64,000 nucleotides of DNA, taken from contig NZ_CP040936.1 in the NCBI RefSeq assembly GCF_006352025.1, positions 4,528,001-4,592,000 of the forward strand, in the 5' to 3' direction. The DNA comes from Hymenobacter sp. DG01 (GTDB lineage Bacteria > Bacteroidota > Bacteroidia > Cytophagales > Hymenobacteraceae). The notes beneath the pieces were generated by a model. The model saw only the letters and a list, made by a program, of their open reading frames with translations. It was not told the DNA's origin and did not search any database. Shown here piece by piece: positions 1 to 64,000 of this stretch (the first letter of the stretch is position 1; each line of letters begins with the position of its first letter). The position numbers and the translations under genes are program-made.

Positions 1-214
1 GCACATCCTTGTAGGTCAGCGGTCCGAACACGGGGGCCCGCCACACCGAGTCGAGGTAGTGCTGCCGGGCTTTTTCGTTGAGTTGGCCGCCACGGGAGGC
101 GTAGCTTGCCGCATCCTTCTGCACCCCGCGCGACACCAGGGTCAGCGAGAGGAAGTAGATGCACAACGCCGACACAAGAAGCGTCAGCGTAATGATGAGT
201 CCTTTATTACGCAT
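1..214 (-). CDS. secDF: Protein translocase SecDF fusion, N-terminal fragment (cut by window edge)
   Basis: Only the first 71 codons are present; the gene continues beyond position 1. The start is ATG at 214 on the minus strand. The product opens MRNKGLIITLTLL, followed by a single hydrophobic segment of about 20 residues, then a polar region with LNEKARQHYLDS. This matches the amino end of the Bacteroidota SecD-SecF fusion, whose first helix precedes a periplasmic domain. SecDF uses proton motive force to help pull preproteins out of the SecYEG channel, and here would serve Sec export that feeds the lipoproteins and T9SS cargos seen elsewhere in the window. Identification rests on the N-terminal pattern alone, so a different Sec-like membrane protein cannot be fully excluded. 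Confidence 0.8.
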   Translation of the reverse strand, partial: MRNKGLIITLTLLVSALCIYFLSLTLVSRGVQKDAASYASRGGQLNEKARQHYLDSVWRAPVFGPLTYKDV

Positions 215-377
215 GAAATAAGTAGTTGATGTCTTACTGAAAAGCGCCGATGCGCGAGTCTGGGGCCGGAGCGGGGGTAGGGATAAGCAGGCCGCAAAGG
301 GGCCTGAAAGGCGCTGGGGCGGCATCAGCACTAAGCCACCAGCAGTCAGCTACAACAGCACAAAACGGCCCCGGCCG

Positions 378-716
378 CTACGGAGCCTGGGGCGAGAGGG
401 CAGCCACCAGCAGCCGAACCCGGAACCAGTCCGGCACAGCACTGGGCAAGGGGCGCGGCCCCGTGGAACAGGCCGGCGACCACAGGGCAACCGGAAGCTC
501 CAGGGGCTGAGGAAGCCAGGCATCGGCCGCTGGGGCCACAAAGAAGCCCAGCGGCGAGGTTGCCTCCAGCGTAACGCGCTGCTTTACCACCGCCGCCCGC
601 GGGCCAGCCGCTACCCGGGTGGCGCTGCCCGCAGGCAGCACCCGTAGGGTAGCCACCGCCTGGTGGTTCAGCCCCAGCACCATCAGCACGGTGGCCGTGA
701 GCAGGGCGAAACGCAA
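378..716 (-). CDS. Small hypothetical membrane-anchored protein
   Basis: The open frame reaches back to ATG 797, but a Bacteroidota -7 box (767-774) lies inside that extension, so translation more likely begins at the TTG at 716 (or the TTG at 746). From 716 the product is 112 residues: MRFALLTATVLMVLGLNHQAVA-like hydrophobic amino end, then a Pro/Ala/Arg-rich body with no motif I recognise. It lies just upstream of secDF on the same strand and could be co-transcribed with it. No family could be named; the hydrophobic start suggests export or membrane anchoring. Coding status is supported by the promoter placement and by codon use like the neighbours. Confidence 0.5.
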   Translation of the reverse strand: MRFALLTATVLMVLGLNHQAVATLRVLPAGSATRVAAGPRAAVVKQRVTLEATSPLGFFVAPAADAWLPQPLELPVALWSPACSTGPRPLPSAVPDWFRVRLLVAALSPQAP

Positions 717-766
717 GCGGGATAAAACGGAGGGGAAGGAAAGCAACGTATTCGGAGTCAGAGCTA

Positions 767-774
767 CAAATATA
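767..774 (-). promoter_or_regulatory. -7 box TATATTTG (Bacteroidota sigma-A type)
   Basis: Exact match to TAnnTTTG on the minus strand, 50 bases before the TTG at 716. It argues against the ATG at 797 as the start of the small protein downstream. Confidence 0.6.
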
Positions 775-805
775 GCTTTTTGCCGTGGGCGGGACAACGG
801 CCCAG

Positions 806-1004
806 AATCACGGATTTAGACAGATTCATCGGATTTCACGGATTTCGGTAGCGCCAGCCCGCAGCTCCTACCCCAACAAAACGGCTGAGCCTGCACCAAA
901 AAAGCCTCACCAGCAGGTGAGGCTTTTTGCACAGAGCTGATGGATGTAGAAACCGACTCACACAAAATCCGTGCAATCCGATGGATCTATCTAAATCCGT
1001 GATT
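806..1004. repeat. Pair of 41-bp inverted repeats flanking a terminator
   Basis: The left arm is 806-846 and the right arm 964-1004; the right arm reverse-complemented matches the left at 37 of 41 positions. Each arm is built from short ATCCG/CGGAT words. About 117 bases lie between them, including the hairpin at 898-928. The right arm reaches into the stop codon of the DUF4268 gene (1004-1006). A shorter relative, the palindrome TCACGGAATCCGTGA, sits at about 28070-28084 next to recQ. It could be a miniature transposable element or a transcribed hairpin repeat. Confidence 0.7.
898..928. terminator. Bidirectional hairpin terminator
   Basis: Arms AAAAAGCCTCACC and GGTGAGGCTTTTT with a three-base loop. 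It would end the minus-strand transcript of the DUF4268 gene. Confidence 0.85.
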
Positions 1005-1462
1005 TACATTAGATCTTCTAGGGGGTAACGGGCCTGGCTCCAGAACTCATCCAGGGCCAGCAGGCGGGGCTTGAAAAAGGAAATCAGGGCGGGCCAGTCC
1101 TCCCGGTTCAAAGGGCTCACACCGTCGAGCTGCTGCTGCACCCGGCTCATGGGTTGGCCGTTTTCCTCAGCCTCTGGCTGCCAGTCCCAGGTTTGGCCGG
1201 GCACGGGGGGTAGCATGTTGCTCAGGGCCTGCAGCTGCTCGTAGTGCAGGGCCCGGATATCAGCGTCGGGGTGCACCAGCTCCAGCCCAATGGTGGCCCG
1301 GCGGCCCTCTGTGCGCATGCGCAGCTGCACATACTTCAGGCCGGTGCGGTAGTTAATCCAGTTAACGGTTTCGCCTTCTGCTGAAGGCACGGGGGCCATG
1401 TACTGGCCGAAGGTGGTCCAGAAGGCCTGGCGCAGCTGGGCGGCTTCGGCTTTGCTGTACAT
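1004..1462 (-). CDS. DUF4268 domain-containing protein
   Basis: 152 residues from ATG 1462. The sequence fits the DUF4268 family: an amino end KAEAAQLRQAFWTTFGQYM, a central strand-rich part with INYRTGLKYVQLRM and ATIGLELVHPD, and a C-terminal stretch ending DEFWSQARYPLEDLM. The fold of this family is thought to resemble nuclease-like domains, but no catalytic role is established, and none is claimed here. It lies 16 bases downstream of the uridine kinase gene on the same strand and is probably co-transcribed with it, ending at the hairpin 898-928. The function is unknown. Confidence 0.75.
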   Translation of the reverse strand: MYSKAEAAQLRQAFWTTFGQYMAPVPSAEGETVNWINYRTGLKYVQLRMRTEGRRATIGLELVHPDADIRALHYEQLQALSNMLPPVPGQTWDWQPEAEENGQPMSRVQQQLDGVSPLNREDWPALISFFKPRLLALDEFWSQARYPLEDLM

Positions 1463-1477
1463 GGCTTGCGGAAGAAG

Positions 1478-2113
1478 TTACAGTGCCGTGCGGCCGGCTT
1501 CTACCCGGCTGCGCAGAAAGGACACCAGCACATCCAGGCCCTTATCAAAATGGCGGTTGTTCGGGATGATGATGTCGGCGTCGTGCTTGAAGGGCTTGAT
1601 GTACTTTTCGTAGGTAGGCGCTACGTGGTTGGTGTAGCGGTACAGCACATCCTCCAGATCATAGCCCCGCTCGTCCCGGTCGCGCACGATGCGGCGCTGC
1701 AGCTTCACGTGCTCCCGGGCATCGATGTACACTTTCAGGTCCAGGAGCTTGGCTACTTCCTCAAAGTAAAACACGAAAATGCCTTCTACTACCACAATGG
1801 GCGCAGGCCGGAACACCAGCTCGGCGGGCACTACGTTGGGGTTGTTGAAGGTGTATTCCTGGCGGCGTACCTCCAGGCCCTGGCTGATGCGCAGCACGTC
1901 GGCGGCATACGCGCGAGAGTCAATGCTGCTGGGCAGGTCGAAGTTCGTGACACCCTGCGCGTCCACTTGCTGGGCTTCGCGCGGGTGGTAGTAGTTGTCC
2001 TGCGAAATCAGGCAGATTTCTTCTTCGGGAAACGAGGCCAGCAGCCGGCGCAGAAACGTGGTTTTGCCAGAGGCGCTGCCGCCCGTAATTCCGACGATGA
2101 AAGGGTGTTGCAT
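1478..2113 (-). CDS. udk: Uridine kinase
   Basis: 211 residues from ATG 2113. Udk phosphorylates uridine and cytidine to UMP and CMP in pyrimidine salvage. A P-loop GGSASGKT lies at about residues 9-16, followed by the family's SQDNYYHP substrate motif, NFDLPSSID, and VVEGIFVF before the lid region DAREHVKLQRRIVRDRDERG. Length is normal for bacterial Udk. A longer frame begins at a TTG at 2155, but the -7 box at 2153-2160 overlaps that codon, so the ATG at 2113 is preferred. It heads a likely two-gene unit with the DUF4268 gene. Confidence 0.93.
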   Translation of the reverse strand: MQHPFIVGITGGSASGKTTFLRRLLASFPEEEICLISQDNYYHPREAQQVDAQGVTNFDLPSSIDSRAYAADVLRISQGLEVRRQEYTFNNPNVVPAELVFRPAPIVVVEGIFVFYFEEVAKLLDLKVYIDAREHVKLQRRIVRDRDERGYDLEDVLYRYTNHVAPTYEKYIKPFKHDADIIIPNNRHFDKGLDVLVSFLRSRVEAGRTAL

Positions 2114-2441
2114 GGGGGTGGGAATAGGCCCGTACCGGCGGGGCCAACCCTGCAAAAGTACGAAATCTAGCGAAGGCGAAGGCGGTGAGTTGGCGAAATG
2201 GTGAATTTGTGAGTTGGTGAAGCGTTGAGCTTATCGGTTTAACCGGGTTTGAGGGGTAGCCTCGCTGAGGCGGCCCATCGGCAGAGAAGCTAACGGAAAG
2301 CCTGGATGGGCGTCACCAATCGTGCAACTGTTGGTAGCGCCCCTCCGGGACTTTGAGCGGTTCTGGGGGGTAGAGTGGGGCGGGACTATTCTTCTACCTC
2401 CTTAATATTCATTAAATATCAACCCCCGATGTGCTGTGGCG
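2114..2441. other. Intergenic region, udk promoter side
   Basis: About 330 bases with no gene I can support. It contains the udk promoter and a short direct repeat GTGAGTTGG (2185-2193 and 2209-2217). The rest is GC-rich with two GGGGTAG words. Nothing else is seen. Confidence 0.5.
2153..2160 (-). promoter_or_regulatory. -7 box TACTTTTG for udk
   Basis: Exact TAnnTTTG match on the minus strand, about 40 bases ahead of the udk ATG. It rules out the upstream TTG frame extension. Confidence 0.7.
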
Positions 2442-3029
2442 CTATTTCACCATCTCATTCAGATAATGCACCAGCCCGGCTACGGCGCGGGCCCGGTGGC
2501 TGATGGCATTCTTCTCCTCCAAGCTCATCTGGGCGAACGTGCGCCCGTCGCCTTCCGTGGGTTGGAAGATGGGGTCGTAGCCGAAGCCATCCGTGCCGTG
2601 CACATCCTCAGTAATCAGACCCGATACTGCGCCCGCAAACTCGTGCACCTCGCCGTTAGGTAGCACCAGCGCCACTACCGTCCGGAACTGAGCCGAGCGG
2701 TTAGGCTGGCCCTGCAGCTCCCGCAGCAGCTTGGCTACGTTGTCGGAGGCGGAGCGCTGGGGGCCGGCGTAGCGGGCCGAGTACACGCCGGGCTCCCCGT
2801 GGAGGGCGGCTACTTCCAGGCCCGTATCATCGGCGAAGCAGGCCACTCCATAATGGTCCCACACATACTGGGCCTTCTGGCGGGCGTTACCTTCCAGGGT
2901 GTCCTGGGTTTCGGGCAGCTCCTGCTGGCAGCCAATATCGGCCAGGCTCAGCAGCTCCACGGAGGCAGGCAGCAGGGGCCGGATTTCATCCAGCTTATGG
3001 GAGTTATTCGAGGCAAAGCAAAGACGCAT
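2442..3029 (-). CDS. rdgB: dITP/XTP pyrophosphatase (Ham1/RdgB family)
   Basis: 195 residues from ATG 3029. The enzyme hydrolyses non-canonical purine triphosphates (dITP, XTP) to monophosphates, keeping them out of DNA. The family signatures are clear: SNNSHKLDEI near the amino end, FADDTGLEVAAL in the middle, the YAGP stretch, and GTDGFGYDPIF before the C-terminal EEKNAISHRARA. Length matches the family. The frame stays open upstream of 3029, but the extension is hydrophobic and Phe-rich and not family-like, and it runs into a hairpin at 3092-3117, so the ATG at 3029 is preferred. Confidence 0.93.
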   Translation of the reverse strand: MRLCFASNNSHKLDEIRPLLPASVELLSLADIGCQQELPETQDTLEGNARQKAQYVWDHYGVACFADDTGLEVAALHGEPGVYSARYAGPQRSASDNVAKLLRELQGQPNRSAQFRTVVALVLPNGEVHEFAGAVSGLITEDVHGTDGFGYDPIFQPTEGDGRTFAQMSLEEKNAISHRARAVAGLVHYLNEMVK

Positions 3030-3091
3030 GCGGGCGAGAAGGAATAGGTGGAGAAAATCAGGGCGAAGAAAGTACCAGAAGCAGAAGGGTA

Positions 3092-3117
3092 CAAAAAAAC
3101 CGGGCATCGCCGGTTTT
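3092..3117 (-). terminator. Rho-independent terminator (minus strand)
   Basis: On the minus strand: AAACCGG, loop of six, CCGGTTT, then a T-run. It follows the 62-residue gene at 3156-3344 and supports that gene being transcribed as its own unit. Confidence 0.75.
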
Positions 3118-3155
3118 GTCTTGTTTGCCGGCCAGAAAGCCGCGGCCCCGGCAGC

Positions 3156-3344
3156 TTACCGAAACATCAGCTTAACGGTAGTCCAGGAGCGAGCCAGCAA
3201 CTTCGGGAGCGGTGCGCCTGGGCCACCCGAGGTGCGTGCGGAGGACCCTGCCGCTGCTGGTGCCGACAGCAGGGCAGTGGAAGTGCCATAGGCCAGAGCC
3301 GCCCCAAGGAGCAGCAGGATTAATAGAGCAGATACACGAATCAT
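3156..3344 (-). CDS. Small secreted or membrane protein, hypothetical
   Basis: 62 residues from ATG 3344: MIRVSALLILLLLGAALAYG is a clear signal or anchor sequence, followed by a short Ala/Ser/Gly/Pro-rich tail and a basic C-terminus (KLLARSWTTVKLMFR). No family is recognised. A good terminator begins about 40 bases downstream, which supports a genuine short transcript. It could be a small envelope protein. The alternative, a chance open frame in GC-rich DNA, is less likely given the sharp hydrophobic amino end. Confidence 0.55.
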   Translation of the reverse strand: MIRVSALLILLLLGAALAYGTSTALLSAPAAAGSSARTSGGPGAPLPKLLARSWTTVKLMFR

Positions 3345-3452
3345 AAGGCAGTAGCCAACAGCTAAGATGTGGTAAGTATAATAGAAGCCCGGCGGAAACG
3401 CCTCGGCCCCGGTGTTAAGCTTCTGCTACGCCCCCGGAAACAGAAAAATAGC

Positions 3453-3483
3453 TTTTGAAATCCGGACCTAACGTGTACTTTTG
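3453..3483 (+). promoter_or_regulatory. Bacteroidota promoter (-33 TTTTG, -7 TACTTTTG) for rpmE2
   Basis: TTTTG at 3453-3457 and TACTTTTG at 3476-3483 with 18 bases between them. This is the clearest full promoter in the window; it lies about 50 bases ahead of the rpmE2 ATG. Confidence 0.8.
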
Positions 3484-3535
3484 CAGTCCCTTCCGCAAAA
3501 TCGGCAGGCAACAAGGTACAAACGGCACTACGACC

Positions 3536-3784
3536 ATGAAAAAAGACATCCACCCCGAGTACCGCGAAGTGGTATTCCAGGATACCTCCAGCGGCTTCAA
3601 ATTCGTGACCCGCTCGACGATGAACTCCAGCGAGACCATCACGATGGAAGACGGCAAAACTTACCCCGTAATTAAGGTGGAAGTTAGCTCGGAGTCGCAC
3701 CCCTTCTACACCGGCAAAAACGTACTGCTCGACACGGCTGGCCGCGTAGAGAAGTTCATGAACCGCTACAACAAGAAGAAGTAG
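3536..3784 (+). CDS. rpmE2: 50S ribosomal protein L31 type B
   Basis: 82 residues from ATG 3536. It opens [20 protein letters not shown] and carries the L31 hallmarks [22 protein letters not shown] and the basic tail [10 protein letters not shown]. There are no cysteines, so this is the zinc-free type B form (L31 that lacks the CxxC zinc ligands). It joins the large subunit at the central protuberance and bridges to the small subunit. A longer frame from 3455 is ruled out because the promoter lies inside it. A terminator follows at 3849-3880. Confidence 0.96.
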
Positions 3785-3848
3785 TTCCGGCGGGCAGGCT
3801 GCGAACCGCATGGTTGCGCCGCCCCTCGAAAAGACTTTTTCCTCGAAG

Positions 3849-3880
3849 CTCCTGCTGGCATTCGCCGGCAGGAGTTTTTC
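3849..3880 (+). terminator. Terminator after rpmE2
   Basis: Arms CTCCTGC and GCAGGAG with further pairing inside, followed by TTTTTC. Confidence 0.8.
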
Positions 3881-3966
3881 TTTGTAGTACGGTAGGGTGC
3901 CCAGCCTGGCGCCTACCCCCTGGCCGCGGCCAAACCAGCCGCAGTTCTCATCCTGATTTTCCTCCC

Positions 3967-5175
3967 ATGCATATTCTGCTCTTCGATGACCCGGCCATCC
4001 GGCCCCACCTGCTGCCGTTCACGTTTACCCGGCCGGTAGCAGCCCTCCGCTGCGGCATTCTGACGCTGGCTGAGAAGTGGCAGCACCGGCTAAAAGCTAC
4101 GCAGGTGGGCTACCTCACGGAAAGCTACCTGCAGGCGAAGTACCCCGCTGGCAACACCCAGGGGCCCGCGCTGGTTATCAACGGAGCCATTTGCCCCGAC
4201 GACCTGCTGGCCCAGCAGGTGCAGGCTCTGGCCCCCGGCGAGGCCCTGTTTGACGAAGACATGCTGGTAGCGGCCCACTTGGCCGATGCCACCCAGGTAG
4301 CGGAGCTGATTCAGGATGGCTTTCAGAAAACCCGCGACGTAGCCGAGCCGGTAGTGGCCATCAAGGAAGTGTGGCACTTGTTTCTAAAGAACGGCGCCGA
4401 AATCCGCCGCGACTTTGACCTGCTGACCCGGGGTAGGGAGTCGGCTCCGGTGGGCGACGCACATACCATTGTGTACGCGCCTGAAAACATCTTCATTGAG
4501 CCCGGCGTGAAGATCCGGGCGGCCATTCTCAACGCCGAAAACGGCCCGATTTATCTCGGTAAAAACTCCCAGGTGCACGAGGGCGCCATCATCAGCGGAC
4601 CGCTGGCCTTATGCGAAGGCAGCCACATCAACGCCGGAGCGAAAATGCGCGGCGATAATACCGTAGGGCCTTACTCCAAGGTGGGCGGCGAAGTGGGCAA
4701 CAGCATTCTGCTGGGCTACAGCAACAAGGGTCACGACGGCTACCTCGGCAACTCCGTAATCGGGGAATGGTGCAACCTGGGGGCCGATACCAACACCTCC
4801 AATCTGAAGAACAACTACGCCCCGGTAAAAATCTGGAGCCACTCGGCGGGCCGCTTCGTGAACACGGGCCAGCAGTTTTGCGGGCTGATGATGGGCGACC
4901 ATAGTAAGTGTGGCATCAACACCATGTTCAATACGGGCACGGTGGTAGGGGTAGGGGCCAACATCTTCGGGGCCGGCTTCCCGCGCACGTTTATCCCGAG
5001 CTTCAGCTGGGGCGGAGCCGCCGGCTTCGAAACCTTTAAGCTGCCGAAAGTGGCCGAGGTAGCCGAGCGCGTCATGGCCCGCCGCCAACTGGTGTATGAT
5101 GCAACCGAGCAGGCCATCATGCAGCAGGTGTACGAAGCCACGGCCAAAGACCGGGTGTGGGAGCAAGCTAAATGA
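3967..5175 (+). CDS. GlmU-like sugar nucleotidyltransferase / acyltransferase
   Basis: 402 residues from ATG 3967 (MHILLFDDPAIRPHLLPFTF). It fits the Bacteroidota family of putative alternative GlmU proteins: a diverged amino-terminal nucleotidyltransferase-like half with TRPVAALRCGILTLAEKW, then a left-handed beta-helix half made of hexapeptide repeats (for example YLGKNSQVHEGAIISGPL, GDNTVGPYSKVGGEVGNS and NTMFNTGTVVGVGANIFG). Such proteins are predicted to make UDP-N-acetylglucosamine for peptidoglycan and lipid A, but the exact activity is not shown here. The classical GlmU P-loop-like LAAGxGTRM signature is absent. The gene precedes holB by 94 bases and may be co-transcribed. Confidence 0.85.
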   Translation: MHILLFDDPAIRPHLLPFTFTRPVAALRCGILTLAEKWQHRLKATQVGYLTESYLQAKYPAGNTQGPALVINGAICPDDLLAQQVQALAPGEALFDEDMLVAAHLADATQVAELIQDGFQKTRDVAEPVVAIKEVWHLFLKNGAEIRRDFDLLTRGRESAPVGDAHTIVYAPENIFIEPGVKIRAAILNAENGPIYLGKNSQVHEGAIISGPLALCEGSHINAGAKMRGDNTVGPYSKVGGEVGNSILLGYSNKGHDGYLGNSVIGEWCNLGADTNTSNLKNNYAPVKIWSHSAGRFVNTGQQFCGLMMGDHSKCGINTMFNTGTVVGVGANIFGAGFPRTFIPSFSWGGAAGFETFKLPKVAEVAERVMARRQLVYDATEQAIMQQVYEATAKDRVWEQAK

Positions 5176-5263
5176 GTTGTCGGTTGCCAGTTGTCAGTTG
5201 CTAGTCAGGGCTGAAGAACTATAGGTAACCACTCATAACTGACAACCGACAACTGACAACTGA
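5176..5263. repeat. Imperfect inverted repeat of GTTGTCAG-like units
   Basis: The left arm 5176-5205 and right arm 5231-5263 are both composed of repeating (C)AGTTGTC / GACAACT words and can pair over about 28 bases. The element fills the gap between the GlmU-like gene and holB, ending seven bases before the holB start. Confidence 0.55.
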
Positions 5264-5269
5264 TACGAC

Positions 5270-6406
5270 ATGCGTTTTTCTGATATTCCGGGCCAGCAGC
5301 AGGTAAAGCAGGTGCTTGTGAGCAGCGTGCGGCGCAACCACGTGGCGCACGCTCAGCTGTTTCGCGGGGCCGAGGGCTCGGCGGCGCTGGCGCTGGCCCT
5401 GGCGTATGCTACCTACCTGAACTGTGAAAACCGCACGCCGGAAGCCGAGGATTCCTGCGGAAGCTGCCCCAGCTGTCAGAAAATCGACAAGCTGATTCAC
5501 CCCGACCTCAACTTTATTCTGCCCGTTACGACTACCAAAGCCGTAACCAAGGACGCCATCAGCAGCAAGTTTGCGGCCGAGTGGCGGACCTTCGTGCTGG
5601 AGAACCCCTACCAGGGCCTCAACGACTGGATGCAGCACATTGGGGCCGAAAACAAGCAGGGCAGTATTTCCAAGGAAGAAAGTCTGCAACTGCTGAAACT
5701 GGTGTCGTTGAAGGCGTTTGAAGCCCGGTTTAAGCTGGTTATCATCTGGTTACCCGAGCTGATGCACCCCTCGGCGGCTAATGCCGTGCTGAAGCTGCTG
5801 GAAGAGCCACCGCCCGCAACCGTGTTTCTGCTGGTCAGCCACGCCCCGCAGCAACTGCTACCCACCATTATCAGCCGGGTGCAGCCGGTGGTGGTACGCT
5901 CCCTCTCCGAGGAAGAGCTGACTGCCTGGCTGCGCGACGAGCGGCAGGTACCGGAAGTGAAAGCCCGACAGCTGGCCCAGCTAACCGAGGGCAACGTTGG
6001 CGCAGCGCTGGCGGCGCAGGCAGCCGCTACGGCCGATACCGACTATTTTGAGCTATTTGCCAAGTGGATGCGCACCTGCTACGGCAACAAGGTGGCCGAA
6101 ATGCTGGAGAAAGCCGATGAGTTTCAGAAGCTGGGCCGCGAAAACCAGAAGGAGTTTCTGCAGTACGCCCTCTCCCTGCTGCGCAAGGTGCTGCTCTTCG
6201 GCCTCGATCCGCAGCTGGTGCCTCACCTGCCCACCCAGGAGCAGCAGTTTATTCAGGGCTTCAGTCGCTTCGTGACGCCGCGCAACGCCGGACCTATCAC
6301 CCAGGAACTCAACGAAGCCCACTACCATGTAGAGCGGAATGCCAACCCCCGCATGGTATTCGTGGATGCTTCCCTGCGGGTAGCTGAGCTGCTGCGGGCC
6401 GCCTGA
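5270..6406 (+). CDS. holB: DNA polymerase III delta prime subunit
   Basis: 378 residues from ATG 5270. The protein belongs to the clamp-loader AAA+ family: MRFSDIPGQQQVKQVLV, LFRGAEGSAALALA where the P-loop lysine is missing (as expected for delta prime, which does not hydrolyse ATP), a cysteine cluster CGSCPSCQ typical of the zinc module, and LIHPDLNFILP. The region around AANAVLKLLEEPP and TIISRVQP matches the sensor and SRC motifs. Delta prime acts as the stator of the clamp loader, opening and loading the beta clamp. The C-terminal 120 residues are the less conserved collar domain. Confidence 0.92.
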   Translation: MRFSDIPGQQQVKQVLVSSVRRNHVAHAQLFRGAEGSAALALALAYATYLNCENRTPEAEDSCGSCPSCQKIDKLIHPDLNFILPVTTTKAVTKDAISSKFAAEWRTFVLENPYQGLNDWMQHIGAENKQGSISKEESLQLLKLVSLKAFEARFKLVIIWLPELMHPSAANAVLKLLEEPPPATVFLLVSHAPQQLLPTIISRVQPVVVRSLSEEELTAWLRDERQVPEVKARQLAQLTEGNVGAALAAQAAATADTDYFELFAKWMRTCYGNKVAEMLEKADEFQKLGRENQKEFLQYALSLLRKVLLFGLDPQLVPHLPTQEQQFIQGFSRFVTPRNAGPITQELNEAHYHVERNANPRMVFVDASLRVAELLRAA

Positions 6407-6527
6407 TAACAGCCAAACAGGCGGCGAAACCGCTCTGCCGGGCTGAAAACGGAGAACATACGTTCTGCTAAAATACTATAGTTAGTGCTAAACGAGCTAT
6501 AGGCAGCCGCGGCGCCGGGTGCAGCCG

Positions 6528-6535
6528 TATCTTTG
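6528..6535 (+). promoter_or_regulatory. -7 box TATCTTTG for hemC
   Basis: Exact TAnnTTTG match about 100 bases ahead of hemC, in a 227-base gap that holds no gene. Confidence 0.65.
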
Positions 6536-6633
6536 CGGCGGGTTTCCGGGGGCTTCCCAGCCAGAGCCTGCCACTGTCGGGTTTCGCAAAGAAAAGCCCC
6601 GGAGCGTATTATTCCGAACTAGTTGATTCTGCT

Positions 6634-7575
6634 TTGAAAACTTCCATTCGCATAGGTACCCGCGGCAGCAAGCTGGCGCTGTGGCAGGCCAACCACGTAG
6701 CCGACCAGCTTACCGCCGCTGGGCTCTCGCCGGAAATCGTCATTATCACAACCAAAGGCGACGTGGTCTTGGACCGCTCCCTGGATAAGATTGGGGCGAA
6801 GGGCGTGTTTACGGAAGAGCTGGAGGAAGGCCTGCGCACAGGATACATTGATATTGCCGTACACAGCGCCAAGGATGTGCAGAGCACTATTCCGGCCGAC
6901 CTGGAGCTGCTGGCCTTTATGGAGCGCGAGCGGGTAAATGACGTGGTGGTCAGCTTCGACCCCAACCTCGACCTGCAGCGCCCCGACCTGGTATTGGGCA
7001 CCAGCAGCACCCGCCGCAAGGCCATGCTGCGCCGCTTTCTGCCCCACGCTACTACCGCCGAAGCGCGCGGCAACCTCCAGACCCGGTTGCGCAAGCTGGA
7101 GGAAGGTCAGTATCACGCCCTCGTGCTAGCCTACGCCGGGGTGCACCGCATGGAGTACGACGGCCTGATTCGCTACGTGCTGCCCGAAACCCAATACGTT
7201 CCGGCTACGGGGCAGGGTAGCGTGGCTATTGAGTGTGCCCGTAACCTGGAGCCCGCCCTGAAGGCCGAGTTGCGCCGCGTCCTCGACCACCCGGCCACGC
7301 ACGTGTGCCTGACCGCCGAGCGGGCTTTTCTGCGCACCATGGAAGGGGGCTGCAGCATTCCATCCTTCGCCCTGGCTTCGCTGTCCGACGATCAGCAAAC
7401 CGTGCAGCTGCACGGCGGCCTCATTAGCCTCGATGGGCAGGCCCTGATTGAAGAAACCCACACGGCCACGGCCACCGACGCCGAGGCCCTGGGCACCCGC
7501 TTGGCTGAAAGCGTACTGGCCCGCGGCGGCCGCCAGATTCTCGACGATATCCGCCGGGTCCGTCACGAGGCCTGA
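6634..7575 (+). CDS. hemC: Hydroxymethylbilane synthase (porphobilinogen deaminase)
   Basis: 313 residues beginning with a TTG codon at 6634 (MKTSIRIGTRGSKLALWQ). HemC joins four porphobilinogen units into hydroxymethylbilane in haem synthesis. Visible signatures are IGTRGSKLALWQ, VVLDRSLDKIGAKGVFTEELE, DIAVHSAKDV, LGTSSTRRKAML and the dipyrromethane-binding GGCSIP with Cys240. Length is normal. No ATG fits the conserved amino end, so TTG is the best start. It has its own promoter and no close partner. Confidence 0.95.
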   Translation: MKTSIRIGTRGSKLALWQANHVADQLTAAGLSPEIVIITTKGDVVLDRSLDKIGAKGVFTEELEEGLRTGYIDIAVHSAKDVQSTIPADLELLAFMERERVNDVVVSFDPNLDLQRPDLVLGTSSTRRKAMLRRFLPHATTAEARGNLQTRLRKLEEGQYHALVLAYAGVHRMEYDGLIRYVLPETQYVPATGQGSVAIECARNLEPALKAELRRVLDHPATHVCLTAERAFLRTMEGGCSIPSFALASLSDDQQTVQLHGGLISLDGQALIEETHTATATDAEALGTRLAESVLARGGRQILDDIRRVRHEA

Positions 7576-7809
7576 GCCCTGCCTGCTACCCCCGTTCACC
7601 CCGAGAGCTGCTGTTAAAGCGGCTCTTGTGGTTTCGGGGGTAGCTAGGGGCCTCCACTTTGGGGCGCAGCCCGCAGGCGAAGGCCCGGGCGCCCGTGGCA
7701 GGTTCCGTTGTTTGGGCCGGGGTAGTTGCCCACTCTTGCGGCTGCGGCGTACTACCCTCCGCGAAACTGTTTACTTTCGTCCTCCACACTTTTCTCCCCT
7801 ACTTCCGCT

Positions 7810-8454
7810 ATGAAACCTTTCTTTCGCTATACCCTGCTGGTAGGCCTAGTTGTTGGGCTGGCAACGCCCATGGTGCACGCGGCCAAAAAGCCTCGTAAAA
7901 GCAGTAAAGACGAGGTAATTACCATCAGCACGCCCCAGGGTGATATCCGGTTGATTCTGTTTGATAAGACGCCCTTGCACAAAGCCAATTTCCTGAAGCT
8001 GGCGCAGAGCGGATTCTACAATGGCACCACCTTTCACCGCGTCATCCCCAACTTCATGATTCAGGGCGGCGACCCTAATTCCAAGGACACCGACCCAGCC
8101 AACGACGGTGCCGGCGCCCAGGATGAAAAGATGATTCCAGCCGAGATTCTGCCGGAATTTACGCACAAGCGTGGGGCCGTAGCCGCGGCCCGCACTCCTG
8201 ATTTTATCAATCCGCAGCGCCAAAGCAGCGCTTCCCAGTTCTACATCGTGCAGAACCCTCAGGGCACGCCGCACCTGAACGGGCAATACACCGTGTTCGG
8301 GCAGGTTATCAGCGGCCAGGAAGTGGTGGATAAGATTGCTCAGCAGCCCACCGCCGAGCGTAACCGCCCGGTTACCAACATCCCGATGACGGTGAAAGTG
8401 GAAAAGCTCAAGAAAAAGAAGATTACCGAGCTCTACGGCTACCAGTATCAGTAA
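7810..8454 (+). CDS. Secreted cyclophilin-type peptidyl-prolyl isomerase
   Basis: 214 residues from ATG 7810. An amino-terminal signal sequence (RYTLLVGLVVGLATPMVHA) is followed by a cyclophilin domain from about residue 38 to 200, with ISTPQGDIRLILFD, the active-site stretch GTTFHRVIPNFMIQGGDP and SASQFYIVQN. It would catalyse proline isomerisation during folding of exported proteins in the periplasm. The tail is basic (KLKKKKITELYGYQYQ). A near-consensus TACTTTCG box lies about 35 bases upstream. An upstream extension of the frame is proline-rich and crosses that box, so the ATG at 7810 is chosen. Confidence 0.92.
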   Translation: MKPFFRYTLLVGLVVGLATPMVHAAKKPRKSSKDEVITISTPQGDIRLILFDKTPLHKANFLKLAQSGFYNGTTFHRVIPNFMIQGGDPNSKDTDPANDGAGAQDEKMIPAEILPEFTHKRGAVAAARTPDFINPQRQSSASQFYIVQNPQGTPHLNGQYTVFGQVISGQEVVDKIAQQPTAERNRPVTNIPMTVKVEKLKKKKITELYGYQYQ

Positions 8455-8496
8455 TCAGAATCAGTCATTTCTTCAGCCGATAGCACTTCCCCACGC

Positions 8497-9405
8497 ATGA
8501 AACTACTGGTTACGGGCTCTAACGGGCTGTTAGGGCAGAAGGTGGTGGCGCTGCTGCATCAGCAGCCCGGTCTGGAGCTGGTGGCTACCTCCCGCGGGGC
8601 GAACAAGCTGGCCGGGCTGTTTCCGGCCGTGCGCTTTGTTGCCCTGGATGTAACCGACCCAGCCCAGGTACAACGCGTGGTGGCCGCTGAAAAGCCAACC
8701 CACCTGCTGCACACTGCCGCCATGACCAACGTGGACGAGTGTGAACTGCAGCAGGCCGCCTGCTGGCAGCAGAACGTGACGGTGGTGCAGCATCTGATAG
8801 AGGCCTGCGAGCAGCACCAGGTGCACCTGCTGCACGTCAGCACCGATTTTATTTTCAGTGGAGAAGAAGGCCCGCTGGCGGAAGATGCCGCGCCGGGACC
8901 CGTGAATTTCTACGGGGAAAGCAAGCTGGCCGCCGAGCAGTTGGTGCAGGGCTGCCGTGCCCCCTGGGCCATTCTGCGTACCGTGCTGGTGTACGGGGTA
9001 GCCCACGAATACGGTCGGACCAACCTTGTGCTTTGGGTCCGCGACTCTCTGCGGGCCGGCAAGACAATTAAAGTAGTGGACGACCAGTACCGGACGCCTA
9101 CTCTGGCCGAGGATCTGGCGTTGGGGTGCTGGCTGGCTGCCCGCCACAATGCCACTGGCATTTACCACATCAGCGGGCGGGAAATGCTCACCCCCTACCA
9201 AATGGCGCTGCAAACCGCCGCTTTCTTTCAGCTGGATAGCCGCCTGATTGAGCGGGTCGATGCCAGCACGTTCACCCAGCCTGCCCGCCGTCCGGCCCGC
9301 ACGGGCTTTATCATTCAGAAGGCTGAGCAGGAGCTAGGGTACCAGCCGCGCTCCTTCACCGAAGGCATAGCCCTGCTGGCCCAGCAAACGCAGACGCCGA
9401 ACTGA
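8497..9405 (+). CDS. RmlD-like NAD(P)-dependent sugar reductase (SDR family)
   Basis: 302 residues from ATG 8497. The Rossmann signature GSNGLLGQ is at residues 7-14, and the catalytic pair YGESK lies near residue 138. TNVDECE and STDFIFSG match the RmlD substrate-binding family, which includes dTDP-4-dehydrorhamnose reductase. No other rhamnose-pathway gene is nearby, so the substrate is open; it may be any nucleotide sugar or an unrelated small molecule. It starts 42 bases after the cyclophilin gene and ends at a terminator (9462-9494), so the two could share a transcript. Confidence 0.85.
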   Translation: MKLLVTGSNGLLGQKVVALLHQQPGLELVATSRGANKLAGLFPAVRFVALDVTDPAQVQRVVAAEKPTHLLHTAAMTNVDECELQQAACWQQNVTVVQHLIEACEQHQVHLLHVSTDFIFSGEEGPLAEDAAPGPVNFYGESKLAAEQLVQGCRAPWAILRTVLVYGVAHEYGRTNLVLWVRDSLRAGKTIKVVDDQYRTPTLAEDLALGCWLAARHNATGIYHISGREMLTPYQMALQTAAFFQLDSRLIERVDASTFTQPARRPARTGFIIQKAEQELGYQPRSFTEGIALLAQQTQTPN

Positions 9406-9461
9406 GGTAGCTATTCCGGCTTTTGCTGCATTTCTACGGTTTAGGCTACCCCTGTAAACGC

Positions 9462-9494
9462 AAAAAACCCACAGACAACGTCTGCGGGATTTTC
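9462..9494 (+). terminator. Hairpin terminator
   Basis: CCCACAGACAACGTCTGCGGGATTTT preceded by an A-run; arms CCCACAGAC / GTCTGCGGG with one mismatch. Confidence 0.65.
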
Positions 9495-9996
9495 ACACAC
9501 CTATTGCAACAACCTATTAGTAGCGAAGCAAGCGGCGAGCAACTGCCGGGCTTCGCACTGTATTCTTAAGTAAGCCACCGAGAGAAAGTCCCTTTGCCGG
9601 GTATCGGTAGCAGAAAACTCTATTGGATCTGATGCAGGAACCCCAAGACCGATTGTCTTGGGCAGCACGTTGGCACCTTAGCGCCAAGCGGAAATAGCAG
9701 CAGAAATACAAAGAGCTGAAGAACCTCAATACCGGTTATCAGTACCGGTCTAGCTGTTCCACATGTCAATATTAGGGCCCTAATAAGGGGTTGTAAAGGG
9801 CACTTTGCCCAAAATTGTGACTTGTATAATTAGGTAATAGAATAGGCTTGGTTTAATGCGAATAAGAGGCCTACAGAAAACAGATATGAATAGCAGTCTG
9901 ATAATGATGAATTTGATGAAGCAATAGTTGCCCGCATTTTTACCAACAATGGTTAAAAAAGCGCCCAATTTGTGACATAAGAGTGCGCCGGCGGGG
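9495..9996. other. Gene-poor, AT-rich intergenic region
   Basis: Roughly 500 bases with no convincing gene. Minus-strand open frames here (70 and 62 codons) have no recognisable content. Seen: an 8-bp hairpin CCCAAGAC-N5-GTCTTGGG near 9640-9661, a short direct repeat TACCGGT (about 9731-9750), and two TTGTGAC motifs (9815-9821 and 9970-9976) that match motifs at 14.1-14.4 kb. The base composition drops well below the neighbouring genes. Confidence 0.5.
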
Positions 9997-10968
9997 CTAT
10001 GTTTTTTGCCGACTGAGGTACTGGAGGCTCACTATAGTGAAAATAAGTGTGACACCAGGCCAGGCCAGCAGCCACCAGGCCGTTGGGCTTTGGCGGATAC
10101 CGGCCAGCAGGCGGCCCCAGCTAGGTGTGTCGGGTGGCAGCCCTACTCCTAAAAACGATAAGGTAGTTTCCAGGCCAATAAGCAGAGCCACCGTGAGCGG
10201 GATGCGAACCAGCACCACAGGCCAGGTAACGGGCCAGATGTGCCGCCGCAGTAGCTGCCAGTCGGAGAGGCCGGCCGCGCGGGCAGCTTCTACGTAGGTT
10301 TGCTCCCGGGCCTGCAGGGTAGCCGCCCGCATCAGGCGGGCGGGGGTAGTCCAGCAAGTCAGCGTCATCAGCAATACGAGGCCGCCTACAGACGGCCGCT
10401 GAACGGCTGCTACCAGTAGCACCAGAATCAACAGCGGTACAGAGTCAAGCAACACAATCAGGCCCGTTACGAGAGCATCCGCTGGCAGAAGCCAGGGGCG
10501 CCGGCCCCACGGCGTGCGGTGCAAGGCCCACCCCAGCAGAGCCCCGGCGGCCAACAGCCCACCGAAGCCCGCGGCGCCCCAAGCAAGCAGCGGTGCGGCA
10601 AACAGCAGAGCGATTACCACCAGGGCTCCACCGGCCACTCCCACGCTGCGTGGCGGCCGTAATTGCGTGTTGCCCCAAAAGCCAGCCATGCTGCCGAGCC
10701 CGGCCCCGAGCAGAAGCGTAAGAATGGCAGCCGGCAGGCTTACCAGCAGAATAGTGCGGGCTCCCTGCACCAGAGCCCGGGCTACATCCTGGCCTTGCGG
10801 ATCAGTGCCCAGCCAGTGTGAGGGCAGAAAGGGAGGCTGACTGGTATGCAGCAAATCGGGGGGTAGCAGAGAGTCGGGAGCCAGTAGGGCTGCGGTTGCT
10901 ACCCCGGCCAGCCACCCGAAGGCCAACACTTGTAACCAACTGCGGGAAGGACTGCTCTGCCGTTTCAT
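9997..10968 (-). CDS. Peptide-type ABC transporter permease, DppC/OppC-like
   Basis: 323 residues from ATG 10968. Several strongly hydrophobic segments frame the ABC permease loop EAARAAGLSDWQLLRRH, the EAA motif that docks the ATPase. The amino end carries LGTDPQGQDVARALVQGAR, a DppC-family signature. The start overlaps the stop of the upstream permease by four bases (ATGA at 10965-10968), so translation is coupled. A much longer open frame upstream is only the shadow of that overlapping gene. No ATPase gene accompanies the unit, so the energy subunit must be encoded elsewhere. Confidence 0.87.
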   Translation of the reverse strand: MKRQSSPSRSWLQVLAFGWLAGVATAALLAPDSLLPPDLLHTSQPPFLPSHWLGTDPQGQDVARALVQGARTILLVSLPAAILTLLLGAGLGSMAGFWGNTQLRPPRSVGVAGGALVVIALLFAAPLLAWGAAGFGGLLAAGALLGWALHRTPWGRRPWLLPADALVTGLIVLLDSVPLLILVLLVAAVQRPSVGGLVLLMTLTCWTTPARLMRAATLQAREQTYVEAARAAGLSDWQLLRRHIWPVTWPVVLVRIPLTVALLIGLETTLSFLGVGLPPDTPSWGRLLAGIRQSPTAWWLLAWPGVTLIFTIVSLQYLSRQKT

Positions 10969-12008
10969 GCTTGCAGCCTGATGCGTGGATCCGTGAGCAG
11001 GTACAGGGCATCGGCCAGCAGCTGGGCTAGTACCCGGGCTACCACTACCAGCGTTACGCCACCCAGCAGCACTGGGTAGTCCTGGGTGGCTGCGGCCTCC
11101 GCCAGTAAGCGGCCCATACCGGGCAAGGCAAACAGCACTTCCACTACCACAGCCCCGGCTACCAGGTTCGGCAGCAGCTCCGTTAGTAGCGTAATGGTGG
11201 GCAGCAGGGCGTTGCGCAAAGCATGCCTCCACACAACCCGGCCCGGAGCAGCGCCCTTGGCCCGGGCCGTTACCACGTAAGGCTGCCGTAGTTCGCGCTG
11301 CAGGGCCGCATCCAGCTGAATGGTCAGGGCGGGTGCGCTTACCAGTACCAGGCTGCAAACCGGGAGGGCCAAATAATACAGCAGGCGGCCCGGTGCCTGC
11401 CACCAGGTAGCCGGATCTTCCTCCACACCCAGGCCAAAGGCCGGAAACCAAGCCAGAAAATCAGGGTTGGCAAACAGCATGAGCAGGCCCGTAGCTACCA
11501 GAAACAGGGGGGCGGCCTGCACGACGTGGAGCAGGGAGAGCAGCGTGGTCCGGATGGCGGGGTAGCGCCCGTTAACGCCGGTAGCCAGCCCCACACTGAC
11601 CACCGCACTGAGCAGGGCAGCCAGCACGGTTAGGGGTAGGGTGTAGCGCAGGGCCTCCAGCAGTAAGGTGCTCACTGGGGCTCCACTGCGGTAAGAGGTA
11701 CCCAACTGGCCCTGCAGCAGGCTGGCTGCCCACACATGGTATTGATTGGCGGACCCTTGCCACTGCCAGCCGTGGGCTGCGTCAAACGACACGTAAAACA
11801 ACGGCAAATCGAGGCCAGCCCGGTGCAGCAGCTGTCGGGTAAGCTGCTCGCGTTCGGCAATCTGAATGCGGCTGTCAGCCTCTAGGGCGGTTTGCACGTA
11901 GCTGGAGGCATCGGTGATGCCCCGGGTCAGCAGAAACAGGCCTGATAGTACCAGCCAAGCCGTAACCAGGTTTCTGCCAACATAGCGCCACACCGTCGGA
12001 GCCTTCAT
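10965..12008 (-). CDS. Peptide-type ABC transporter permease, DppB/OppB-like
   Basis: 347 residues from ATG 12008. The amino-terminal helix is followed by a large extracytoplasmic region with RQLLHRAGLDLPLFYVSF and QGQLGTSYRSGAPV (a DppB/OppB hallmark), then five further hydrophobic segments and the EAA-like loop VTARAKGAAPGRVVWRHAL. The C-terminal DPRIRLQA is also typical. It sits six bases downstream of the binding-protein gene and overlaps the second permease. Substrate is probably a short peptide, but nickel, haem or other DppABC substrates are possible. Confidence 0.88.
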   Translation of the reverse strand: MKAPTVWRYVGRNLVTAWLVLSGLFLLTRGITDASSYVQTALEADSRIQIAEREQLTRQLLHRAGLDLPLFYVSFDAAHGWQWQGSANQYHVWAASLLQGQLGTSYRSGAPVSTLLLEALRYTLPLTVLAALLSAVVSVGLATGVNGRYPAIRTTLLSLLHVVQAAPLFLVATGLLMLFANPDFLAWFPAFGLGVEEDPATWWQAPGRLLYYLALPVCSLVLVSAPALTIQLDAALQRELRQPYVVTARAKGAAPGRVVWRHALRNALLPTITLLTELLPNLVAGAVVVEVLFALPGMGRLLAEAAATQDYPVLLGGVTLVVVARVLAQLLADALYLLTDPRIRLQA

Positions 12009-12014
12009 ACGCCG

Positions 12015-13754
12015 TTAGCGGGTAGCTACTTTCGTTTCCAGCCGGATGCGGTTGGCGTCGTAGCCGGGAACCAGGCCCGTAACCGGTAGCGGCCCGAGGC
12101 GGCGCGAGGCAGCTACGCGGTACCGCATAAAATAGAGCACGGAGAAAGGACGCTCGTAGGCCAAGACACGCTGAAACTTGCGCAACAGCCGCGCTTTCTG
12201 CGCTGGGTTAGTAGCCACGGCTATGGCCTCAATCAGACGGTCTGTCTGGGGCGTTGAAAAGCCGGAGGTATTACCGTTGCCAAGGCCCCTGGAGTGCAGC
12301 AGAGGCGTAAAATCATACGAAAACGGATTGCCGGCCAACTGCCGGATATTCATGTCAAACTCCCCAGCCCGCAATTGCCGGCTCAGCAACGACTGTTCCG
12401 TGGGGTGCAGCTGCACTGAGATGCCCAGGGCGGCGGCCGCGCTTCTGAACTGCAAGGCTACCGTTTCAAAGCTCGGCTCACCGGCCCGATAGCTAAGGGC
12501 TAGCTGCAGGCGCTCCGGAGTAGCCTGCGGACCCTGGCGCTGCCAGCTGCCATCAGCCTGCCGCTGCCACCGGGCTTGGCGTAACAGGGCTGCCGCGCGG
12601 GCCGGGCTAAAAGAAGGCAAAGGCAGACTGTCGTTGTAGTAGGGCGTAATCCGTGGGCTGATGGGGCCTATGCTGGGGGCGGCTGCGCCTTGTTGAGTAG
12701 CCCTGATAAGGGCCGGAATATCAAACAGGTGCGTTAAGGCCTGCCTGGTAATAGCGTCACGCAGGGCAGGCCGCCGAACATTGAAGTTGGCCGCCAGAAA
12801 TTCATAGGAATCGGTGGTGTAGAAGTGCAGTCGGGTCCGGTCGGGCGCGGCTTCCTGGAGCCGGGCAAACTCGGCGGCCGGCATAAGTGCGTACAAATCT
12901 ATTTCGCCGCGGCGCAGCGCCATGGTAGCCGTAGTAGCGTCCGGAATTATCTGATAGGTAAGCCGGGGCGGGAAGGCCTGCAATTCGGGCGGGGCCACCG
13001 GCAGGGTATCGGCCCACCAGCGCGCTTTGCGCCGCAGGGTAAGGTAGCGGCCGGGTTGCCAGGCCGTGAGGGCGTAAGCGCCGCAACCTGGCAGCCGCTC
13101 GGGGTGACGGGCCAGGTTCAGGGCTTGGTATCGGCGCGCAAAAGCCTGAACAACCGGCCGGAACCGGGGCAGGGCCATTTGCGGGAGCGGTACACCCCGC
13201 AGCGCGCCGCGAGGGTCCAGCACGTATTCGGGCAGAATAGAGAAGTCACCGGAAATGCTAACCCGGTCTCCCCCTGATTGACCCGCGCAAACTAACGTGA
13301 ATTGCCGCGGGTTATTCGCGTCAAGCTCAATATCCCGGATAAACCCAAAGGTGGCCTGGTCACGCTCAATGGGTAGGCCCGGGCAGTTCATCACCTTAAG
13401 AGTGAAGGCTACGTCGCGGGCCAGCACGGGGGAGCCATTGTCCCAGGTGGCTTGTGGGCGCAGGCGGTACGTCACTAAAAGCAGCGAATCGCCGAGGGGC
13501 CGGGTGGTGGGCTGGGCTTCCGCAAGCCAGGGCACAAACCGGTTTTGAGCTTCGTTGCCCTTCAGAAGGCTGCAGTGCAGCAGGTTGATTACCTCAAAGG
13601 CGCTGGGATTATCCACCAGCAGCGGATCGAGGTTATCGGGGTCCCGGGCCCACCGGATGCGGACGGCTTCGGCGCTGGTAGCGGTGGGCGAGCAGGCACT
13701 AAGGCCCAGGCCCGCCCACACCAGCAAAACCAAACCGAGAAGTAAGTGCTTCAT
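12015..13754 (-). CDS. ABC transporter substrate-binding lipoprotein (SBP family 5)
   Basis: 579 residues from ATG 13754. The signal peptide MKHLLLGLVLLVWAGLGLSAC ends in a lipobox (LSAC, Cys21), so it is an anchored lipoprotein. Family 5 features include the early RWARDPDNLDPLLVDN, RLRPQATWDNGSPVLARDV (the usual W-x-DG-P region), and the late FDMNIRQLAGNPFSYDF and DANRIRLE. Such proteins bind oligopeptides or similar ligands and pass them to the two permeases encoded directly downstream. First gene of a three-gene operon; the small repeat-peptide gene lies 76 bases upstream on the same strand. Confidence 0.9.
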   Translation of the reverse strand: MKHLLLGLVLLVWAGLGLSACSPTATSAEAVRIRWARDPDNLDPLLVDNPSAFEVINLLHCSLLKGNEAQNRFVPWLAEAQPTTRPLGDSLLLVTYRLRPQATWDNGSPVLARDVAFTLKVMNCPGLPIERDQATFGFIRDIELDANNPRQFTLVCAGQSGGDRVSISGDFSILPEYVLDPRGALRGVPLPQMALPRFRPVVQAFARRYQALNLARHPERLPGCGAYALTAWQPGRYLTLRRKARWWADTLPVAPPELQAFPPRLTYQIIPDATTATMALRRGEIDLYALMPAAEFARLQEAAPDRTRLHFYTTDSYEFLAANFNVRRPALRDAITRQALTHLFDIPALIRATQQGAAAPSIGPISPRITPYYNDSLPLPSFSPARAAALLRQARWQRQADGSWQRQGPQATPERLQLALSYRAGEPSFETVALQFRSAAAALGISVQLHPTEQSLLSRQLRAGEFDMNIRQLAGNPFSYDFTPLLHSRGLGNGNTSGFSTPQTDRLIEAIAVATNPAQKARLLRKFQRVLAYERPFSVLYFMRYRVAASRRLGPLPVTGLVPGYDANRIRLETKVATR

Positions 13755-13830
13755 GAACGGGTAACCGCGCGGGGTATTAGGCCGGGCAAGTTACCACGTT
13801 TTAGGCAGCAGGTAGAATACTGCGCAGGCC

Positions 13831-14019
13831 TTAGTGGCCTTCACCCCAGCCGCTGGTGCCATGGTCGGCATCAATGTGGCCTTCGCCCCAGCCGCTGGTG
13901 CCGTGCTCATCAAGCGACGACGTCTGGGTAGTAGCAGCGTTCTGATCTGCGGAGGCGGGAGCAGACGTGAAAGAGAGGGTGGAAAGCTGGAGGAGGCCGA
14001 AGAGGAGAAGCTCAAACAT
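13831..14019 (-). CDS. Small secreted peptide with duplicated HGTSGWGEGH
   Basis: 62 residues from ATG 14019. The amino end MFELLLFGLLQLSTLSF and a following small-residue stretch (TSAPASADQ) resemble a signal peptide with a cleavage site near residue 22-24. The mature part would be about 38 residues and ends in two copies of HGTSGWGEGH, 14 residues apart and the second at the very C-terminus. At DNA level the units 13834-13863 and 13876-13905 differ at only two of 30 positions. No family is known to me. It lies upstream of the peptide ABC operon on the same strand and divergent from the TPR-like gene. A 93-codon frame overlaps it in another phase but has no such structure. Confidence 0.55.
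   Translation of the reverse strand: MFELLLFGLLQLSTLSFTSAPASADQNAATTQTSSLDEHGTSGWGEGHIDADHGTSGWGEGH
13834..13905. repeat. Tandem 42-base repeat (two copies, 30 conserved)
   Basis: Two 30-base blocks, 13834-13863 and 13876-13905, that are identical except at two positions; they repeat with a 42-base period and encode HGTSGWGEGH on the minus strand. Confidence 0.9.
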
Positions 14020-14386
14020 GGTCTGGAGTATTTGTGGTTCAAGTGGTTGACTGACACAAATGTGGGCTTCAAACCAAGCGGCGTAAAGGACAGAGAAAGG
14101 GTAAATGTGACGCCCTTTTCAGTTCAGATTACTGACAAATAAACTTGGCGCTGGCCCTTTTTGGCATCCATAAAGCCAATACAAAGGATTCACCCTCTGT
14201 TTGGGCTGGTCATTTTATCTTCGAATGTGACATATAGATCTTTGAAAGGCCCCAAAAACTTAAGTACAAATGACTGTTATACCTTGGCAAGTGTAAAGGC
14301 ATAAGTTGCTTAATTTGTGACATGGATTTAAATAACCCTGTATATTGCACAACCCCCCTTAATTAGCCCCAAAGCCATATTTTACT
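14020..14386. promoter_or_regulatory. Divergent AT-rich intergenic region with TGTGAC motifs
   Basis: This 367-base region separates the small peptide gene (minus) from the TPR-like gene (plus). It holds TGTGAC at 14106-14111, 14226-14231 and 14316-14321; another lies just inside the TPR-like gene (14416-14421). The best copies read AATTTGTGACAT. A small palindrome CACAAATGTG is at 14055-14064. No clear TAnnTTTG box was found for either gene. The repeated motif is a candidate operator, but spacing and orientation give no proof of binding. Confidence 0.5.
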
Positions 14387-15928
14387 ATGGATGAATTAGC
14401 TACTTTAGTAAAAATTGTGACAGATAGACGGTTAGCCGTGCTTCCTTTTCTGGATTTTTCGGCCCGCAAATCCACTAATAAAGATTTACAGCTGGTACGG
14501 CTGCTGGAGCAGGAGCCCAACATTACGCAGAGCAAGCTCATCAAGGGGTTATATGGCAATACTGAGCAGAAAAGTCAGGCGGCGTTTCGGCAGCTGAAGT
14601 CCCGGGTGCAGCAAAAGCTGCTGAACCACTTATACTTCCTCGACCATACCGACGCCCGGCACGTAGTGGCTCGCCGGCACGAGCAGCATTGCCTGGGCCT
14701 GCTGCACCAGGCGCGTATCCTCACGGGTGAGGGGGAATACAAGTTGGCTGAAAAGCTCTACCGAAAGGCTACTACGGTAGCCATAGATGCCGAGCTGACC
14801 CAGTACGCCGTGATGTGCACCCGGATTCTGCGCAATCTCTACGCCGAAATGCGTAACCCCACCCGCTTCAAGGCCATGAACCAGCAGTTAAGCAAACTGC
14901 AGGAGCGGCTGACCCTGGAGGATGAGGCTGAGCAGACATTTTTTGAGGTAAAGATGTTTTCAATCTATCAGGTTCGATGGCGCCAGTTTCTGATCAAGCA
15001 GCTGCCCGGATACCTGGAGCAGCTAGAACAGCTCCATAAGAAAGTAAATAGTTATAACACATTCTATTATCTGTATGTAACGAAGCTCTCCCGGGAGGAG
15101 CTGGAGGGCAATTATGAGGAGATTATCAAAATTACGTCGGAAACGGAGAAGGCCCGAAAGCAGGGTAAAATCAACGAAAAACGTTTCGATAAGCGCTTTA
15201 ACAACTACATGAGCGTGTACGCACACCTGCGCTGTCGGCAGGCCGAAAAGGGACTGGTGCTGGCCGAGGAATATTTCAAGGATTTTCATTACTCCTCCGG
15301 CAACTGGTTTTATTACCTCGAAACCTACCTGCTGCTGGCCGTACATGCGCGGCAGTATGAGCAGGCGCTGGACCTACTGCAGCAGGCGCGTAAAAACCCC
15401 TACTACCGCAAGCAGCGGGAGGCAGCCCAGCAGCGCTGGGAGCTGTATGAGGCCTACATTCAGTTTGTGCAGCCGGAACAGTCGCCGCTGAAGATGCGGC
15501 ACTTCAACCAGTTCGTGCAGAAGGTACCCGACTACAGCCGCGACAAGCAGGGGTACAACGTAGCCATCCTGATTCTTCAGTTTCTGTATTTCCTGCGGCG
15601 CCGGGACGTAGAAGGCTTGCTGGCCCGCCTGGAAGGCCTGCGCAAGTACGAGCAGCGCCACCTGCGCGACCCTGCCACGCTGCGCAGCCAGCTCTTCTTC
15701 CGGATGCTGCTGATGACGGTTAAAGAAAACTTTGCTCCGGAGGCGTGCGAGAAAAAGGCCGCTCCTTTGCTGGAACGGCTCCGGGCCGCCCCACAGCCCG
15801 GCGAGGCTTACGGCGAGATTGAGATTGTTCCGTACGAAGACCTCTGGGAACTGGCCCTGAGTATTCTGCGGCAGCTAGCTGCCGAGCAATCAGCAGAGGA
15901 GCACGCTACCCGCAATCGGGTATTATAA
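14387..15928 (+). CDS. TPR-like helical protein with possible N-terminal winged helix
   Basis: 513 residues from ATG 14387. Residues about 30-85 (LVRLLEQEPNITQSKLIKG then AFRQLKSRVQQKLLNHLYFL) have the spacing of a winged-helix module as in bacterial transcriptional activator domains, with a helix that resembles the LRxxLxRLRxxL pattern. From about 95 to 500 the protein is all-helical, with paired helices of TPR type (GEYKLAEKLYRKATTVA, RQYEQALDLLQQARKN). I know of similar uncharacterised proteins in Cytophagales but no function. The layout next to a peptide gene and an oligopeptide importer recalls peptide-receptor regulators of the RRNPP group; that is inference. Confidence 0.75.
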   Translation: MDELATLVKIVTDRRLAVLPFLDFSARKSTNKDLQLVRLLEQEPNITQSKLIKGLYGNTEQKSQAAFRQLKSRVQQKLLNHLYFLDHTDARHVVARRHEQHCLGLLHQARILTGEGEYKLAEKLYRKATTVAIDAELTQYAVMCTRILRNLYAEMRNPTRFKAMNQQLSKLQERLTLEDEAEQTFFEVKMFSIYQVRWRQFLIKQLPGYLEQLEQLHKKVNSYNTFYYLYVTKLSREELEGNYEEIIKITSETEKARKQGKINEKRFDKRFNNYMSVYAHLRCRQAEKGLVLAEEYFKDFHYSSGNWFYYLETYLLLAVHARQYEQALDLLQQARKNPYYRKQREAAQQRWELYEAYIQFVQPEQSPLKMRHFNQFVQKVPDYSRDKQGYNVAILILQFLYFLRRRDVEGLLARLEGLRKYEQRHLRDPATLRSQLFFRMLLMTVKENFAPEACEKKAAPLLERLRAAPQPGEAYGEIEIVPYEDLWELALSILRQLAAEQSAEEHATRNRVL

Positions 15929-15930
15929 AA

Positions 15931-15960
15931 CAACCAGAGCCCCTTCCGGGGCCCTGGTTG
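15931..15960 (+). terminator. Hairpin after the TPR-like gene
   Basis: CAACCAG...CTGGTTG arms with GC-rich inner pairing, directly after the stop codon. The T-run is weak, so efficiency is uncertain. Confidence 0.5.
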
Positions 15961-15980
15961 GTGTTGCTGGCATATCGGCA

Positions 15981-16472
15981 CTACTTCCGGGCTGCGGCAG
16001 GCTTACCGCGGCCTGCAGGGGTAGGGTTTTGAGGAGCTTTTGGGGCAGCCTTTTTAGGGAGTGAAGCGGGTTTCGCAGGTGCTCCGGCTAGCAGGGCGGG
16101 CTGCAGCATGCGCACTGACGCTATGGTGGCCGGCAGGGTGCCCGGCGCTACCGCCAGATACCGCTCATACTGCGTTGGCGTCAGGAGGGTGCCTAGCTGA
16201 GTGGTGTATTCCTGACCGATAACGCGCAGCTTGGCTGTGAGCATGGCCGGGTCGTTGGTGTATAGGCGGCGCACATCGGCCTCCTGAGCCAGACGGTTTT
16301 GGGTGAGGCGGCGCACAGGAATTAAGCGGGCATCATCCAGGGCAATAACCGCCGCCAGCTTTTGGGTGGCAGTCAGGGCTTCGGTGCGGAAGGCTGCATT
16401 ATCGGGCTCCTGAGCCAGGGAGCCAACCTGGCAGCTAAGAAAGAGCAGGAAGGCGGCGGATAGTTTTTTCAT
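15981..16472 (-). CDS. Hypothetical secreted protein
   Basis: 163 residues from ATG 16472. A signal peptide (MKKLSAAFLLFLSCQVGSLAQ) is followed by a helical domain with ALDDARLIPVRRLTQNRLAQ and LLTPTQYERYLAV, which recalls Spy/LTxxQ-like periplasmic helical proteins common in Hymenobacter, then a Pro/Ala/Lys-rich tail (about residues 130-163). The LTPxQ motif is the only family hint. It might be a periplasmic stress or chaperone-like protein; no claim beyond that is supported. The frame extends upstream by 20 codons without family-like content. Confidence 0.6.
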   Translation of the reverse strand: MKKLSAAFLLFLSCQVGSLAQEPDNAAFRTEALTATQKLAAVIALDDARLIPVRRLTQNRLAQEADVRRLYTNDPAMLTAKLRVIGQEYTTQLGTLLTPTQYERYLAVAPGTLPATIASVRMLQPALLAGAPAKPASLPKKAAPKAPQNPTPAGRGKPAAARK

Positions 16473-16625
16473 GATGCGGCAAGAATAAAAAAGCACGCCG
16501 CCCGGGGAGCAGGCGACGGCACGTTCCCGCAAAAGTATTGGGAGGCTGCCGGCACGCCGGAGCTTTTGGCTAAACCGGGGCTTCCAGGCGCCGAAACACG
16601 AAAATCAGCCGCCCGGCCTGCTCGG

Positions 16626-17240
16626 CTAAGGTACCACCACCACCGTCCGGCTGACGCAGTGGCTGGTGGGGCAGGTATCGGGGCCATTGCCGCGTAGGCT
16701 CATCCGGATGGGGTACTGGCCAGGGCGGCGGAAGGTATGCTGCACCCGGCGGCCGTTGGTCACGTATCCGTCGCGGAAATCCCAGAGCACCACAACATTC
16801 TCGCACAGCGGCAGCTGCGAGTCCAGGGCGTCGAAGGTGAGGGGCTGGCCTACCTTCACCGTGTCGGTGGGGGTAGCACGGAAGTTGAGGACGATTTCCT
16901 TGGTGAAATCCACCGGAATCAGCTTTTCAGCGCGGCGCACCTCGCCCGTAGCATCTTCCACTACATCTAGCTGTACGGTATAAAGCTTGCGCTCCTGGTA
17001 GCAGTGCGACACGGTAGGACCGGTGAGCTGTGTTCCGTCGCCCATGTCCCAGCGGAACGAGAGGGCCCCGGCGTCGGGGTCCACGGCGCGTTGGGCATCC
17101 AGCTCCACGCACAGCTCCACCACCCGGGGCAGCGGGCAGTCAACGCTGAGCGTATCGCCGGCCTCCTGGGCGCAGGCGGCCGGGGCCGCCAGTAGCACAC
17201 AGCTCAGCAGCGCTAACAGGCCGGAGAAAAGAAACCGCAC
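16626..17240 (-). CDS. Secreted PKD-domain protein
   Basis: 204 residues from a GTG start at 17240. A signal peptide (RFLFSGLLALLSCVLLAAPAACA) leads into two PKD-like beta-sandwich repeats: the first with SFRWDMGDGTQLTGPTVSH, the second with VVLWDFRDGYVTNGRRVQH; both show the W-D-x-G-D-G and H-x-Y/F pattern typical of PKD. No CTD for T9SS is visible. PKD modules usually mediate protein-protein or polysaccharide binding. The gene lies 31 bases upstream-side of the LytTR gene's end but in its own unit; role unknown. Confidence 0.8.
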   Translation of the reverse strand: MRFLFSGLLALLSCVLLAAPAACAQEAGDTLSVDCPLPRVVELCVELDAQRAVDPDAGALSFRWDMGDGTQLTGPTVSHCYQERKLYTVQLDVVEDATGEVRRAEKLIPVDFTKEIVLNFRATPTDTVKVGQPLTFDALDSQLPLCENVVVLWDFRDGYVTNGRRVQHTFRRPGQYPIRMSLRGNGPDTCPTSHCVSRTVVVVP

Positions 17241-17270
17241 GCGGAATAGGGTAGAGTAAGAGAATGAAAA

Positions 17271-17999
17271 TCAGAACCGGTTGAGCCGCTGAAATACCTC
17301 GCGCTGATAGGTCTGTCCAATCGGAATGTGCTTGTCGTCGATGATAACGGTGTTATCTTCAATGGTTTGTATCCGCTTCAGATTGACAATAAACGAGCGG
17401 TGCACGCGCACGAACAGGGAAGACGGAAACTTCTCTTCCACCGCCCGCATGGTGCTGTACACAATGAGCTTGCTCTTGGCCGTGACAATGTGCACGTAGT
17501 CGCCGAGAGCTTCTACGTAGCGTACCTCGTCAAAAAGCACCTTCACCAGCTTGCTGTCCACCTTCACGAAGGTAAACTGGTCGTTGCCAGGGGCTTCTAT
17601 CGGCTCAGGGGCAGGGTTGGAGCGCGACTCGTGGGTAGCCAGGGCCTTTTGGGCGGCCTGCAGAAAGCGGGCGTAGCTGATGGGCTTCACTACGTAGTCC
17701 AGTACCTCGTGCTCAAAGGCCTCCACGGCATAGCTCTTGCTGCTGGTAATGAGGATGACGAGGGGCGGGTGCTGCAGGGTGCGCAGCAGGTCCAGGCCCG
17801 ACATCAAGGGCATTTCCACGTCCAGAAACAGCAGGTCAATGGGCTGGGTGCGCAGCACTTCGGCGGCGGCAATGGCGCTGTCGCAGCTACCGGCGTGCAC
17901 CAGGAAGGACGTGCTGGCTATGCAATTTTCAACAATCTGCAGGGCCAGCGGGTCATCATCAACAACCAGGCAGCGCAAGGGGATAGCGGTTTCAGCCAT
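17271..17999 (-). CDS. LytTR-family response regulator
   Basis: 242 residues from ATG 17999. The receiver domain (about residues 7-120) has CLVVDDDPLA, phospho-acceptor Asp60 in LLFLDVEMP, and a T-S-K/Y switch region (ITSSKSYAVEAF). The C-terminal LytTR DNA-binding domain (about 145-242) shows FVKVDSKLVKVLFDEV, RYVEALGDYVHI and VRVHRSFIVN. It probably answers to the hybrid kinase gene immediately upstream on the same strand, but has its own promoter box only six bases before the ATG. An ATG at 18020 precedes that box and is rejected. Confidence 0.92.
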   Translation of the reverse strand: MAETAIPLRCLVVDDDPLALQIVENCIASTSFLVHAGSCDSAIAAAEVLRTQPIDLLFLDVEMPLMSGLDLLRTLQHPPLVILITSSKSYAVEAFEHEVLDYVVKPISYARFLQAAQKALATHESRSNPAPEPIEAPGNDQFTFVKVDSKLVKVLFDEVRYVEALGDYVHIVTAKSKLIVYSTMRAVEEKFPSSLFVRVHRSFIVNLKRIQTIEDNTVIIDDKHIPIGQTYQREVFQRLNRF

Positions 18000-18004
18000 A
18001 ACGT

Positions 18005-18012
18005 CAAAGGTA
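18005..18012 (-). promoter_or_regulatory. -7 box TACCTTTG, near-leaderless start
   Basis: Exact match on the minus strand. Only five bases separate it from the LytTR ATG, so the mRNA would have almost no 5' leader. Confidence 0.6.
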
Positions 18013-18040
18013 CAAGTCAACCCGAAAAAAGCCTATAGCC

Positions 18041-21000
18041 TTAAGCCGGAGTTTGCGGTAGCCGAAGCTGCAGCAGGGGATATAAGCTCATGAGCTGCTG
18101 CTGAATAAGCTCAAGCAGCTCCGGCAACTCGGCGGGTAGCTTTCCCATTCGGCCTTCCTGCTCCACCTGTTCCAGCTGCTGCGTGAGCTGCTCCATCCCG
18201 AAATACGCTACCTGCCCTTTGAGCTTATGAGCCACGGCTGCCAGCTCGGCCCCGGAAGCGGCGCTCAGCAGCTGGGCCGCCAGCGGAGGCGCCTGCGTCA
18301 GAAAAGTCCGAACAATCTGCACTACAAAGCTTTCGTTGCCGCTCGCCAGTTCTTCCAGCAGGCTCCAGTCGGGCTGCGGGGGTAGGGGGGCAAGCGGATG
18401 AAGGAAGGGAGAGGCCTCCGCCGGGCCCGGAGCTGCGGAAGGCTGGGGAGCCGCGTCGCGGCCCGTGAAATAGGCCAGGCGGGCATAAAGCACGGCCGGG
18501 TCAAAGGGCTTGGCCAGGGTATCGTTCATGCCGGCCTGCAGGGCCAAGGCGCGGTCTTCGGGGAGGGCCGAGGCCGTCAGGCCAATAAGCGGGAAGCGGC
18601 CGGCATCCGGGAACAGCTGGCGTAGCTGGCGGGCGGCTTCGTATCCGTCCATTTCCGGCATCTGTACGTCGAGCAGCACCGCGTCAAACGGCTGCTGCCA
18701 GGCAGCGGCCACGGCCAGGCGGCCATTGGCAGCAATGGTTACCTGCACGTTCCAGGCTTCCAGGGTTTTGCGGGCCACCAACTGGTTCAGGTCGTTGTCT
18801 TCAGCTACCAGCACCCGCAGGGCCGGCTCGAAGGGTGCCAGGGAGGCAGTTGTTTCAGGTCGGACGCTGGCCTCATCGGCGGGCAGGCAGGGAATTTCAA
18901 ACCAGAAGGTGGAGCCCTCGCCTTCCGTGCTTTCCACCCACATGCGGCCCCCGTGCAGGTGCACCAGGTTCCGGGCGATGCTCAGGCCGAGGCCCGTACC
19001 GCCGAACTGCCGGGTAGTGCTGGCGTTGGCCTGGGAGAAGTCCTCGAAAATGGCCTCCAGCTTATCGGCGGCAATGCCGATACCGGTGTCCTGCACGGCA
19101 AAGCGGAGGCGGGGCAGCTCTGCATCGGGTACCAGCGCTACGCGCAGGCCAACTTCGCCCTGGGTGGTAAATTTCACGGCGTTGCCGACGAGGTTTACCA
19201 GCACCTGATTCAGCCGCACCGAGTCGCCGAAAATGGCGGCCGGAACCTGCGGGCCTACCTCGGTGCGCAACCGCAGGCCCTTGGCTTCCGTGGCAAAGGC
19301 AAACATGCGGCCTATCCGCTCAATCAGCTCCGGCAGGCGGAAGGGAGTCTGCTCCAGGGTCAGCTTACCAGCCTCCATCTTCGAGGAGTCCAGAATATCG
19401 TTGATGATGACCAGCAGATTCTGCGACGACGACTGAATGGCTTCGAGGTATTCGCCCTGCTCGCCGCTCACGGGCGTGTTGCGCAGCAGATGGGTCAGGC
19501 CAATAACCGCATTCATGGGCGTGCGGATTTCGTGGCTCATGTTAGCCAGGAACTGCGCCTTGGCCCGGCGTGAGGCCTCGGCGGCATCCCGGGCCACGCG
19601 CAAATCGGCGTTGATCTGCTCTATTTCGGCTTTTTGCTGGCGTAACTCGGCAGTTCGCTCGCGCACAGTGGTTTCCAGCTGCAGTTTCTGGCGGCGCAGC
19701 GTCAGCTCCCTACCCCGCACAAATGCCCAAATGCCCGCGCCGGCCGCTACCAGGCTCAGGGCCGCAAACCACCCGGTGCGCCAGAACGGGGTAGCAATAC
19801 TGAACGAGGTAGTCGCCGGCCCCGACCAGCGGCCCTGTCCGCCCAACCGGGTCCGCACTTCAAACGTGTACTGCCCCGCATCCAGGCGTGGAAACTGGGC
19901 TTCCCCCACGGTGGTTGGGCTGCTCCACTGGGCGTGGTGGCCCCGCAGGCGATATTGGTACTGCACGCCCGCCTGCCCCGGCAGCAGACTGATGCCCCGA
20001 AACCGGAAGCTAACCCGATGCCGGGTAGCCGACAGCTCGCCTAGCTGCTGGGGTGGGCGCGCGGCCCCATCTACCTCGCTGGCCAGCAGGGTGGGGGTAG
20101 GGGTGCTGGTGCCGGGTAGCAGCTCTGGCTCGTCGGTGCGCAGGACCAGTAAGCCGGTGCGGGTCAGCATCCAGAGGCAGTATTCATTCCATGCCACGGT
20201 GGCCTGGGGCAGCAGGTCGCGCACGAAGGGGTTTCCGGGCAGGGTAGCCGGCGCGAAATGCCGGCCGGAATCCGCGAAGCTGATGGCATTGCGGTGCACG
20301 GCTACCATCTGCTCCCGCCGGGCATCATGTTGGTAGCCGCCGTGGTAGTTGGTGCCCCAGCGCACGGGCAGTAAGGCATAGCAGTAGGGTGAGGCCAGGC
20401 CCTGCGGAGTGCTGTAGATCCGGAATTTATTGTTAGCGTAGCAAAGCACTCCCGAGCCTTCCGTACCAATCCAGACGCGGCCGGCATCATCGGTAACCAG
20501 TGCCGAAACATCCAGGCCGCCCTTGGGAAAACGGTGGTACCGGAACCGGCCGCGCTGCCATACCGCCAAGCCCGTATCGTGGGTGCCAATCCACACGCGG
20601 CCGGCAGTATCGGCCGTGAGGGCATAAATGGTGTTATGAAGCAGGCCGTTGGCCGTGGTGAAGTGCTGAGCCGGCCGGACAGAATCGGCGGGCAAACGGT
20701 ACACGCCATCCAGCGCGGTGCCTACCCATAAGTCGCCGTTCGGGTGCTGGGTAAGCGCCGTAACGCTGAGGTTGGCCGGTAGCCGCCGAACCCGCCGCAT
20801 TTTCGCCAAGCGACCTCTCGGGACCGGTACTGCTATCTGCCACAAGCCGTATCCGGCTGTCCCGGCCCATATAACGGAAGGGGGCGTTGTGGGGTGCTGG
20901 TTCCTGAATACTGCTAAAGCACGCTCATCGGGCGTGCTCAACATCACGCTAGGAGCATAAGGCAGCAGGTTTTCTGACCATGTTATGGGCGAGGATTGGT

Positions 21001-21697
21001 CGGTCTGATTTCTTAAACCAACCAACTGACCGTTGACGTTTGCACCAACTGCGCGGCCATTACTGGTAAGCGCCGTGATATTTCCTCCGGCCCGGAAGGG
21101 GTAAAACGTCACATGCCGGTCCGACCAGCGCCACAGGCCCTGCCCAGCCGTGCCAATCCAGAGGTTGTGCTCCCGATCCGGCAGTACGCACTGCGGTACA
21201 GTACCCGGTGGCAGCAGATGATGCAAGCCAAAAGAAGGCTCAAAACCGGGTGGCTCTACTATGGTGGAAGGAGCTTTCTCATACTCTCTGAATGCCGTGT
21301 CGGGCGGCAATATGCCGGTGTGCGGGCGTAAGGGGGCGGTTTTAGCCGCAACTGCCGATACTCGCCGAAACCCATTACCATTCTGGCAGGACACCCCACC
21401 CTGGTAGTGGCCCACCCACAGCTGGCCGGTGCGCGGGTGCACGTACAGCCGGGTCACAAAGTCTTCGGCTAGCCCCTGCCGGGTAGTAAACGTCACGAAC
21501 TCGGTGCCATCAAAGCGCATCAAGCCCTCGGCGGTACCAATCCAGAGGTAGCCGGCGCGGTCCTGGGCCAGGGCGTAGATAAAAGGCTGGGGCAGGCCTT
21601 CCGCCGCCCCAAACTGCTTCAGGAATCGTTGGCCCGGCAGCAGCTGCGCCGTGGCAACGTGGGCAAAAAAGAGCAGAAGAAGCAGTACACGGCGCAT
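18041..21697 (-). CDS. Hybrid two-component sensor kinase (propeller, Y_Y_Y, HisKA, HATPase, REC, Hpt)
   Basis: 1218 residues from ATG 21697. A signal peptide is followed by regulator-propeller repeats (about 30-530; for example YLWIGTAEGLMRFDGTEF), a Y_Y_Y domain (about 560-635), a transmembrane helix (about 645-665) and a coiled coil. The dimerisation domain has phospho-acceptor His722 in NMSHEIRTPMN; the ATPase shows NAVKFT and GTGLGLSIAR. The receiver has Asp1010 (LLDVQMPEMDG) and the C-terminal Hpt domain has His1157 (AHKLKG). This is the one-protein phosphorelay type that in Bacteroidota often senses polysaccharides. It sits 41 bases upstream of the LytTR regulator, the likely output partner. 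No carbohydrate operon is adjacent. Confidence 0.93.
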   Translation of the reverse strand: MRRVLLLLLFFAHVATAQLLPGQRFLKQFGAAEGLPQPFIYALAQDRAGYLWIGTAEGLMRFDGTEFVTFTTRQGLAEDFVTRLYVHPRTGQLWVGHYQGGVSCQNGNGFRRVSAVAAKTAPLRPHTGILPPDTAFREYEKAPSTIVEPPGFEPSFGLHHLLPPGTVPQCVLPDREHNLWIGTAGQGLWRWSDRHVTFYPFRAGGNITALTSNGRAVGANVNGQLVGLRNQTDQSSPITWSENLLPYAPSVMLSTPDERALAVFRNQHPTTPPSVIWAGTAGYGLWQIAVPVPRGRLAKMRRVRRLPANLSVTALTQHPNGDLWVGTALDGVYRLPADSVRPAQHFTTANGLLHNTIYALTADTAGRVWIGTHDTGLAVWQRGRFRYHRFPKGGLDVSALVTDDAGRVWIGTEGSGVLCYANNKFRIYSTPQGLASPYCYALLPVRWGTNYHGGYQHDARREQMVAVHRNAISFADSGRHFAPATLPGNPFVRDLLPQATVAWNEYCLWMLTRTGLLVLRTDEPELLPGTSTPTPTLLASEVDGAARPPQQLGELSATRHRVSFRFRGISLLPGQAGVQYQYRLRGHHAQWSSPTTVGEAQFPRLDAGQYTFEVRTRLGGQGRWSGPATTSFSIATPFWRTGWFAALSLVAAGAGIWAFVRGRELTLRRQKLQLETTVRERTAELRQQKAEIEQINADLRVARDAAEASRRAKAQFLANMSHEIRTPMNAVIGLTHLLRNTPVSGEQGEYLEAIQSSSQNLLVIINDILDSSKMEAGKLTLEQTPFRLPELIERIGRMFAFATEAKGLRLRTEVGPQVPAAIFGDSVRLNQVLVNLVGNAVKFTTQGEVGLRVALVPDAELPRLRFAVQDTGIGIAADKLEAIFEDFSQANASTTRQFGGTGLGLSIARNLVHLHGGRMWVESTEGEGSTFWFEIPCLPADEASVRPETTASLAPFEPALRVLVAEDNDLNQLVARKTLEAWNVQVTIAANGRLAVAAAWQQPFDAVLLDVQMPEMDGYEAARQLRQLFPDAGRFPLIGLTASALPEDRALALQAGMNDTLAKPFDPAVLYARLAYFTGRDAAPQPSAAPGPAEASPFLHPLAPLPPQPDWSLLEELASGNESFVVQIVRTFLTQAPPLAAQLLSAASGAELAAVAHKLKGQVAYFGMEQLTQQLEQVEQEGRMGKLPAELPELLELIQQQLMSLYPLLQLRLPQTPA

Positions 21698-21782
21698 GTT
21701 GTGGGCAAGATACTGCGGGCGGCACCGCCGGACCGACTTCCTCGGCAGATTCCCCAGTTCAGACGTTTAACTGGATTTTTAA

Positions 21783-21872
21783 CCCACAGAGGGCGCTGAA
21801 CTAAGCCCAGAGGACCGCAGGTCGTTCAACAGACTCTGCATCCTCCGGGCTCAACTCAGCGCCCTCTGGGCT
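21783..21872. repeat. Imperfect inverted repeat, 32-base arms
   Basis: Arms 21783-21814 and 21841-21872 pair well (shared core AGAGGGCGCTGA) around a 26-base loop. The region 23945-23990 carries related words (CAGAGGGC, CGGAGGGCGCAG) upstream of the OmpA gene, so the family may be dispersed. It lies between the PorE-like gene and the hybrid kinase gene. Confidence 0.65.
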
Positions 21873-21888
21873 AAAACACATCAGGCCG

Positions 21889-23928
21889 TTACTTGCCCGT
21901 CACCTTGAACTCAGTGCGGCGGTTGAGCTGGCGTCCTACCGCCGTGGTATTCGTCGCTACCGGCTGGGTGTCCCCGTAGCCCAGAGAGGTTAGGCGGCTT
22001 TTGTCGATGCCCTTGGCCAGCAGATAATCGACCACGGCCTGGGCCCGGCGCTGCGAGAGGTCCTTGTTGTAGTCGGCCTTGCCCACGTTGTCGGTGTGGC
22101 CCGAAATTTCCAGGCGCAGGGCTGGCGTTTCCAGGAGTAGCTTCTGCAGGCGCTCCAGCTCGTTGGTACTTTCCTTACGCAGCGTAGCCTTGCCGGTATC
22201 GAAGAAAATGTTGTTGAGCACCACCTTCACGCCCACGTCCAGCTTCTTGAGGGCAATGTTTTTCACTACCTCTGAATACGCGGCTCCGGCCGGCAAATCG
22301 AAGTTTTCGGAGTGGAACAGGTAGCCGTCTTTTCGTACCACAATGCCGTAGTTCACGCCCGAAGGCAACGACACCAGGTAGCGCCCCGACTGCGCGTTAC
22401 TCTGGAAAGAAGCAATAACCTGGTTTAGAGAGTTGTCAATTACATCGATGGTAGCCTCGGTGGGCTGCTTGCTGGCTTCATCGGTTACTACCCCCTTCAG
22501 AATGGTTACCTGGGCCGAGGCAATGGCCACCGGCGGGGCCAACAGGGTTTCCTTCACGGGCTGCACGCGCGAAGCCAGCAGCTGGTCTTCCTGGCTGAGC
22601 ATGGGCGGCTTTTCAGGGCCCAGGAACGTAATCTGATAGATGTCCTTGGAGCCCAGCCCGTCATCCCGGAATGAGGAGTAGTAGCCGTGGCGGCCCGAGG
22701 CCGATATCACGAAAAACACGTCGTCGTCGGGGGTATTGATGGGCCAGCCCAGGTTTTCCGGGGCGCTCCACTTGCCGTTCTGGTACACCGACTTAAAAAT
22801 GTCGTAGCCACCCATGGAGTTGTGCCCCTCCGAGGAGAAGTACATCGTTTTGCCATCGGGGTGCAGAAACACGCCTTCCTCGCCGTACTGGGTGTTGATG
22901 ACGGACCCCAGATTCACGGCCGGGCCGCGGCCTTCCATTTCAATCCGGTAGATGTCGCGTCCGCCCAGGCCTCCTTCCTTATCGGTCACGAAGTAGAGGC
23001 TGCGCCCGTCGGGCGTGTAGGCTGCCGACGACTCGTGGTACTTCGAGTTGATGCGCGAGCCCAGTTTCTGCGGTTTGCGCCACTCCGCGCCCCGTAGGTT
23101 GGCCTCGTGCAGGTCGCCGCCATTGTCCTCCAGATACACCAGCAGGCGCTGCCCGTCGGGCGAGAGGCCAACAGTGGCATCGTGCCCCTCGGTGTTTACC
23201 GATTCGCCTAGGTTGCGGGCGTCCACCCAGTTGCCCTGGGTGGTGCGGGTGCTGGTATAAATGTCCTCCATGAACCCCCCGGAGTCGGGGTCTTTCTGGC
23301 CCCCCGTGGAGCCTGGCCGGCGCGAGGTAAACAGAATCACCGATTCGTCGGCGGTAATAACGGGGCCATACTCAGGGTAGGGCGAGTTCACGCCGGGCCC
23401 GGCGTTATCAATAAAAACGCGGCTGGGCTTAGCAGCCAGCTTGCGGCCATTCTCACACTCCCGAATTTTTTTCTGGATGTCCTGGGTCAGACCAGCCGTG
23501 TTCTTGGCGCCGCCCGCGGGGGTAGCGCGCTTGTACTCGGCAATGGCCTCGTCCCACTTGGCATTCAGGTGCAGGCCCCGGCCCAGCAGGTAATGGATGC
23601 GCGGGTCAACATCGGGGTTTAGCTGGTAGGCCTTCTGCAGATACTCCAGCGCCCGGGGCTTAAAGCCGGAGTTCAGGTAGCAGTCCCCAATTTTGAGGTT
23701 GAGCTGGGCGTTGTTGGGGTTAAACTTCTGGGCGGCCAGGTAGTGAGGCAGAGCCTGCTCGTAGCGGGGCGGGTCCAGGTCGTAGAACTCGTCGCCGGTC
23801 TTGAGTTCCTTCTGAGCGGTTTTCAGCCCCTCCTTGTCGTTACCGAATCGGTCTTTGCTGAACTCCACGTTCTGGGCAGAAGCGGCCGTAGCGGAGAGTA
23901 AGAGGAAGGCTAGTAAATATTTGTGCAT
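21889..23928 (-). CDS. PorE-like T9SS-associated protein: TPR, beta-propeller, CRD, OmpA
   Basis: 679 residues from ATG 23928. Signal peptide (residues 1-19), TPR helices (about 35-160; YLNSGFKPRALEYLQKAYQL), WD40-like PD40 propeller blades (about 190-450; DESVILFTSRRPG, PDGKTMYFSSEG), a carboxypeptidase-regulatory-like fold (about 480-560), and a C-terminal OmpA peptidoglycan-binding domain (about 565-679; ISGHTDNVGKADYN, NRRTEF). This domain order is that of PorE, which anchors the type IX machinery to peptidoglycan. Related OmpA paralogues exist in the phylum, so orthology to PorE itself is likely but not certain. No other T9SS core gene is adjacent. Confidence 0.82.
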   Translation of the reverse strand: MHKYLLAFLLLSATAASAQNVEFSKDRFGNDKEGLKTAQKELKTGDEFYDLDPPRYEQALPHYLAAQKFNPNNAQLNLKIGDCYLNSGFKPRALEYLQKAYQLNPDVDPRIHYLLGRGLHLNAKWDEAIAEYKRATPAGGAKNTAGLTQDIQKKIRECENGRKLAAKPSRVFIDNAGPGVNSPYPEYGPVITADESVILFTSRRPGSTGGQKDPDSGGFMEDIYTSTRTTQGNWVDARNLGESVNTEGHDATVGLSPDGQRLLVYLEDNGGDLHEANLRGAEWRKPQKLGSRINSKYHESSAAYTPDGRSLYFVTDKEGGLGGRDIYRIEMEGRGPAVNLGSVINTQYGEEGVFLHPDGKTMYFSSEGHNSMGGYDIFKSVYQNGKWSAPENLGWPINTPDDDVFFVISASGRHGYYSSFRDDGLGSKDIYQITFLGPEKPPMLSQEDQLLASRVQPVKETLLAPPVAIASAQVTILKGVVTDEASKQPTEATIDVIDNSLNQVIASFQSNAQSGRYLVSLPSGVNYGIVVRKDGYLFHSENFDLPAGAAYSEVVKNIALKKLDVGVKVVLNNIFFDTGKATLRKESTNELERLQKLLLETPALRLEISGHTDNVGKADYNKDLSQRRAQAVVDYLLAKGIDKSRLTSLGYGDTQPVATNTTAVGRQLNRRTEFKVTGK

Positions 23929-23999
23929 GATTGTCGTCACGGCGGTGGTAGCCCGCAGAGGGCACAATGTTTTTCGCGGAGGGCGCAGGGCCGTTAGGG

Positions 24000-25064
24000 C
24001 TACTCAGCTCCGCAGCCGGAGTTGGCGGCGTGGGCATTCCCGATTTCCAGGCCCAGCTCGCCGGCTTTGCGCCAGTCCTGGCAGGCGGCATCGGAGAGGC
24101 GCAGCATCTCGCGGGCGTGGCCGCGGTTGAGGTAGGCCTCGGCGTACTGCGGGTTCAGGCCCAGGGCTTTGGTAGCGTCGGCTTCAGCGCGCTTGTAATC
24201 TTCCAGCTTGAGGTAGGCGGCGGCACGGTTGTTCCAGGCGAAGGCGTAGCCGGCATCCAGCGCCACAGCCCGGCTGAAATCTTCCACGGCACCCTTGTAA
24301 TCGCCCTGCTCGTAGCGGGCGCTGCCGCGGTTGGTGTAGGCCAGGGCATTGTCCTGCTTTTTGGCCAGGTAGTCGTTGTAGTCCTGCAGGGCGCCTTTCA
24401 GGTCGCCGGCGCGGCGGCGGGTAGCGGCCCGGTTCAGCAGGGCCGGTAGCAGCTCAGGCTGAAGCTTCAGGGCCTGGGTGTAGTCCTGAATGGCAGCGGG
24501 CAGGTTGCCCAGCTGGCGGTGGGTACTGGCCCGGTCGTGCCAGGCGTAAGCATAGGCCGGATCAGCCTTAATAGCGGCGTCAAAGTCGGCCTTGGCTCCC
24601 TGGTAGTCGGCCTTCTCAAAGCGCAGGGCCCCGCGGTAATACCAGGCGGGCGCGTAATCGGCCTTGAGCTCGGCGGCTTTGCCGTAGTCCTGCTCGGCCT
24701 CGGTGGGCTGCCGGAGCGCCTCCCGCGCCTGAGCCCGACCGAAGTAGGAGCCGAACGTACTAGGATCGAGCTTGATGGCCTGATCGTAATCCTGCACGGC
24801 TGGCTGGTAGTCTTTCAGCTCGTAGCGCACGGCAGCGCGGTTGTAGTAGGCCTTGGCGAAATCGGGCTTGGCGGCCAGGGCCCGGTCAAAGTCCTGCAGG
24901 GCGGCCCGGTAGCTTTTCTGATTGAACTTGGCTACGCCGCTGTTGTAGAGTTTCTCGGCCAGCTGGGCCGGGGGCAGGGTAGTGGCCCGCACCGTATCTA
25001 CCTGGGCCAGAGCTGCCGGGGCCGTCAGCAGCAAAGCAGCTGGTAAAAGAAGGATCTTTCGCAT
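24000..25064 (-). CDS. Tetratricopeptide repeat protein, exported
   Basis: 354 residues from ATG 25064. A signal peptide (MRKILLLPAALLLTAPAALA) precedes about nine TPR units with the regular A-Y-x-N-R-A-x-Y pattern (for example AKAYYNRAAVRYELKDYQPA). The last residues ANSGCGAE form no recognised domain. TPR superhelices act as protein-interaction scaffolds; the exported location suggests an envelope role. It lies 72 bases from the PorE-like gene on the same strand and the two may be co-transcribed, which could hint at a shared role in secretion or envelope assembly. Confidence 0.85.
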   Translation of the reverse strand: MRKILLLPAALLLTAPAALAQVDTVRATTLPPAQLAEKLYNSGVAKFNQKSYRAALQDFDRALAAKPDFAKAYYNRAAVRYELKDYQPAVQDYDQAIKLDPSTFGSYFGRAQAREALRQPTEAEQDYGKAAELKADYAPAWYYRGALRFEKADYQGAKADFDAAIKADPAYAYAWHDRASTHRQLGNLPAAIQDYTQALKLQPELLPALLNRAATRRRAGDLKGALQDYNDYLAKKQDNALAYTNRGSARYEQGDYKGAVEDFSRAVALDAGYAFAWNNRAAAYLKLEDYKRAEADATKALGLNPQYAEAYLNRGHAREMLRLSDAACQDWRKAGELGLEIGNAHAANSGCGAE

Positions 25065-25199
25065 TGCATACCGCCGGTTTCAAAGGCGCGGGATAAATAT
25101 AATTTTAATTGCGCAAAGGGCCGTAAATCAAGATGATAAATGAAATTTGATTTAACTATATCAAGATGCAATAGAATATAAGTCAAGCGCAGTTACCCA

Positions 25200-25493
25200 T
25201 TATCCGGGAAGTTGGGTTCGAACGATTTCCTCCCATTCGCGGCGCAGAGTACCGCTGAATACCGGCCGGCTGGCGCGGCGGTACCAGTAGGCGGCGTTGC
25301 CTGGGTCGCCTTCTTGGCGGTGCAGAAAGGCATGCAGCCAGTTCTGGAGCGGGTCATGCTCGTTGTCCTGGGCAATGTCGTGGGCCTGGTGCCATTCGTC
25401 GCGGCCGGCGTGCCAGAGGGCCAGCAGCAGGGGCGAGAGGCCCGCGGGCGGGGTAGGCTGGGTTTGGGAAGCGAGAAATTCGGCGTAGGTCAT
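25200..25493 (-). CDS. Conserved hypothetical protein
   Basis: 97 residues from ATG 25493. It starts MTYAEFLASQTQPTPPAG and carries a helical motif GRDEWHQAHDIAQDNEHD, then NWLHAFLHRQEGDPGNAAYWYRRA, a pattern I recognise from uncharacterised bacterial proteins but cannot name functionally. The frame extends upstream to 25658, but that part has no homology-like content and overlaps the divergent brxA promoter. Soluble, cytoplasmic by appearance. It is divergent from the bacilliredoxin gene; no shared function is implied. Confidence 0.7.
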   Translation of the reverse strand: MTYAEFLASQTQPTPPAGLSPLLLALWHAGRDEWHQAHDIAQDNEHDPLQNWLHAFLHRQEGDPGNAAYWYRRASRPVFSGTLRREWEEIVRTQLPG

Positions 25494-25614
25494 GGCAATA
25501 ATGGGCAAGGTTTGGGCAACCGTAGCAATTCTCGGACCAGGGTGGCAGGTAGTAAACTTCCGGACCCGAATTGTGGTTATACAAGCCAACTGCGCCAGTG
25601 CGGCGGCAGTTGCG

Positions 25615-25622
25615 TAATTTTG
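25615..25622 (+). promoter_or_regulatory. -7 box TAATTTTG for the bacilliredoxin gene
   Basis: Exact TAnnTTTG match, 57 bases ahead of the ATG at 25680. Confidence 0.65.
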
Positions 25623-25679
25623 TTGCGCCGCCGGCTGTTCGCCGCCGGAAAAGTTCACCTTAAAGCCTAGCTTTCACCT

Positions 25680-26102
25680 ATGGCCACGTATCCCGAATAC
25701 ATGGTAGCGCCGATTCGCCAGGACCTCGTAGAGGCCGGTTTCGAGCAGCTGATGACCCCCGAAGAAGTTGATTCCGTGCTCAACGAGCAAAGCGGCACCG
25801 TACTGGTAGCCGTAAACTCGGTGTGCGGCTGTGCGGCCGCTAAAGCCCGCCCCGCCCTGAAAATGGCCGTTTCCAGCTCCGATAAGAAGCCGGCCAAACT
25901 GGTGACGGTATTTGCCGGCATGGAAACCGAGGCCGTAGCCAAGGCCCGGGAGCACATGCTGCCCTACCCCCCCAGCAGCCCCTGCATCGCCCTGTTCAAA
26001 GATGGTGAGCTGGTACACATGATTGAGCGCTACCACATTGAAGGCAACGACCTGATGCGTATCGTCAACAACCTGCAAGGCGCTTTCGAAGAGCATTGCT
26101 AG
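25680..26102 (+). CDS. BrxA/BrxB family bacilliredoxin
   Basis: 140 residues from ATG 25680 (MATYPEYMVAPIRQDLVEAGF). The active site is CGC at Cys49 and Cys51 within NSVCGCAAAKARPAL, a signature of the BrxA/BrxB (YphP/YqiW) family. In Firmicutes these proteins remove bacillithiol from mixed disulfides on proteins. Other visible family parts are FAGMETEAVAKAREHM, PSSPCIALFKDGELVHMIER and the C-terminal Cys. Bacillithiol has been reported in some other phyla, so this supports a low-molecular-weight thiol system here, but the partner thiol is inferred. Ends at a strong bidirectional terminator. Confidence 0.93.
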   Translation: MATYPEYMVAPIRQDLVEAGFEQLMTPEEVDSVLNEQSGTVLVAVNSVCGCAAAKARPALKMAVSSSDKKPAKLVTVFAGMETEAVAKAREHMLPYPPSSPCIALFKDGELVHMIERYHIEGNDLMRIVNNLQGAFEEHC

Positions 26103-26145
26103 CACGCGACCCGGACTTTAATTCGTACGGAAGTCCGAGCCACAG

Positions 26146-26185
26146 AAAAAGCCCGCCGAAACCTGAGTTTCGGCGGGCTTTTTTG
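26146..26185. terminator. Bidirectional terminator
   Basis: AAAAAGCCCGCCGAAAC / GTTTCGGCGGGCTTTTTT hairpin between convergent bacilliredoxin and carbamoyltransferase genes. Confidence 0.93.
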
Positions 26186-26204
26186 TGTTTCAATTCGTGG
26201 CTTC

Positions 26205-27911
26205 TTATTTCCGTAGCAGAAATGGCCCCAGCACCAGCGCATCGAGGCCGGAGCGCAGGTAGCAGTCCAAGGCATCGGCCGGCGACTCGACCAGGGGCAT
26301 GCCGTTGAGGTTAAAGGACGTGTTGAGCAGCACCGGCACGCCGCTACGCCGCTCGAAAGCGAGCAGCAGCTCGTGAAACAGCGGATTGTTCTCGGCGCGC
26401 ACGCTTTGCAGGCGGCCGGTGCCGTCGTCGTGCGTCACGGCCGGGAGCTGCTGTCGGGCCGGGGCGAGCAGCGGAAATACTTTCTCCATGAAGTAAGCCG
26501 TTTCGCCCTCCGGTAGCTCGAAAAACTCGTGCTGGCGCTCCTCGGGTACGGCAGGGGCGAAGGGGCGGAAGGCTTCGCGGTACTTGATGCTGGCATTGAC
26601 CCGGTTTTTCATGTCGGGTAGGGTAGGGTTGGCCAGGATGCTGCGGTGCCCCAACGCCCGCTGCCCAAACTCCGAAGCTCCCTGAAACCACCCCAGCACC
26701 TGCCCGTCGTGGAGCAGAGCGGCCGCAGACTCCGGGAGATTGGCAGGGTGCTCGTAGCGCAGCTTGCGCCGCTGCAATTCGGCTTCCATTTCCGCCTCGG
26801 TGTACTCGCGCCCGAAAAAGTTGTGCGTACTGGCCGAAGCTGTCGTGGGTAGCTCAAGTACAAACTGGCGCCCATATAAGGCGCTGCCCACGCTAATGCC
26901 CGTATCATCGGGGGTACCCCCGATAAATACTTCTGTGTAAGGCGTGTGGCGCGTGAGCTTACCGTTGAGCACGGAGTTCATCAGCACGCCCCCGCCCAGC
27001 ACCAGGCGGCGCTGTCCGGTGCGGGCGTGCAGGTTGTGGAGCAGCTCAAATACTACTTCCTCCGTAATGCGCTGCACGGCAGCCACTACATCCAGCTCAC
27101 GCTGGGTTGGCTCGGCGCCGGGGCGTAGGGGCGGGCCCAGCAGTTCTACCAGCTTGGGCGAATAGTAGTGCGGGGTGAAAAACAGGAAAAACTCGAAGTA
27201 GCGCAGGTCCAGCTCGAACTGCAGGCCATTAACCTGAATCAGCGGCCGCAGCAGCTCGTAGTAGGTCTGGGAGTTACCACGGGCGGCCAGGGCCATAATC
27301 TTCCACTCATCGCCGTTAGGCCGGAACCCCAGAAACTCAGTAAAGGCCCCGTAAAACAAGCCCAGGGAGTGGGGCGTGCGGTTGGCGGCCAACTCCTGCA
27401 GGCCCGCCGGGGTAGCCGTGCCCAGCATTCCGGTGGTGGTTTCCCCAAACCCATCGGCCACAAAAAAATCGGCTTCATCAAACCCGGATTGCAGCAGGGC
27501 GTTGGCCAGGTGGGCGCGGTGGTGGTCCACATAGTGCAGGCGCATAGGGGCGCCCTCCAGGCTAGTCAGGGTTTGCCCGATGCTGCTGACGCCACCCTGC
27601 AGCGCGGCCAGTTCGTTGAGGGTGAGCTGGGCCAGCTTGCCCCGGTTCTGGAAGGCCTCCGCCAGGGCTTGCTGGGGCTGCAGCAGGTAGGGCGCCGGAT
27701 TCCAGCCGATAAACACCTCGGCAACATCGGCCAGGGCAATGCCCGCCGCCTCGCAGCAGTAGCGGACAGCCAGGCGCGGAAACGACTTATCCTGCTTTAT
27801 GCGGCTCAGGCGCTCCTCGGCAATGGCAACCATCACTCGCCCATCGGGCCCCAGCAAACACGCCGAAGAGTGAAAACCGCTGCAGTTAATGCCGAGAATA
27901 TAGTGTGCCAT
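26205..27911 (-). CDS. NodU/CmcH-family carbamoyltransferase
   Basis: 568 residues from ATG 27911. The amino half is the ASKHA-fold Kae1-like domain with GINCSGFHSSACLLGPDG, the invariant His in DHHRAHLANALL, and FVADGFGE. The C-terminal domain has HDDGTGRLQSV and NTSFNLNGMPLVESPADAL. Family members transfer carbamoyl from carbamoyl phosphate to a hydroxyl of a secondary metabolite, nodulation factor or polysaccharide. No biosynthetic cluster surrounds it, so the acceptor is unknown; a decorated surface glycan is one possibility. A 38-codon upstream frame extension crosses the promoter box 27949-27956 and is rejected. Confidence 0.9.
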   Translation of the reverse strand: MAHYILGINCSGFHSSACLLGPDGRVMVAIAEERLSRIKQDKSFPRLAVRYCCEAAGIALADVAEVFIGWNPAPYLLQPQQALAEAFQNRGKLAQLTLNELAALQGGVSSIGQTLTSLEGAPMRLHYVDHHRAHLANALLQSGFDEADFFVADGFGETTTGMLGTATPAGLQELAANRTPHSLGLFYGAFTEFLGFRPNGDEWKIMALAARGNSQTYYELLRPLIQVNGLQFELDLRYFEFFLFFTPHYYSPKLVELLGPPLRPGAEPTQRELDVVAAVQRITEEVVFELLHNLHARTGQRRLVLGGGVLMNSVLNGKLTRHTPYTEVFIGGTPDDTGISVGSALYGRQFVLELPTTASASTHNFFGREYTEAEMEAELQRRKLRYEHPANLPESAAALLHDGQVLGWFQGASEFGQRALGHRSILANPTLPDMKNRVNASIKYREAFRPFAPAVPEERQHEFFELPEGETAYFMEKVFPLLAPARQQLPAVTHDDGTGRLQSVRAENNPLFHELLLAFERRSGVPVLLNTSFNLNGMPLVESPADALDCYLRSGLDALVLGPFLLRK

Positions 27912-27948
27912 CAGAAAAGCGAGAAAAATAGGAAACGAGGTGCGCACC

Positions 27949-27956
27949 CAAAAGTA
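27949..27956 (-). promoter_or_regulatory. -7 box TACTTTTG for the carbamoyltransferase gene
   Basis: Exact match on the minus strand, 38 bases ahead of the ATG at 27911; a TTGG word lies about 15 bases further upstream. Confidence 0.65.
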
Positions 27957-28023
27957 CACGTACACCTGCTGCCAACCACGCTTCGGCCCCTGCCTGGGCA
28001 GTAGCCCTACCCCCAGGCGCACC

Positions 28024-28051
28024 AAAAAGCCCCGCTGTGTAGCGGGGCTTT
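28024..28051 (-). terminator. Terminator downstream of recQ
   Basis: AAAAAGCCCCGC-TGTGTA-GCGGGGCTTT hairpin, 34 bases after the recQ stop codon. Confidence 0.85.
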
Positions 28052-28084
28052 CCAGGAAATTCAGCCTTTCACGGAATCCGTGAT

Positions 28085-30289
28085 TTAGTTGGCTACCTCG
28101 CTCAGGAATTTAATGCGCATCAGGCGCAGGTCTTCCTCGGTGTAGTCGTCGGTGCCGAGCTCCTTGAGGGCCACGGCAATGTTGTCGGTCTGGGCCGACA
28201 TGAAGTAGTCGTAGATTTCGTCCTGACGGTCCTGGTCCAGCACCCCGTCGATGTAGTAATCGAGGTTGAGCTTGGTGCCGGCGTAGCAGATGTGTTCGAT
28301 TTCCTCCATCAGCTCCCGCATGTCAATGCCCTTGGAGGAAGCAATTTCCTCCAGGTCCATCTTCTTGTCGATCTGCTGAATGATGTAAATCTTGATTTTC
28401 GACTTGTTAACGGCCGATTTCACCACCACATCGGCGGCCGTTACAATGTCGTTTTCGTCCACGTACTTCTGGATCAGGGCCAGGAAGGGCGCGCCAAACT
28501 TCTGCGCCTTGCCCTGGCCTACCCCCGACACGTGGGCCAGGTCGTCCATTTTGGTGGGGAAAGTCGTGGCCATTTCCTTCAGACTCGGGTCCTGGAATAG
28601 CACGTAGGGGGGCAGATTTTTCTGCTGGGCCACTTTCTTGCGCAGGGCCTTCAGCATGTCGAACAGGGCCTCGTCGTGACCGGCCGCCTGCTGAACTTCT
28701 TCTTGTTCCTGTTCTTCTTTCACCTCTTCCTCGTAGTTATGGTCCTTGGTGAGCTTGATTGAATGCGGATTTTCAATGAAGTCGATGCCCTTGGCCGTAA
28801 TCTTCACCACGCCAAAGTTTTCGATGTCCTTTTCCAGGTAACCACTCAGCAGCACTTGGCGCAAAAGCGAGTGCCAGAACTGAGCGTCGTGCTCTTTGCC
28901 CTGGCCGTACACGGGCAGCTTGTCGTGGCCGTAGCTTTCTACGTGCGGGTTGTTCATGCCCATAAGCACGGTGCCAATGTGGTCGAGGCCAAACCGCTCG
29001 TCGGTCTGCACCACGGCTTTCAGGGCCATTACTACCTCCTGCTTGGCCTCAAACCGCTCTTTGGGGTGCTTGCAGTTGTCGCAGAAGCCGCAGTCCTTCT
29101 CGAAATGCTCGCCGAAGTAGTGCAGCAGCTGCTTGCGCCGGCACACCGCCGAGTCGGCGTAATTGGCCATTTCCTGCAGCAGCAGCTTGGAGTTGTCGCG
29201 CTCCGTTACGGGCTTGTCCTTGTTGAACTTCTCCAGCTTCACGATGTCGTCATAGCTGTAGAACATCAGGCAGTCGCCCTCCAGGCCGTCACGGCCGCCG
29301 CGGCCGGTTTCCTGGTAGTAGCCTTCAATGCTCTTCGGCGTGTCGTAGTGAATTACGAAGCGCACGTCGGGCTTATCGATGCCCATGCCGAAGGCAATGG
29401 TAGCCACAATCACGTCGCACTCCTCGTTCAGGAAGGCGTCTTGGTTAGCCATGCGCACATGCGGGTCGAGGCCGGCGTGGTAGGGTAGGGCCCGCACGTC
29501 GTTCACCTTCAGCAGCTCGGCAATTTCTTCTACCTTCTTGCGGCTCAGGCAGTACACAATACCGGCCTGGCCCTTGCGCAGCTTCACGTACTGAATCAGC
29601 TGCTTTTTGGTGTTATGCTTGGGGCGTACCTCGTAGTAGAGGTTGGTGCGGTTGAACGAGGTCTTGAACACCGAGGCATCGTCCATCTGCAGGTTTTTCT
29701 GGATGTCCTGCTGCACCTTGGGGGTAGCGGTAGCCGTGAGGGCAATAATGGGCACCTGTACGCCTAGCCCGTCAATAATGCTGCGGATTTTGCGGTACTC
29801 AGGGCGGAAGTCGTGGCCCCACTCCGAAATACAGTGCGCCTCGTCAATAGCTACGAAGCTGATGGTGGCTTTATTAAGGAACTCGATGGTTTCGTCCTTG
29901 GTCAGGCTTTCGGGCGCCACATACAGCAGCTTCACCTCGCCGCTAATCACGTCCTTTTTCACCTTGTTCATCTCTGACTTCGACAACGTCGAGTTCAGAA
30001 ACTGCGCGTTTACCCCGAAGGCGTTGAGTTGGTCCACCTGATTTTTCATCAGGGCGATAAGGGGCGAAATGACGATGGCCGTGCCCGGCAGGACAAGCGC
30101 CGGAAGCTGATAGCACAGGCTTTTGCCCGCGCCGGTAGGCATAATTACGAACGTGTTATTGCCAGCAATAACGTTCTGAATGATGTCTTCCTGTACGCCG
30201 CGGAACTGACCGTACCCAAAAACTTCCTTTAACTTGCCTTTCAAATCAGCCTCTTGCTGCACTTGTTGTTTCACGGCTGGCATGGACAT
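28085..30289 (-). CDS. recQ: ATP-dependent DNA helicase RecQ
   Basis: 734 residues from ATG 30289 (another ATG at 30283 and GTG at 30295 are close alternatives). RecQ unwinds DNA 3' to 5' in recombination and replication-fork repair. Motifs in order: [13 protein letters not shown], Walker [30 protein letters not shown], then [15 protein letters not shown] and [10 protein letters not shown]. The zinc-binding [14 protein letters not shown]...CGFCDNC region, the RQC winged helix and a C-terminal HRDC domain (about 520-620) follow. A further C-terminal extension of about 110 residues ([20 protein letters not shown]) is helical and common to Bacteroidota RecQ. Confidence 0.95.
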
Positions 30290-30458
30290 CCTCACTTACT
30301 CAATTGGGGTGGTAGATTGGATAAACGACACGACGGTGTTGCTAACTCAATCTAGGGATTTTATGGTATTTGGTACTAAGCAGTTAGGGTAAAGAATTCG
30401 GGTTTATTCCTGAAAACGCGCTACTGCTGAGCTTCCGATACGCAATACCAAATTTAGA

Positions 30459-31436
30459 TTGAAACCGCAGAACGAACTCAACTTACTTGCAAAAAAAGTG
30501 CTTCAGCAGGAAGCGGAAGCCATTCAGGGAGTTGCCGATGCCATAGCACAGACTCCTGATTTTGCACTATGCGTAGAAGCCATACTCTCTTTGCGGGGTA
30601 GGGTAGTAGTAACCGGTATTGGTAAGAGCGCCCACATCGCGGGTAAGATGGTGGCCACGTTCAACTCTACGGGTACGCCAGCCCTGTTTATGCATGCCGC
30701 CGACGCCATCCACGGCGACCTGGGCATGATTCAGGCCAACGATTTCGTTATTGCCATCAGTAAATCCGGCGATACTCCCGAAATCAAGGTGCTGGTGCCC
30801 CTGCTGAAGCGCAAAGGCGTACCGCTGGCGGCCTTGGTCAGCAACGCCGACTCCTACCTTGCCGTGCAGGCCGACTACGTGCTGCATGCCCCCGTGGACC
30901 GTGAGGCCTGCCCCCACAACCTGGCTCCTACTACTTCCACTACCGCCGCCCTGGCCCTGGGCGATGCCCTGGCCGTGTGCCTGCTGGAAAGCCGCGAGTT
31001 TACCCGCCAGGATTTTGCCCGCCTGCATCCCGGCGGCACGCTGGGCAAGCAGCTCTACCTGAAAGTGGGCGACCTGAGTCGCCAGAACCAGCAGCCCCAG
31101 GTAGCCGACTCCGCTCCGCTTAAAGACATTATCCTGGAAATTTCGGGCAAGCGCCTGGGTGCCACCGCCGTGCTCAACGCCGGGGGCGAGCTGGTAGGCA
31201 TCATCACCGACGGCGACCTGCGCCGCATGCTTACCTCTTTTGAAGGACGACTGGAAACGGTGCGGGCCCGGGACATCCTCACGCCGGCTCCCGTTACGAT
31301 TGATGTAGAGGATTTTGCGGCGGAAGCATTGGCCCGCATGCAAAGCCGCAACATTACCCAACTGGTAGTAACCCAGGGCGGCCGCTTTGCTGGCTTCATT
31401 CACCTGCACGATTTGCTGCGGGAGGGACTGGTGTAG
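30459..31436 (+). CDS. kdsD: Arabinose-5-phosphate isomerase (KpsF/GutQ family)
   Basis: 325 residues from a TTG start at 30459; no ATG fits the conserved amino end. The SIS domain has VTGIGKSAHIAGKMVATF and SKSGDTPEIKVLV with AFALGDALAVCLLE-like core, followed by two CBS domains (about residues 205-260 and 275-325; GIITDGDLRRML, NITQLVVTQGG). The enzyme converts ribulose-5-phosphate to arabinose-5-phosphate, the first step to Kdo for lipopolysaccharide. Divergent from recQ, with an AT-rich 170-base gap between them. Confidence 0.93.
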   Translation: MKPQNELNLLAKKVLQQEAEAIQGVADAIAQTPDFALCVEAILSLRGRVVVTGIGKSAHIAGKMVATFNSTGTPALFMHAADAIHGDLGMIQANDFVIAISKSGDTPEIKVLVPLLKRKGVPLAALVSNADSYLAVQADYVLHAPVDREACPHNLAPTTSTTAALALGDALAVCLLESREFTRQDFARLHPGGTLGKQLYLKVGDLSRQNQQPQVADSAPLKDIILEISGKRLGATAVLNAGGELVGIITDGDLRRMLTSFEGRLETVRARDILTPAPVTIDVEDFAAEALARMQSRNITQLVVTQGGRFAGFIHLHDLLREGLV

Positions 31437-31686
31437 CCGGCTGGGGCAGTCAGACTGGGCTTCGTGGTATGGCGAGGGGTAGTGTGTGATGAAGGGATAT
31501 AATTAAATAATTTACAGATATTATTATACATAATAAATATTCCGCTATCATTGCCCGAAAGCCCAAATACAGCGCAAGTCAGTTTCTGCGTAGCTACACG
31601 CTTTACACGGAGAGTCTGAATTTCCCTATTTTGGCTTTTTGCTGAGTATATTCTTTTCCTAAACACGGGCGTTACGTCCGGCTTCG
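31437..31686. other. AT-rich intergenic region before the guanylyltransferase gene
   Basis: 250 bases with an A/T-rich core near 31495-31550. No gene is supported, and no clear -7 box was found. Confidence 0.4.
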
Positions 31687-32814
31687 ATGGAACAACATAC
31701 GTATCTCGTTGTAATGGCTGGTGGCATTGGCAGCCGTTTCTGGCCCTTTAGCCGCACCCATCACCCCAAGCAATTTCATGACGTACTAGGGCTGGGGCGC
31801 TCCATGCTTCAGCTCACCGTAGATAGGTTCCGAGGCATTTGTCCGGCTGAAAATGTGTTTGTGGTCACCAACCGCGACTATACCGAGCTGGTACACCAGC
31901 ATCTGCCGGAACTGCCCTTCGACCAGATTCTGGGCGAGCCCATCGGCCGCAACACCGCGCCCTGCATTGCTTACGCCAGCTACCGCATTGCCCAGCGCGA
32001 CCCGGAAGCCGTGATTGTGGTAACCCCCGCCGACCACGCTGTAATGCACGAGGAAAACTTCCGGGAGGCCATTCGGACGGCCGTGGATGGCGCCCGTACC
32101 CACAATGTGCTCATTACACTGGGCATTCAGCCCTCACGCCCCGATACCGGCTACGGCTACATTCAGTTTATTGATGAGGTAGTGCAGCCGGAACACGTGC
32201 AAACTGCCCCCGGCCACGAGGATGGTGTTTTCCCGCAAACGCTGCGCAAGGTGAAGACCTTTACTGAAAAGCCGAATCTGGAGCTGGCCAAGATGTTTGT
32301 GGCCAGCGGGGACTTCCTCTGGAACTCGGGCTTGTTCGTGTGGCGGGCCGATGCTATTATCCACGCCTTCCACCAGTATCTCAGTGATATTGCCGAGGTG
32401 TTTGATGAAGGCTGGGACGAGCTGGGAACCCCAAAGGAAGAAGATTTTATCTCCCGCGCCTACACCCGCTGCCGCAACATCAGCATCGACTATGGTGTGA
32501 TGGAAAAGGCCGATAACGTGTATGTGCTACCCGCCGATTTTGGCTGGAGCGACCTGGGCACCTGGGACTCGCTGCACCGCATGGGCCAGCACGACGCCGA
32601 TGAAAACGTAGTGGACGGCAATGCCCTGCTCTATGACACGAGTGAGTGCGTTATCAAAACGCCGCCCGAGCGCCTCGTGGTAGTTCAAGGCCTCGAGGGC
32701 TACATCGTGGCCGAGTACGACAACGTGCTGCTCATCTGCAAGCGGACCGAAGAACAGCGCGTGAAAGAGTTTGTAGCCGATGTGAAGTCGAAGAAGGGGG
32801 TAGGGTATAACTAA
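31687..32814 (+). CDS. manC: Mannose-1-phosphate guanylyltransferase
   Basis: 375 residues from ATG 31687. The amino end AGGIGSRFWPFSRTHHPKQF is the pyrophosphorylase signature for GDP-mannose pyrophosphorylases. Further family parts: GEPIGRNTAPCIAYAS, VVTPADHAVMH, FTEKPNLELAKMFV, FLWNSGLFVW and FGWSDLGTWDSL. It joins mannose-1-phosphate and GTP to GDP-mannose, precursor of mannose and fucose in surface polysaccharides. The isomerase half seen in long bifunctional enzymes is absent. Its stop codon overlaps the start of the next gene (TAATG at 32812-32816). Confidence 0.95.
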   Translation: MEQHTYLVVMAGGIGSRFWPFSRTHHPKQFHDVLGLGRSMLQLTVDRFRGICPAENVFVVTNRDYTELVHQHLPELPFDQILGEPIGRNTAPCIAYASYRIAQRDPEAVIVVTPADHAVMHEENFREAIRTAVDGARTHNVLITLGIQPSRPDTGYGYIQFIDEVVQPEHVQTAPGHEDGVFPQTLRKVKTFTEKPNLELAKMFVASGDFLWNSGLFVWRADAIIHAFHQYLSDIAEVFDEGWDELGTPKEEDFISRAYTRCRNISIDYGVMEKADNVYVLPADFGWSDLGTWDSLHRMGQHDADENVVDGNALLYDTSECVIKTPPERLVVVQGLEGYIVAEYDNVLLICKRTEEQRVKEFVADVKSKKGVGYN

Positions 32815-33353
32815 TGAGTATCCAAATTCTGGCCTTTGCTACCCCCCTATGGCTGGCTGTAGGCGCAGCCCCGGCTCAGCAGGTAAAACCTGCGCCCGAC
32901 GTGTTACGCCGGCCAGGCGAAAGGACCATCCTTTCGTTTGTAACAAGCAGCGGTAAAACGGCTTCCGTTTGCGAAGGCCCGAAAGCGGCTTACCTGGTGT
33001 ACCGCTTCGGCACCGCTGCCAAAACGGAGTTACAGTATCCGGCCGTACTAGATTCCAGCAGCTGGCGAAAATTTACCTACTGGCCCTATCACCGGCCCGG
33101 TGGCGTAGCTAATGCCGGGATGGAAAACTACGAGTTGTCGTTCAAGAATGGAGGGGCGCAATACACGTTGGTTGACCACACCGAGGCCTACCTAATGAAG
33201 GGAGGAGAAGAAAATTACCGCCGTACTGTAAGCTTCAACGTGGTGCTGAATGGCAAGGCGTTGGATATTACCGTTCGGCAAGCTTCCGTCAACGGCGACT
33301 TATATCTGAACGAAGAGCAGCGTGACCGGGTGAAGCTGCAGTGGGATGAATAA
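32814..33353 (+). CDS. Hypothetical secreted protein
   Basis: 179 residues from ATG 32814, translationally coupled to the guanylyltransferase gene by the TAATG overlap. A signal peptide (MSIQILAFATPLWLAVGAAPAQ) precedes a beta-rich domain with AAYLVYRFGTAAKTELQYP and FNVVLNGKALDITVRQA. The YRFGT-x-LQYP pattern is known to me from uncharacterised periplasmic proteins of several Gram-negative phyla. Function unknown. Overlap suggests a cell-envelope link but this may be chance operon structure. A strong terminator follows. Confidence 0.7.
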   Translation: MSIQILAFATPLWLAVGAAPAQQVKPAPDVLRRPGERTILSFVTSSGKTASVCEGPKAAYLVYRFGTAAKTELQYPAVLDSSSWRKFTYWPYHRPGGVANAGMENYELSFKNGGAQYTLVDHTEAYLMKGGEENYRRTVSFNVVLNGKALDITVRQASVNGDLYLNEEQRDRVKLQWDE

Positions 33354-33367
33354 TGAGGTGAAGCGTT

Positions 33368-33420
33368 TGTTTACGAAAAAGGCGTTCCGGTTACAAACCA
33401 GAACGCCTTTTTCGTAAACA
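33368..33420. terminator. Long hairpin terminator, bidirectional
   Basis: TGTTTACGAAAAAGGCGTTC pairs with its complement around a loop of about a dozen bases. It separates the convergent hypothetical gene and rlmB. Confidence 0.93.
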
Positions 33421-33434
33421 GGAGCACTAATGGT

Positions 33435-34397
33435 TTATGCCTTCACCAAGCGCTGCCGCAGTACCTCGTAGAGCATGATGCCGCTGGCTACCGATACGTT
33501 GAGGGAGCTGATCTGACCGGCCATCGGGATGCGCAGCTTGTGGTCGGCGAGACGCAGGTACTCGGGGCTGATGCCATCCTCTTCGCTACCCATCAGAATA
33601 GCCAGAGGCCCGGTCAGGTCCACGGTTTCGGCTTCCAAGCTGGCGTCGGATTTCTCGGTGCAGGCCACTACCTGCACCCCCGACTCACGCAGGAAGGTGA
33701 GGGTATCTTTCAGGTTGGGCTCCCGGCACACCGGAATCAGGTTCAGGGCGCCGGCCGAGGTTTTCAGGGCGTCGCCGTTCACCTGGGCAGCGCCGCGGCT
33801 GGGCACCACAATGGCGTGCACACCCATACACTCGGCGTTGCGGGCAATGGAGCCGAAGTTGCGCACATCGGTAATGCGGTCCAGCACCAGCAGCAGTGGG
33901 GTTTTGCCTTCCTCATACAAGCCGGCCAGAATGCTGTCCAGGGGCATGTAGTCAATCGGCGATACGTAGGCTACCGCGCCCTGGTGATTTTTGCGGGTGA
34001 TGCCGTCGAGCTTTTCAATGGGCACCATCGACACCGGGATATTGGCCGTTTTGGCCAGGGCCGTAATGTCCTGGGTCATGGAGTTCTTGGTGCCGCGCAG
34101 CAAGAAAATCTTGTCCAGGGTCCGGCCGGCGTTCAGGGCTTCCAGAATCGGACGCAACCCGAAAATCATGTCGATGCTGCGGTCCTGGGCCGGGCGGTGG
34201 GGGTAGCGTGGCTTGTCCGAGCGACTGCCCTCGTAGCGGCCACCTTCGGCGCGGCTGCCTTCAAATCGTCCTTCCTCAGACCGACCTTCGGAGTCGCGCG
34301 AGGCCGGCCGCCGGTTGGGTACCGGGCGGTTTTCAGAATCAAAAAATTGGCGGCGCTCAGTTAGCGGCCGGGGCGGGCGGTTCGTCCTTTTCTCCAT
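33435..34397 (-). CDS. rlmB: 23S rRNA 2'-O-methyltransferase, TrmH family (RlmB-like)
   Basis: 320 residues from ATG 34397. The catalytic SPOUT domain (about 145-320) has LVLDRITDVRNFGSIARNAE, AIVVPSRGAAQVNGDALKTS, LMGSEEDGISPEY and SSLNVSVASGIMLYEV, the three family motifs. An amino domain (75-140; DMIFGLRPILEALNAGR) is the RlmB substrate-binding domain. RlmB methylates G2251 of 23S rRNA. Odd feature: residues 1-72 are a basic, Arg/Ser/Gly/Glu-rich low-complexity tail (for example ASRDSEGRSEEGRFEGSRAE), longer than in E. coli RlmB. The gene's start overlaps the 3' end of the GWxTD gene by 37 bases. Confidence 0.93.
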   Translation of the reverse strand: MEKRTNRPPRPLTERRQFFDSENRPVPNRRPASRDSEGRSEEGRFEGSRAEGGRYEGSRSDKPRYPHRPAQDRSIDMIFGLRPILEALNAGRTLDKIFLLRGTKNSMTQDITALAKTANIPVSMVPIEKLDGITRKNHQGAVAYVSPIDYMPLDSILAGLYEEGKTPLLLVLDRITDVRNFGSIARNAECMGVHAIVVPSRGAAQVNGDALKTSAGALNLIPVCREPNLKDTLTFLRESGVQVVACTEKSDASLEAETVDLTGPLAILMGSEEDGISPEYLRLADHKLRIPMAGQISSLNVSVASGIMLYEVLRQRLVKA

Positions 34398-35575
34398 TGC
34401 TCCACGGCGGCATACCAGAGTTGTTCGTACTCGGGGCGGCGCACCAGTTCATAGTTATCAGGTGCAAAGGTACTGGGTTTGGCGCGGAACACGAACGTGC
34501 CGCCCATGCCCTGGTCGGCACGATACACCCAGCGCTCTTCGCCCGCCTCCCGATACACGCTTTCCGGCGGCCCTAGCACCAGATATAACAGGCCACGGTC
34601 GGTAAGCCAGCCGGCTTTGTGGGCTGAAAAAAACTGGTTGGCTTCCTGCACCCGCCCGTAGTACGTGCGGATCAGCTGCTTGGCAATGGTTTGGTTTCCT
34701 CCGGCCACCGCGAGCCAAAACTGATCCACGGCCTTCTTAGGCTCGGGCGCATCAAACAGCTTTTTGCGCTCCACGGAGGTAGTCAGGTAAACCAGGGGCG
34801 CAATGAGCTCATCGGCGGAAGTAAGCGCCGGGAAGGTATTCTCTTCCACCAAGATGCCACTGCGTGACTCCGCAGGGTTTACTCGCAGCAGATACATGCC
34901 CGGTTGCAGGCGCAGCAGGCTACCAGCCCGGTAGCGCGTCGAATCTTGCGCGCTGAGCTTGCGGGGCTGGGCGGGCATGGCGCCAGGACTCGTCATGGGT
35001 GGGGCCGCGGGCAGGGAGCTGAGCGGGTAGCGGTAGGCCTGCACGTTCAGATCTTCGCCGTACGAGTCAACCATAAACGGCTCCCCGGCCCGCACGTAGT
35101 GGCGCAGTAGCGGCTGTCCTACGGAATCAGTCAGGATGAAGGAGCGGGAAAGATGCTCCGGGGTCAGACGCAGCCAGCCAGCCTCGCCGGAGGCAGCTTC
35201 GTCGGCGGGACCGGCGGCTAAGCTGAGTACCTGGCCGGCTCGCAGCCGCGGGAGGGGCAGGCAAAAATCTATGCGGGCACCTTCGCCATCGGGCTGCAGC
35301 CGCCCGGCAAACCGCCGAACAGTATCCTGCCAAATGGCCCGCTTAGCATCGTAATCGGCCCAGAGAGCTATGTGCAGTGGGAAGCCGCGCCGGATAAGGG
35401 CCGTGTTCGGAAAACGCAGGTAAAGCCGTACACTGTCGCCTTCCCGTCGGGTGTCGATGATGATGCGTCGTTCGGCTCGGTACTGGGTAGCAAAATCCCG
35501 ACGCGGCGCAGCCTGGAGGCAGGGGGTACTACCCAAGCCCAGCAATACGAATAGCAGCAGATAGAAAGGTTTCAC
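34361..35575 (-). CDS. GWxTD domain-containing protein
   Basis: 404 residues from a GTG start at 35575. A signal peptide (MKPFYLLLFVLLGLGSTPCLQA) is followed by an N-terminal beta-rich region and a C-terminal GWxTD domain with the signature HKAGWLTDRGLLYLVLGPP and RADQGMGGTFVFRAKPS. The domain is of unknown function and is widespread in Bacteroidota and Acidobacteria. Residues about 270-300 show KAVDQFWLAVAGGNQTIAKQLIRTYYGRV, a family core. It runs into rlmB with a 37-base overlap, so the two are likely one transcript. No biochemical role is claimed. Confidence 0.85.
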   Translation of the reverse strand: MKPFYLLLFVLLGLGSTPCLQAAPRRDFATQYRAERRIIIDTRREGDSVRLYLRFPNTALIRRGFPLHIALWADYDAKRAIWQDTVRRFAGRLQPDGEGARIDFCLPLPRLRAGQVLSLAAGPADEAASGEAGWLRLTPEHLSRSFILTDSVGQPLLRHYVRAGEPFMVDSYGEDLNVQAYRYPLSSLPAAPPMTSPGAMPAQPRKLSAQDSTRYRAGSLLRLQPGMYLLRVNPAESRSGILVEENTFPALTSADELIAPLVYLTTSVERKKLFDAPEPKKAVDQFWLAVAGGNQTIAKQLIRTYYGRVQEANQFFSAHKAGWLTDRGLLYLVLGPPESVYREAGEERWVYRADQGMGGTFVFRAKPSTFAPDNYELVRRPEYEQLWYAAVEQWRKGRTARPGR

Positions 35576-35631
35576 GGTAAGGAAGGGGTAGGGAGGTAGG
35601 ACGAGACGACTTCAAGGTAGGCTTTCTAACG

Positions 35632-35667
35632 ACAGAAGCCGGCCCCGTTTCCGGAGCCGGCTTCTGT
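35632..35667 (-). terminator. Hairpin terminator for the DUF2723 gene
   Basis: ACAGAAGCCGGCCCC / GGAGCCGGCTTCTGT pairs on both strands, just downstream of the DUF2723 stop; T-run is weak on the minus strand. Confidence 0.6.
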
Positions 35668-35687
35668 GGTGGCAAAAACCATGCGGC

Positions 35688-38678
35688 TTAGCGCTGGTAG
35701 TACTGCTGCAGCAGGCTGATGGCCTTGGTGGCCCGCTGCTGGTCGCCAATCTGCTCGGCGGCGCGGCCGATACTGTTCAACGACATCAGGTAGGTCTGGA
35801 ACTCCTGGTCAAACAGGGCGCTGTTGTGGGTGCTGTAGTAGGCCAGGGCCCGCTCGGCACGGCCAGTCATCGTGTCCATGATTTCGTTGGCGCGCTGCTG
35901 CTCACCTACGGCTACCAGAGCCGGAATGAACTGGGGCACGTAGTAATCATAGGGAATAGCCTTGTCGGGCATCACCTCAAACGCTTTGTCGAGTACTTGC
36001 TTGGCGCGGGCCTTGTCGCCTTGAGCCAGCAGGGCGTTAGCCAGGCGCGAGAACTTGTCGCGGTAGTTGGCCGGGAAGCGCAGGTTGTTCTCGTCGTAGA
36101 AGATAGTGGGGTTATTCAGGCCCCGGAAAGCGAATTTCTTCATCAGGTTGTCGTACATCAGCTCCGTAGCCACGTAGCCCTCATCGCTACCCCCTTTGGG
36201 GTCGTAGTTGGGGTCTTTGGCGGGCAGGATACGGTAGGCCATGCCATCAAGCTGGAAGTAGGGCTGCAGACCCATGAAGTCGCGGGAGTCCACGGTGCTG
36301 GAGAAGTACACGGGGCGCTGCCAGTTGTTGGTGGCCAGAATGTCGAGAATCACGAGGCTCTTCTTCTCGATGGCGCTCTTGCTCACTTCCCACTCCATGC
36401 GCGGCACCAGCTGCCCGCGGCGGTCAGCCGGAATAATGCCCAGCTTCTCTACGGCTGCCGTGTCAATGGGCAGATAGAACTTGCGGGAAGGGAAGGACAG
36501 CAGAGACTTCGAGCCATCGCCGTAGCTAACCTGCAGCAGAGGGCTGTTCTGGTTAACCAGCTGCATAAACTGGCGCACGTCAATGTCCTTTACCGCCGGG
36601 TTCTCAGCGTAGGGCAGGTAGTCGTTGGTGCCTTGCTTGTAGTTGGCATTCTCCATGGAGATGGGCAGCGCCTGCGACTTATAAGCGCGGCGCTTCATCT
36701 GGTCGATATACCAGTCGGTGTTCAGGTAGCTCAGTACGGCCACGCGCACGTCGGTGCGGACGCCTTCTACTTCCTGGGCGTACCAGAGCGGGAAGGTATC
36801 GTTGTCGCCGTTGGTGAACAGGATGGCGTTCGGGGCCAGGGAGTTCAACAGGTTTTTGGCCGAATCCACGGACAGATAACGGTCGGAGCGGTTGTGGTCG
36901 TCCCAGCCCTGGGCTACCATGATGCCCGGTACTACCAGGCCCAGTAGCGTTACCACGCCGGCCCGCGCCGTCTCTGACTTCACCACTTTCTCCAGCAGCT
37001 CGGCCAGGGCAAGTACACCCAAGCCAATCCAGATGGCGAAGGCAAACGTGGCACCCGCGAAGGTATAATCCCGCTCACGCGGCTCGATGGGTGGCTGGTT
37101 CAAGTAGAGCACAATGGCCAGGCCCGTGAACAGGAACAGCAAGCCCACGATAAAGGCGTTGCGGCCGTCGCGGCGGACGTGCAGGAACAGGCCCAATACA
37201 CCCAGAATGAGGGGTAGGGCAAAGAAAGCATTCCGGGCGGGACTGTCGGCAATGCGCTCGGGCAGACCGGCACCGGCACCACTACCCCACAAAATGCCCG
37301 ACTGCTGAATGTCGCCCTCGCGGCCCACGTAGTTCCACATGAAGTAGCGCCAGAACATGTGGCCCATCTGGTACTTGAACAGGAAGCTCAGGTTTTGGCC
37401 CATGGTCGGCTTCACCCCATCCTGAATATCAACCCACTTTTTGTAGTTGTAGAGGTGCAGCGGGTCGTTGCTGTACAGGCGGGGTAGCAGCATTTTATCC
37501 TCGGAGGCATACTGCAACACGGGGCGGTACTCGGCTACCACGTACTTGTCGCCCTGGCGCACGTAGCGGGGCGCGCCGTCTTCCTGGGCAATGGGCTGGG
37601 CATTAAACTGCGGGCCGTAGAGCAGAGGCCGGTCGCCGTACTGTTCGCGCTTCAGGTAGCTCACGAAGGACAGTACATCCTCGGGGGCGTTTTCATTGAT
37701 GGTAGGGTGGTAGGAGCTACGGATGGGTACAATCAGGTAGCTCGAATAGCCAATCAGGATGAATACCAAGCTCAGCATCACCGTGTTCAAGAGGCGGCTG
37801 CGGCGCTTGAACGACTGCTGGAAGCCAAACCAGAGCACACCCACAAACAGCAGCAGGAAGAACACCAGGCCCGAGTTGAAGGGCAGGCCGAAGCTATTCA
37901 CGAAGAACACTTCAAATGCGCCCGCCAGGGTAGGGAGACCGGGAATGATGCCGGCCAGAATCAGACCCACAATAATGCTACTCACTACCAGCGTAATGAT
38001 GCCACCTTTGGTAGTGGGGTTCTGGGTGCGGCGGTAATAGTAGATGAAGCCCAGGGCCGGAATAGCCAGCAGGTTCAGCAAGTGAACCCCGATGCTGAGG
38101 CCAATAACGTAAGCAATGAGCACCAGCCACCGGTCGGAGTCGGCCTCGTCGGCGCGGTTTTCCCACTTCAGCATCAGCCACACCACGGCCGCTGTGCACA
38201 AGGAGGACATAGCGTACACCTCGGCCTCCACGGCGTTAAACCAGAACGAATCGGAGAAGGCATAAGCCAAAGCACCCACCGCGCCGGCACCCAGAATCAG
38301 CAGGGTTTGGCCCGAAGTCGGCTCTAGGTTCCGGTCGTCGTGCAGGCCGGGGCGGTGTAGCACCAGCTTCTTGGCCAGCATGGTGATAATCCAGAACAGG
38401 AACAGCACCGTGAACGAAGAGCTCAGCGCCGACAGCGCGTTTACCAGCACCGACACTTTGGTTACATCGCCAAAGGAGAGCAGGGAAAACAGACGGCCCA
38501 ACAGCAGAAAGGTAGGGGCCCCGGGAGGGTGAGGCACCAGCAGCTTGTAGGAACAGGCAATAAACTCGCCGCAGTCCCAGAACGAAGCCGTAGGCTCCAA
38601 GGTGAGTAGATACGTGATGGTGGCGAGGGCAAATACCAGCCAGCCGACCAGATTATTCAGGCTTTTGTAACTCCGCAT
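35688..38678 (-). CDS. DUF2723 polytopic membrane protein
   Basis: 996 residues from ATG 38678 (MRSYKSLNNLVGWLVFALAT). The amino half (about 1-590) contains a dozen or more transmembrane segments and, early on, EPTASFWDCGEFIACSYKL and PHPPGAPTFLLLGR, the DUF2723 signature with its acidic pair. The half after about residue 600 is soluble and ends in helical repeats (about 880-996). DUF2723 belongs to the GT-C-like glycosyltransferase superfamily by fold, and a role in protein or lipid glycosylation is likely but not shown. A longer start at 38702 exists; the ATG at 38678 gives a better membrane amino end. Confidence 0.9.
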   Translation of the reverse strand: MRSYKSLNNLVGWLVFALATITYLLTLEPTASFWDCGEFIACSYKLLVPHPPGAPTFLLLGRLFSLLSFGDVTKVSVLVNALSALSSSFTVLFLFWIITMLAKKLVLHRPGLHDDRNLEPTSGQTLLILGAGAVGALAYAFSDSFWFNAVEAEVYAMSSLCTAAVVWLMLKWENRADEADSDRWLVLIAYVIGLSIGVHLLNLLAIPALGFIYYYRRTQNPTTKGGIITLVVSSIIVGLILAGIIPGLPTLAGAFEVFFVNSFGLPFNSGLVFFLLLFVGVLWFGFQQSFKRRSRLLNTVMLSLVFILIGYSSYLIVPIRSSYHPTINENAPEDVLSFVSYLKREQYGDRPLLYGPQFNAQPIAQEDGAPRYVRQGDKYVVAEYRPVLQYASEDKMLLPRLYSNDPLHLYNYKKWVDIQDGVKPTMGQNLSFLFKYQMGHMFWRYFMWNYVGREGDIQQSGILWGSGAGAGLPERIADSPARNAFFALPLILGVLGLFLHVRRDGRNAFIVGLLFLFTGLAIVLYLNQPPIEPRERDYTFAGATFAFAIWIGLGVLALAELLEKVVKSETARAGVVTLLGLVVPGIMVAQGWDDHNRSDRYLSVDSAKNLLNSLAPNAILFTNGDNDTFPLWYAQEVEGVRTDVRVAVLSYLNTDWYIDQMKRRAYKSQALPISMENANYKQGTNDYLPYAENPAVKDIDVRQFMQLVNQNSPLLQVSYGDGSKSLLSFPSRKFYLPIDTAAVEKLGIIPADRRGQLVPRMEWEVSKSAIEKKSLVILDILATNNWQRPVYFSSTVDSRDFMGLQPYFQLDGMAYRILPAKDPNYDPKGGSDEGYVATELMYDNLMKKFAFRGLNNPTIFYDENNLRFPANYRDKFSRLANALLAQGDKARAKQVLDKAFEVMPDKAIPYDYYVPQFIPALVAVGEQQRANEIMDTMTGRAERALAYYSTHNSALFDQEFQTYLMSLNSIGRAAEQIGDQQRATKAISLLQQYYQR

Positions 38679-38842
38679 ACGAAATAAAGTGAGGCTGACC
38701 ACGGCCAGCCCGCTGCTGAACGACGGGTTTTAGGGTCCGGAAGGAAATCAGTGAAAGATCAAAAGTAGAGAATAAGTAGCGAGAGCCGCGAATCAGGTTG
38801 CGTGCTACCAAGGAGTTTCTGCCGTGCTACCCCTGCGGGCAC

Positions 38843-38874
38843 AAAAAAAGCAGCCCCACCGGAGGCTGCTTTTC
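38843..38874 (-). terminator. Terminator for the T9SS-cargo gene
   Basis: AAAAAAGCAGCC / GGCTGCTTTT hairpin, about 20 bases after the stop on the minus strand. Confidence 0.85.
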
Positions 38875-38893
38875 TAATCGTATTCAGAAGCAC

Positions 38894-39343
38894 TTAGTTC
38901 TGTAGCACCAGGCGCTTAGTGGAAACCACCTTATCATTCTGCACCAGGCTGTAGAAATACATGCCGGGCGGCAGGTCCGAAAGGTTCAGGTTCATACCCC
39001 CATCAGCAGCTTCCGGCCGCAGCAGTACGCTGCGCACCTCCCGCCCAATGATGTTGCTCAGGCGCAGCTTGTAGTCGCCCCAGGGCAGCTTCTGCCCCAC
39101 GGACACCGTAATCAGGCCCCGAGAAGGGTTGGGGTACACGGACAAAGCCGGAGCCAGCATGCGGGCGGCTGCCGAGGTAGTGACCCCAGGGGAGGGGGGC
39201 GCAACTACCGGCGTTACCTGTTGCAAGGGCCGGGAGGGGGTAGCGTGAAGGAGGTTGGCTTCCAGCCGAACCGTAGCGGCCAGCAGCGGCAGTTGCCACA
39301 GCAGCAGCAGCAGTACAGGGAAAAAGCGCGTAGTAAGTTTCAT
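38894..39343 (-). CDS. Minimal T9SS-cargo protein (CTD only)
   Basis: 149 residues from ATG 39343. A signal peptide (MKLTTRFFPVLLLLLWQLPLLAA) is followed by about 50 linker residues and a type A C-terminal sorting domain: LSVYPNPSRGLITVSV, LRLSNIIGREVRSVLL, LPPGMYFYSLVQNDKVVSTKR. There is no other domain, so the secreted body is little more than the sorting signal. It might be a small surface protein, or a remnant of a larger cargo that lost its passenger. The 60-codon frame upstream has no signal and is rejected. Confidence 0.75.
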   Translation of the reverse strand: MKLTTRFFPVLLLLLWQLPLLAATVRLEANLLHATPSRPLQQVTPVVAPPSPGVTTSAAARMLAPALSVYPNPSRGLITVSVGQKLPWGDYKLRLSNIIGREVRSVLLRPEAADGGMNLNLSDLPPGMYFYSLVQNDKVVSTKRLVLQN

Positions 39344-39696
39344 GGCATTCAGTCGGCGTCTGGAGCGCACGGCCAGGCCGCGCGGCAAAGTCAAATAAGT
39401 ACGATTATCCTCCGTAGGACAAAGCGGCAGATACTGCCGCCTGCCTCTGGATAGACAACTACCATGCCTCATTGGAGAGGCGGGGTTGTCAGGCAGATGC
39501 GCAAGTAAGGAATAAGGTTGCATAAATGTTTAAGTAAACTTACGATAGAGGATAGTAAATAGTTGAAAGTGAAGATGGTAATATTGAATAGAATTATTGC
39601 CTTTGGCCTGATCAGCACCCGGAAACAATGCCTACAGAGCCGGCTGGAAACAGGCAGCCCTGGCATCAGCCCTACCCCGCCCGTTTCGCTGAGTCA
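39344..39696. other. Intergenic region between T9SS-cargo and birA genes
   Basis: About 350 bases, AT-rich between 39510 and 39610, with a small palindrome GTTTA-AG-TAAAC near 39527. No gene, box or terminator is supported beyond the promoters expected for the minus-strand cargo gene. Confidence 0.4.
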
Positions 39697-40458
39697 TCAT
39701 ATATAGCGAATTTCTTTTAAATCGAAATAATGCAGTTCGCCTTTCGTGGCTACAGCCAAGCGGCCGGTTTCATCCACGCCCACAATCTGGCCCCGGAAGC
39801 GGCGGCCGGCGGCTTCGTACTCGTGTTCTTCCTGAAAGCGGTACAGCACCCGCAGGTACTCGGCGCGCAGGGCACCCACCTTGCCGGAGCGCAGCTGCAG
39901 GTAGCGCCGCTCCAGGCTTTCCAGCAGCCGGGCCACCAGGGCCGGCAACGTGTAGGCCCGGCCGGTGAGGCAGCCCAACGAGGTAGCGGTGGGCACTTCA
40001 AATTGCCGCTGGTTAATATTTAATCCTATCCCAACGATGCTATGCTGAATCTTCGGGCCGTTAAGTGTGTTCTCAATCAGAATGCCACCCAGCTTTTGAT
40101 GTCCGAAAAAGATATCATTTGGCCACTTCACCCGCAGCGCCGGGTCGGGGCCGAGCAGGGTTACCAGCCAGTCATGCACGGCTAGCGCTACGGCCTGGCT
40201 CAGCAGAAACTGGTCGGCGGCCGGTAAAAACCCGGGGTGCCATACCACAGACAGTGTCAGGTTTTCGCCGGGCGCGGCTTCCCATTGGTTGCCACGTTGG
40301 CCGCGACCAGCGGTCTGTTTGTCGGTAATGACGCAGCAACCATCCGTGGCCCGGTTTTGGACAGCCAGTTGGTATGCCTCGGTGTTCGTCGAGGGGCATT
40401 CGGGCAACCAGACAAGCTGTTGGCCCGTGAAGAGCGTTTGGGGGTATATAGCCTCCAC
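39697..40458 (-). CDS. birA: Biotin-protein ligase, BirA
   Basis: 253 residues if translation begins at GTG 40458, a position just below the -7 box at 40483-40490; the frame extends upstream to 40566 but those codons lie above the promoter. The core has PSTNTEAYQLA, TAGRGQRGNQWEA with the GRGR-like biotinyl-AMP loop, LTLSVVWHPGF, RVKWPNDIFF and LGGILIENTL. BirA attaches biotin to carboxylase subunits. It lacks an amino-terminal repressor helix, so it is a ligase without the biotin operon role. Divergent from rsfS by only about 40 bases. Confidence 0.9.
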   Translation of the reverse strand: MEAIYPQTLFTGQQLVWLPECPSTNTEAYQLAVQNRATDGCCVITDKQTAGRGQRGNQWEAAPGENLTLSVVWHPGFLPAADQFLLSQAVALAVHDWLVTLLGPDPALRVKWPNDIFFGHQKLGGILIENTLNGPKIQHSIVGIGLNINQRQFEVPTATSLGCLTGRAYTLPALVARLLESLERRYLQLRSGKVGALRAEYLRVLYRFQEEHEYEAAGRRFRGQIVGVDETGRLAVATKGELHYFDLKEIRYI

Positions 40459-40482
40459 CTGTTTTTCGTACTTTGTGACGTT

Positions 40483-40490
40483 CAAACCTA
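40483..40490 (-). promoter_or_regulatory. -7 box TAGGTTTG for birA
   Basis: Exact match on the minus strand. The rsfS start codon is only 11 bases away on the other strand, so the two promoters overlap; on the plus strand TACTTTG at 40469-40475 may be the rsfS box. Confidence 0.6.
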
Positions 40491-40500
40491 ACAATACCCC

Positions 40501-40896
40501 ATGAAAAGTACCCTGGTTCGGCAGGATTCGGACAAGTTGGCAGATGTAGTAGTGCGCGGCATGCAAGAGAAGAAAGCAGCCGATATCGTGGTACTCAACC
40601 TCAAAGACCTTAAAAATGCCGTAGCCGATTATTTTATAATCTGCTCGGCTTCTTCAGATACGCAAATTGACGCTATTGCCCGCTCCGTGGAGGAAGAGGT
40701 AGAGAAGCTTACCGGCCAGAACCCTTGGCAAACCGAAGGGCGCATGAACCGGGAGTGGGTGCTGCTCGACTACGTGGACGTGGTAGTGCACGTATTCCTG
40801 CGCGACCGGCGCCAGTTCTACGGCTTGGAAGAGCTGTGGGGCGATGCGCAGATTACCTACGTAGAGGAAGAGGAAACTCCGGCGGCGGTAAGGTAA
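40501..40896 (+). CDS. rsfS: Ribosome silencing factor RsfS
   Basis: 131 residues from ATG 40501. The RsfS/YbeB core is visible: GMQEKKAADIVVLNLKD, NAVADYFIICSASSDTQI, ALDRS-like ARSVEEEVEK, EWVLLDYVDVVVHVFLRDRRQFYGLEELW. It binds L14 on the large subunit and blocks subunit joining when energy is low. C-terminal acidic tail. It lies 99 bases upstream of ftsH on the same strand and is a plausible partner of it in one transcript, which is also common in this phylum. Confidence 0.95.
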   Translation: MKSTLVRQDSDKLADVVVRGMQEKKAADIVVLNLKDLKNAVADYFIICSASSDTQIDAIARSVEEEVEKLTGQNPWQTEGRMNREWVLLDYVDVVVHVFLRDRRQFYGLEELWGDAQITYVEEEETPAAVR

Positions 40897-40995
40897 AACC
40901 TTCCCTTCGGCGTCTTGCAAAATACTGGCGGATGCGCCAACAATCATTCAAGTGGCGTGTTGCGCCTTTGTTTCTTGTCTTAGCAACCTCAATTC

Positions 40996-43110
40996 ATGTC
41001 TGATACGACGCCCAAAAAGAAAAAACCTATGCTGCCTACTCCCGCGCCCCGGCCCGGGATGCAGCTCTGGGTGCTGACGGGCCTGGTGGTGCTCATCCTC
41101 GGGATGGTGTACCTCTCGCGCAGCAACCCGCTCATCGAAATTACTCAGAAGCGGTTTGAGCAGATGCTTACCGCCGGCGACGTGCGCGACATTACCCTCG
41201 TGAACGACCGGCAGGTGGAGGTGTCGCTGAAACCCGACGCTACCAAGAAGGCTCCCTATGATGTGGAGCTGAAGCGGCGCGGGCCCCTCTCCATGGATCA
41301 GGGTGCTCAGTATGGCTTCCGGGTGGTGGATGGCAAAACCTTCAAGGAAGACCTCGATAAGGTACAAGCCACCCTACCCCCCGATCGGCAGGTAGGCCTG
41401 AAAGTCACGGACCGCACGGGTTACGGCGAGTACGTAACCACCTGGGGCTTCATGATTCTGCTGTTCGTAGGTTTCTGGTTCCTGATGCGCCGCATGAGCG
41501 GGGCAGGTGGGCCTGGGGGCCAGATCTTCAACATTGGTAAATCCCGCGCGGCCCTGTTTGAGGGTGGCGATAAGGTGAAAGTTACCTTTAAGGATGTAGC
41601 CGGCCTGGAAGAAGCCAAGGAGGAAGTGCAGGAAATCGTGGAGTTCCTCAAGAACCCCTCGAAGTTCACCATCCTTGGCGGTAAAATCCCGAAAGGCGCC
41701 CTGCTGGTAGGTCCTCCCGGTACCGGTAAAACCTTGCTGGCTAAGGCTGTAGCTGGCGAAGCTGACGTTCCGTTCTTCTCTCTGTCGGGCTCCGACTTTG
41801 TGGAGATGTTTGTGGGGGTAGGCGCGGCCCGCGTGCGTGACCTGTTCAAGCAGGCCAAAGCTAAGGCTCCCTGCATCATCTTCATCGACGAAATTGACGC
41901 CATTGGCCGCAGCCGTTCGCGCGGCAACGTGCCCGGCGGCAACGACGAGCGGGAAAATACCCTGAACTCGCTGCTGGTAGAAATGGACGGTTTCGGTACC
42001 GATTCCGGGGTTATCATCCTGGCCGCCACCAACCGCCCCGATACCCTGGATTCGGCGCTGCTGCGTCCCGGCCGTTTCGACCGTCAGATCAGTATCGACA
42101 AGCCAGATATTAACGGGCGTACCCAGATTTTCAATGTGCACTTGAAGCCGCTGACGCTGGGCCCCGACGTGGAAGCCAAGAAGCTGGCTGCCCAGACTCC
42201 TGGTTTCGCGGGTGCTGAAATTGCCAACGTCTGCAACGAAGCCGCTCTGATTGCCGCCCGCCGCGACAAGAAGATGGTGACCATGCAGGACTTCACCGAT
42301 GCCGTGGACCGCGTGATTGGTGGCCTGGAGAAAAAGAACAAGATCATCAGCCCCGGCGAGAAAAAGATTGTGGCCTACCATGAAGCGGGCCACGCCATTG
42401 CCGGCTGGTTTCTGGAGCACGCCGATCCGTTGGTAAAGGTGAGCATCGTGCCCCGCGGGGTAGCCGCGCTGGGTTATGCCCAGTATCTGCCGCGCGAGCA
42501 GTTCCTCTACAATACCGAGCAGCTCATGGACGAAATGTGCATGACGCTGGGTGGCCGCGCCGCTGAAGAGCTGGTGTTCGGTAAGATTTCGACCGGTGCC
42601 CTCTCTGACTTGGAGCGCATTACGAAGGTAGCCTACAGCATCGTGACCATGTACGGCATGAATGCCAAGCTCGGTAACGTATCGTTCTACGACTCGAAGG
42701 GCCAGAATGAGTACGGCTTCACCAAGCCGTATTCAGAAGCTACCTCCCAGATGATTGACGAGGAAGTACGTGCTATCATTGAGCAGGCGTACGTGCGCAC
42801 CAAGGAGCTGCTGACGGAGCGCCGCCACGAGCTGGAGGTAGTAGCCAGGGAGCTGCTGGAAAAGGAAATTCTGTTGCAGGATGACCTGGAGCGTCTGGTG
42901 GGCAAGCGTCCCTTCGACAGCCAGACCACCTACCAGGCCCATATGTCGGGCACAGACCGCTCGGAAACTCTGAGCGAGCGGAAGCAGGAGCACCCCGGCG
43001 TTCCGCTGGGCAACGACCTGCCGGACCTCAAGCTGCCTGGCGTTGACAACGGCACCGACTCGGCCGGTTCGGCTACGGAGCCCACGGGCAGTGCCGTAAC
43101 GCCGGTGTAG
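40996..43110 (+). CDS. ftsH: ATP-dependent zinc metalloprotease FtsH
   Basis: 704 residues from ATG 40996. Two transmembrane helices (about 23-42 and 140-162) flank a periplasmic domain; the AAA+ ATPase follows with Walker A GPPGTGKT (residues 239-246), [14 protein letters not shown] and the [23 protein letters not shown]. The peptidase has the zinc motif HEAGH (His462, Glu463, His466). FtsH degrades misfolded membrane proteins and selected regulators. The tail is hydrophilic and Ser/Gly/Asp-rich (about 640-704). A strong terminator follows at 43124-43171. Confidence 0.97.
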
Positions 43111-43123
43111 CCTAATTAAACCT

Positions 43124-43171
43124 CACATAAAAAAACCGCTGCCTATTCCGGCAGCGGTTTTTTTATGTGAG
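43124..43171. terminator. Bidirectional terminator after ftsH
   Basis: CACATAAAAAAACCGCTGCC / GGCAGCGGTTTTTTTATGTG hairpin, long and well paired. Confidence 0.95.
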
Positions 43172-43199
43172 TACAGAAGCGTGCTGTATACACGTAACC

Positions 43200-43391
43200 T
43201 TATGGCACCGGTTGCCCCCGCTCCTGCAGGTAGCTCTGGAAAGCAGGCAGCTGACAGCCTTTCTCGAAGCCTTGTTGCGCAATGGCCGCTCCAATACCAG
43301 GCAATAACTCAGCTACCCATTGCGCAAAGTCGGCTGCCGTAGGCTCATGAGCGGCGGCCAAAGATGGGGAATAGGGAGGCATATCGTTCAT
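43200..43391 (-). CDS. Small hypothetical protein
   Basis: 63 residues from ATG 43391 (MNDMPPYSPSLAAAHEPT). No family recognised. The sequence is soluble, with a helical middle (DFAQWVAELLPGIGAAIAQQ) and a Pro-rich end. A bidirectional terminator lies just downstream on the minus strand, which supports a short transcript. The 43397 frame start differs by two codons and is equally possible. Might be a chance frame in a GC-rich gap. Confidence 0.45.
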   Translation of the reverse strand: MNDMPPYSPSLAAAHEPTAADFAQWVAELLPGIGAAIAQQGFEKGCQLPAFQSYLQERGQPVP

Positions 43392-43782
43392 GGTCAAGTG
43401 ATTTTGGTTGCAGGTTGCTAAAAGAGTGCCAGCAGTAAGGCTGACTTGCTTTTATACAATTCTCGGCAGCAGCCTCCAGGCCTAGAGTCAACTTGAAGTA
43501 CCTTTTGCGGCCCTCTCGCACGGTTTACACAGCAGATACTACCCCATAATCTTGTGGGGTCAGTCAATTCAAGCTTAGTAGTAGCCAGGCGTTTATCTAA
43601 AGGGAGAGGATGCCAGGCAGGCCAGTAGCTTTTGCTGCTTATGGCTGGGGTAGGGGCATGGGCTGCCACCACCCTTGGGTATGCCGGTACGGCATCGGCC
43701 CAGAGCTGGCCGGCCCTAGCCACTTGCACGGGCAGAGGGGGGTAGGGGTGGTACGCATGCCTAATCCTTGTACCTTTACCGT
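43392..43782. other. Intergenic region before the LUD-domain gene
   Basis: About 390 bases. No convincing gene. A small hairpin ACCCCA-N8-TGGGGT lies near 43540-43560. The promoter box for the LUD gene is at 43771-43778. Confidence 0.45.
43771..43778 (+). promoter_or_regulatory. -7 box TACCTTTA, near-leaderless start
   Basis: TAnnTTTA variant four bases ahead of the LUD-domain ATG at 43783. The upstream in-frame TTG (43768) would overlap it and is rejected. Confidence 0.55.
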
Positions 43783-44445
43783 ATGGCGGAAACCTCTCGT
43801 GACCTGATCCTGCGCCGTATCCGGGAATCGTTGCGGCAACCCGCGCCGCAGCCGGCTCGCCCCGATTTTACAGCGCCCCTGCACCCCCGGCCCACCTCCG
43901 CCGACGACCTGGCCGTGGCCTTCGCCCAGAGCTTTGTGCGGGTAGGTGGCGCGTTCTATTACTGCGAGTCGGTGGAGCACTTCTACGACCAGCTCTTCAC
44001 CTACAAGAAGGAGAAGAACCTAGAGCACCTCTACGTATGGGAGCCGGAGCTGAAAAAGCTGCTGCACGAAGGCAATATCGTGTTTCAGGGCGATGAAGCC
44101 GATTTCCGGACCCAGGCCGATGCCGGCCTGACCAGCTGCGAAGCCCTGGTGGCCCGCACCGGCAGCGTGCTGGTAGCCGCCGCTACGGCCAGTGGCCGCC
44201 GCCTCAGCATCTACCCCGATCAGCACTTGGTGGTGGCCCGTACCTCCCAGGTAGTAGCCGACATTGGCGGCGCGCTGAAGCTGATGCAGCAGAAGTACGG
44301 CGCCGACAAGTTGCCTTCCATGATTTCCCTCACCACCGGGCCTAGTCGCACGGCGGATATTGAAAAAACGCTGGTGCTCGGTGCCCACGGCCCGCGCAGC
44401 ATCGTGTTGTTTTTACTGGATGACGCGCCCGCCGCAACTGCCTGA
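43783..44445 (+). CDS. LUD-domain (LutC/YkgG-like) protein
   Basis: 220 residues from ATG 43783. The LUD domain has EADFRTQADAGLTSCEALVARTGS-like parts (GLTSCEALVARTGSVLV), ATASGRRLSIYPDQHLVVARTSQVV and LTTGPSRTADIEKTLVLGAHGP, the pattern of LutC-type lactate-utilisation proteins. In this phylum such single LutC genes often occur without lutAB. The stop overlaps the LpxH-like gene's start by 26 bases. A substrate-specific role in lactate oxidation is not supported because LutA and LutB are absent from the window. Confidence 0.83.
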   Translation: MAETSRDLILRRIRESLRQPAPQPARPDFTAPLHPRPTSADDLAVAFAQSFVRVGGAFYYCESVEHFYDQLFTYKKEKNLEHLYVWEPELKKLLHEGNIVFQGDEADFRTQADAGLTSCEALVARTGSVLVAAATASGRRLSIYPDQHLVVARTSQVVADIGGALKLMQQKYGADKLPSMISLTTGPSRTADIEKTLVLGAHGPRSIVLFLLDDAPAATA

Positions 44446-45208
44446 CCTCGCGCTGCCCACTGGCCGCCGCGTGTACTTTGCTTCTGATTTTCACCTGGGT
44501 GCCCCCGATGCCACCCGCTCCCTGGAGCGGGAGCGGCGCATCGTGCGCTGGCTCGATGCGGCCGCTCAGGATGCAGCCGCCATCTATCTGCTGGGGGATA
44601 TTTTCGACTTCTGGTTTGAGTACCGGCACGCCATTCCGCGCGGCTTTATCCGGCTGCAGGGCAAGCTGGCGGAGCTGACCGATGCCGGCCTGCCCGTGAC
44701 GTTTTTTACCGGCAACCACGACATGTGGATGTTCGACTATTTCACCAAAGAGCTGAACATTCCGGTGCTGCGCCACCCGGTTAGCCAGCGCATTGGGGGG
44801 CACCAGTTTCACATCGGGCACGGCGACGGCCTCGGCCCCGGCGACCATACGTATAAGGTGTTGAAGCGCGTGTTTGCCTCGCCGGTGGCGCAGTGGCTGT
44901 TTGCCCGTCTGCACCCCAACCTGGGCATTGGTATTGCCAACCGCTGGAGCCGGCACAGTCGCCTGCAGAACGGCGGCGCCGACGAGCAGTACTTCGGCGA
45001 CGAGGAGTGGCTGCTGACCTACTGCCGCGAAGTGCAGCAGCAGTTTCCGCACGAGTACTACGTGTTCGGGCACCGCCACCTACCCCTTGATGTGGAAGTT
45101 GGGGTAGGAAGTCGCTACGTAAACCTGGGCGAATGGGTCAATTATTGCTCCTACGGCGTGTATGATGGCAACCAACTGGAGCTTCGGCACTTTGAGCAAG
45201 AGAAATAA
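44420..45208 (+). CDS. lpxH: UDP-2,3-diacylglucosamine hydrolase, LpxH-like
   Basis: 262 residues from ATG 44420, overlapping the LUD gene by 26 bases. The calcineurin-type metal-binding motifs are complete: SDFHLG, GDIFDFW, GNHD, GHGDG and GHRH. These fit LpxH, which splits UDP-diacylglucosamine to lipid X in lipid A synthesis. LpxH homologues of Bacteroidota are longer than the E. coli form, as here. Alternative roles in the same metallophosphatase superfamily are possible, but the motif set and length support LpxH. Confidence 0.87.
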   Translation: MTRPPQLPDLALPTGRRVYFASDFHLGAPDATRSLERERRIVRWLDAAAQDAAAIYLLGDIFDFWFEYRHAIPRGFIRLQGKLAELTDAGLPVTFFTGNHDMWMFDYFTKELNIPVLRHPVSQRIGGHQFHIGHGDGLGPGDHTYKVLKRVFASPVAQWLFARLHPNLGIGIANRWSRHSRLQNGGADEQYFGDEEWLLTYCREVQQQFPHEYYVFGHRHLPLDVEVGVGSRYVNLGEWVNYCSYGVYDGNQLELRHFEQEK

Positions 45209-46130
45209 AGCTGAACAGCTGGAGCTGAGCATCAGAAAGCAGGTAGCAACTGGGTTTTTAGCCCTCAGCTCAGTCCTCTTAACTCTTAGCTCAGCATACG
45301 CCCAGACCACCGCGCCGGCCGCCGGCTCGGTAGCACCCGCCGGGCAGGCCGCGCCTGTGGTTACAATACCCGCCGATACCAGGGAACCCGCTGCTACATG
45401 GGTGCCAGTGCGCACCATTGCCCTGCCCCAGCCGGGCCCGGCCTCCCTGGACCGGCGCGGCAACCTTTACGTAGCCGACGCCCAGAACAACCTGCGCCAG
45501 TACGGGCCCGATGGGCAGTCCCTTAACACCTTTTCGCCCCCGCTGCCCGGGCACACGGCCCAGGTAGAAGCCTGGAACACGGCCAAAGTGCTGGTGTTTT
45601 ATGATGACCGCCAACAGGTAGTGCTACTGGATCGGTTTCTGACGCCCATAGCCGAAGTACGCTGGCAGGATTACCTCGATGGGCAGATCCGCGCGGCCAC
45701 CCTGGCCCCCGACGACCGGTACTGGCTGCTCAACGAATCGGACCTGACGCTTCGGCAGTTCGATACTAGCCAGAAGCGCTTCTCCATCACTACCCCCCTC
45801 GACCTGCTGATAGGCCGCAGCCGGCCCGACTTCCGGTTTTTGCGCGAGTACCAGAACAACCTCTACCTCGTGGACCGCAACAGCGGCATCTACGTGTTCG
45901 ATAACCTGGGCAACTACCGCAAAAAGCTGCCGCTACCCGGCCTGAGCTACGTGGGTTTCCGCGGCGACGAGCTGTACTACCTTGCCCCCGACGGGCTGCA
46001 TTTCTGGCACCTTTACAATCAAACGGACCGCCGCCTACCCCTCCCTGCGGCCGGAGCCCAGCAGGTGCTGGTAGGCGAGCAGTACGCCTACGTGCTGACC
46101 AGCGTGGGGGTGCAGGTGTATAAAATATAG
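45165..46130 (+). CDS. Exported beta-propeller-like protein, hypothetical
   Basis: 321 residues from ATG 45165; a TTG at 45192 would give a more typical signal peptide (SKRNKAEQLELSIRKQVATG then FLALSSVLLTLSSAYAQ) and is a serious alternative. The mature part has repeated blade-like strands (RRGNLYVADAQNNLRQYGPD, DRNSGIYVFDNLGNYRKK, DELYYLAPDGLHFWHL), suggesting a six-bladed propeller as in NHL-type proteins. The start lies inside the LpxH-like gene, so the three genes form one tightly packed transcript. Function not known to me; the envelope setting is inferred from the signal peptide. Confidence 0.75.
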   Translation: MATNWSFGTLSKRNKAEQLELSIRKQVATGFLALSSVLLTLSSAYAQTTAPAAGSVAPAGQAAPVVTIPADTREPAATWVPVRTIALPQPGPASLDRRGNLYVADAQNNLRQYGPDGQSLNTFSPPLPGHTAQVEAWNTAKVLVFYDDRQQVVLLDRFLTPIAEVRWQDYLDGQIRAATLAPDDRYWLLNESDLTLRQFDTSQKRFSITTPLDLLIGRSRPDFRFLREYQNNLYLVDRNSGIYVFDNLGNYRKKLPLPGLSYVGFRGDELYYLAPDGLHFWHLYNQTDRRLPLPAAGAQQVLVGEQYAYVLTSVGVQVYKI

Positions 46131-46323
46131 GCTCTTCGGGCAAAGGGCAACAGTCGAGGTTGCCTTCGGGAACCGCAAATACCGGCCGGATTGGGGCTTT
46201 GGAGCTGACGAAGGGGTAGGGCCCGCTGCATTGGGGCGTAACTCCCTGACCCGGCGAGGCGTTAGCGGAGGAGCTGGCCCTAAGGTCAGCAGTTGTTCAT
46301 CCACTCCACAACCCCGGTTAGCT

Positions 46324-47487
46324 ATGAAAGCACTCGTGTATCACGGAATTAAAGACGTGCGCGTCGATACCGTAGAGGACCCGAAGATTGAAGACGCCCG
46401 CGACGCCATTATCCGCGTGACGAGCACAGCCATTTGCGGCTCCGACCTGCACATTTACAACGGCAGCATTCCGCAGCCCCGGCCCATGGTACTGGGCCAC
46501 GAATTTATGGGCATTGTGGAAGAAGTGGGCAAGGGGGTAGGCGGCAAGCTCAAAGTAGGCGACCGGGTAGTGGTGCCCTTCCCGGTAGCCTGCGGTACCT
46601 GCTACTTCTGCAACCACGCCTTGCCGGGCCACTGCGAAAACTCCAACCCCGACCATTACGGCCCCGAAGGCGGCCTGCTGACGGAAAAAGGCGGCGCTCT
46701 GTTCGGTTACACCGATTTATACGGCGGCTACAACGGCGGCCAGGCTGAGTATGTGCGCGTACCCTACGCCGACTATGGCCCCCGTGTAATTCCGGACAGC
46801 CTCACCGACGAGCAGGCCCTCTTCCTGACCGATATTTTCCCGACCGGCTATTCCGGCATTGATTGGGGCGAAGTGAAGGGCGGCGAAACGGTGGCCATCT
46901 TCGGTGCCGGCCCCGTGGGCATTATGGCCGCAAAATCGGCGTGGTTGCGCGGTGCGGCCCGGGTTGTTATTGTCGATACCCTGCAGTACCGCCTCGACAA
47001 GGCCCAGCATGCCACCAACTGTGAAACCATATTGTGGGAAAATGCCAAGGATGTGGTGGAGCAGATCAGGGACATGAGCGGCGGCCGCGGAGCCGATGTG
47101 TGCGTGGAAGCCGTGGGCTTCGAACCCGACCGTAACCTGCTGGACCGGGCCAAAGCGGTAGTCAATTTCGAAAAAGGCTCGCCCAAAGTGCTGGAAGCCT
47201 GCATGAGCGCCGTGCGGCGCGGCGGCATTGTAACGGTGCTAGGCGTGTACGCCACCCCCTACGATAATTTCCCCATCGGACAGTTCTTCGACAAAGGCAT
47301 CAAGATAGTGGGCGGCCAGGCCCCGGCCCACAAACACATCGATAAGCTGCTGCAGTATGTCATTGATGGCAAAGTGGTGCTGGATGACATCATCACCCAC
47401 CGCCTACCTCTCTCGGAGGCCGCTCACGGCTACGATATTTTCCGCAACAAGAAGGATAACTGCGTGAAAGTAGTGCTCAAGCCCTAG
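46324..47487 (+). CDS. Zinc-dependent alcohol dehydrogenase, formaldehyde dehydrogenase type
   Basis: 387 residues from ATG 46324. The medium-chain dehydrogenase fold is clear: catalytic zinc region TAICGSDLHIYNG and GHEFMGIVEE, the structural-zinc cysteines in CGTCYFCNHALPGHC, and NAD-binding GAGPVGIMAAKSAW. The long insert and GYSGIDW stretch match the glutathione-independent formaldehyde dehydrogenase subgroup. The substrate could be formaldehyde or another aldehyde or alcohol. A frame extension upstream to 46231 has no dehydrogenase content. Confidence 0.92.
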   Translation: MKALVYHGIKDVRVDTVEDPKIEDARDAIIRVTSTAICGSDLHIYNGSIPQPRPMVLGHEFMGIVEEVGKGVGGKLKVGDRVVVPFPVACGTCYFCNHALPGHCENSNPDHYGPEGGLLTEKGGALFGYTDLYGGYNGGQAEYVRVPYADYGPRVIPDSLTDEQALFLTDIFPTGYSGIDWGEVKGGETVAIFGAGPVGIMAAKSAWLRGAARVVIVDTLQYRLDKAQHATNCETILWENAKDVVEQIRDMSGGRGADVCVEAVGFEPDRNLLDRAKAVVNFEKGSPKVLEACMSAVRRGGIVTVLGVYATPYDNFPIGQFFDKGIKIVGGQAPAHKHIDKLLQYVIDGKVVLDDIITHRLPLSEAAHGYDIFRNKKDNCVKVVLKP

Positions 47488-47512
47488 CCAGTTTCGGGCG
47501 TGCTACCCCTCT

Positions 47513-47540
47513 AAAGGCCGGCAACTTGCCGGCCTTTTTC
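47513..47540 (+). terminator. Terminator after the dehydrogenase gene
   Basis: AAAGGCCGGCAACTTGCCGG followed by CCTTTTTC. Confidence 0.88.
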
Positions 47541-47579
47541 GTGGCGGTTGGGGGTAGGGGGCAAGAGGCTATTTCTGCC

Positions 47580-47587
47580 TACATTTG
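47580..47587 (+). promoter_or_regulatory. -7 box TACATTTG for the S8 peptidase gene
   Basis: Exact TAnnTTTG match, 62 bases before the ATG at 47649. Confidence 0.65.
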
Positions 47588-47648
47588 AAAGAGACGACTC
47601 CCATCGTTGATTCCGCCCTCCTGCCTCTGCCACAACCAATTCCTTTCT

Positions 47649-50276
47649 ATGTCTGCTGTTGCTTACTGCCACCGGTATCTTCGTTTTCTATTGCTTGCAG
47701 CAGGCATCACCGGCGGTAGCTCGGCCCTGGCGCAAACTGCGCCTGTCCGGCCCACTGCCCGGCTGGCACCCGGCCTCGATGCCAATCGGGCCGGGCGCGT
47801 ACTGCGGGTCAGTGTATCCAGTGAAGCCGGGTTTCGGCAGTGGCTGGCGCAGAAGCAGCCCCGGGCCACAGCTACGGCGGAGCCCCACCAACCCGGCCTC
47901 TGGCAGGTACGCGGCGCTACGGCTGCCGAGCTGAGCCAATGTCCCTACATCGGCTTTGTGGAGGTAGCCGACCGGGCCGCCCGGCCGGAGCGCCAGCTCA
48001 ACGGCGCCGACTTCGCGGCCAATAAAGTAACGGCGGTGCACACGCGCTACCCCCAGCTGGCGGGGCAAGGCCTGACCGTCTCCCTCAAGGAAAGCCCTCT
48101 TGATGTCAACGACATTGACTTCAAAGGCCGCCTGGTAAATCCCAATCCGCAGGCTCCGATACTGAACGCGCACTCCACCCTGATGGCAACCCTGATTGCC
48201 GGCGGAGGCAACTCGGCGCCGGCCGGCAAGGGGGCGGCCTGGCAGGCCCGCATCGCGCAGGCCAGCTACGACAACCTGCTGCCCGACAACGATGCTACCC
48301 TAGTCAGCCAGGGCGTATCGGTGCAGAACCACTCGTACGGGGTAAGCGTGGAAAATTTTTACGGCCTCGAAGCCCGCGCCTACGACCAGCAGGTGCTGCG
48401 GCGCCCGGAGCTGCTCCACGTATTTTCCGCCGGTAACTCAGGCAACCAGCCGGCCCCGGCCGGTCCGTACGCCGGCCTGGCGGCGGTAGCCAACCTGACG
48501 GGGCAGTTTAAGAACTCCAAGAATACGCTCACGGTGGGCGCTACGGATGCTTTCGGGCAGGTAGCCCCGCTCAGCTCCCGGGGCCCCGCCGCCGATGGCC
48601 GCATCAAGCCCGAGCTGGTAGCCTTCGGCGACGGCGGCACTTCCGATGCGGCCGCCCTGGTATCGGGCGTGAGCCTGCTGGTGCAGCAGGCCTACCGCGA
48701 CCAGCAGGGGCGGCTGCCCTCGGCGGCCCTGGTGAAAGCCGCCCTGCTCAACTCGGCCGATGACACCGGGCGCCCCAACGTGGACCACGTAGCAGGCTAC
48801 GGTCAGGCCGATGCCCTAGGGGCGGTGCAGGCCATACTGGAGCGGCGCTTTTCCGAGGGTACCGTGGCCCAGGGGCAGGAGCAGGTGGTAACTCTTACGG
48901 TTCCGGCGGGCACTCACCGGCTGAAAGCCACCTTGGTCTGGCACGACCCCGAAGCTGCGGCTAATGCTCCCGCTACCCTGCTCAACGACCTCGACCTGAC
49001 GCTGACCCGGGCCGCCGACGCGCAACGCTGGCTGCCCTGGACCCTAAGTGCCTTTCCTCATCCCGATTCCCTGGCCCTGCCTGCTCGCCGCCGCCCCAAC
49101 CACCGCGACAATGCCGAGCAGATAACTCTGGATGCTCCCGCTGCCGGTACCTATCAGCTGCGGGTGCGGGGCTACGCCGTGCCGCAGGGGCCGCAGGCTT
49201 TCGGCCTTGTGTATGAGTTTGAATCGGGCCTGACGTGGGTGAACCCTACGGCGGCCCGCACCCTGCGCACAGCCGAGGCGGCCGTGTTGCGCTGGCAATG
49301 GGCGGGTCCGGCCAGCACGGCGCAGCTGCAGTACCGCCCGGTAGGCCAAACTGCCTGGAGCACGCTTTCCGCTTCCGTTGATCTGCAGCAGCAGGCTTTC
49401 CGCTGGACGGCTCCTGCAACCTCCACGCTGGCCCAGGTGCGCCTGCTAACGGGGGGCGTTGCCGTGGAGTCAGACACGTTTCTGGTGGCCTCGCCGCTGG
49501 CAGTGCAGGTGCTGTATAGCTGCCCCGAAGAAACGCTGCTGGCCTGGAAACGGGTGCCGGAAGCCACGCAGTATCAGCTTTACCGGCTGGGTGCCACGCA
49601 CCTGGAGCCCTACCGCCTGCTCACGGATACGGTGGTAACCTTGCCCCCGACCGATGCGGCGGCCCGCTATTATGCCGTAGCACCCTGGGTGGGCGGGCAA
49701 GTGCGGGAACAGGGTTTCACGGCCAATGTCGGCCCGGAGAATAATGGGTGTTATGTGCAGTCGTTTTTGCCTGCTCAGCCCGTGGCCGACAACATGCGCT
49801 TTAACCTGCTGCTGGGCACTACCTATCGGCTGCAGACCCTGACGCTGGAGCGCCGCAACGCCGATGGCAGCTTCGGGGCCGTGCAGCGCCTGGCTTCGGT
49901 GCCCGGTACCACAGTGGAGCTGGCCGATCCAGACCCCGTACCCGGCCGGGGCGAATACCGGGTCCGCCTCGACCTGAATAATGGCCGCACGTACTATAGC
50001 GCCGTAGAAGCGGCGTTTTTCGTGCGCAGCACCGCCGATGTACTTGTGTACCCGGTGCCCGCGGTGGCCGGCGAGCCACTGACCGTAGTAGGCCCCCAGG
50101 ATCAGGCCTTGCACCTCCGGGTTTTTGACCTGACCGGCCGGTTGCGCCTAGAGGTTACCACCAGCAGCAGCACCCTCCAGACCCTCGATACGCGTGCACT
50201 GGGGCGGGGTACTTTTCTGCTGAGAATCAGCATTCTTGGCGGCCGGGAAGTAACGCGCCGCATCCTGATGCTATAG
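47649..50276 (+). CDS. T9SS-secreted S8 (subtilase) peptidase with Asp-to-Glu change
   Basis: 875 residues from ATG 47649. Signal peptide (about 1-28), S8 domain (about 110-420), beta-sandwich regions and a C-terminal type IX sorting domain (last 75 residues; VYPVPAVAGEPLTVVG, LRVFDLTGRLRLEV). The catalytic His175 (NAHSTLMATLIAG) and Ser332 (GGTSDAAALVSG) are present, but the strand that should carry the catalytic Asp reads VSLKESPLDVNDIDFKGR; aligned to the VAVIDTGxD pattern the Asp position is Glu148. Activity may persist with Glu or be altered. Exported cell-surface or secreted protein. Confidence 0.87.
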   Translation: MSAVAYCHRYLRFLLLAAGITGGSSALAQTAPVRPTARLAPGLDANRAGRVLRVSVSSEAGFRQWLAQKQPRATATAEPHQPGLWQVRGATAAELSQCPYIGFVEVADRAARPERQLNGADFAANKVTAVHTRYPQLAGQGLTVSLKESPLDVNDIDFKGRLVNPNPQAPILNAHSTLMATLIAGGGNSAPAGKGAAWQARIAQASYDNLLPDNDATLVSQGVSVQNHSYGVSVENFYGLEARAYDQQVLRRPELLHVFSAGNSGNQPAPAGPYAGLAAVANLTGQFKNSKNTLTVGATDAFGQVAPLSSRGPAADGRIKPELVAFGDGGTSDAAALVSGVSLLVQQAYRDQQGRLPSAALVKAALLNSADDTGRPNVDHVAGYGQADALGAVQAILERRFSEGTVAQGQEQVVTLTVPAGTHRLKATLVWHDPEAAANAPATLLNDLDLTLTRAADAQRWLPWTLSAFPHPDSLALPARRRPNHRDNAEQITLDAPAAGTYQLRVRGYAVPQGPQAFGLVYEFESGLTWVNPTAARTLRTAEAAVLRWQWAGPASTAQLQYRPVGQTAWSTLSASVDLQQQAFRWTAPATSTLAQVRLLTGGVAVESDTFLVASPLAVQVLYSCPEETLLAWKRVPEATQYQLYRLGATHLEPYRLLTDTVVTLPPTDAAARYYAVAPWVGGQVREQGFTANVGPENNGCYVQSFLPAQPVADNMRFNLLLGTTYRLQTLTLERRNADGSFGAVQRLASVPGTTVELADPDPVPGRGEYRVRLDLNNGRTYYSAVEAAFFVRSTADVLVYPVPAVAGEPLTVVGPQDQALHLRVFDLTGRLRLEVTTSSSTLQTLDTRALGRGTFLLRISILGGREVTRRILML

Positions 50277-50619
50277 CTGGCTTACAGGGCGTAGCCGTCT
50301 ATTTTAGAAATCAGCTGGCGGCCCTCCTGTTGCTGATCTAACGCCTGCGCCGCTCCACCGCTCTCGGTGCGGGCGGCGCGGCACAGGCAGCAGTCTAGAG
50401 TCTGCCGGAAAGGTTAAGCCAACTTTGGGGGTAGGGCGGCTGAGACGGTGCGGGTGCCAACTGCCCGCAAGCTATTAGTCTAGGTCCGGGGCTTTCGGAC
50501 GGTAGCTGGGGGTAGGAGGTGAAGCAAGGCTTCCAACCCCGACCCGGTAGTGACAACGCCGCCGCCAATCACTTGGTAATCTATATGAGCCCTTGACCTT
50601 ACCGCAGGCCCGCAAAAGC
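50277..50619. other. Intergenic region between S8 peptidase and M57-like protease genes
   Basis: About 340 bases, GC-rich, with GGGGTAG words at about 50430 and 50507. No gene or promoter is supported. The terminator for the downstream gene begins at 50620. Confidence 0.45.
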
Positions 50620-50651
50620 AAAAGCCCCGACTCGGATGAGTCGGGGCTTTT
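50620..50651 (-). terminator. Terminator after the M57-like protease gene
   Basis: AAAAGCCCCGACTC / GAGTCGGGGCTTTTA hairpin on the minus strand. Confidence 0.93.
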
Positions 50652-50673
50652 ATAATAAGTGCTAAGCAGAAGC

Positions 50674-51480
50674 TTAGTACACGTAGTTGAGGGCAGTGCG
50701 GTCGTTGGTGTTGAATGGGCGGCTTACACCGTTGCCCACGCAAGCCAGCATCCAGGAGTTCGGGTCAGCGCCGGAAGGAGTGCCGGGGATGAGGATAGCA
50801 CCCACCGTGCTGGCGCCTTCGTTCGCAGCCGAGCCACCGCAGCTATACGCGCGGTTGAAGTAGTCGGTGTGACGGAAGCCAATGCAGTGGCCTATCTCGT
50901 GCGCCATAATGGTGGCAATGTAGCCTACGTTGGAGCTGTTGATAGCCGTCGGGGACAGTTTGAAGCCGGGCGCGGGATTGCCACCCGAGGGGAAGCCGCC
51001 CGACTGACCCAGTACGCCGGAGCCCAGGTTGGCAGACGTGATGGGCAGGTTTGCCGTGCCCGAGGTGATGCGGCGGAATGTAATGCGCAGGCCTTCGGCG
51101 TTGTAGCGGCGGATAGCTTCATCAACAGCCGACACGTAAGCGGAGGGGAACGAGCCTTCCAGCTTCACGGTCAGTACGCGGGGCAGACCCGTTACCAGGT
51201 TGGTGGTGCGATACTGCTCATCTTCGCCTACGCGCAGCAACTGGCCAGCCGGAGCGTCCGCCAGCATTTCGTTGGTCAGCAGAATGTCGCCTTCTACCCG
51301 TACGCCACCCTCCACTTGCTGAGCGCCAGCGGCCGTGAAGCCCAGAGCGCGGATCTGATTGATGGTCGTCTCTGATACTTGGCCTTTTACTTCAACGTTG
51401 GCTTTTTCTTGGCAAGAGGAAAGGGACAGGCTGGTAACTGCGAACAGCGCCAGGGGGGCGAGTACTTTAAACTTCTTCAT
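50674..51480 (-). CDS. Exported zinc metalloprotease, M57-like lipoprotein
   Basis: 268 residues from ATG 51480. The signal peptide ends LSLSSC, a lipobox with Cys23. The zinc site HEIGHCIGFRH is complete: His194, Glu195, His198 and His204 (HExxHxxGxxH). The region before it has YVSAVDEAIRRYNAEGLRITF and the NSSNVGYIATIMA helix, consistent with family M57 (protease B type). It would digest proteins on the cell surface or in the periplasm. Single gene with its own terminator; an AT-rich promoter region (51514-51521 TATGTTTA) lies upstream. Confidence 0.88.
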   Translation of the reverse strand: MKKFKVLAPLALFAVTSLSLSSCQEKANVEVKGQVSETTINQIRALGFTAAGAQQVEGGVRVEGDILLTNEMLADAPAGQLLRVGEDEQYRTTNLVTGLPRVLTVKLEGSFPSAYVSAVDEAIRRYNAEGLRITFRRITSGTANLPITSANLGSGVLGQSGGFPSGGNPAPGFKLSPTAINSSNVGYIATIMAHEIGHCIGFRHTDYFNRAYSCGGSAANEGASTVGAILIPGTPSGADPNSWMLACVGNGVSRPFNTNDRTALNYVY

Positions 51481-51876
51481 AGGGTTTGGTTGTGGTTGGA
51501 TGAAAGAACGCTGTAAACATAGGTTTTCATTAGTGATATTTCAAAATAAGGCAGTGTTAATTATCAAAATTATATACAAACCATCTTTGTATTGACGAGT
51601 TGTTAATTAGGGTGAAATGTCCTAGGAATTGCATTATTTCCTTTTAGAACTATTCAAGGATAATTGATTATTTGGGGTAGAAGCTAAATTTTCTGGTTCG
51701 TGACCTATCTGAGGAATAGGACTGTTGTAGCTACATTAAATTCGGTAGTTTACCGGCTAACTATTTCCGCCGTGAAAGGAGGCGCAAGGCCCTCCGCCTC
51801 TAAATCTGTATCTTTGTCTAGAACCGATTTTCAGCGGGCCCCTCCTTTCCGCTTTACCATATAGATCTTTCAGGCC
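51481..51876. other. AT-rich intergenic region, divergent promoters
   Basis: About 395 bases between the M57-like gene (minus) and the PSP1-domain gene (plus). It is AT-rich up to about 51770. A minus-strand -7-like box TATGTTTA lies at 51514-51521 with TTTTG about 20 bases upstream; the plus-strand box is at 51809-51816. No gene is supported. Confidence 0.5.
51809..51816 (+). promoter_or_regulatory. -7 box TATCTTTG for the PSP1-domain gene
   Basis: Exact TAnnTTTG match 60 bases ahead of the GTG start. Confidence 0.65.
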
Positions 51877-53445
51877 GTGGCTTGCTCATCCTGCTCCTCC
51901 TCCGGCGGGGGCTGCTCCACTACATCTGCCAAGGGCTGCGGCTCTAAAGGCAGCTGCAGTAGCGGCTGTACCCGCCTCAATGTATTCGACTGGCTCCAGG
52001 ACTTGGATATGCCCAGCGACTTTAAAGAATTCGACCTTGTAGAAGTCCGGTTTAAGGGCGGACGCAAGGATTTTTACCGCAACAAAAGCCGTATTCCCCT
52101 TATCACCGGCGACGCCGTAGTGGTGGAGTCGGCGGGTAGCGGCTGGCATCTGGGCCACGTTTCGCTGAAGGGCGAACTGGTGCGTCTGCAGATGAAGAAG
52201 AAGAAAGTGCCCCAGGACTCAAAAGACATCCGCACGATTCTGCGGGTGGCGGCTGAGCAGGACGTGGAACGCTGGCAGGCCGTGCGCGACCTGGAAACCG
52301 GCACCATGTTCAAGGCCCGGGCTGTGGTAGATGAGCTGCGCCTGAAAATGAAGCTCTCCGACGTAGAGTACCAGGCCGACCGCACCCGCGCTACCTTCTT
52401 CTATTCCGCCGATGACCGGGTTGATTTCCGCGACCTGATTAAGCGCCTGGCCGATGAATTTCGGGTGCGGGTAGAAATGCGCCAGATTTCCCTGCGCCAC
52501 GAAGCCGGCCGCCTCGGCGGCATCGGCTCGTGCGGCAGGGAGTTGTGCTGCTCTACCTGGCTGACGGATTTCAAGAGCGTAAGCACCACTGCCGCCCGCT
52601 ACCAGAACCTGAGCCTCAACCCGGCCAAGCTCTCGGGCCAGTGCGGGCGCCTGAAGTGCTGCCTCAACTACGAGCTGGACACTTACCTCGATGCTCTCAA
52701 GGACATTCCGCAGGTGCAGCGCCCCCTCCAGACTGAGAAAGGCGACTATACCCTTCAGAAAACCGACATCTTCAAAAGAAAGATGTGGTTTGCTGTGCGC
52801 GGCGACAACAACTGGGTGGTAGTACCCACGGAGCGCGTGCGCGAAGTGCTGGAGCTGAATAAGCGCGGCGAAAAGCCCGAAAGCCTCCTGGCGCCCGCGC
52901 TGGAGGAAGAAAAGGCACCCGAAGTAACGGCCATCGTGGAAGGCTCTCTGGAGCGCCTCGACGACAAGATTAAGGCCTCCAAGCGCAGCAAACGCGGGAA
53001 AAAGAAGCGGGAAAAAGGTCCCGAGGATGCTGCCGTGGCAACCGCGCCTACCCCCCGGGTCGGCCGCAATGTCCCTAGCCGCCCGGCCGTACAGTCGGAG
53101 CCGGACCCTGAGACGGCCGCACCAGAAGCCGCACCATCAGCTGAAGAGCGGAGCCGCCCGCGGGGAGCCGCCGCGCGCCCGCTAAACCGCCGTGGCCGTG
53201 GCCGTGGTGAAGGCAAGCGCGCCGCCGACGGTACCCGCCCGGCAGATGCCACCCCAGAGGCGCCCCGCGCCCCGCGTGAAGGCCGTGCACCCCGGGCAGC
53301 TACCCCCGGCGAGACCCCCGAAGCTGGCACCGGCCGGACAGAAGGCGGCGAAGGTCGCCGGGGTGGGCGCTCGGGCCGGCGCGGTGGCCGCTCGGGTCGT
53401 CCTGGTGGCTCCGCCGAGGCTGGTTCAACTCCATCTGCTTCCTGA
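51877..53445 (+). CDS. PSP1 domain-containing protein (RicT-like)
   Basis: 522 residues from a GTG start at 51877 (MACSSCSSSGG). The amino end (about 1-33) is cysteine-rich, unusual for the family, followed by the PSP1 fold: EVRFKGGRKDFYRN, RLQMKKKKVPQ, the conserved RQISLRHEAGRLGGIGSCG and CGRLKCCLNYEL with clustered cysteines. PSP1/YaaT (RicT) proteins take part in RNA-processing or competence complexes in Firmicutes. The C-terminal 180 residues are a disordered, Arg/Gly-rich tail (RGRGRGEGKRAA) that may bind RNA. Its stop overlaps the gldH start (TGATG), so they are co-translated. Confidence 0.85.
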   Translation: MACSSCSSSGGGCSTTSAKGCGSKGSCSSGCTRLNVFDWLQDLDMPSDFKEFDLVEVRFKGGRKDFYRNKSRIPLITGDAVVVESAGSGWHLGHVSLKGELVRLQMKKKKVPQDSKDIRTILRVAAEQDVERWQAVRDLETGTMFKARAVVDELRLKMKLSDVEYQADRTRATFFYSADDRVDFRDLIKRLADEFRVRVEMRQISLRHEAGRLGGIGSCGRELCCSTWLTDFKSVSTTAARYQNLSLNPAKLSGQCGRLKCCLNYELDTYLDALKDIPQVQRPLQTEKGDYTLQKTDIFKRKMWFAVRGDNNWVVVPTERVREVLELNKRGEKPESLLAPALEEEKAPEVTAIVEGSLERLDDKIKASKRSKRGKKKREKGPEDAAVATAPTPRVGRNVPSRPAVQSEPDPETAAPEAAPSAEERSRPRGAAARPLNRRGRGRGEGKRAADGTRPADATPEAPRAPREGRAPRAATPGETPEAGTGRTEGGEGRRGGRSGRRGGRSGRPGGSAEAGSTPSAS

Positions 53446-53960
53446 TGTACTTCTCTATGCGCTTTCTCTCCCGGGTACTGCCCGCTTGGGTTATCGGAAT
53501 GCTCCTGTTAACAGCCTGCGACTCCGATCAGGTGTTCGAGAAAAACATCGATTTGAAGTCGCCGGCCGGGGACCCTTACGTATGGGCCGTGCAGGACAAA
53601 CCCACCTTTGAGTTTGATATTGCCGATACCACCCAGCGCTACAATGTGTACTTCAACATCCGCAACGCGGCCGACTACGAGTACTACAACCTGTACGTGA
53701 AGCAAACCCTGTGGGGCCCCGATGGGAAGGTGATTTCGCGGCGCCTGCACCAGATGCTGCTGCTGGACCCCAAAACCGGCGAGCCTCGGGGCAATGGTAC
53801 CGGCGACATCTACGACCACCAGATTCTGGCCCTGCCTGACCAGCAGTTCCGGCAGGCGGGCCGCTACCGCATCATGCTGGAGCAGTACATGCGCCAGGAT
53901 CAGCTCCGTGGTATTATGGCCGTGGGCGTGCGGGTAGCCAAACGGACGGCAGACCAGTAG
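53445..53960 (+). CDS. gldH: Gliding motility lipoprotein GldH
   Basis: 171 residues from ATG 53445, overlapping the stop of the PSP1 gene by one base. The signal peptide ends LLLTAC with a lipobox at Cys25. GldH family parts are clear: FEKNIDLKSP, YVWAVQDKPTFEFDI, NVYFNIRNAADYEYYNLYV, GDIYDHQILALPDQQF, GRYRIMLEQYMRQDQL. In Flavobacterium GldH is needed for gliding and T9SS function, though its exact role is unsettled. The PSP1-gldH order recurs in the phylum. A palindromic terminator follows. Confidence 0.92.
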   Translation: MYFSMRFLSRVLPAWVIGMLLLTACDSDQVFEKNIDLKSPAGDPYVWAVQDKPTFEFDIADTTQRYNVYFNIRNAADYEYYNLYVKQTLWGPDGKVISRRLHQMLLLDPKTGEPRGNGTGDIYDHQILALPDQQFRQAGRYRIMLEQYMRQDQLRGIMAVGVRVAKRTADQ

Positions 53961-53978
53961 CCCAACCACCCAACTAGC

Positions 53979-54020
53979 AAAGAAAACCCCCGATTGGCCG
54001 GCCAATCGGGGGTTTTCTTT
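53979..54020. terminator. Palindromic bidirectional terminator
   Basis: AAAGAAAACCCCCGATTGG / CCAATCGGGGGTTTTCTTT with a CCGG centre; shared by gldH (plus) and the cold-shock gene (minus). Confidence 0.95.
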
Positions 54021-54036
54021 GACGTATAGCCTGAAG

Positions 54037-54228
54037 TTAAATGCGCTCTACCTTCACGGCGTTCTGGCCCTTCTTGCCGTCAATGATGTCGAAGGTTACC
54101 CGGTCATTCTCCCGGATTTCGTGCACGAGGCCCGTCTGATGAACGAAAATCTCCTGACCATTTTCGTCTTGAACAATGAATCCGTAGCCTTTGGATTCAT
54201 TAAAAAACTTCACTTTGCCGGTTTTCAT
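54037..54228 (-). CDS. Cold-shock domain protein, CspA family
   Basis: 63 residues from ATG 54228. The CSD fold has MKTGKVKFFNESKGYGFI, DENGQEIFVHQTGL and the RNP-like positions in VTFDIIDGKKGQNAV. It binds single-stranded RNA or DNA and aids translation at low temperature. A promoter (-33 TTTTG at 54293-54297 and -7 TAGATTTA at 54267-54274, minus strand) gives a leader of roughly 30 bases. The frame open to 54354 includes that promoter and is rejected. Confidence 0.95.
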   Translation of the reverse strand: MKTGKVKFFNESKGYGFIVQDENGQEIFVHQTGLVHEIRENDRVTFDIIDGKKGQNAVKVERI

Positions 54229-54266
54229 AGCGGGGCGTAAGCGGTTGTGGGGTGAAAGAATGGCGG

Positions 54267-54297
54267 TAAATCTACATGGTTTTCCAACTTGGCAAAA
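54267..54297 (-). promoter_or_regulatory. Promoter of the cold-shock gene (TTTTG / TAGATTTA)
   Basis: Minus strand: TTTTG at 54293-54297, spacer of 18 bases, TAGATTTA at 54267-54274. Confidence 0.6.
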
Positions 54298-54369
54298 CCC
54301 GCCTGGGCGGAACGCGGGCCGAATGACTGCGTATGCAAGTGGATTCCAGCTCATCTATATTTTTTTGTC

Positions 54370-55314
54370 ATGACTGATTCCACCTCCCCCAGTCCCGATA
54401 CTTCCGCTTCCGCCGGCCAGGGCCAGCAGCCAGTAGCCGCTGCCTCCAACGCCGGCGGGGCCGCACAGCCCCACTCCGAGGCCGAACCCCACGAGTTGCA
54501 GGCCCCGGCCAACACCACCGGCCAGCAGCCCTTCGCCCACGATGCTAACCACGAGCAGAACGAAGTAGCCGGCGCCAGCCGGGGCGAGTTCGGGCGGCAG
54601 TCAGACCAGGGCATTACGCATGCCGGCTACGGGGCCGAGCTCAGCCGCGGCAACCAAACCTATGCCGGCACCTTGGATACTCCCGCCGCTACCACCGGCT
54701 ACATTGGCGAGCGGGAGCAGCGCCAGTCGGGCTTTGCTGACACCAGCAACGGCAGCCACGGCACCCAACCCGTGGGAGGCACCGCGCCCGCCGGTTCTGC
54801 CGTCGGGACGCAGTTTGCCAACGATAACGCGGCTCCGCAGGGCCCCGACTCGGGCTTCGCGGAAAACTACGGCACATCGTCGGTGGGCGGCACCTGGGCC
54901 GGCAGCGGCCAGCCCGATGCTACCCAGCGCAACCAGCGGGAAGACTACCGCCCCAGCCACCCCGATGGTGGGCCGGAGGGCCAGCGCACGGGGGTAGCAC
55001 CTAACAACACCAGCCAGGGTAGCGGCGAGGCCGATGCCACTCCCACCAGCGGTTCGCGCAGCGGCTACGACGCGGCCGACTCGCCCGATGCCCAGGGCAG
55101 CGAAAAAACCGGCTTTGGCTCCAAAGGCGGCTCGTACAATGATGAGTACGATGCGGCTAACAATGGCAACCAGCCTGATAGCTCGCCCTCGCGCGGCGAC
55201 TATACCCGCCAGGACGCGGCCCCCAACTACGGCGGTGCCTCCGATGACCGCACTAACTCGGACCGCAACCCTGACTACGGTCCCATGCCCGGCCGCCCCG
55301 GCTCGCCGAATTAA
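54370..55314 (+). CDS. Low-complexity disordered protein
   Basis: 314 residues from ATG 54370. Gly, Asn, Gln, Ser, Asp, Ala and Pro dominate; few hydrophobic or cysteine residues; no signal peptide. Repeated short words occur (TSGSRSGYDAADSPDAQG, SGFADTSNG, SGFAENYG, TGFGSKGGSYNDEYD). Such composition suggests an intrinsically disordered, hydrophilic protein as in desiccation or cold stress, but that is a guess. No family recognised. It is divergent from the cold-shock gene across a 140-base gap. It could alternatively be a coincident reading frame, but its length and codon use favour a real gene. Confidence 0.65.
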   Translation: MTDSTSPSPDTSASAGQGQQPVAAASNAGGAAQPHSEAEPHELQAPANTTGQQPFAHDANHEQNEVAGASRGEFGRQSDQGITHAGYGAELSRGNQTYAGTLDTPAATTGYIGEREQRQSGFADTSNGSHGTQPVGGTAPAGSAVGTQFANDNAAPQGPDSGFAENYGTSSVGGTWAGSGQPDATQRNQREDYRPSHPDGGPEGQRTGVAPNNTSQGSGEADATPTSGSRSGYDAADSPDAQGSEKTGFGSKGGSYNDEYDAANNGNQPDSSPSRGDYTRQDAAPNYGGASDDRTNSDRNPDYGPMPGRPGSPN

Positions 55315-55624
55315 GCTGCTTGGGCGGTAAAGAAAGAAGAATAGTCATTCTGAGCGGGTCGAAGCATCTCGCGTGCTGATGTTGTGGTAGTAATTCACAC
55401 ATCAGCACGCGAGATGCTTCGACCCGCTCAGAATGACCGTTTTAATCAGGTGGGTACAGGCAGAACGGCGTCTAGGTTGACTGACAGCTGCGGCGTTTTC
55501 CGTGGTTTCAGCAGGTATCGAGGAGGGCTTCGGCTACGCAAAGCCTGGCGCAGGTCATAAAGAACTTCCGTAGCCACTGAGTCTTCTGGGGCGAGGCCAG
55601 TGGGGAGCGAAGCGGGCGCCTTGG
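55315..55624. other. Intergenic region holding the 37-base inverted repeat
   Basis: About 310 bases; apart from the inverted repeat at 55344-55437 no feature is seen. Confidence 0.5.
55344..55437. repeat. Perfect 37-base inverted repeat (REP/MITE-like)
   Basis: Arm 1 is 55344-55380 and arm 2 is 55401-55437; all 37 bases pair, with a 20-base loop. The arms begin GTCATTCTGAGC, a sequence family I recall as dispersed in Hymenobacter and other Bacteroidota genomes. There is no transposase. It lies between the disordered protein gene and the next gene. Confidence 0.9.
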
Positions 55625-56107
55625 CTACGCTGTTGGAGCTAGGCGGCTTTTGAACAGAATGGCCCCGTAGTCGTGGGAGCCGCAGTAGGGCTCGTGGGTG
55701 ACCAGGTCGGGCAGGATGCCGTGCATAACTACCCGCTCGTCGATGAAGGTATAATTGGCCGTCATGCGGCGGCGGTAAAGGCGCATACGCACGGGGTCAT
55801 GGGCGTCGGTTTTGGCGAAGTAGCTATAAAACAACACCCACCGCTCGGGGTAGCGCTGCAGAAAAACGTCGATGGCCGCAATAACCGTGTCGATGATGCG
55901 GGCAGCGTCGCCGTTGTTGCTGCGGGCGGCGCGCGGCGACGTTTCCCGCTGGGGCTCGGAGCCGTTGTGTAGCGCCAACAGGTACACCTGCGGCACTTCG
56001 GTAGGGGTAAAGCTGATCAGCTTGTGCAGCGCGCCCTTCGGCCCTTCGCTCTCGAAGGCAAAGGCGGTGTGCTGCTCATTGGGCCGAAACGCATACGGAT
56101 TGAGCAT
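55625..56107 (-). CDS. DUF6934-like hypothetical protein
   Basis: 160 residues from ATG 56107. The core NNGDAARIIDTVIAAIDVFL and YPERWVLFYSYFAK followed by VRMRLYRRRM resembles the DUF6934 family (Bacteroidota; around 120-160 residues, unknown function), where an NNGD and a YP-x-W-x-x-F/Y pattern recur. No catalytic motif, no signal peptide. Convergent with no neighbour; its promoter was not found. Identification is by pattern memory only. Confidence 0.55.
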   Translation of the reverse strand: MLNPYAFRPNEQHTAFAFESEGPKGALHKLISFTPTEVPQVYLLALHNGSEPQRETSPRAARSNNGDAARIIDTVIAAIDVFLQRYPERWVLFYSYFAKTDAHDPVRMRLYRRRMTANYTFIDERVVMHGILPDLVTHEPYCGSHDYGAILFKSRLAPTA

Positions 56108-56145
56108 CGGGCAGGCAAAGAAAAACGGTGATGGACCAACGTAAA

Positions 56146-56177
56146 AGCGACCCCGCTTCCGGGGAGGCGGGGTCGCT
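56146..56177 (-). terminator. Terminator after the 41-residue peptide gene
   Basis: AGCGACCCCGC / GCGGGGTCGCT hairpin, on the minus strand, 21 bases past the peptide stop codon. Confidence 0.85.
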
Positions 56178-56197
56178 ACAGAAAACGCTGGGGCAGC

Positions 56198-56323
56198 TTA
56201 CTTGCCCGCCACGATGGTCATTACGGTGCCGGCGAGGGTGCCGAGGGTGCCAACGGTCATGTTGGTGCCATCGGGGCGACGAATGCCCTCGAAAGAGCGC
56301 TGGGTATTGTGGCTGTTGATCAT
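56198..56323 (-). CDS. 41-residue Gly/Thr-rich peptide
   Basis: A short gene that a 60-codon cut-off would miss: ATG 56323 to TAA 56198. The product has a polar, charged amino half (SHNTQRSFEGIRRPDG) and a hydrophobic Gly/Thr C-half MTVGTLGTLAGTVMTIVAGK that could insert into a membrane. A TACTTTG box lies near 56356-56363 on the minus strand and a strong terminator lies downstream, so a dedicated transcript is likely. No family is known to me; antimicrobial, toxin-like or small membrane protein roles are all possible. Confidence 0.6.
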   Translation of the reverse strand: MINSHNTQRSFEGIRRPDGTNMTVGTLGTLAGTVMTIVAGK

Positions 56324-56434
56324 GTGGTAAGGCTGTAGATGTGAAAAATGATTGAGCTCCAAAGTACGCGCCTACACAGGGGGTGCCCAAACGGAGCTTG
56401 TACCGCATTTGGGGGTAGTGCTGGCGCAGATGTG

Positions 56435-57313
56435 CTAGCGGGCCGGGGCTTCTTGTTTGCGGGTGGCTGAGAACAGTTTGCCCTTCTCATTGCTGAAAAT
56501 AAAGTCCTGATCGGCTGTAAAGACCAGGGCCTCGGTCTGGCCCGACCCCGGAATATCCAGGGTGCTTTTCAGGCCGTCGAAGAGGCGGCGGCCGGGCAGG
56601 CGCTCAAACAGGTACACTTTCTCGGCGCCCAGCAGGGCCACGCGCTTGCCATCGGGACTGATGTCGGCGCTGGTAACCCAGGTAGGCAGCTGCAGGCTGT
56701 CGGCGAGGCGGGCCGTGTGCCGGCCGGGGCGGGCGGGCAGCACGTACTGTTTCAGCCACCGGCCTTCCCCCCGGTTTTTGGTGAACAGGTACAGGCTGTC
56801 CTGGTAGTAGTAAAACGCCTCGCAGTCGAAATTGCGCCGGGGCTTACGGGGTGGAAACTGGCGCTGATCGGCGTACTGGAACCGGATGGTATCGGCCTGC
56901 TGCAGGGTAGGGCCGCTGAGCCGATAGATGCACAGGTTGCGCCGCTTGTTCTGGTTGTTGCCAAAGTCGCCGAGGTACAGGCGGTGCTCATCGTCCTGAG
57001 CCAGGTCTTCCCAGTCGATGTTCTGGAGCGGCTCCAGGTTCAGGGTCTGGAGCAGGTCGCCCTGCCGGGTTATTTTATACAGGCGGGCCGTGTTGCCGCC
57101 GTCGGCATGGGTCCATAGGTCGCCCTCGGGGCTGGCTATGGCCAAGCCAGAGCTTTCGGCTACCTGCTGGCGGTTGAGCCGGCCTATTTCGTTTACCTCA
57201 TACAAGTCATTCACGCTGGCGAAGTCGCCCCGGCCCTGGTCAGAGGAGCAGCCCATCAGCAGAGGTGGCAGCAGGCAGAAAGCAAAGGGGGAAAGGCGCG
57301 GCAGACACATCAT
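56435..57313 (-). CDS. Lipoprotein with beta-propeller-like repeats
   Basis: 292 residues from ATG 57313 (an ATG at 57310 is equally possible). The signal peptide ends LLMGC, a lipobox. The body contains repeated strands DLWTHADGGNTARLYKI, EHRLYLGDFGNNQNKRRNL, DSLYLFTKNRGEG and WVTSADISPDGKRVALLGAEK, typical of a six-bladed propeller. No enzyme motif is visible. It may bind extracellular ligands or help envelope assembly; the function is not known. The gene sits upstream-side divergent to the PAP2 gene. Confidence 0.75.
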   Translation of the reverse strand: MMCLPRLSPFAFCLLPPLLMGCSSDQGRGDFASVNDLYEVNEIGRLNRQQVAESSGLAIASPEGDLWTHADGGNTARLYKITRQGDLLQTLNLEPLQNIDWEDLAQDDEHRLYLGDFGNNQNKRRNLCIYRLSGPTLQQADTIRFQYADQRQFPPRKPRRNFDCEAFYYYQDSLYLFTKNRGEGRWLKQYVLPARPGRHTARLADSLQLPTWVTSADISPDGKRVALLGAEKVYLFERLPGRRLFDGLKSTLDIPGSGQTEALVFTADQDFIFSNEKGKLFSATRKQEAPAR

Positions 57314-57491
57314 AAGGGCGGGCACAAAAGCGAGGCCCCGGCCAACACTGGCTGGGGAATAAAGCACAACGGCAGTGCCGGAGCCCCCGCCGGCCGAAAA
57401 TTACCACTTCCGGCCGGAAGCGGCTGGCATCCCGGTCCCGGAGCCCCTATCTTGTAGGTTTCCTACCCCCTTAATCCGGTCTGGGCGTTGC

Positions 57492-58274
57492 GTGCGTAAA
57501 CTATTGCTGTTCTTACTGCTGGGCTACGGTGCCAGCCCAATAGCCCGGGCTCAGGCACCGGTGGTTTCTCCCGATTCACTACACCCGGCCGGACCGGCTG
57601 CCAGGCAGCGGTCGGGCTGGCGGCCTCAGGTGTGGCGCGTTGGTGTTCCGCTGGCCCTGGTGGGGCTGGGGTACGTGAGCACCAATGAAAACGTGCTGGA
57701 TGAGATGAAAGAGGAAGTGCACGAGGAAACCCGCGAGCATTTTCCGCACTTCGCCACGTCGCTGGACAACTACAGCCGGCATCTGCCGGCGGCGGCTGCC
57801 TACGGGCTGTTTGCCGTGGGTTTGCGGGGCGAGCGGGGGGTAGGGGCCTTCACGGTTTGCTACGGCCTTTCGCACGCGCTGAGCACGGGCGCGGTTACCC
57901 AGCTCAAGCATCTCAGCCACGCCCGCCGGCCCGATAACCCGGCTGATTTCAGCTCGTTTCCGTCGGCGCATACTGCCGAGGCCTTCCTGACGGCCACGCT
58001 GCTGTACGAGCAGTTCGGGCGGGAGTATCCGTGGCTTTCCGTAGGAGGCTACAGCGTGGCCGCGGCTACCGGGGCCATGCGCATGCTCAATAACCGGCAC
58101 TGGGTAACCGATGTCCTGGCCGGGGCGGGGGTAGGCTTTCTGTCGGCCGAAGCGGTATGGCGCCTGTACCCGGCGGCCGCGCACCTGCTGCCGGGGCGAC
58201 TGGGCCAGAAGCTGCTGCTACTGCCAGCCTACGCGCCCGGCGGGGCCATAGGGCTGTGCGTGGTAGTGCGGTAG
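57492..58274 (+). CDS. Exported PAP2-family phosphatase
   Basis: 260 residues from a GTG start at 57492 (VRKLLLFLLLGYG); a longer frame from 57375 has no family content. The PAP2 signature is nearly complete: K-x6-RP in LKHLSHARRP, PSAH in SSFPSAHTAE, and R-x5-H-x3-D in MRMLNNRHWVTD. It would dephosphorylate lipid phosphates such as undecaprenyl pyrophosphate or phosphatidic acid in the envelope. The signal-like amino end and central hydrophobic segments place it in the membrane or periplasm. Confidence 0.88.
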   Translation: MRKLLLFLLLGYGASPIARAQAPVVSPDSLHPAGPAARQRSGWRPQVWRVGVPLALVGLGYVSTNENVLDEMKEEVHEETREHFPHFATSLDNYSRHLPAAAAYGLFAVGLRGERGVGAFTVCYGLSHALSTGAVTQLKHLSHARRPDNPADFSSFPSAHTAEAFLTATLLYEQFGREYPWLSVGGYSVAAATGAMRMLNNRHWVTDVLAGAGVGFLSAEAVWRLYPAAAHLLPGRLGQKLLLLPAYAPGGAIGLCVVVR

Positions 58275-58292
58275 CCCCCGCGTCCGGGCCTG

Positions 58293-59333
58293 CTATTTCA
58301 GCACCAGGTAAGGCATCAGCTTCTCGTAGGTGGCCTGGTCCAGAATGCGGATCTGACGCAGGTCGGCGGGCTGACGGAAGGGGCCGTGCTGCTGCCGGAA
58401 CGCGACCAGCACGCGGGCCAGGCGCTTGCCCACGTAGGGGTGGGCCTGCAGCACCTCAAAAGAGGCATTGTTTACATCGAGGGGGGTAGGGCTGAAGCCC
58501 GGGGCCACGAAGGTGTATTTGCGCAGGCTGTCCACCAGGTCGGGCGCGTCGCGCAGCACGTAGATTTCGGCGGTCTGGTCGGCCCGCTGGAACCCCCCGA
58601 GCCGCTGCCGGTACTCCACGATACGCCGGGCGTAGCCCCGCCCGATGCCCCGGATTTGCATGAGCTGGGTGGTATCGGCCGCATTAAGGTCGAAGGCCGC
58701 CAGGCGGGCAGGCTTGCGCGGGAAGCGGCTTTTATCAGCAGTGGCCCCAAAGGGTTTGCGCTCCGGATAAGCTCCGAAGCGGCTGCCAGCATAGGTGCGC
58801 GCCTCGCGGGGCGGCAGCTGGTCGGGTAGCAGAATGTAGGGCGCCAAGCGGCTATACACAGAATCGGGTAGGCCATACGTGCGCCGGATCTGCTCTTTGG
58901 CTTTGAAGCCGCCCAGCACCGTGCGGTAGTTTACCAGGCGACGCGCCACGTAGCGGGGCAGGCCCCGGGCCTCCCAGTCGGTTTCCGTCAGCTGGTTGGG
59001 GTCGAAGGGGGCCAGAGCTACCTGGGGTACGGCCGCCCGGCGGGGGTAGCGGCTGGCGTAGGCGGGCCGGGTGGTGCGGCGTGCAGCCAGCTCGGCCGCC
59101 CAAGTATTCAGGCGCTGCTGATCGGGAGCGGGGTTGTAGGCTGGCAGGGCCGGTCGCAGCAGATAGGGCAGCCCCAGCCAAAGCAGCAGCAGGAACAGCA
59201 GAACCACAAAGCCGGAGGTTTCACGGCGGGAAAAGCCGAAGTAGCGCCGAACAGCGCGCAGCCACGGATACGAGGCCTTGGAGTGGCGCGAGGGGGTAGC
59301 AGGCTGCGAAGCGGCCGGGCGCGCAGTAGGCAT
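58293..59333 (-). CDS. Helix-hairpin-helix protein (ComEA-like)
   Basis: 346 residues from ATG 59333. A transmembrane helix lies near residues 40-60 (FVVLLFLLLLWLGLPYLL). Three HhH modules follow: DPNQLTETDWEARGLPRYVA, DLNAADTTQLMQIRGIGRGYARRIVEYRQ and DVNNASFEVLQAHPYVGKRL. ComEA-type proteins bind DNA non-specifically at the cell surface in DNA uptake. Multi-HhH proteins of this type are common in Bacteroidota, so a direct role in competence is possible but unproven. It converges with the PAP2 gene across 18 bases. Confidence 0.85.
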   Translation of the reverse strand: MPTARPAASQPATPSRHSKASYPWLRAVRRYFGFSRRETSGFVVLLFLLLLWLGLPYLLRPALPAYNPAPDQQRLNTWAAELAARRTTRPAYASRYPRRAAVPQVALAPFDPNQLTETDWEARGLPRYVARRLVNYRTVLGGFKAKEQIRRTYGLPDSVYSRLAPYILLPDQLPPREARTYAGSRFGAYPERKPFGATADKSRFPRKPARLAAFDLNAADTTQLMQIRGIGRGYARRIVEYRQRLGGFQRADQTAEIYVLRDAPDLVDSLRKYTFVAPGFSPTPLDVNNASFEVLQAHPYVGKRLARVLVAFRQQHGPFRQPADLRQIRILDQATYEKLMPYLVLK

Positions 59334-59431
59334 AACAACGAATAGGTAACGCGGAAATAAGCTAAAACGCAACCAGTATAACAGAAAGCCGGCAGACGGC
59401 CAAGCCGCACTACCCGCAGACCGGCGGCGGC

Positions 59432-60406
59432 CTACTTGCGGATTTTTACGTCCACATCGTAGCGGTAGCGCGGGGGGCCGCCGAGCGGAATAGCAAAGAA
59501 GGGCAGGGCCACGTCGTACTGGTCCGTGACGTAGAACACCAGGTCATTGGTAGCCTTGGATAGGGAGGTAATCTGCAGATCTAGCGAAAGGCCGTGTTCC
59601 TTGGCCGCAATGGCATGCACGCTGCTGGCCCACTTCTGGTCCCCGCTGATGATGGCCGGGTGCCCGTTTTTAGCCACGCTGAAAATCTTGAGCGTAAAGT
59701 CATTGTCCCCGTCAAAATTGCTTTGCCGGATGCTGACTACCCGGTCGTTGATGAAGGGGTAGAGGTGGGTTTTGGCCCGGCGCTCCGGCGAAAGCCGAAA
59801 CGAGTACTCGTAGGTGAAAGCGTTGCCGCCTTCCACGGCCACATTCTGGGTAGGCGTGGTGCTGAGAAAGTAGCGGTACAGGTTGCCGTCGTCGCCTTTT
59901 TTGCCCTGGGCTACCAGCTTGAACACGTACCCATCAAACTCCGGCACAAACTCGCCCTCCAGCGGGTTCAGTGGCCCAAAGGTGTACCACTGGTTATCGT
60001 AGGCGGGGTCCGCCCCAAAGGTTTTGGTTTTCAGCAGCGTGCCCGAGCGGAAGTTGCCTTTCGGCTCGGTGCTGCGGGCGTCGGGGCCGGAGTGCGCCCC
60101 GGGGCCACCGTACAGGCTGAACTCGGTGGTAGTGTTCCAGCCAAACTTACCCTCATCGTGGCGGCCACCGCAGTCGGGGTCGAAGACGCGGATGTACACG
60201 GGCTGGCGGTTATCCTTCGGCACCAGGAAAAAGAAGGTTTGGGTGAAGTCATCATCGCCCCAGCTTTTGTCGCCCTGGGCCCCAAACGTCACCAGAAAAG
60301 CAATGTTTTCGCCCGGGTTAGGCACGGCCTGCGCCGCCACGGGCAGGGGCCGCAGCAGGGCCCAGGCCCCAAGCAAGCTCAACAGACAGGAAAGAAAACG
60401 CACCAT
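59432..60406 (-). CDS. Conserved exported protein of unknown function
   Basis: 324 residues from ATG 60406. Signal peptide (MVRFLSCLLSLLGAWALL...VAA). The body has well-conserved stretches I recall from many Bacteroidota (SWGDDDFTQTFFFLVPKD, YIRVFDPDCGGRHDEGKFGW, GTLLKTKTFG, QWYTFGPLNPLEGE, GDDGNLYRYFLS), often as the front domain of OmpA-like proteins. Here it stands alone without an OmpA tail. Function not established. A TACCTTCG box only four bases upstream suggests a leaderless mRNA. Confidence 0.75.
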   Translation of the reverse strand: MVRFLSCLLSLLGAWALLRPLPVAAQAVPNPGENIAFLVTFGAQGDKSWGDDDFTQTFFFLVPKDNRQPVYIRVFDPDCGGRHDEGKFGWNTTTEFSLYGGPGAHSGPDARSTEPKGNFRSGTLLKTKTFGADPAYDNQWYTFGPLNPLEGEFVPEFDGYVFKLVAQGKKGDDGNLYRYFLSTTPTQNVAVEGGNAFTYEYSFRLSPERRAKTHLYPFINDRVVSIRQSNFDGDNDFTLKIFSVAKNGHPAIISGDQKWASSVHAIAAKEHGLSLDLQITSLSKATNDLVFYVTDQYDVALPFFAIPLGGPPRYRYDVDVKIRK

Positions 60407-60410
60407 GCCC

Positions 60411-60418
60411 CGAAGGTA
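60411..60418 (-). promoter_or_regulatory. -7-like box TACCTTCG, near-leaderless
   Basis: TAnnTTTG variant with TTCG on the minus strand, four bases ahead of the ATG at 60406. Confidence 0.45.
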
Positions 60419-60529
60419 CGCTACCGCCTGAATTTTAAGCGAAACGCGGCAGGGGCGTACGATGAGCGTTGCCGAAACCGTTTGAGGGCTGTATCATTAC
60501 GGTAGATTCTGCCTTATTGCCCATATACT

Positions 60530-61102
60530 ATGAGCGCCACTGCCCGCCGTACCACCGATTTTCTGGACTCCCTGGCTGCTGAACTGCAGCGGGTGCGGGA
60601 AATTACCCACCGCCGCTTCCGCCCCCTCACCGACGACCAGCTGAACCGGGGGCCGGGGCCGGGCAAGTGGAGCGTGGGCCAGTGCCTGGAGCACCTCAAT
60701 ATTGTGGGCGGCCTGTATCTGCCGGTAATGAACCGCAAAATCAAAGCCGCCCGGGAGCGGGGCTCCAGTCCGGCCGAAACGGTTGTGCACGGGTTTTTCG
60801 GCAAGAAGATGACCGAAGCCATGCGGGTACCGGCCAGCGAGAAAGCCATGAAAACGCCCCAGCAGTACGCGCCCAGCGGTTCGCGCCTGCCGCGCACAGT
60901 AGTAGAAGTTTTTAGCCGCCAGCTGGATGAGCTGGACAACCTGATTACCCAGGCCCGCACCATCAACGCCAACGCCGTTCGGATTCCGAACCCTATTGTG
61001 CCCCTGCTGCTGCCCCGCCTCACCGATGCCCTGGAACTGCTGGTAGAGCACATCAAACGCCACATTCAGCAGGCCGAGCGAGTGCTGGACGGGCGCAGCT
61101 AA
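60530..61102 (+). CDS. DinB-like protein
   Basis: 190 residues from ATG 60530. The DinB-superfamily helical bundle has RVREITHRRFRPLTDDQLN, PGKWSVGQCLEHLNIV with a metal-site His, and the C-terminal ELLVEHIKRHIQQAERVL with further His residues. Family members are metal-dependent thiol transferases or damage-induced proteins; the substrate is unknown. Single gene with its own terminator at 61117-61152. Confidence 0.85.
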   Translation: MSATARRTTDFLDSLAAELQRVREITHRRFRPLTDDQLNRGPGPGKWSVGQCLEHLNIVGGLYLPVMNRKIKAARERGSSPAETVVHGFFGKKMTEAMRVPASEKAMKTPQQYAPSGSRLPRTVVEVFSRQLDELDNLITQARTINANAVRIPNPIVPLLLPRLTDALELLVEHIKRHIQQAERVLDGRS

Positions 61103-61116
61103 GCCAGCAGCAAAAA

Positions 61117-61152
61117 CAAAAGCCCCCGCACCTCAGGTTGCGGAGGCTTTTG
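61117..61152. terminator. Bidirectional terminator
   Basis: CAAAAGCCCCCGCA / TGCGGAGGCTTTTG hairpin between convergent DinB-like and beta-barrel genes. Confidence 0.88.
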
Positions 61153-61178
61153 CCGGTTTAAGGGGGTAGGAAACGGCC

Positions 61179-61925
61179 TTATTTCCCGCCGAAGAAGTAC
61201 GCTACCGAAAGCTGCACGCCCCGGTTGTGGATCTTGTTGTCGGAGTCATCACCGTCATCAGACTTCGGAATCAGGTTGCTCAGGCCCAGACCGTAGCCCA
61301 GCTGAGCCTGAAAGGAGCCGGCCTTATAGCCCAGGCCCGCGTTCAGCCCGAAGTCGAGGCGGCGGAATTCGGGTTCGTCGCCGTCGGAGGCCTTGCCCAC
61401 AAACTTGATGTCGGCATCAGCGGAGCCCGACATCGATTCAACCACCTGACCGTTGAGGCTTGCGGAATAGTTGTTTTCGGCTTTGTAGTTACCGCTGAGG
61501 CCAATTCCGAGGTAGGGCCCGGCAAATACCTGGAAGCCGCCATCGGCCCCGTTGGTGCTATACACCAGGTTTACCGGCACTTCCAGGTAGCTCAGGCGGA
61601 TGGTGGCCTTCTCTTCCGACCTGATAGAGTAGGTTTCGCCGTTCGAAGTCGCGCTTCCTTCCTCAATTACTTCAATCTTGGTGCCCTTCGGTGAGAACAG
61701 AATAGAAGGCTGCAGTGCCAGGTTGCCGAACTGCGCGTTCAGGGTTACGCCCACCTGCGGTCCGAAAATATACTTGGTGTCGGGGCCGTCGTCTTCCAGG
61801 TCGAAGTTCAGTTTGGTGGCGTTGAGCCCCAGGCGAGGCCCGATGGTTACCTGGGCCTGAGCTTGGGTAGCTCCTGCCAGTAGCATAGCTACACTCAGGA
61901 TAGTGATGTGTGCTTTTTTGAACAT
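61179..61925 (-). CDS. Outer-membrane beta-barrel protein, PorT-like
   Basis: 248 residues from ATG 61925. Signal peptide (MFKKAHITILSVAMLLAGATQAQA) followed by alternating beta strands typical of an eight-stranded barrel (TIGPRLGLNATKLNF, LALQPSILFSPKGTK, LSYLEVPVNLVYST, FQVFAGPYLGIGLSG, LDFGLNAGLGYKAGS). It belongs to the OMP_b-brl_2/PorT-like superfamily, which includes T9SS assembly factors but also many unrelated barrels. A TACCTTCG-type box lies at 61969-61976 on the minus strand. Function not assigned. Confidence 0.85.
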   Translation of the reverse strand: MFKKAHITILSVAMLLAGATQAQAQVTIGPRLGLNATKLNFDLEDDGPDTKYIFGPQVGVTLNAQFGNLALQPSILFSPKGTKIEVIEEGSATSNGETYSIRSEEKATIRLSYLEVPVNLVYSTNGADGGFQVFAGPYLGIGLSGNYKAENNYSASLNGQVVESMSGSADADIKFVGKASDGDEPEFRRLDFGLNAGLGYKAGSFQAQLGYGLGLSNLIPKSDDGDDSDNKIHNRGVQLSVAYFFGGK

Positions 61926-62055
61926 GATAAAATAAGGTTGGATAAGCGCGGCTTACTGGGCCACGGCACGAAGGTAGAGGTCGGGCGGCAGTATTCACTT
62001 GCTTGAGTATACATATATTCATGAGTGACAATGCCTGCCGGCGCGGCCGGCTGCT

Positions 62056-62802
62056 TTATTTGGCGGCGGGTAGGTAGTAGTTGGCCGTTAGGGAGGCGCC
62101 CCGCAGGTAGGCCTGATAGTGGAAGCTTCGCTCCAGATAGCCCGGCAGCAGCTGGCCCAGGCCCCATTCGTAGCAGGCAGCCACCTGCACGGCCTTCCGG
62201 CGGTAGCCTACCCCGCCCAGCAGCCCGGCATCAAAGGGCCGGATGTCGGCGCTGCCCCCACCGCCCAGTATCCCGAAGCCCCCACCCGAGCCCCCAAAGT
62301 ACCCGAACCGCAGCCGGTAGTTGCTGCCGTAGCTTCTCGATTCCGTGGGGCGGGTTTCCGTTAGGTCATCGGCGCTACGGCCCCACACTCCCATGCTGCC
62401 GTAACCGCCCAGCAGCAGCCGCACGCCGCGGCTGAGTCCCGCCGGAGCAAATACCGCCACGGTCTGTAGCTGAGCATAGGTTAGGTGGGTGGTAGTGGTG
62501 GCCTGAAGGCGTACCTCGTCTGCAGTGCCCTGGTTGAAGACTTCATCGGAATAGGAGCGGTAGGCTTTCAGGGTAACTCCCAGCCCGTATTGCAGCGCCA
62601 GCTGGTTGCTCAGGCGAGTTTCGGCTACCATGCCAATTTGCCCGGAAGGGCGCTGCCAGGAGGAGGGCGAAGCCGCTCCCTGTTGCTGGGTCCAGCTCAG
62701 GCCAGCGCCCGCCTGCACTCCCAGCTGGGTGCGTCTTTGGGCCTGGGCAGTAGAAAGCAGCGGGAGGCTTAGCGCAAAAGTCAGGGCGCAGCGGCTAGGC
62801 AT
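62056..62802 (-). CDS. Outer-membrane beta-barrel protein, hypothetical
   Basis: 248 residues from ATG 62802 (MPSRCALTFALSLPLLSTAQA, a signal peptide). The frame reaches back to 62874 (ATGs also at 62829), but those codons have no signal-like order. The body is Gly/Tyr/Arg-rich with alternating strands and aromatic-girdle features of a small outer-membrane barrel (GVQAGAGLSWTQ, LALQYGLGVTLKAYRSY, LLLGGYGSMGVWG). Family assignment is only to the general outer-membrane barrel group. No partner gene is adjacent; function unknown. Confidence 0.72.
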   Translation of the reverse strand: MPSRCALTFALSLPLLSTAQAQRRTQLGVQAGAGLSWTQQQGAASPSSWQRPSGQIGMVAETRLSNQLALQYGLGVTLKAYRSYSDEVFNQGTADEVRLQATTTTHLTYAQLQTVAVFAPAGLSRGVRLLLGGYGSMGVWGRSADDLTETRPTESRSYGSNYRLRFGYFGGSGGGFGILGGGGSADIRPFDAGLLGGVGYRRKAVQVAACYEWGLGQLLPGYLERSFHYQAYLRGASLTANYYLPAAK

Positions 62803-63097
62803 CAGAAACGAGGATATGGGTAGCAGCATGGATAACGGAAAAAAATAGAAGTATCTGAGGCTGGCCGCAAGCACGGCGGCATACCTGCGTAAGAAGGCTT
62901 AATAGTACAGAAAAAGGCAGAGTGTTCTGGTGCTGCGCTAGGCCTGGGCCTGGTTTTGGCTACTTGCCCCGGGCTGCCCAACGGGTGCGGCCTGTAGCTG
63001 AAGGCCGAGTACATTTTCTTTCGGGCGGGCTTATGGAATTGTCGGGTTCGGGGCATCTAAAGTTTACCAACTTGCCCTCCTGATTCGTTTTGCCCGT
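62803..63097. other. Intergenic region before the alpha-2-macroglobulin-type gene
   Basis: About 295 bases between a minus-strand barrel gene and the plus-strand gene at 63098. No gene is supported. No exact -7 box was found; the stretch near 63085-63092 (CGTTTTGC) is a weak candidate. Confidence 0.4.
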
Positions 63098-64000
63098 ATG
63101 CGCCCTCTCCTGTTAAGCTTCCTGCTGCTCCTGCTCTTGTTTTCCGCCGGCTCCTCCCAAACGACTCCTACCCCTCCCGGCAAGGGCAACCCTGCCGCCT
63201 GGAAGAAAATTGACCAGCTCCTGGCCAAAGACCAGACGTCCTCCGCCGCCAAGCTGCTGGAGCCCCTGTACCAGCAGGCCCGGCAGCGTCAGAATACGCC
63301 CGAGTATCTGCGGGCCCTGCTCTATAAGCTGCGCCTGCTGGAAGCCAAAGAGGAAGAGGCTGACGTGCAGGCCATTGCCCTGGTAGAGGCCGACCTGAAA
63401 ACCGCCCGGTTTCCGGCCCGGCCCATTTTGCACAGCCTGCTGGCTCAGCTCTACGCCAACTACTACCAGCAGCACCGCTACCAGCTCTACGACCGCACCG
63501 CCCAGGCCGCGCCCGACCCCGCCGATACCAGCCGGGCCGATATCCGGACCTGGGATGCTGCCCGCCTCGGCAGTGCCGTTATCAGCCACTACCGCGCCTC
63601 GCTGGCCGACGAGCCCGAACGCCTGCAGCAGCTGAAACTGGCGGCCATGGGCTACGCCGTAACGGGCGGCGACGCCGAAAGCCGCATCCTCGTGCCCACG
63701 CTCTACGACCTGCTGGCCCGCCGCGCCATCGAGGGGCTTGGCAACGATGAGTTCTACCTCACGAAGCCCGCCGAGCAGTTTGAGCTGAAAGAAGCCGCGC
63801 TGTTTGGGCCGGCCGCTGCGTTTGCCCGCCTGAATCTGACCGCGCCGCCGGCCGACTCGCTCAACGGGCAGCTGCAGGTATTGCGGGTGCTGCAGCAGCT
63901 TACCGTGTTCCGGCTGCGGGATGCCACCAACCCAGAAGCCTTGGCCGACGTGGACTTGGCTCGCCTGCGCTTTGTGCACCAGTACGCCGAGTTGCCCAAC
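63098..64000 (+). CDS. Alpha-2-macroglobulin-family protein, N-terminal fragment (cut by window edge)
   Basis: 301 codons from ATG 63098 stay open to the window end; no stop appears. Signal peptide (MRPLLLSFLLLLLLFSAGSSQ), then a helical region WKKIDQLLAKDQTSSAAKLL and YLRALLYKLRLLEAKEEEAD, ILHSLLAQLYANYYQQHRY and RADIRTWDAARLG. This amino-terminal module is typical of the very large (about 1800-2000 residue) Bacteroidota alpha-2-macroglobulin/MG2-type envelope proteins, which may trap foreign proteases or bind surface ligands. The macroglobulin and thioester-like regions would lie beyond the window. Confidence 0.85.
   Translation, partial: MRPLLLSFLLLLLLFSAGSSQTTPTPPGKGNPAAWKKIDQLLAKDQTSSAAKLLEPLYQQARQRQNTPEYLRALLYKLRLLEAKEEEADVQAIALVEADLKTARFPARPILHSLLAQLYANYYQQHRYQLYDRTAQAAPDPADTSRADIRTWDAARLGSAVISHYRASLADEPERLQQLKLAAMGYAVTGGDAESRILVPTLYDLLARRAIEGLGNDEFYLTKPAEQFELKEAALFGPAAAFARLNLTAPPADSLNGQLQVLRVLQQLTVFRLRDATNPEALADVDLARLRFVHQYAELPN

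Follow-up and report, generated by a model that had tools for sequence, protein, structure and literature searches.

The window analysed here, a stretch of 64,000 nucleotides from Hymenobacter sp. DG01, contains on its minus strand a small gene with an ATG start (13831-14019) for a peptide precursor of 62 residues, which consists of a hydrophobic leader (residues 1-18, MFELLLFGLLQLSTLSFT, 13966-14019), a Ser/Thr/Ala linker and, according to the translation of the frame, two copies of the core HGTSGWGEGH at residues 39-48 (13876-13905) and 53-62 (13834-13863), the second of which ends the protein. It is followed on the same strand by genes for an extracellular solute-binding protein of family 5 (OppA/DppA-like, 579 aa, 12015-13754; SBP_bac_5, E 7.5e-46), an OppB-like permease (347 aa, 10965-12008; BPD_transp_1, E 6.5e-27; best NCBIfam match Opp2B/Opp4B, below cut-off) and an OppC-like permease (326 aa, 9997-10977; BPD_transp_1, E 8e-20; best NCBIfam match Opp4C, below cut-off). 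The listed frame of 484 aa at 9997 is too long, and the ATG at 10977 is the most likely start of this gene. Divergent from the peptide gene, a plus-strand open reading frame (14387-15928) encodes a TPR-like protein of 513 residues, the candidate receptor, which belongs to no curated family. The peptide frame with its two cores, the Opp-type importer genes, the divergent frame and the TGTGAC repeats between the genes (plus strand, at 14106, 14226, 14316 and 14416) had all been described in an earlier sequence-only reading, and our analysis confirms them. The same reading described a peptide importer without an ATPase in its operon, and Pfam indeed finds a family 5 binding protein and two BPD_transp_1 permeases there; it was right about three Opp-type genes, and only the span it gave them (12015-9997) needs correcting, as this omits the binding-protein gene.

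Read on the minus strand, the repeats are operator-like GTCACA sites that can be assigned to two promoter-like modules. The first, P1, faces the peptide gene and comprises a proximal site (14106-14111), a distal site 120 bp from it (14226-14231) and a CCTTT box (14085-14089) that is followed by CATTTGTG (about 14055-14062). The second, P2, has its proximal site at 14316-14321, its distal site 100 bp away within the receptor gene at codons 10-12 (14416-14421), and its CCTTT box at 14295-14299. A CRP-type palindrome was considered for these repeats and rejected, as inspection by eye found no matching TCACA half near the TGTGAC sites in the window.

The arrangement is more than chance, as judged by conservation, shuffles and selection, and it is not a local oddity, since it recurs in many Hymenobacteraceae. 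Of 37 same-genus genomes, 32 have both the TPR and the binding-protein gene and the other 5 have neither, and in all 32 same-genus loci a relative of the peptide gene stands at the same place before the divergent TPR-like gene. Across the loci, within the genus and beyond, about 270-510 bp separate the starts of the two divergent genes. Among 80 named loci, which are those kept of the 303 in the scan, the peptide gene is complete in 74 and runs off the contig end in 5 more. The importer has the peptide and TPR-like genes as neighbours in 30/31 same-genus loci and 25/39 wider loci. Missing co-occurrence in related genomes had been named beforehand as grounds for giving up the idea of a signalling locus, and the result is strongly the opposite: in five other genera of the Hymenobacteraceae, 24 of 25 loci combine the peptide, TPR-like, binding-protein and both permease genes, and the peptide and all three importer genes are also present at one locus from another family (L205). 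One genome (G040) counts against the explanation that we prefer, in that its peptide and TPR genes are adjacent and its binding-protein relative lies elsewhere, without a neighbouring permease.

The peptide genes carry between 1 and 18 core copies of 8-10 residues each, near-identical within a gene, with the consensus G-x-x-G-W-x-x-D/G and, in Hymenobacter, a frequent terminal H; the precursor, 62 aa in the window, reaches 271 aa at other loci. In 49 genes with at least three copies, the copies within one gene differ almost only synonymously (core pN/pS 0.039, with pS 0.467; spacer pN/pS 0.433), and the core repeats are under strong purifying selection at the protein level. The leader is unusual, with no basic residue in the first 20 aa in 71/75 Hymenobacter and 22/25 other peptides, and with Q11 conserved in 74/75 of the Hymenobacter peptides; in lacking basic residues it is unlike ordinary signal peptides, which counts against the explanation preferred below. 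With a 172-aa relative as query, a search of 5.8 billion proteins gave 66 candidates, none at E 0.01, and missed even the query itself; the explanation is either that the gene is seldom called or that the search fails on its simple composition. The stretch between the peptide and binding-protein genes gave no signal of an attenuator (fold z -0.30).

When the binding protein is taken into account, the core still tracks the TPR-like protein, but no such link to the binding protein is left when the TPR-like protein is taken into account. In Mantel tests (n=48, with p-values that overstate significance, related species not being independent), the core followed the TPR-like protein given the binding protein (r 0.32, p 0.001), whereas it did not follow the binding protein given the TPR-like protein (r 0.07, p 0.12); given LytR, the correlation of core and TPR-like protein was r 0.39 (n=48). 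A sliding-window search along the receptor for its peptide-binding part gave the highest partial r around residues 175-249, a value without a significance test that we set aside.

The TPR label of this protein comes from weak Pfam matches, all below the cut-off, the best of which has E 0.016 among 24 relatives and E 0.032 for the window's own protein. No known receptor family was among the Pfam and NCBIfam matches listed for 24 members, and PDB gave no sequence match. The possible winged helix of the sequence-only reading has so far found no support, matches from PDB, Pfam, NCBIfam, PHROGs and hhalign being weak or none. The weak N-terminal HTH matches were Trans_reg_C (E 9.4e-4) in 1/24 members and HTH_24 (0.056) and GMT-wHTH (0.059), each in 1/39; the commonest weak N-terminal match was NNH6, a helical NACHT-type domain and not an HTH (6/39, best 0.003). 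Alignment by hhalign with seven OmpR-type domains gave E 0.0012 and a probability of 19% over 29 columns, and in a separate run E 0.016, where one of 40 column-shuffled controls scored better.

Judged by pattern matching, a conserved operator-like architecture exists at the peptide loci, in which GT(C/T)AC sites stand before the peptide promoter in pairs, spaced by roughly whole helical turns. The pair together with the box was found in 49/75 Hymenobacter loci (0.08 expected) and 16/24 other Hymenobacteraceae loci (0.02 expected), with spacings that cluster at 98-101, 107-111 and 118-120 bp. The same combination was found in 0/12 distant TPR loci. A stricter pattern matched in 20/21 TPR-bearing and 0/4 TPR-less genomes, and L116 and L183, TPR paralogues that have no peptide gene, lack the sites. 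Weighing against the circuit proposed below, the full pair is missing, under the pattern used, from 26/75 Hymenobacter loci with a peptide and was found in 0/2 such loci of other families, and TGTGAC itself is absent at L120, L121, L125, L164 and L174.

We consider it likely that the locus encodes an autoinducing peptide circuit whose TPR-like receptor is intracellular, RRNPP-like in logic and without detectable homology. In the circuit that we infer, the small gene would be transcribed as an operon with the importer genes and would yield a precursor of hydrophobic leader, flexible linker and one to eighteen near-identical cores, which would be exported at least to the periplasm and then cleaved to short core peptides. 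From there the core would be returned to the cytoplasm by the binding protein and two permeases, presumably driven by an OppDF-type ATPase from elsewhere in the genome. A fused ATPase of this type (664 aa, two oligo_HPY matches) is encoded on C1 at about 3585400-3586700, with no importer ORF in the surrounding 3.1 kb; it also occurs in all 4 TPR-less genomes searched and is thus not specific to the module. In the cytoplasm the TPR-like protein would bind the core and, directly or via a partner, act at GT(C/T)AC pairs whole helical turns apart and so control the peptide-importer genes together with a small number of others. The sign of this regulation may be activation, which is a guess made because the promoter-like modules resemble what we take to be weak versions of the usual Bacteroidota promoter. 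The proposal of a Bacteroidota analogue of RRNPP systems is thus supported in part, by co-occurrence, core selection, core-TPR co-variation and operator-like architecture; its winged helix has no support so far, and its secretion, import and peptide binding stay predicted steps.

An unlikely alternative is a cell-autonomous sensor, in which the peptide is cleaved in the envelope and taken back in, its return then reporting secretion, proteolysis or growth state, and carries no information between cells. The Gram-negative envelope, the importer genes directly behind the peptide gene and the unusual leader would suit such a sensor, but the core diversifies between species along with the TPR-like protein, as in pherotypes, and copy numbers of up to 18 raise the dose, as expected of a secreted signal, two points that weigh against the sensor without being decisive. 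Still less probable is a modified core (RiPP-like, e.g. cyclised Gly to Asp) serving as an antimicrobial or metallophore that the Opp-type importer takes up and whose production the TPR-like protein regulates. The repeated core would fit, as its Gly and Trp hardly vary and Asp or His is frequent in it, and so would nickel-type NCBIfam matches of the importer, all far below cut-off; however, what the module keeps from genus to genus is its importer and TPR-like gene (in searches that used only the window's genes as queries), His occupies position W-5 of the core in 21/75 Hymenobacter and 0/25 other peptides, and core and binding protein no longer co-vary when the TPR-like protein is taken into account. 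Placement of the importer beside the peptide gene by chance, which the sequence-only reading had left as an equal option, is very unlikely, and it is hardly credible that the locus joins a general importer of nutrient peptides with an unrelated small protein that has stayed next to it through descent, because, although the outer flanks are largely conserved too within the genus, the module persists in other genera where these flanks are mostly changed, the TPR and binding-protein genes are jointly absent from five genomes, and the cores are under strong purifying selection.

The autoinducing circuit resembles the RRNPP/RRNPPA systems of Firmicutes (Rap, Rgg, NprR, PlcR, PrgX, ComR, AimR) in that a small precursor gene adjoins a receptor gene, here of putative TPR-like character, and in the predicted peptide import, for which Opp-type genes are linked here and would do the importing. 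In RRNPP/RRNPPA systems the precursor leaves the cell by Sec (or PptAB), and the members that are transcription factors have an N-terminal HTH. The circuit differs in its host, a bacterium of the Bacteroidota with two membranes, in having no detectable similarity to RRNPPA families, in a leader that lacks basic residues, in importer genes within the same locus and up to 18 cores, and in helically phased distant site pairs with a receptor whose DNA-binding domain is putative. The outer membrane between Gram-negative cells counts against a signalling circuit. The Opp/Dpp/Nik-type ABC importers (SBP family 5) share the binding protein and two permeases, in family by Pfam, while here the ATPase lies outside the operon and peptide and TPR-like genes stand alongside. 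In yeast, several copies of the alpha-factor pheromone are cut from one precursor with variable spacers; the window's precursor would be similar in both respects, but the yeast system is eukaryotic, uses a surface receptor and is unrelated in sequence. Peptide pheromones of the import type with TPR receptors are known from Firmicutes and their mobile elements. Two RRNPPA surveys, in their accessible text, cover only these and viruses (PMC9765709, PMC10075063); according to the first, there are RRNPPA precursors with more than one pheromone and receptors that have no precursor (PMC9765709). The precursor criteria given in part of the second are 10-100 aa, a basic N-terminus and a hydrophobic centre (PMC10075063), and against these the peptides here have a hydrophobic leader, in most cases no basic residue in the first 20 aa and, in some loci, up to 271 aa.

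No description of such a circuit turned up in our literature searches, and we lean slightly towards an undescribed form of Gram-negative Bacteroidota peptide quorum sensing. Its precursors would hold several cores, its 'pherotypes' would be specific to the species and co-evolve with a TPR-like intracellular receptor unrelated to known ones, re-import would be dedicated, control would run through DNA sites phased at whole helical turns ~100-120 bp apart, and receptor paralogues without a peptide may be eavesdroppers. If true, a conserved Gram-negative analogue would mean that the same logic has evolved repeatedly and can operate across an outer membrane. Because the cores are repeated, the receptor co-varies with them and the DNA sites can be named, the circuit is directly testable, and about 100 loci that differ naturally in their core sequence and number of copies provide a ready set for specificity studies.

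Some sites lie beyond the locus. GT(C/T)AC pairs also precede some copies of another gene family, and family (a) (CarboxypepD_reg-like) was rejected as a general target, as only 2/28 relatives tested have the pair, both already found by the pattern search (the count leaves out L266, which is too short). A looser promoter pattern across 16 genomes found sites at this locus and others, one of which, in G002, was dropped as it resembles an ordinary promoter by eye. In its own genome the site pattern has four matches, two at this locus and the other two at L096 and L097.

ORF calling bore out the gene layout proposed in the sequence-only reading, a peptide gene and importer genes divergent from a TPR-like gene. 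Read along the minus strand, a 62-aa peptide precursor (14019-13831) is followed by a family-5 binding protein (13754-12015; SBP_bac_5 in Pfam), an OppB-like permease (12008-10965) and an OppC-like permease (10977-9997; its listed 484-aa frame begins too early), both permeases matching BPD_transp_1 in Pfam, and the divergent TPR-like protein of 513 aa lies on the plus strand (14387-15928). This protein had no NCBIfam match and only sub-threshold TPR matches in Pfam. Searches for a DNA-binding domain returned weak matches: Trans_reg_C in 1 of 24 TPR-like members (E 9.4e-4), and HTH_24 (0.056) and GMT-wHTH (0.059) in 1 of 39 each, against NNH6 in 6 of 39, while hhalign to OmpR-type domains gave a probability of 19%, not clearly better than shuffled controls. 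The outer neighbours were labelled by eye, without a database search, as CYP, rmlD, PKD, LytR and HK; a LytTR-type response regulator and a large hybrid sensor kinase, likewise named by eye, adjoin the module at 17271-21697, and the pair occurs in many loci of the genus.

Co-occurrence in related genomes, the check proposed together with that layout, was found: the TPR-like and binding-protein genes are present in the identical 32 of 37 genus genomes searched and both are absent from the other five, one of which (G036) is only 82% complete. Because the peptide sequence search is weak, with some true peptides scoring E up to 4.8, and cannot prove absence, the absence is claimed for these two genes only. 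Inspection by eye showed a small minus-strand ORF in 32 of 32 loci (the window and L061-L091), about 350-380 bp upstream of the TPR start, with a leader resembling MLELIAIALLQLASL and at least one Gly-Trp core. Of the 31 same-genus loci fetched, 30 have the binding-protein gene and the two permease genes upstream; the exception is L089 (genome G011), in which the importer set is rearranged. The named loci are the best 80 of 303 relatives from the scan and come from Hymenobacter species and Solirubrum puertoriconensis; a whole peptide gene is present in 74 of them, and in five more it runs past the contig end; the sole peptide-less locus is L116, a second TPR copy in H. piscis. At L091 (G005:C1:3197900-3201800), the binding-protein match is in three pieces and the TPR match in two, from either decay or sequencing errors.

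Outside the genus, a profile built from 24 TPR-like proteins found relatives in 107 of the 390 genomes of the order. We selected and fetched 39 loci from other genera (L179-L217), and 25 of them (L179-L182, L184-L203, L205) have the binding protein and both permeases upstream; a script found a peptide gene in the same 25. L183 has the binding protein without permeases, L215 has all three importer genes on the opposite side of the TPR-like gene, and 12 of the 39 have none. The window's CYP and rmlD neighbours had no match in any of the 39 loci, for which about 7.1-7.8 kb of upstream sequence was covered, so that a few distant CYP copies could be missed, and the LytR and HK flanks are clearly retained in L179 and L182 only. 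Since importer and peptide genes are kept while these flanks are mostly gone, the conserved unit is the module, not the surrounding region. The five other Hymenobacteraceae genera include Pontibacter, as the L198 protein is a 100% match to Pontibacter fetidus. Pontibacter-type loci (L194, L198-L203) carry two to four tandem TPR-like genes behind one peptide gene, with four in L203. In L212 and L215, possible peptides were recognised by eye only; at the latter (L215/L274, G107:C10), the TPR-like gene stands beside the binding protein, both permeases and then a fused ATPase that, judged by eye, has two domains, and the possible upstream precursor ends AGGGGIVVTTWPVA, unlike other cores. L204 and L213 represent a divergent TPR-like group, with about 25% identity, whose neighbours were called TatA-like by eye; no peptide gene could be seen there, and this group is perhaps an older paralogue.

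The script yielded a peptide in 100 of 119 oriented loci, L183 having been excluded beforehand. Counted as Trp after residue 20, cores number one in 40 peptides, two in 11, three in 17, four in 11 and five to eighteen in the rest, and G stands at W-4 in 99 of 100. In the leader, Q occupies position 11 in 74/75 Hymenobacter peptides and 17/25 others, and the first 20 positions lack a basic residue in 71/75 and 22/25, respectively. GTG replaces ATG as the start in 14 of 75 Hymenobacter peptide genes (script; L099-L178). Among the 49 genes carrying three or more cores, differences between core copies are largely synonymous (pS 0.467, pN 0.018, ratio 0.039), and spacers gave pS 0.616 and pN 0.267 (ratio 0.433). 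Old core copies that stay unchanged as protein are what a short active product would predict; the exceptions, with diverged copies, are L159 and L168, and L101, L102, L160 and L176 show a few changes.

The core also co-varies with the TPR-like protein. Rank partial Mantel correlations, a type of test that overstates significance among related species, were computed for 48 Hymenobacter loci, the 52 of 75 with a complete gene set less 4 that were nearly identical to others. Given LytR, the core correlated with TPR at 0.394, with the binding protein at 0.337 and with the permease at 0.206 (p 0.001 each), and the leader had a weaker tie to TPR (0.175). Core and TPR remained correlated given the binding protein (0.320, p 0.001), as against 0.068 (p 0.12) for core and binding protein given TPR, an asymmetry that linkage alone does not predict, because the binding-protein gene is nearer the peptide than the TPR gene.

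The repeated TGTGAC motifs reported earlier between the peptide and TPR-like genes are present, and their position is conserved in many loci. Of the first 33 upstream regions to be aligned, 25 have one near -160, 17 have one near -70 and 30 have one at +29 relative to the TPR start, and 17 have all three; in 75 Hymenobacter loci (named set and window) the counts are 61, 45 and 68, with all three in 43 and none in 5. On the peptide strand, GTCACA, a CCTTT box and a CTTTG-like box follow in this order, twice, an arrangement that looks promoter-like and would be directed at the peptide. A pair of GT(C/T)AC sites at a spacing of 80-120 bp, the proximal one followed by a box after 10-26 bp, was found in 49/75 Hymenobacter loci with peptide (shuffles 0.08), 16/24 other Hymenobacteraceae loci (shuffles 0.02) and 4/5 loci truncated by a contig end, and in 0/2 other-family loci with peptide, 0/12 distant TPR loci and neither peptide-less paralogue (L116, L183). 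Within the 120-bp upper limit, spacings group at 98-101, 107-111 and 118-120 bp with nothing between groups; three isolated values at 83-91 fall outside them, as does a fourth, 91, from a contig-end locus. The groups are roughly one helical turn from each other, which suggests that a protein bridges the two sites, although related loci have inherited common spacings. The +29 site coincides with codons 10-12 of the candidate receptor, and its DNA sequence itself appears conserved, because [A/G]TTGTGAC occurs in 72/80 loci despite codon use of 52% ATT for Ile and 61% GTG for Val in TPR-like genes. Genus g26 retains TGTGAC (4/4 loci with peptide), and the other genera are instead enriched in GTAAC words (AAGTAAC in 9/10 Pontibacter-type, GTAACTA in 5/7 g25 and GTAACA in 4/4 remaining loci); AAAGGAAA is present in 7/7 g25 loci and 3/4 of the rest.

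We propose that the peptide would be exported across two membranes, cleaved, imported and bound, and that the module may work in a way similar to RRNPP systems. However, it is not classed as a member, because it has no family match, comes from another phylum and has a leader that falls outside the precursor profile published in PMC10075063; PMC9765709 is a further survey of RRNPPA. None of the matches listed from the open-licence PMC library concerns such a peptide system in Bacteroidota. Two TPR-like paralogues, L116 (H. piscis contig 14) and L183 (G358:C8), have neither a peptide gene nor operator-like sites, and at L089 a short gap separates a second TPR copy from a binding-protein gene; these could possibly be eavesdropping receptors.

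Other candidate targets were sought with GTCACN92-116GTCACAN8-17CCTTT in 25 of the 37 genus genomes, G036 not among them. The pattern matched in 20/21 genomes with the TPR gene, 19 of them at the module locus, and in 0/4 without it. Eleven matches lie elsewhere, in 7 genomes, and some of these are chance, since the reversed control pattern also gave 5 matches, spread over 4 genomes. Of the 11, five precede a small-protein family, (b), without Pfam match above the cut-off, three precede CarboxypepD_reg proteins, one precedes a hydrophobic ORF of 34-41 aa and one has no clear gene, which covers 10 of the 11. Family (b) occurs in 10/59 genomes, all with the TPR gene, and has the site pair in 6/10, five of these six coming from the pattern search itself; the independent score is one pair in five, with two single sites. 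The hydrophobic ORF (L094:3040-3350, G018:C11) follows a site pair 110 bp apart, does not visibly resemble the core peptides, and could be a second peptide in the proposed circuit.
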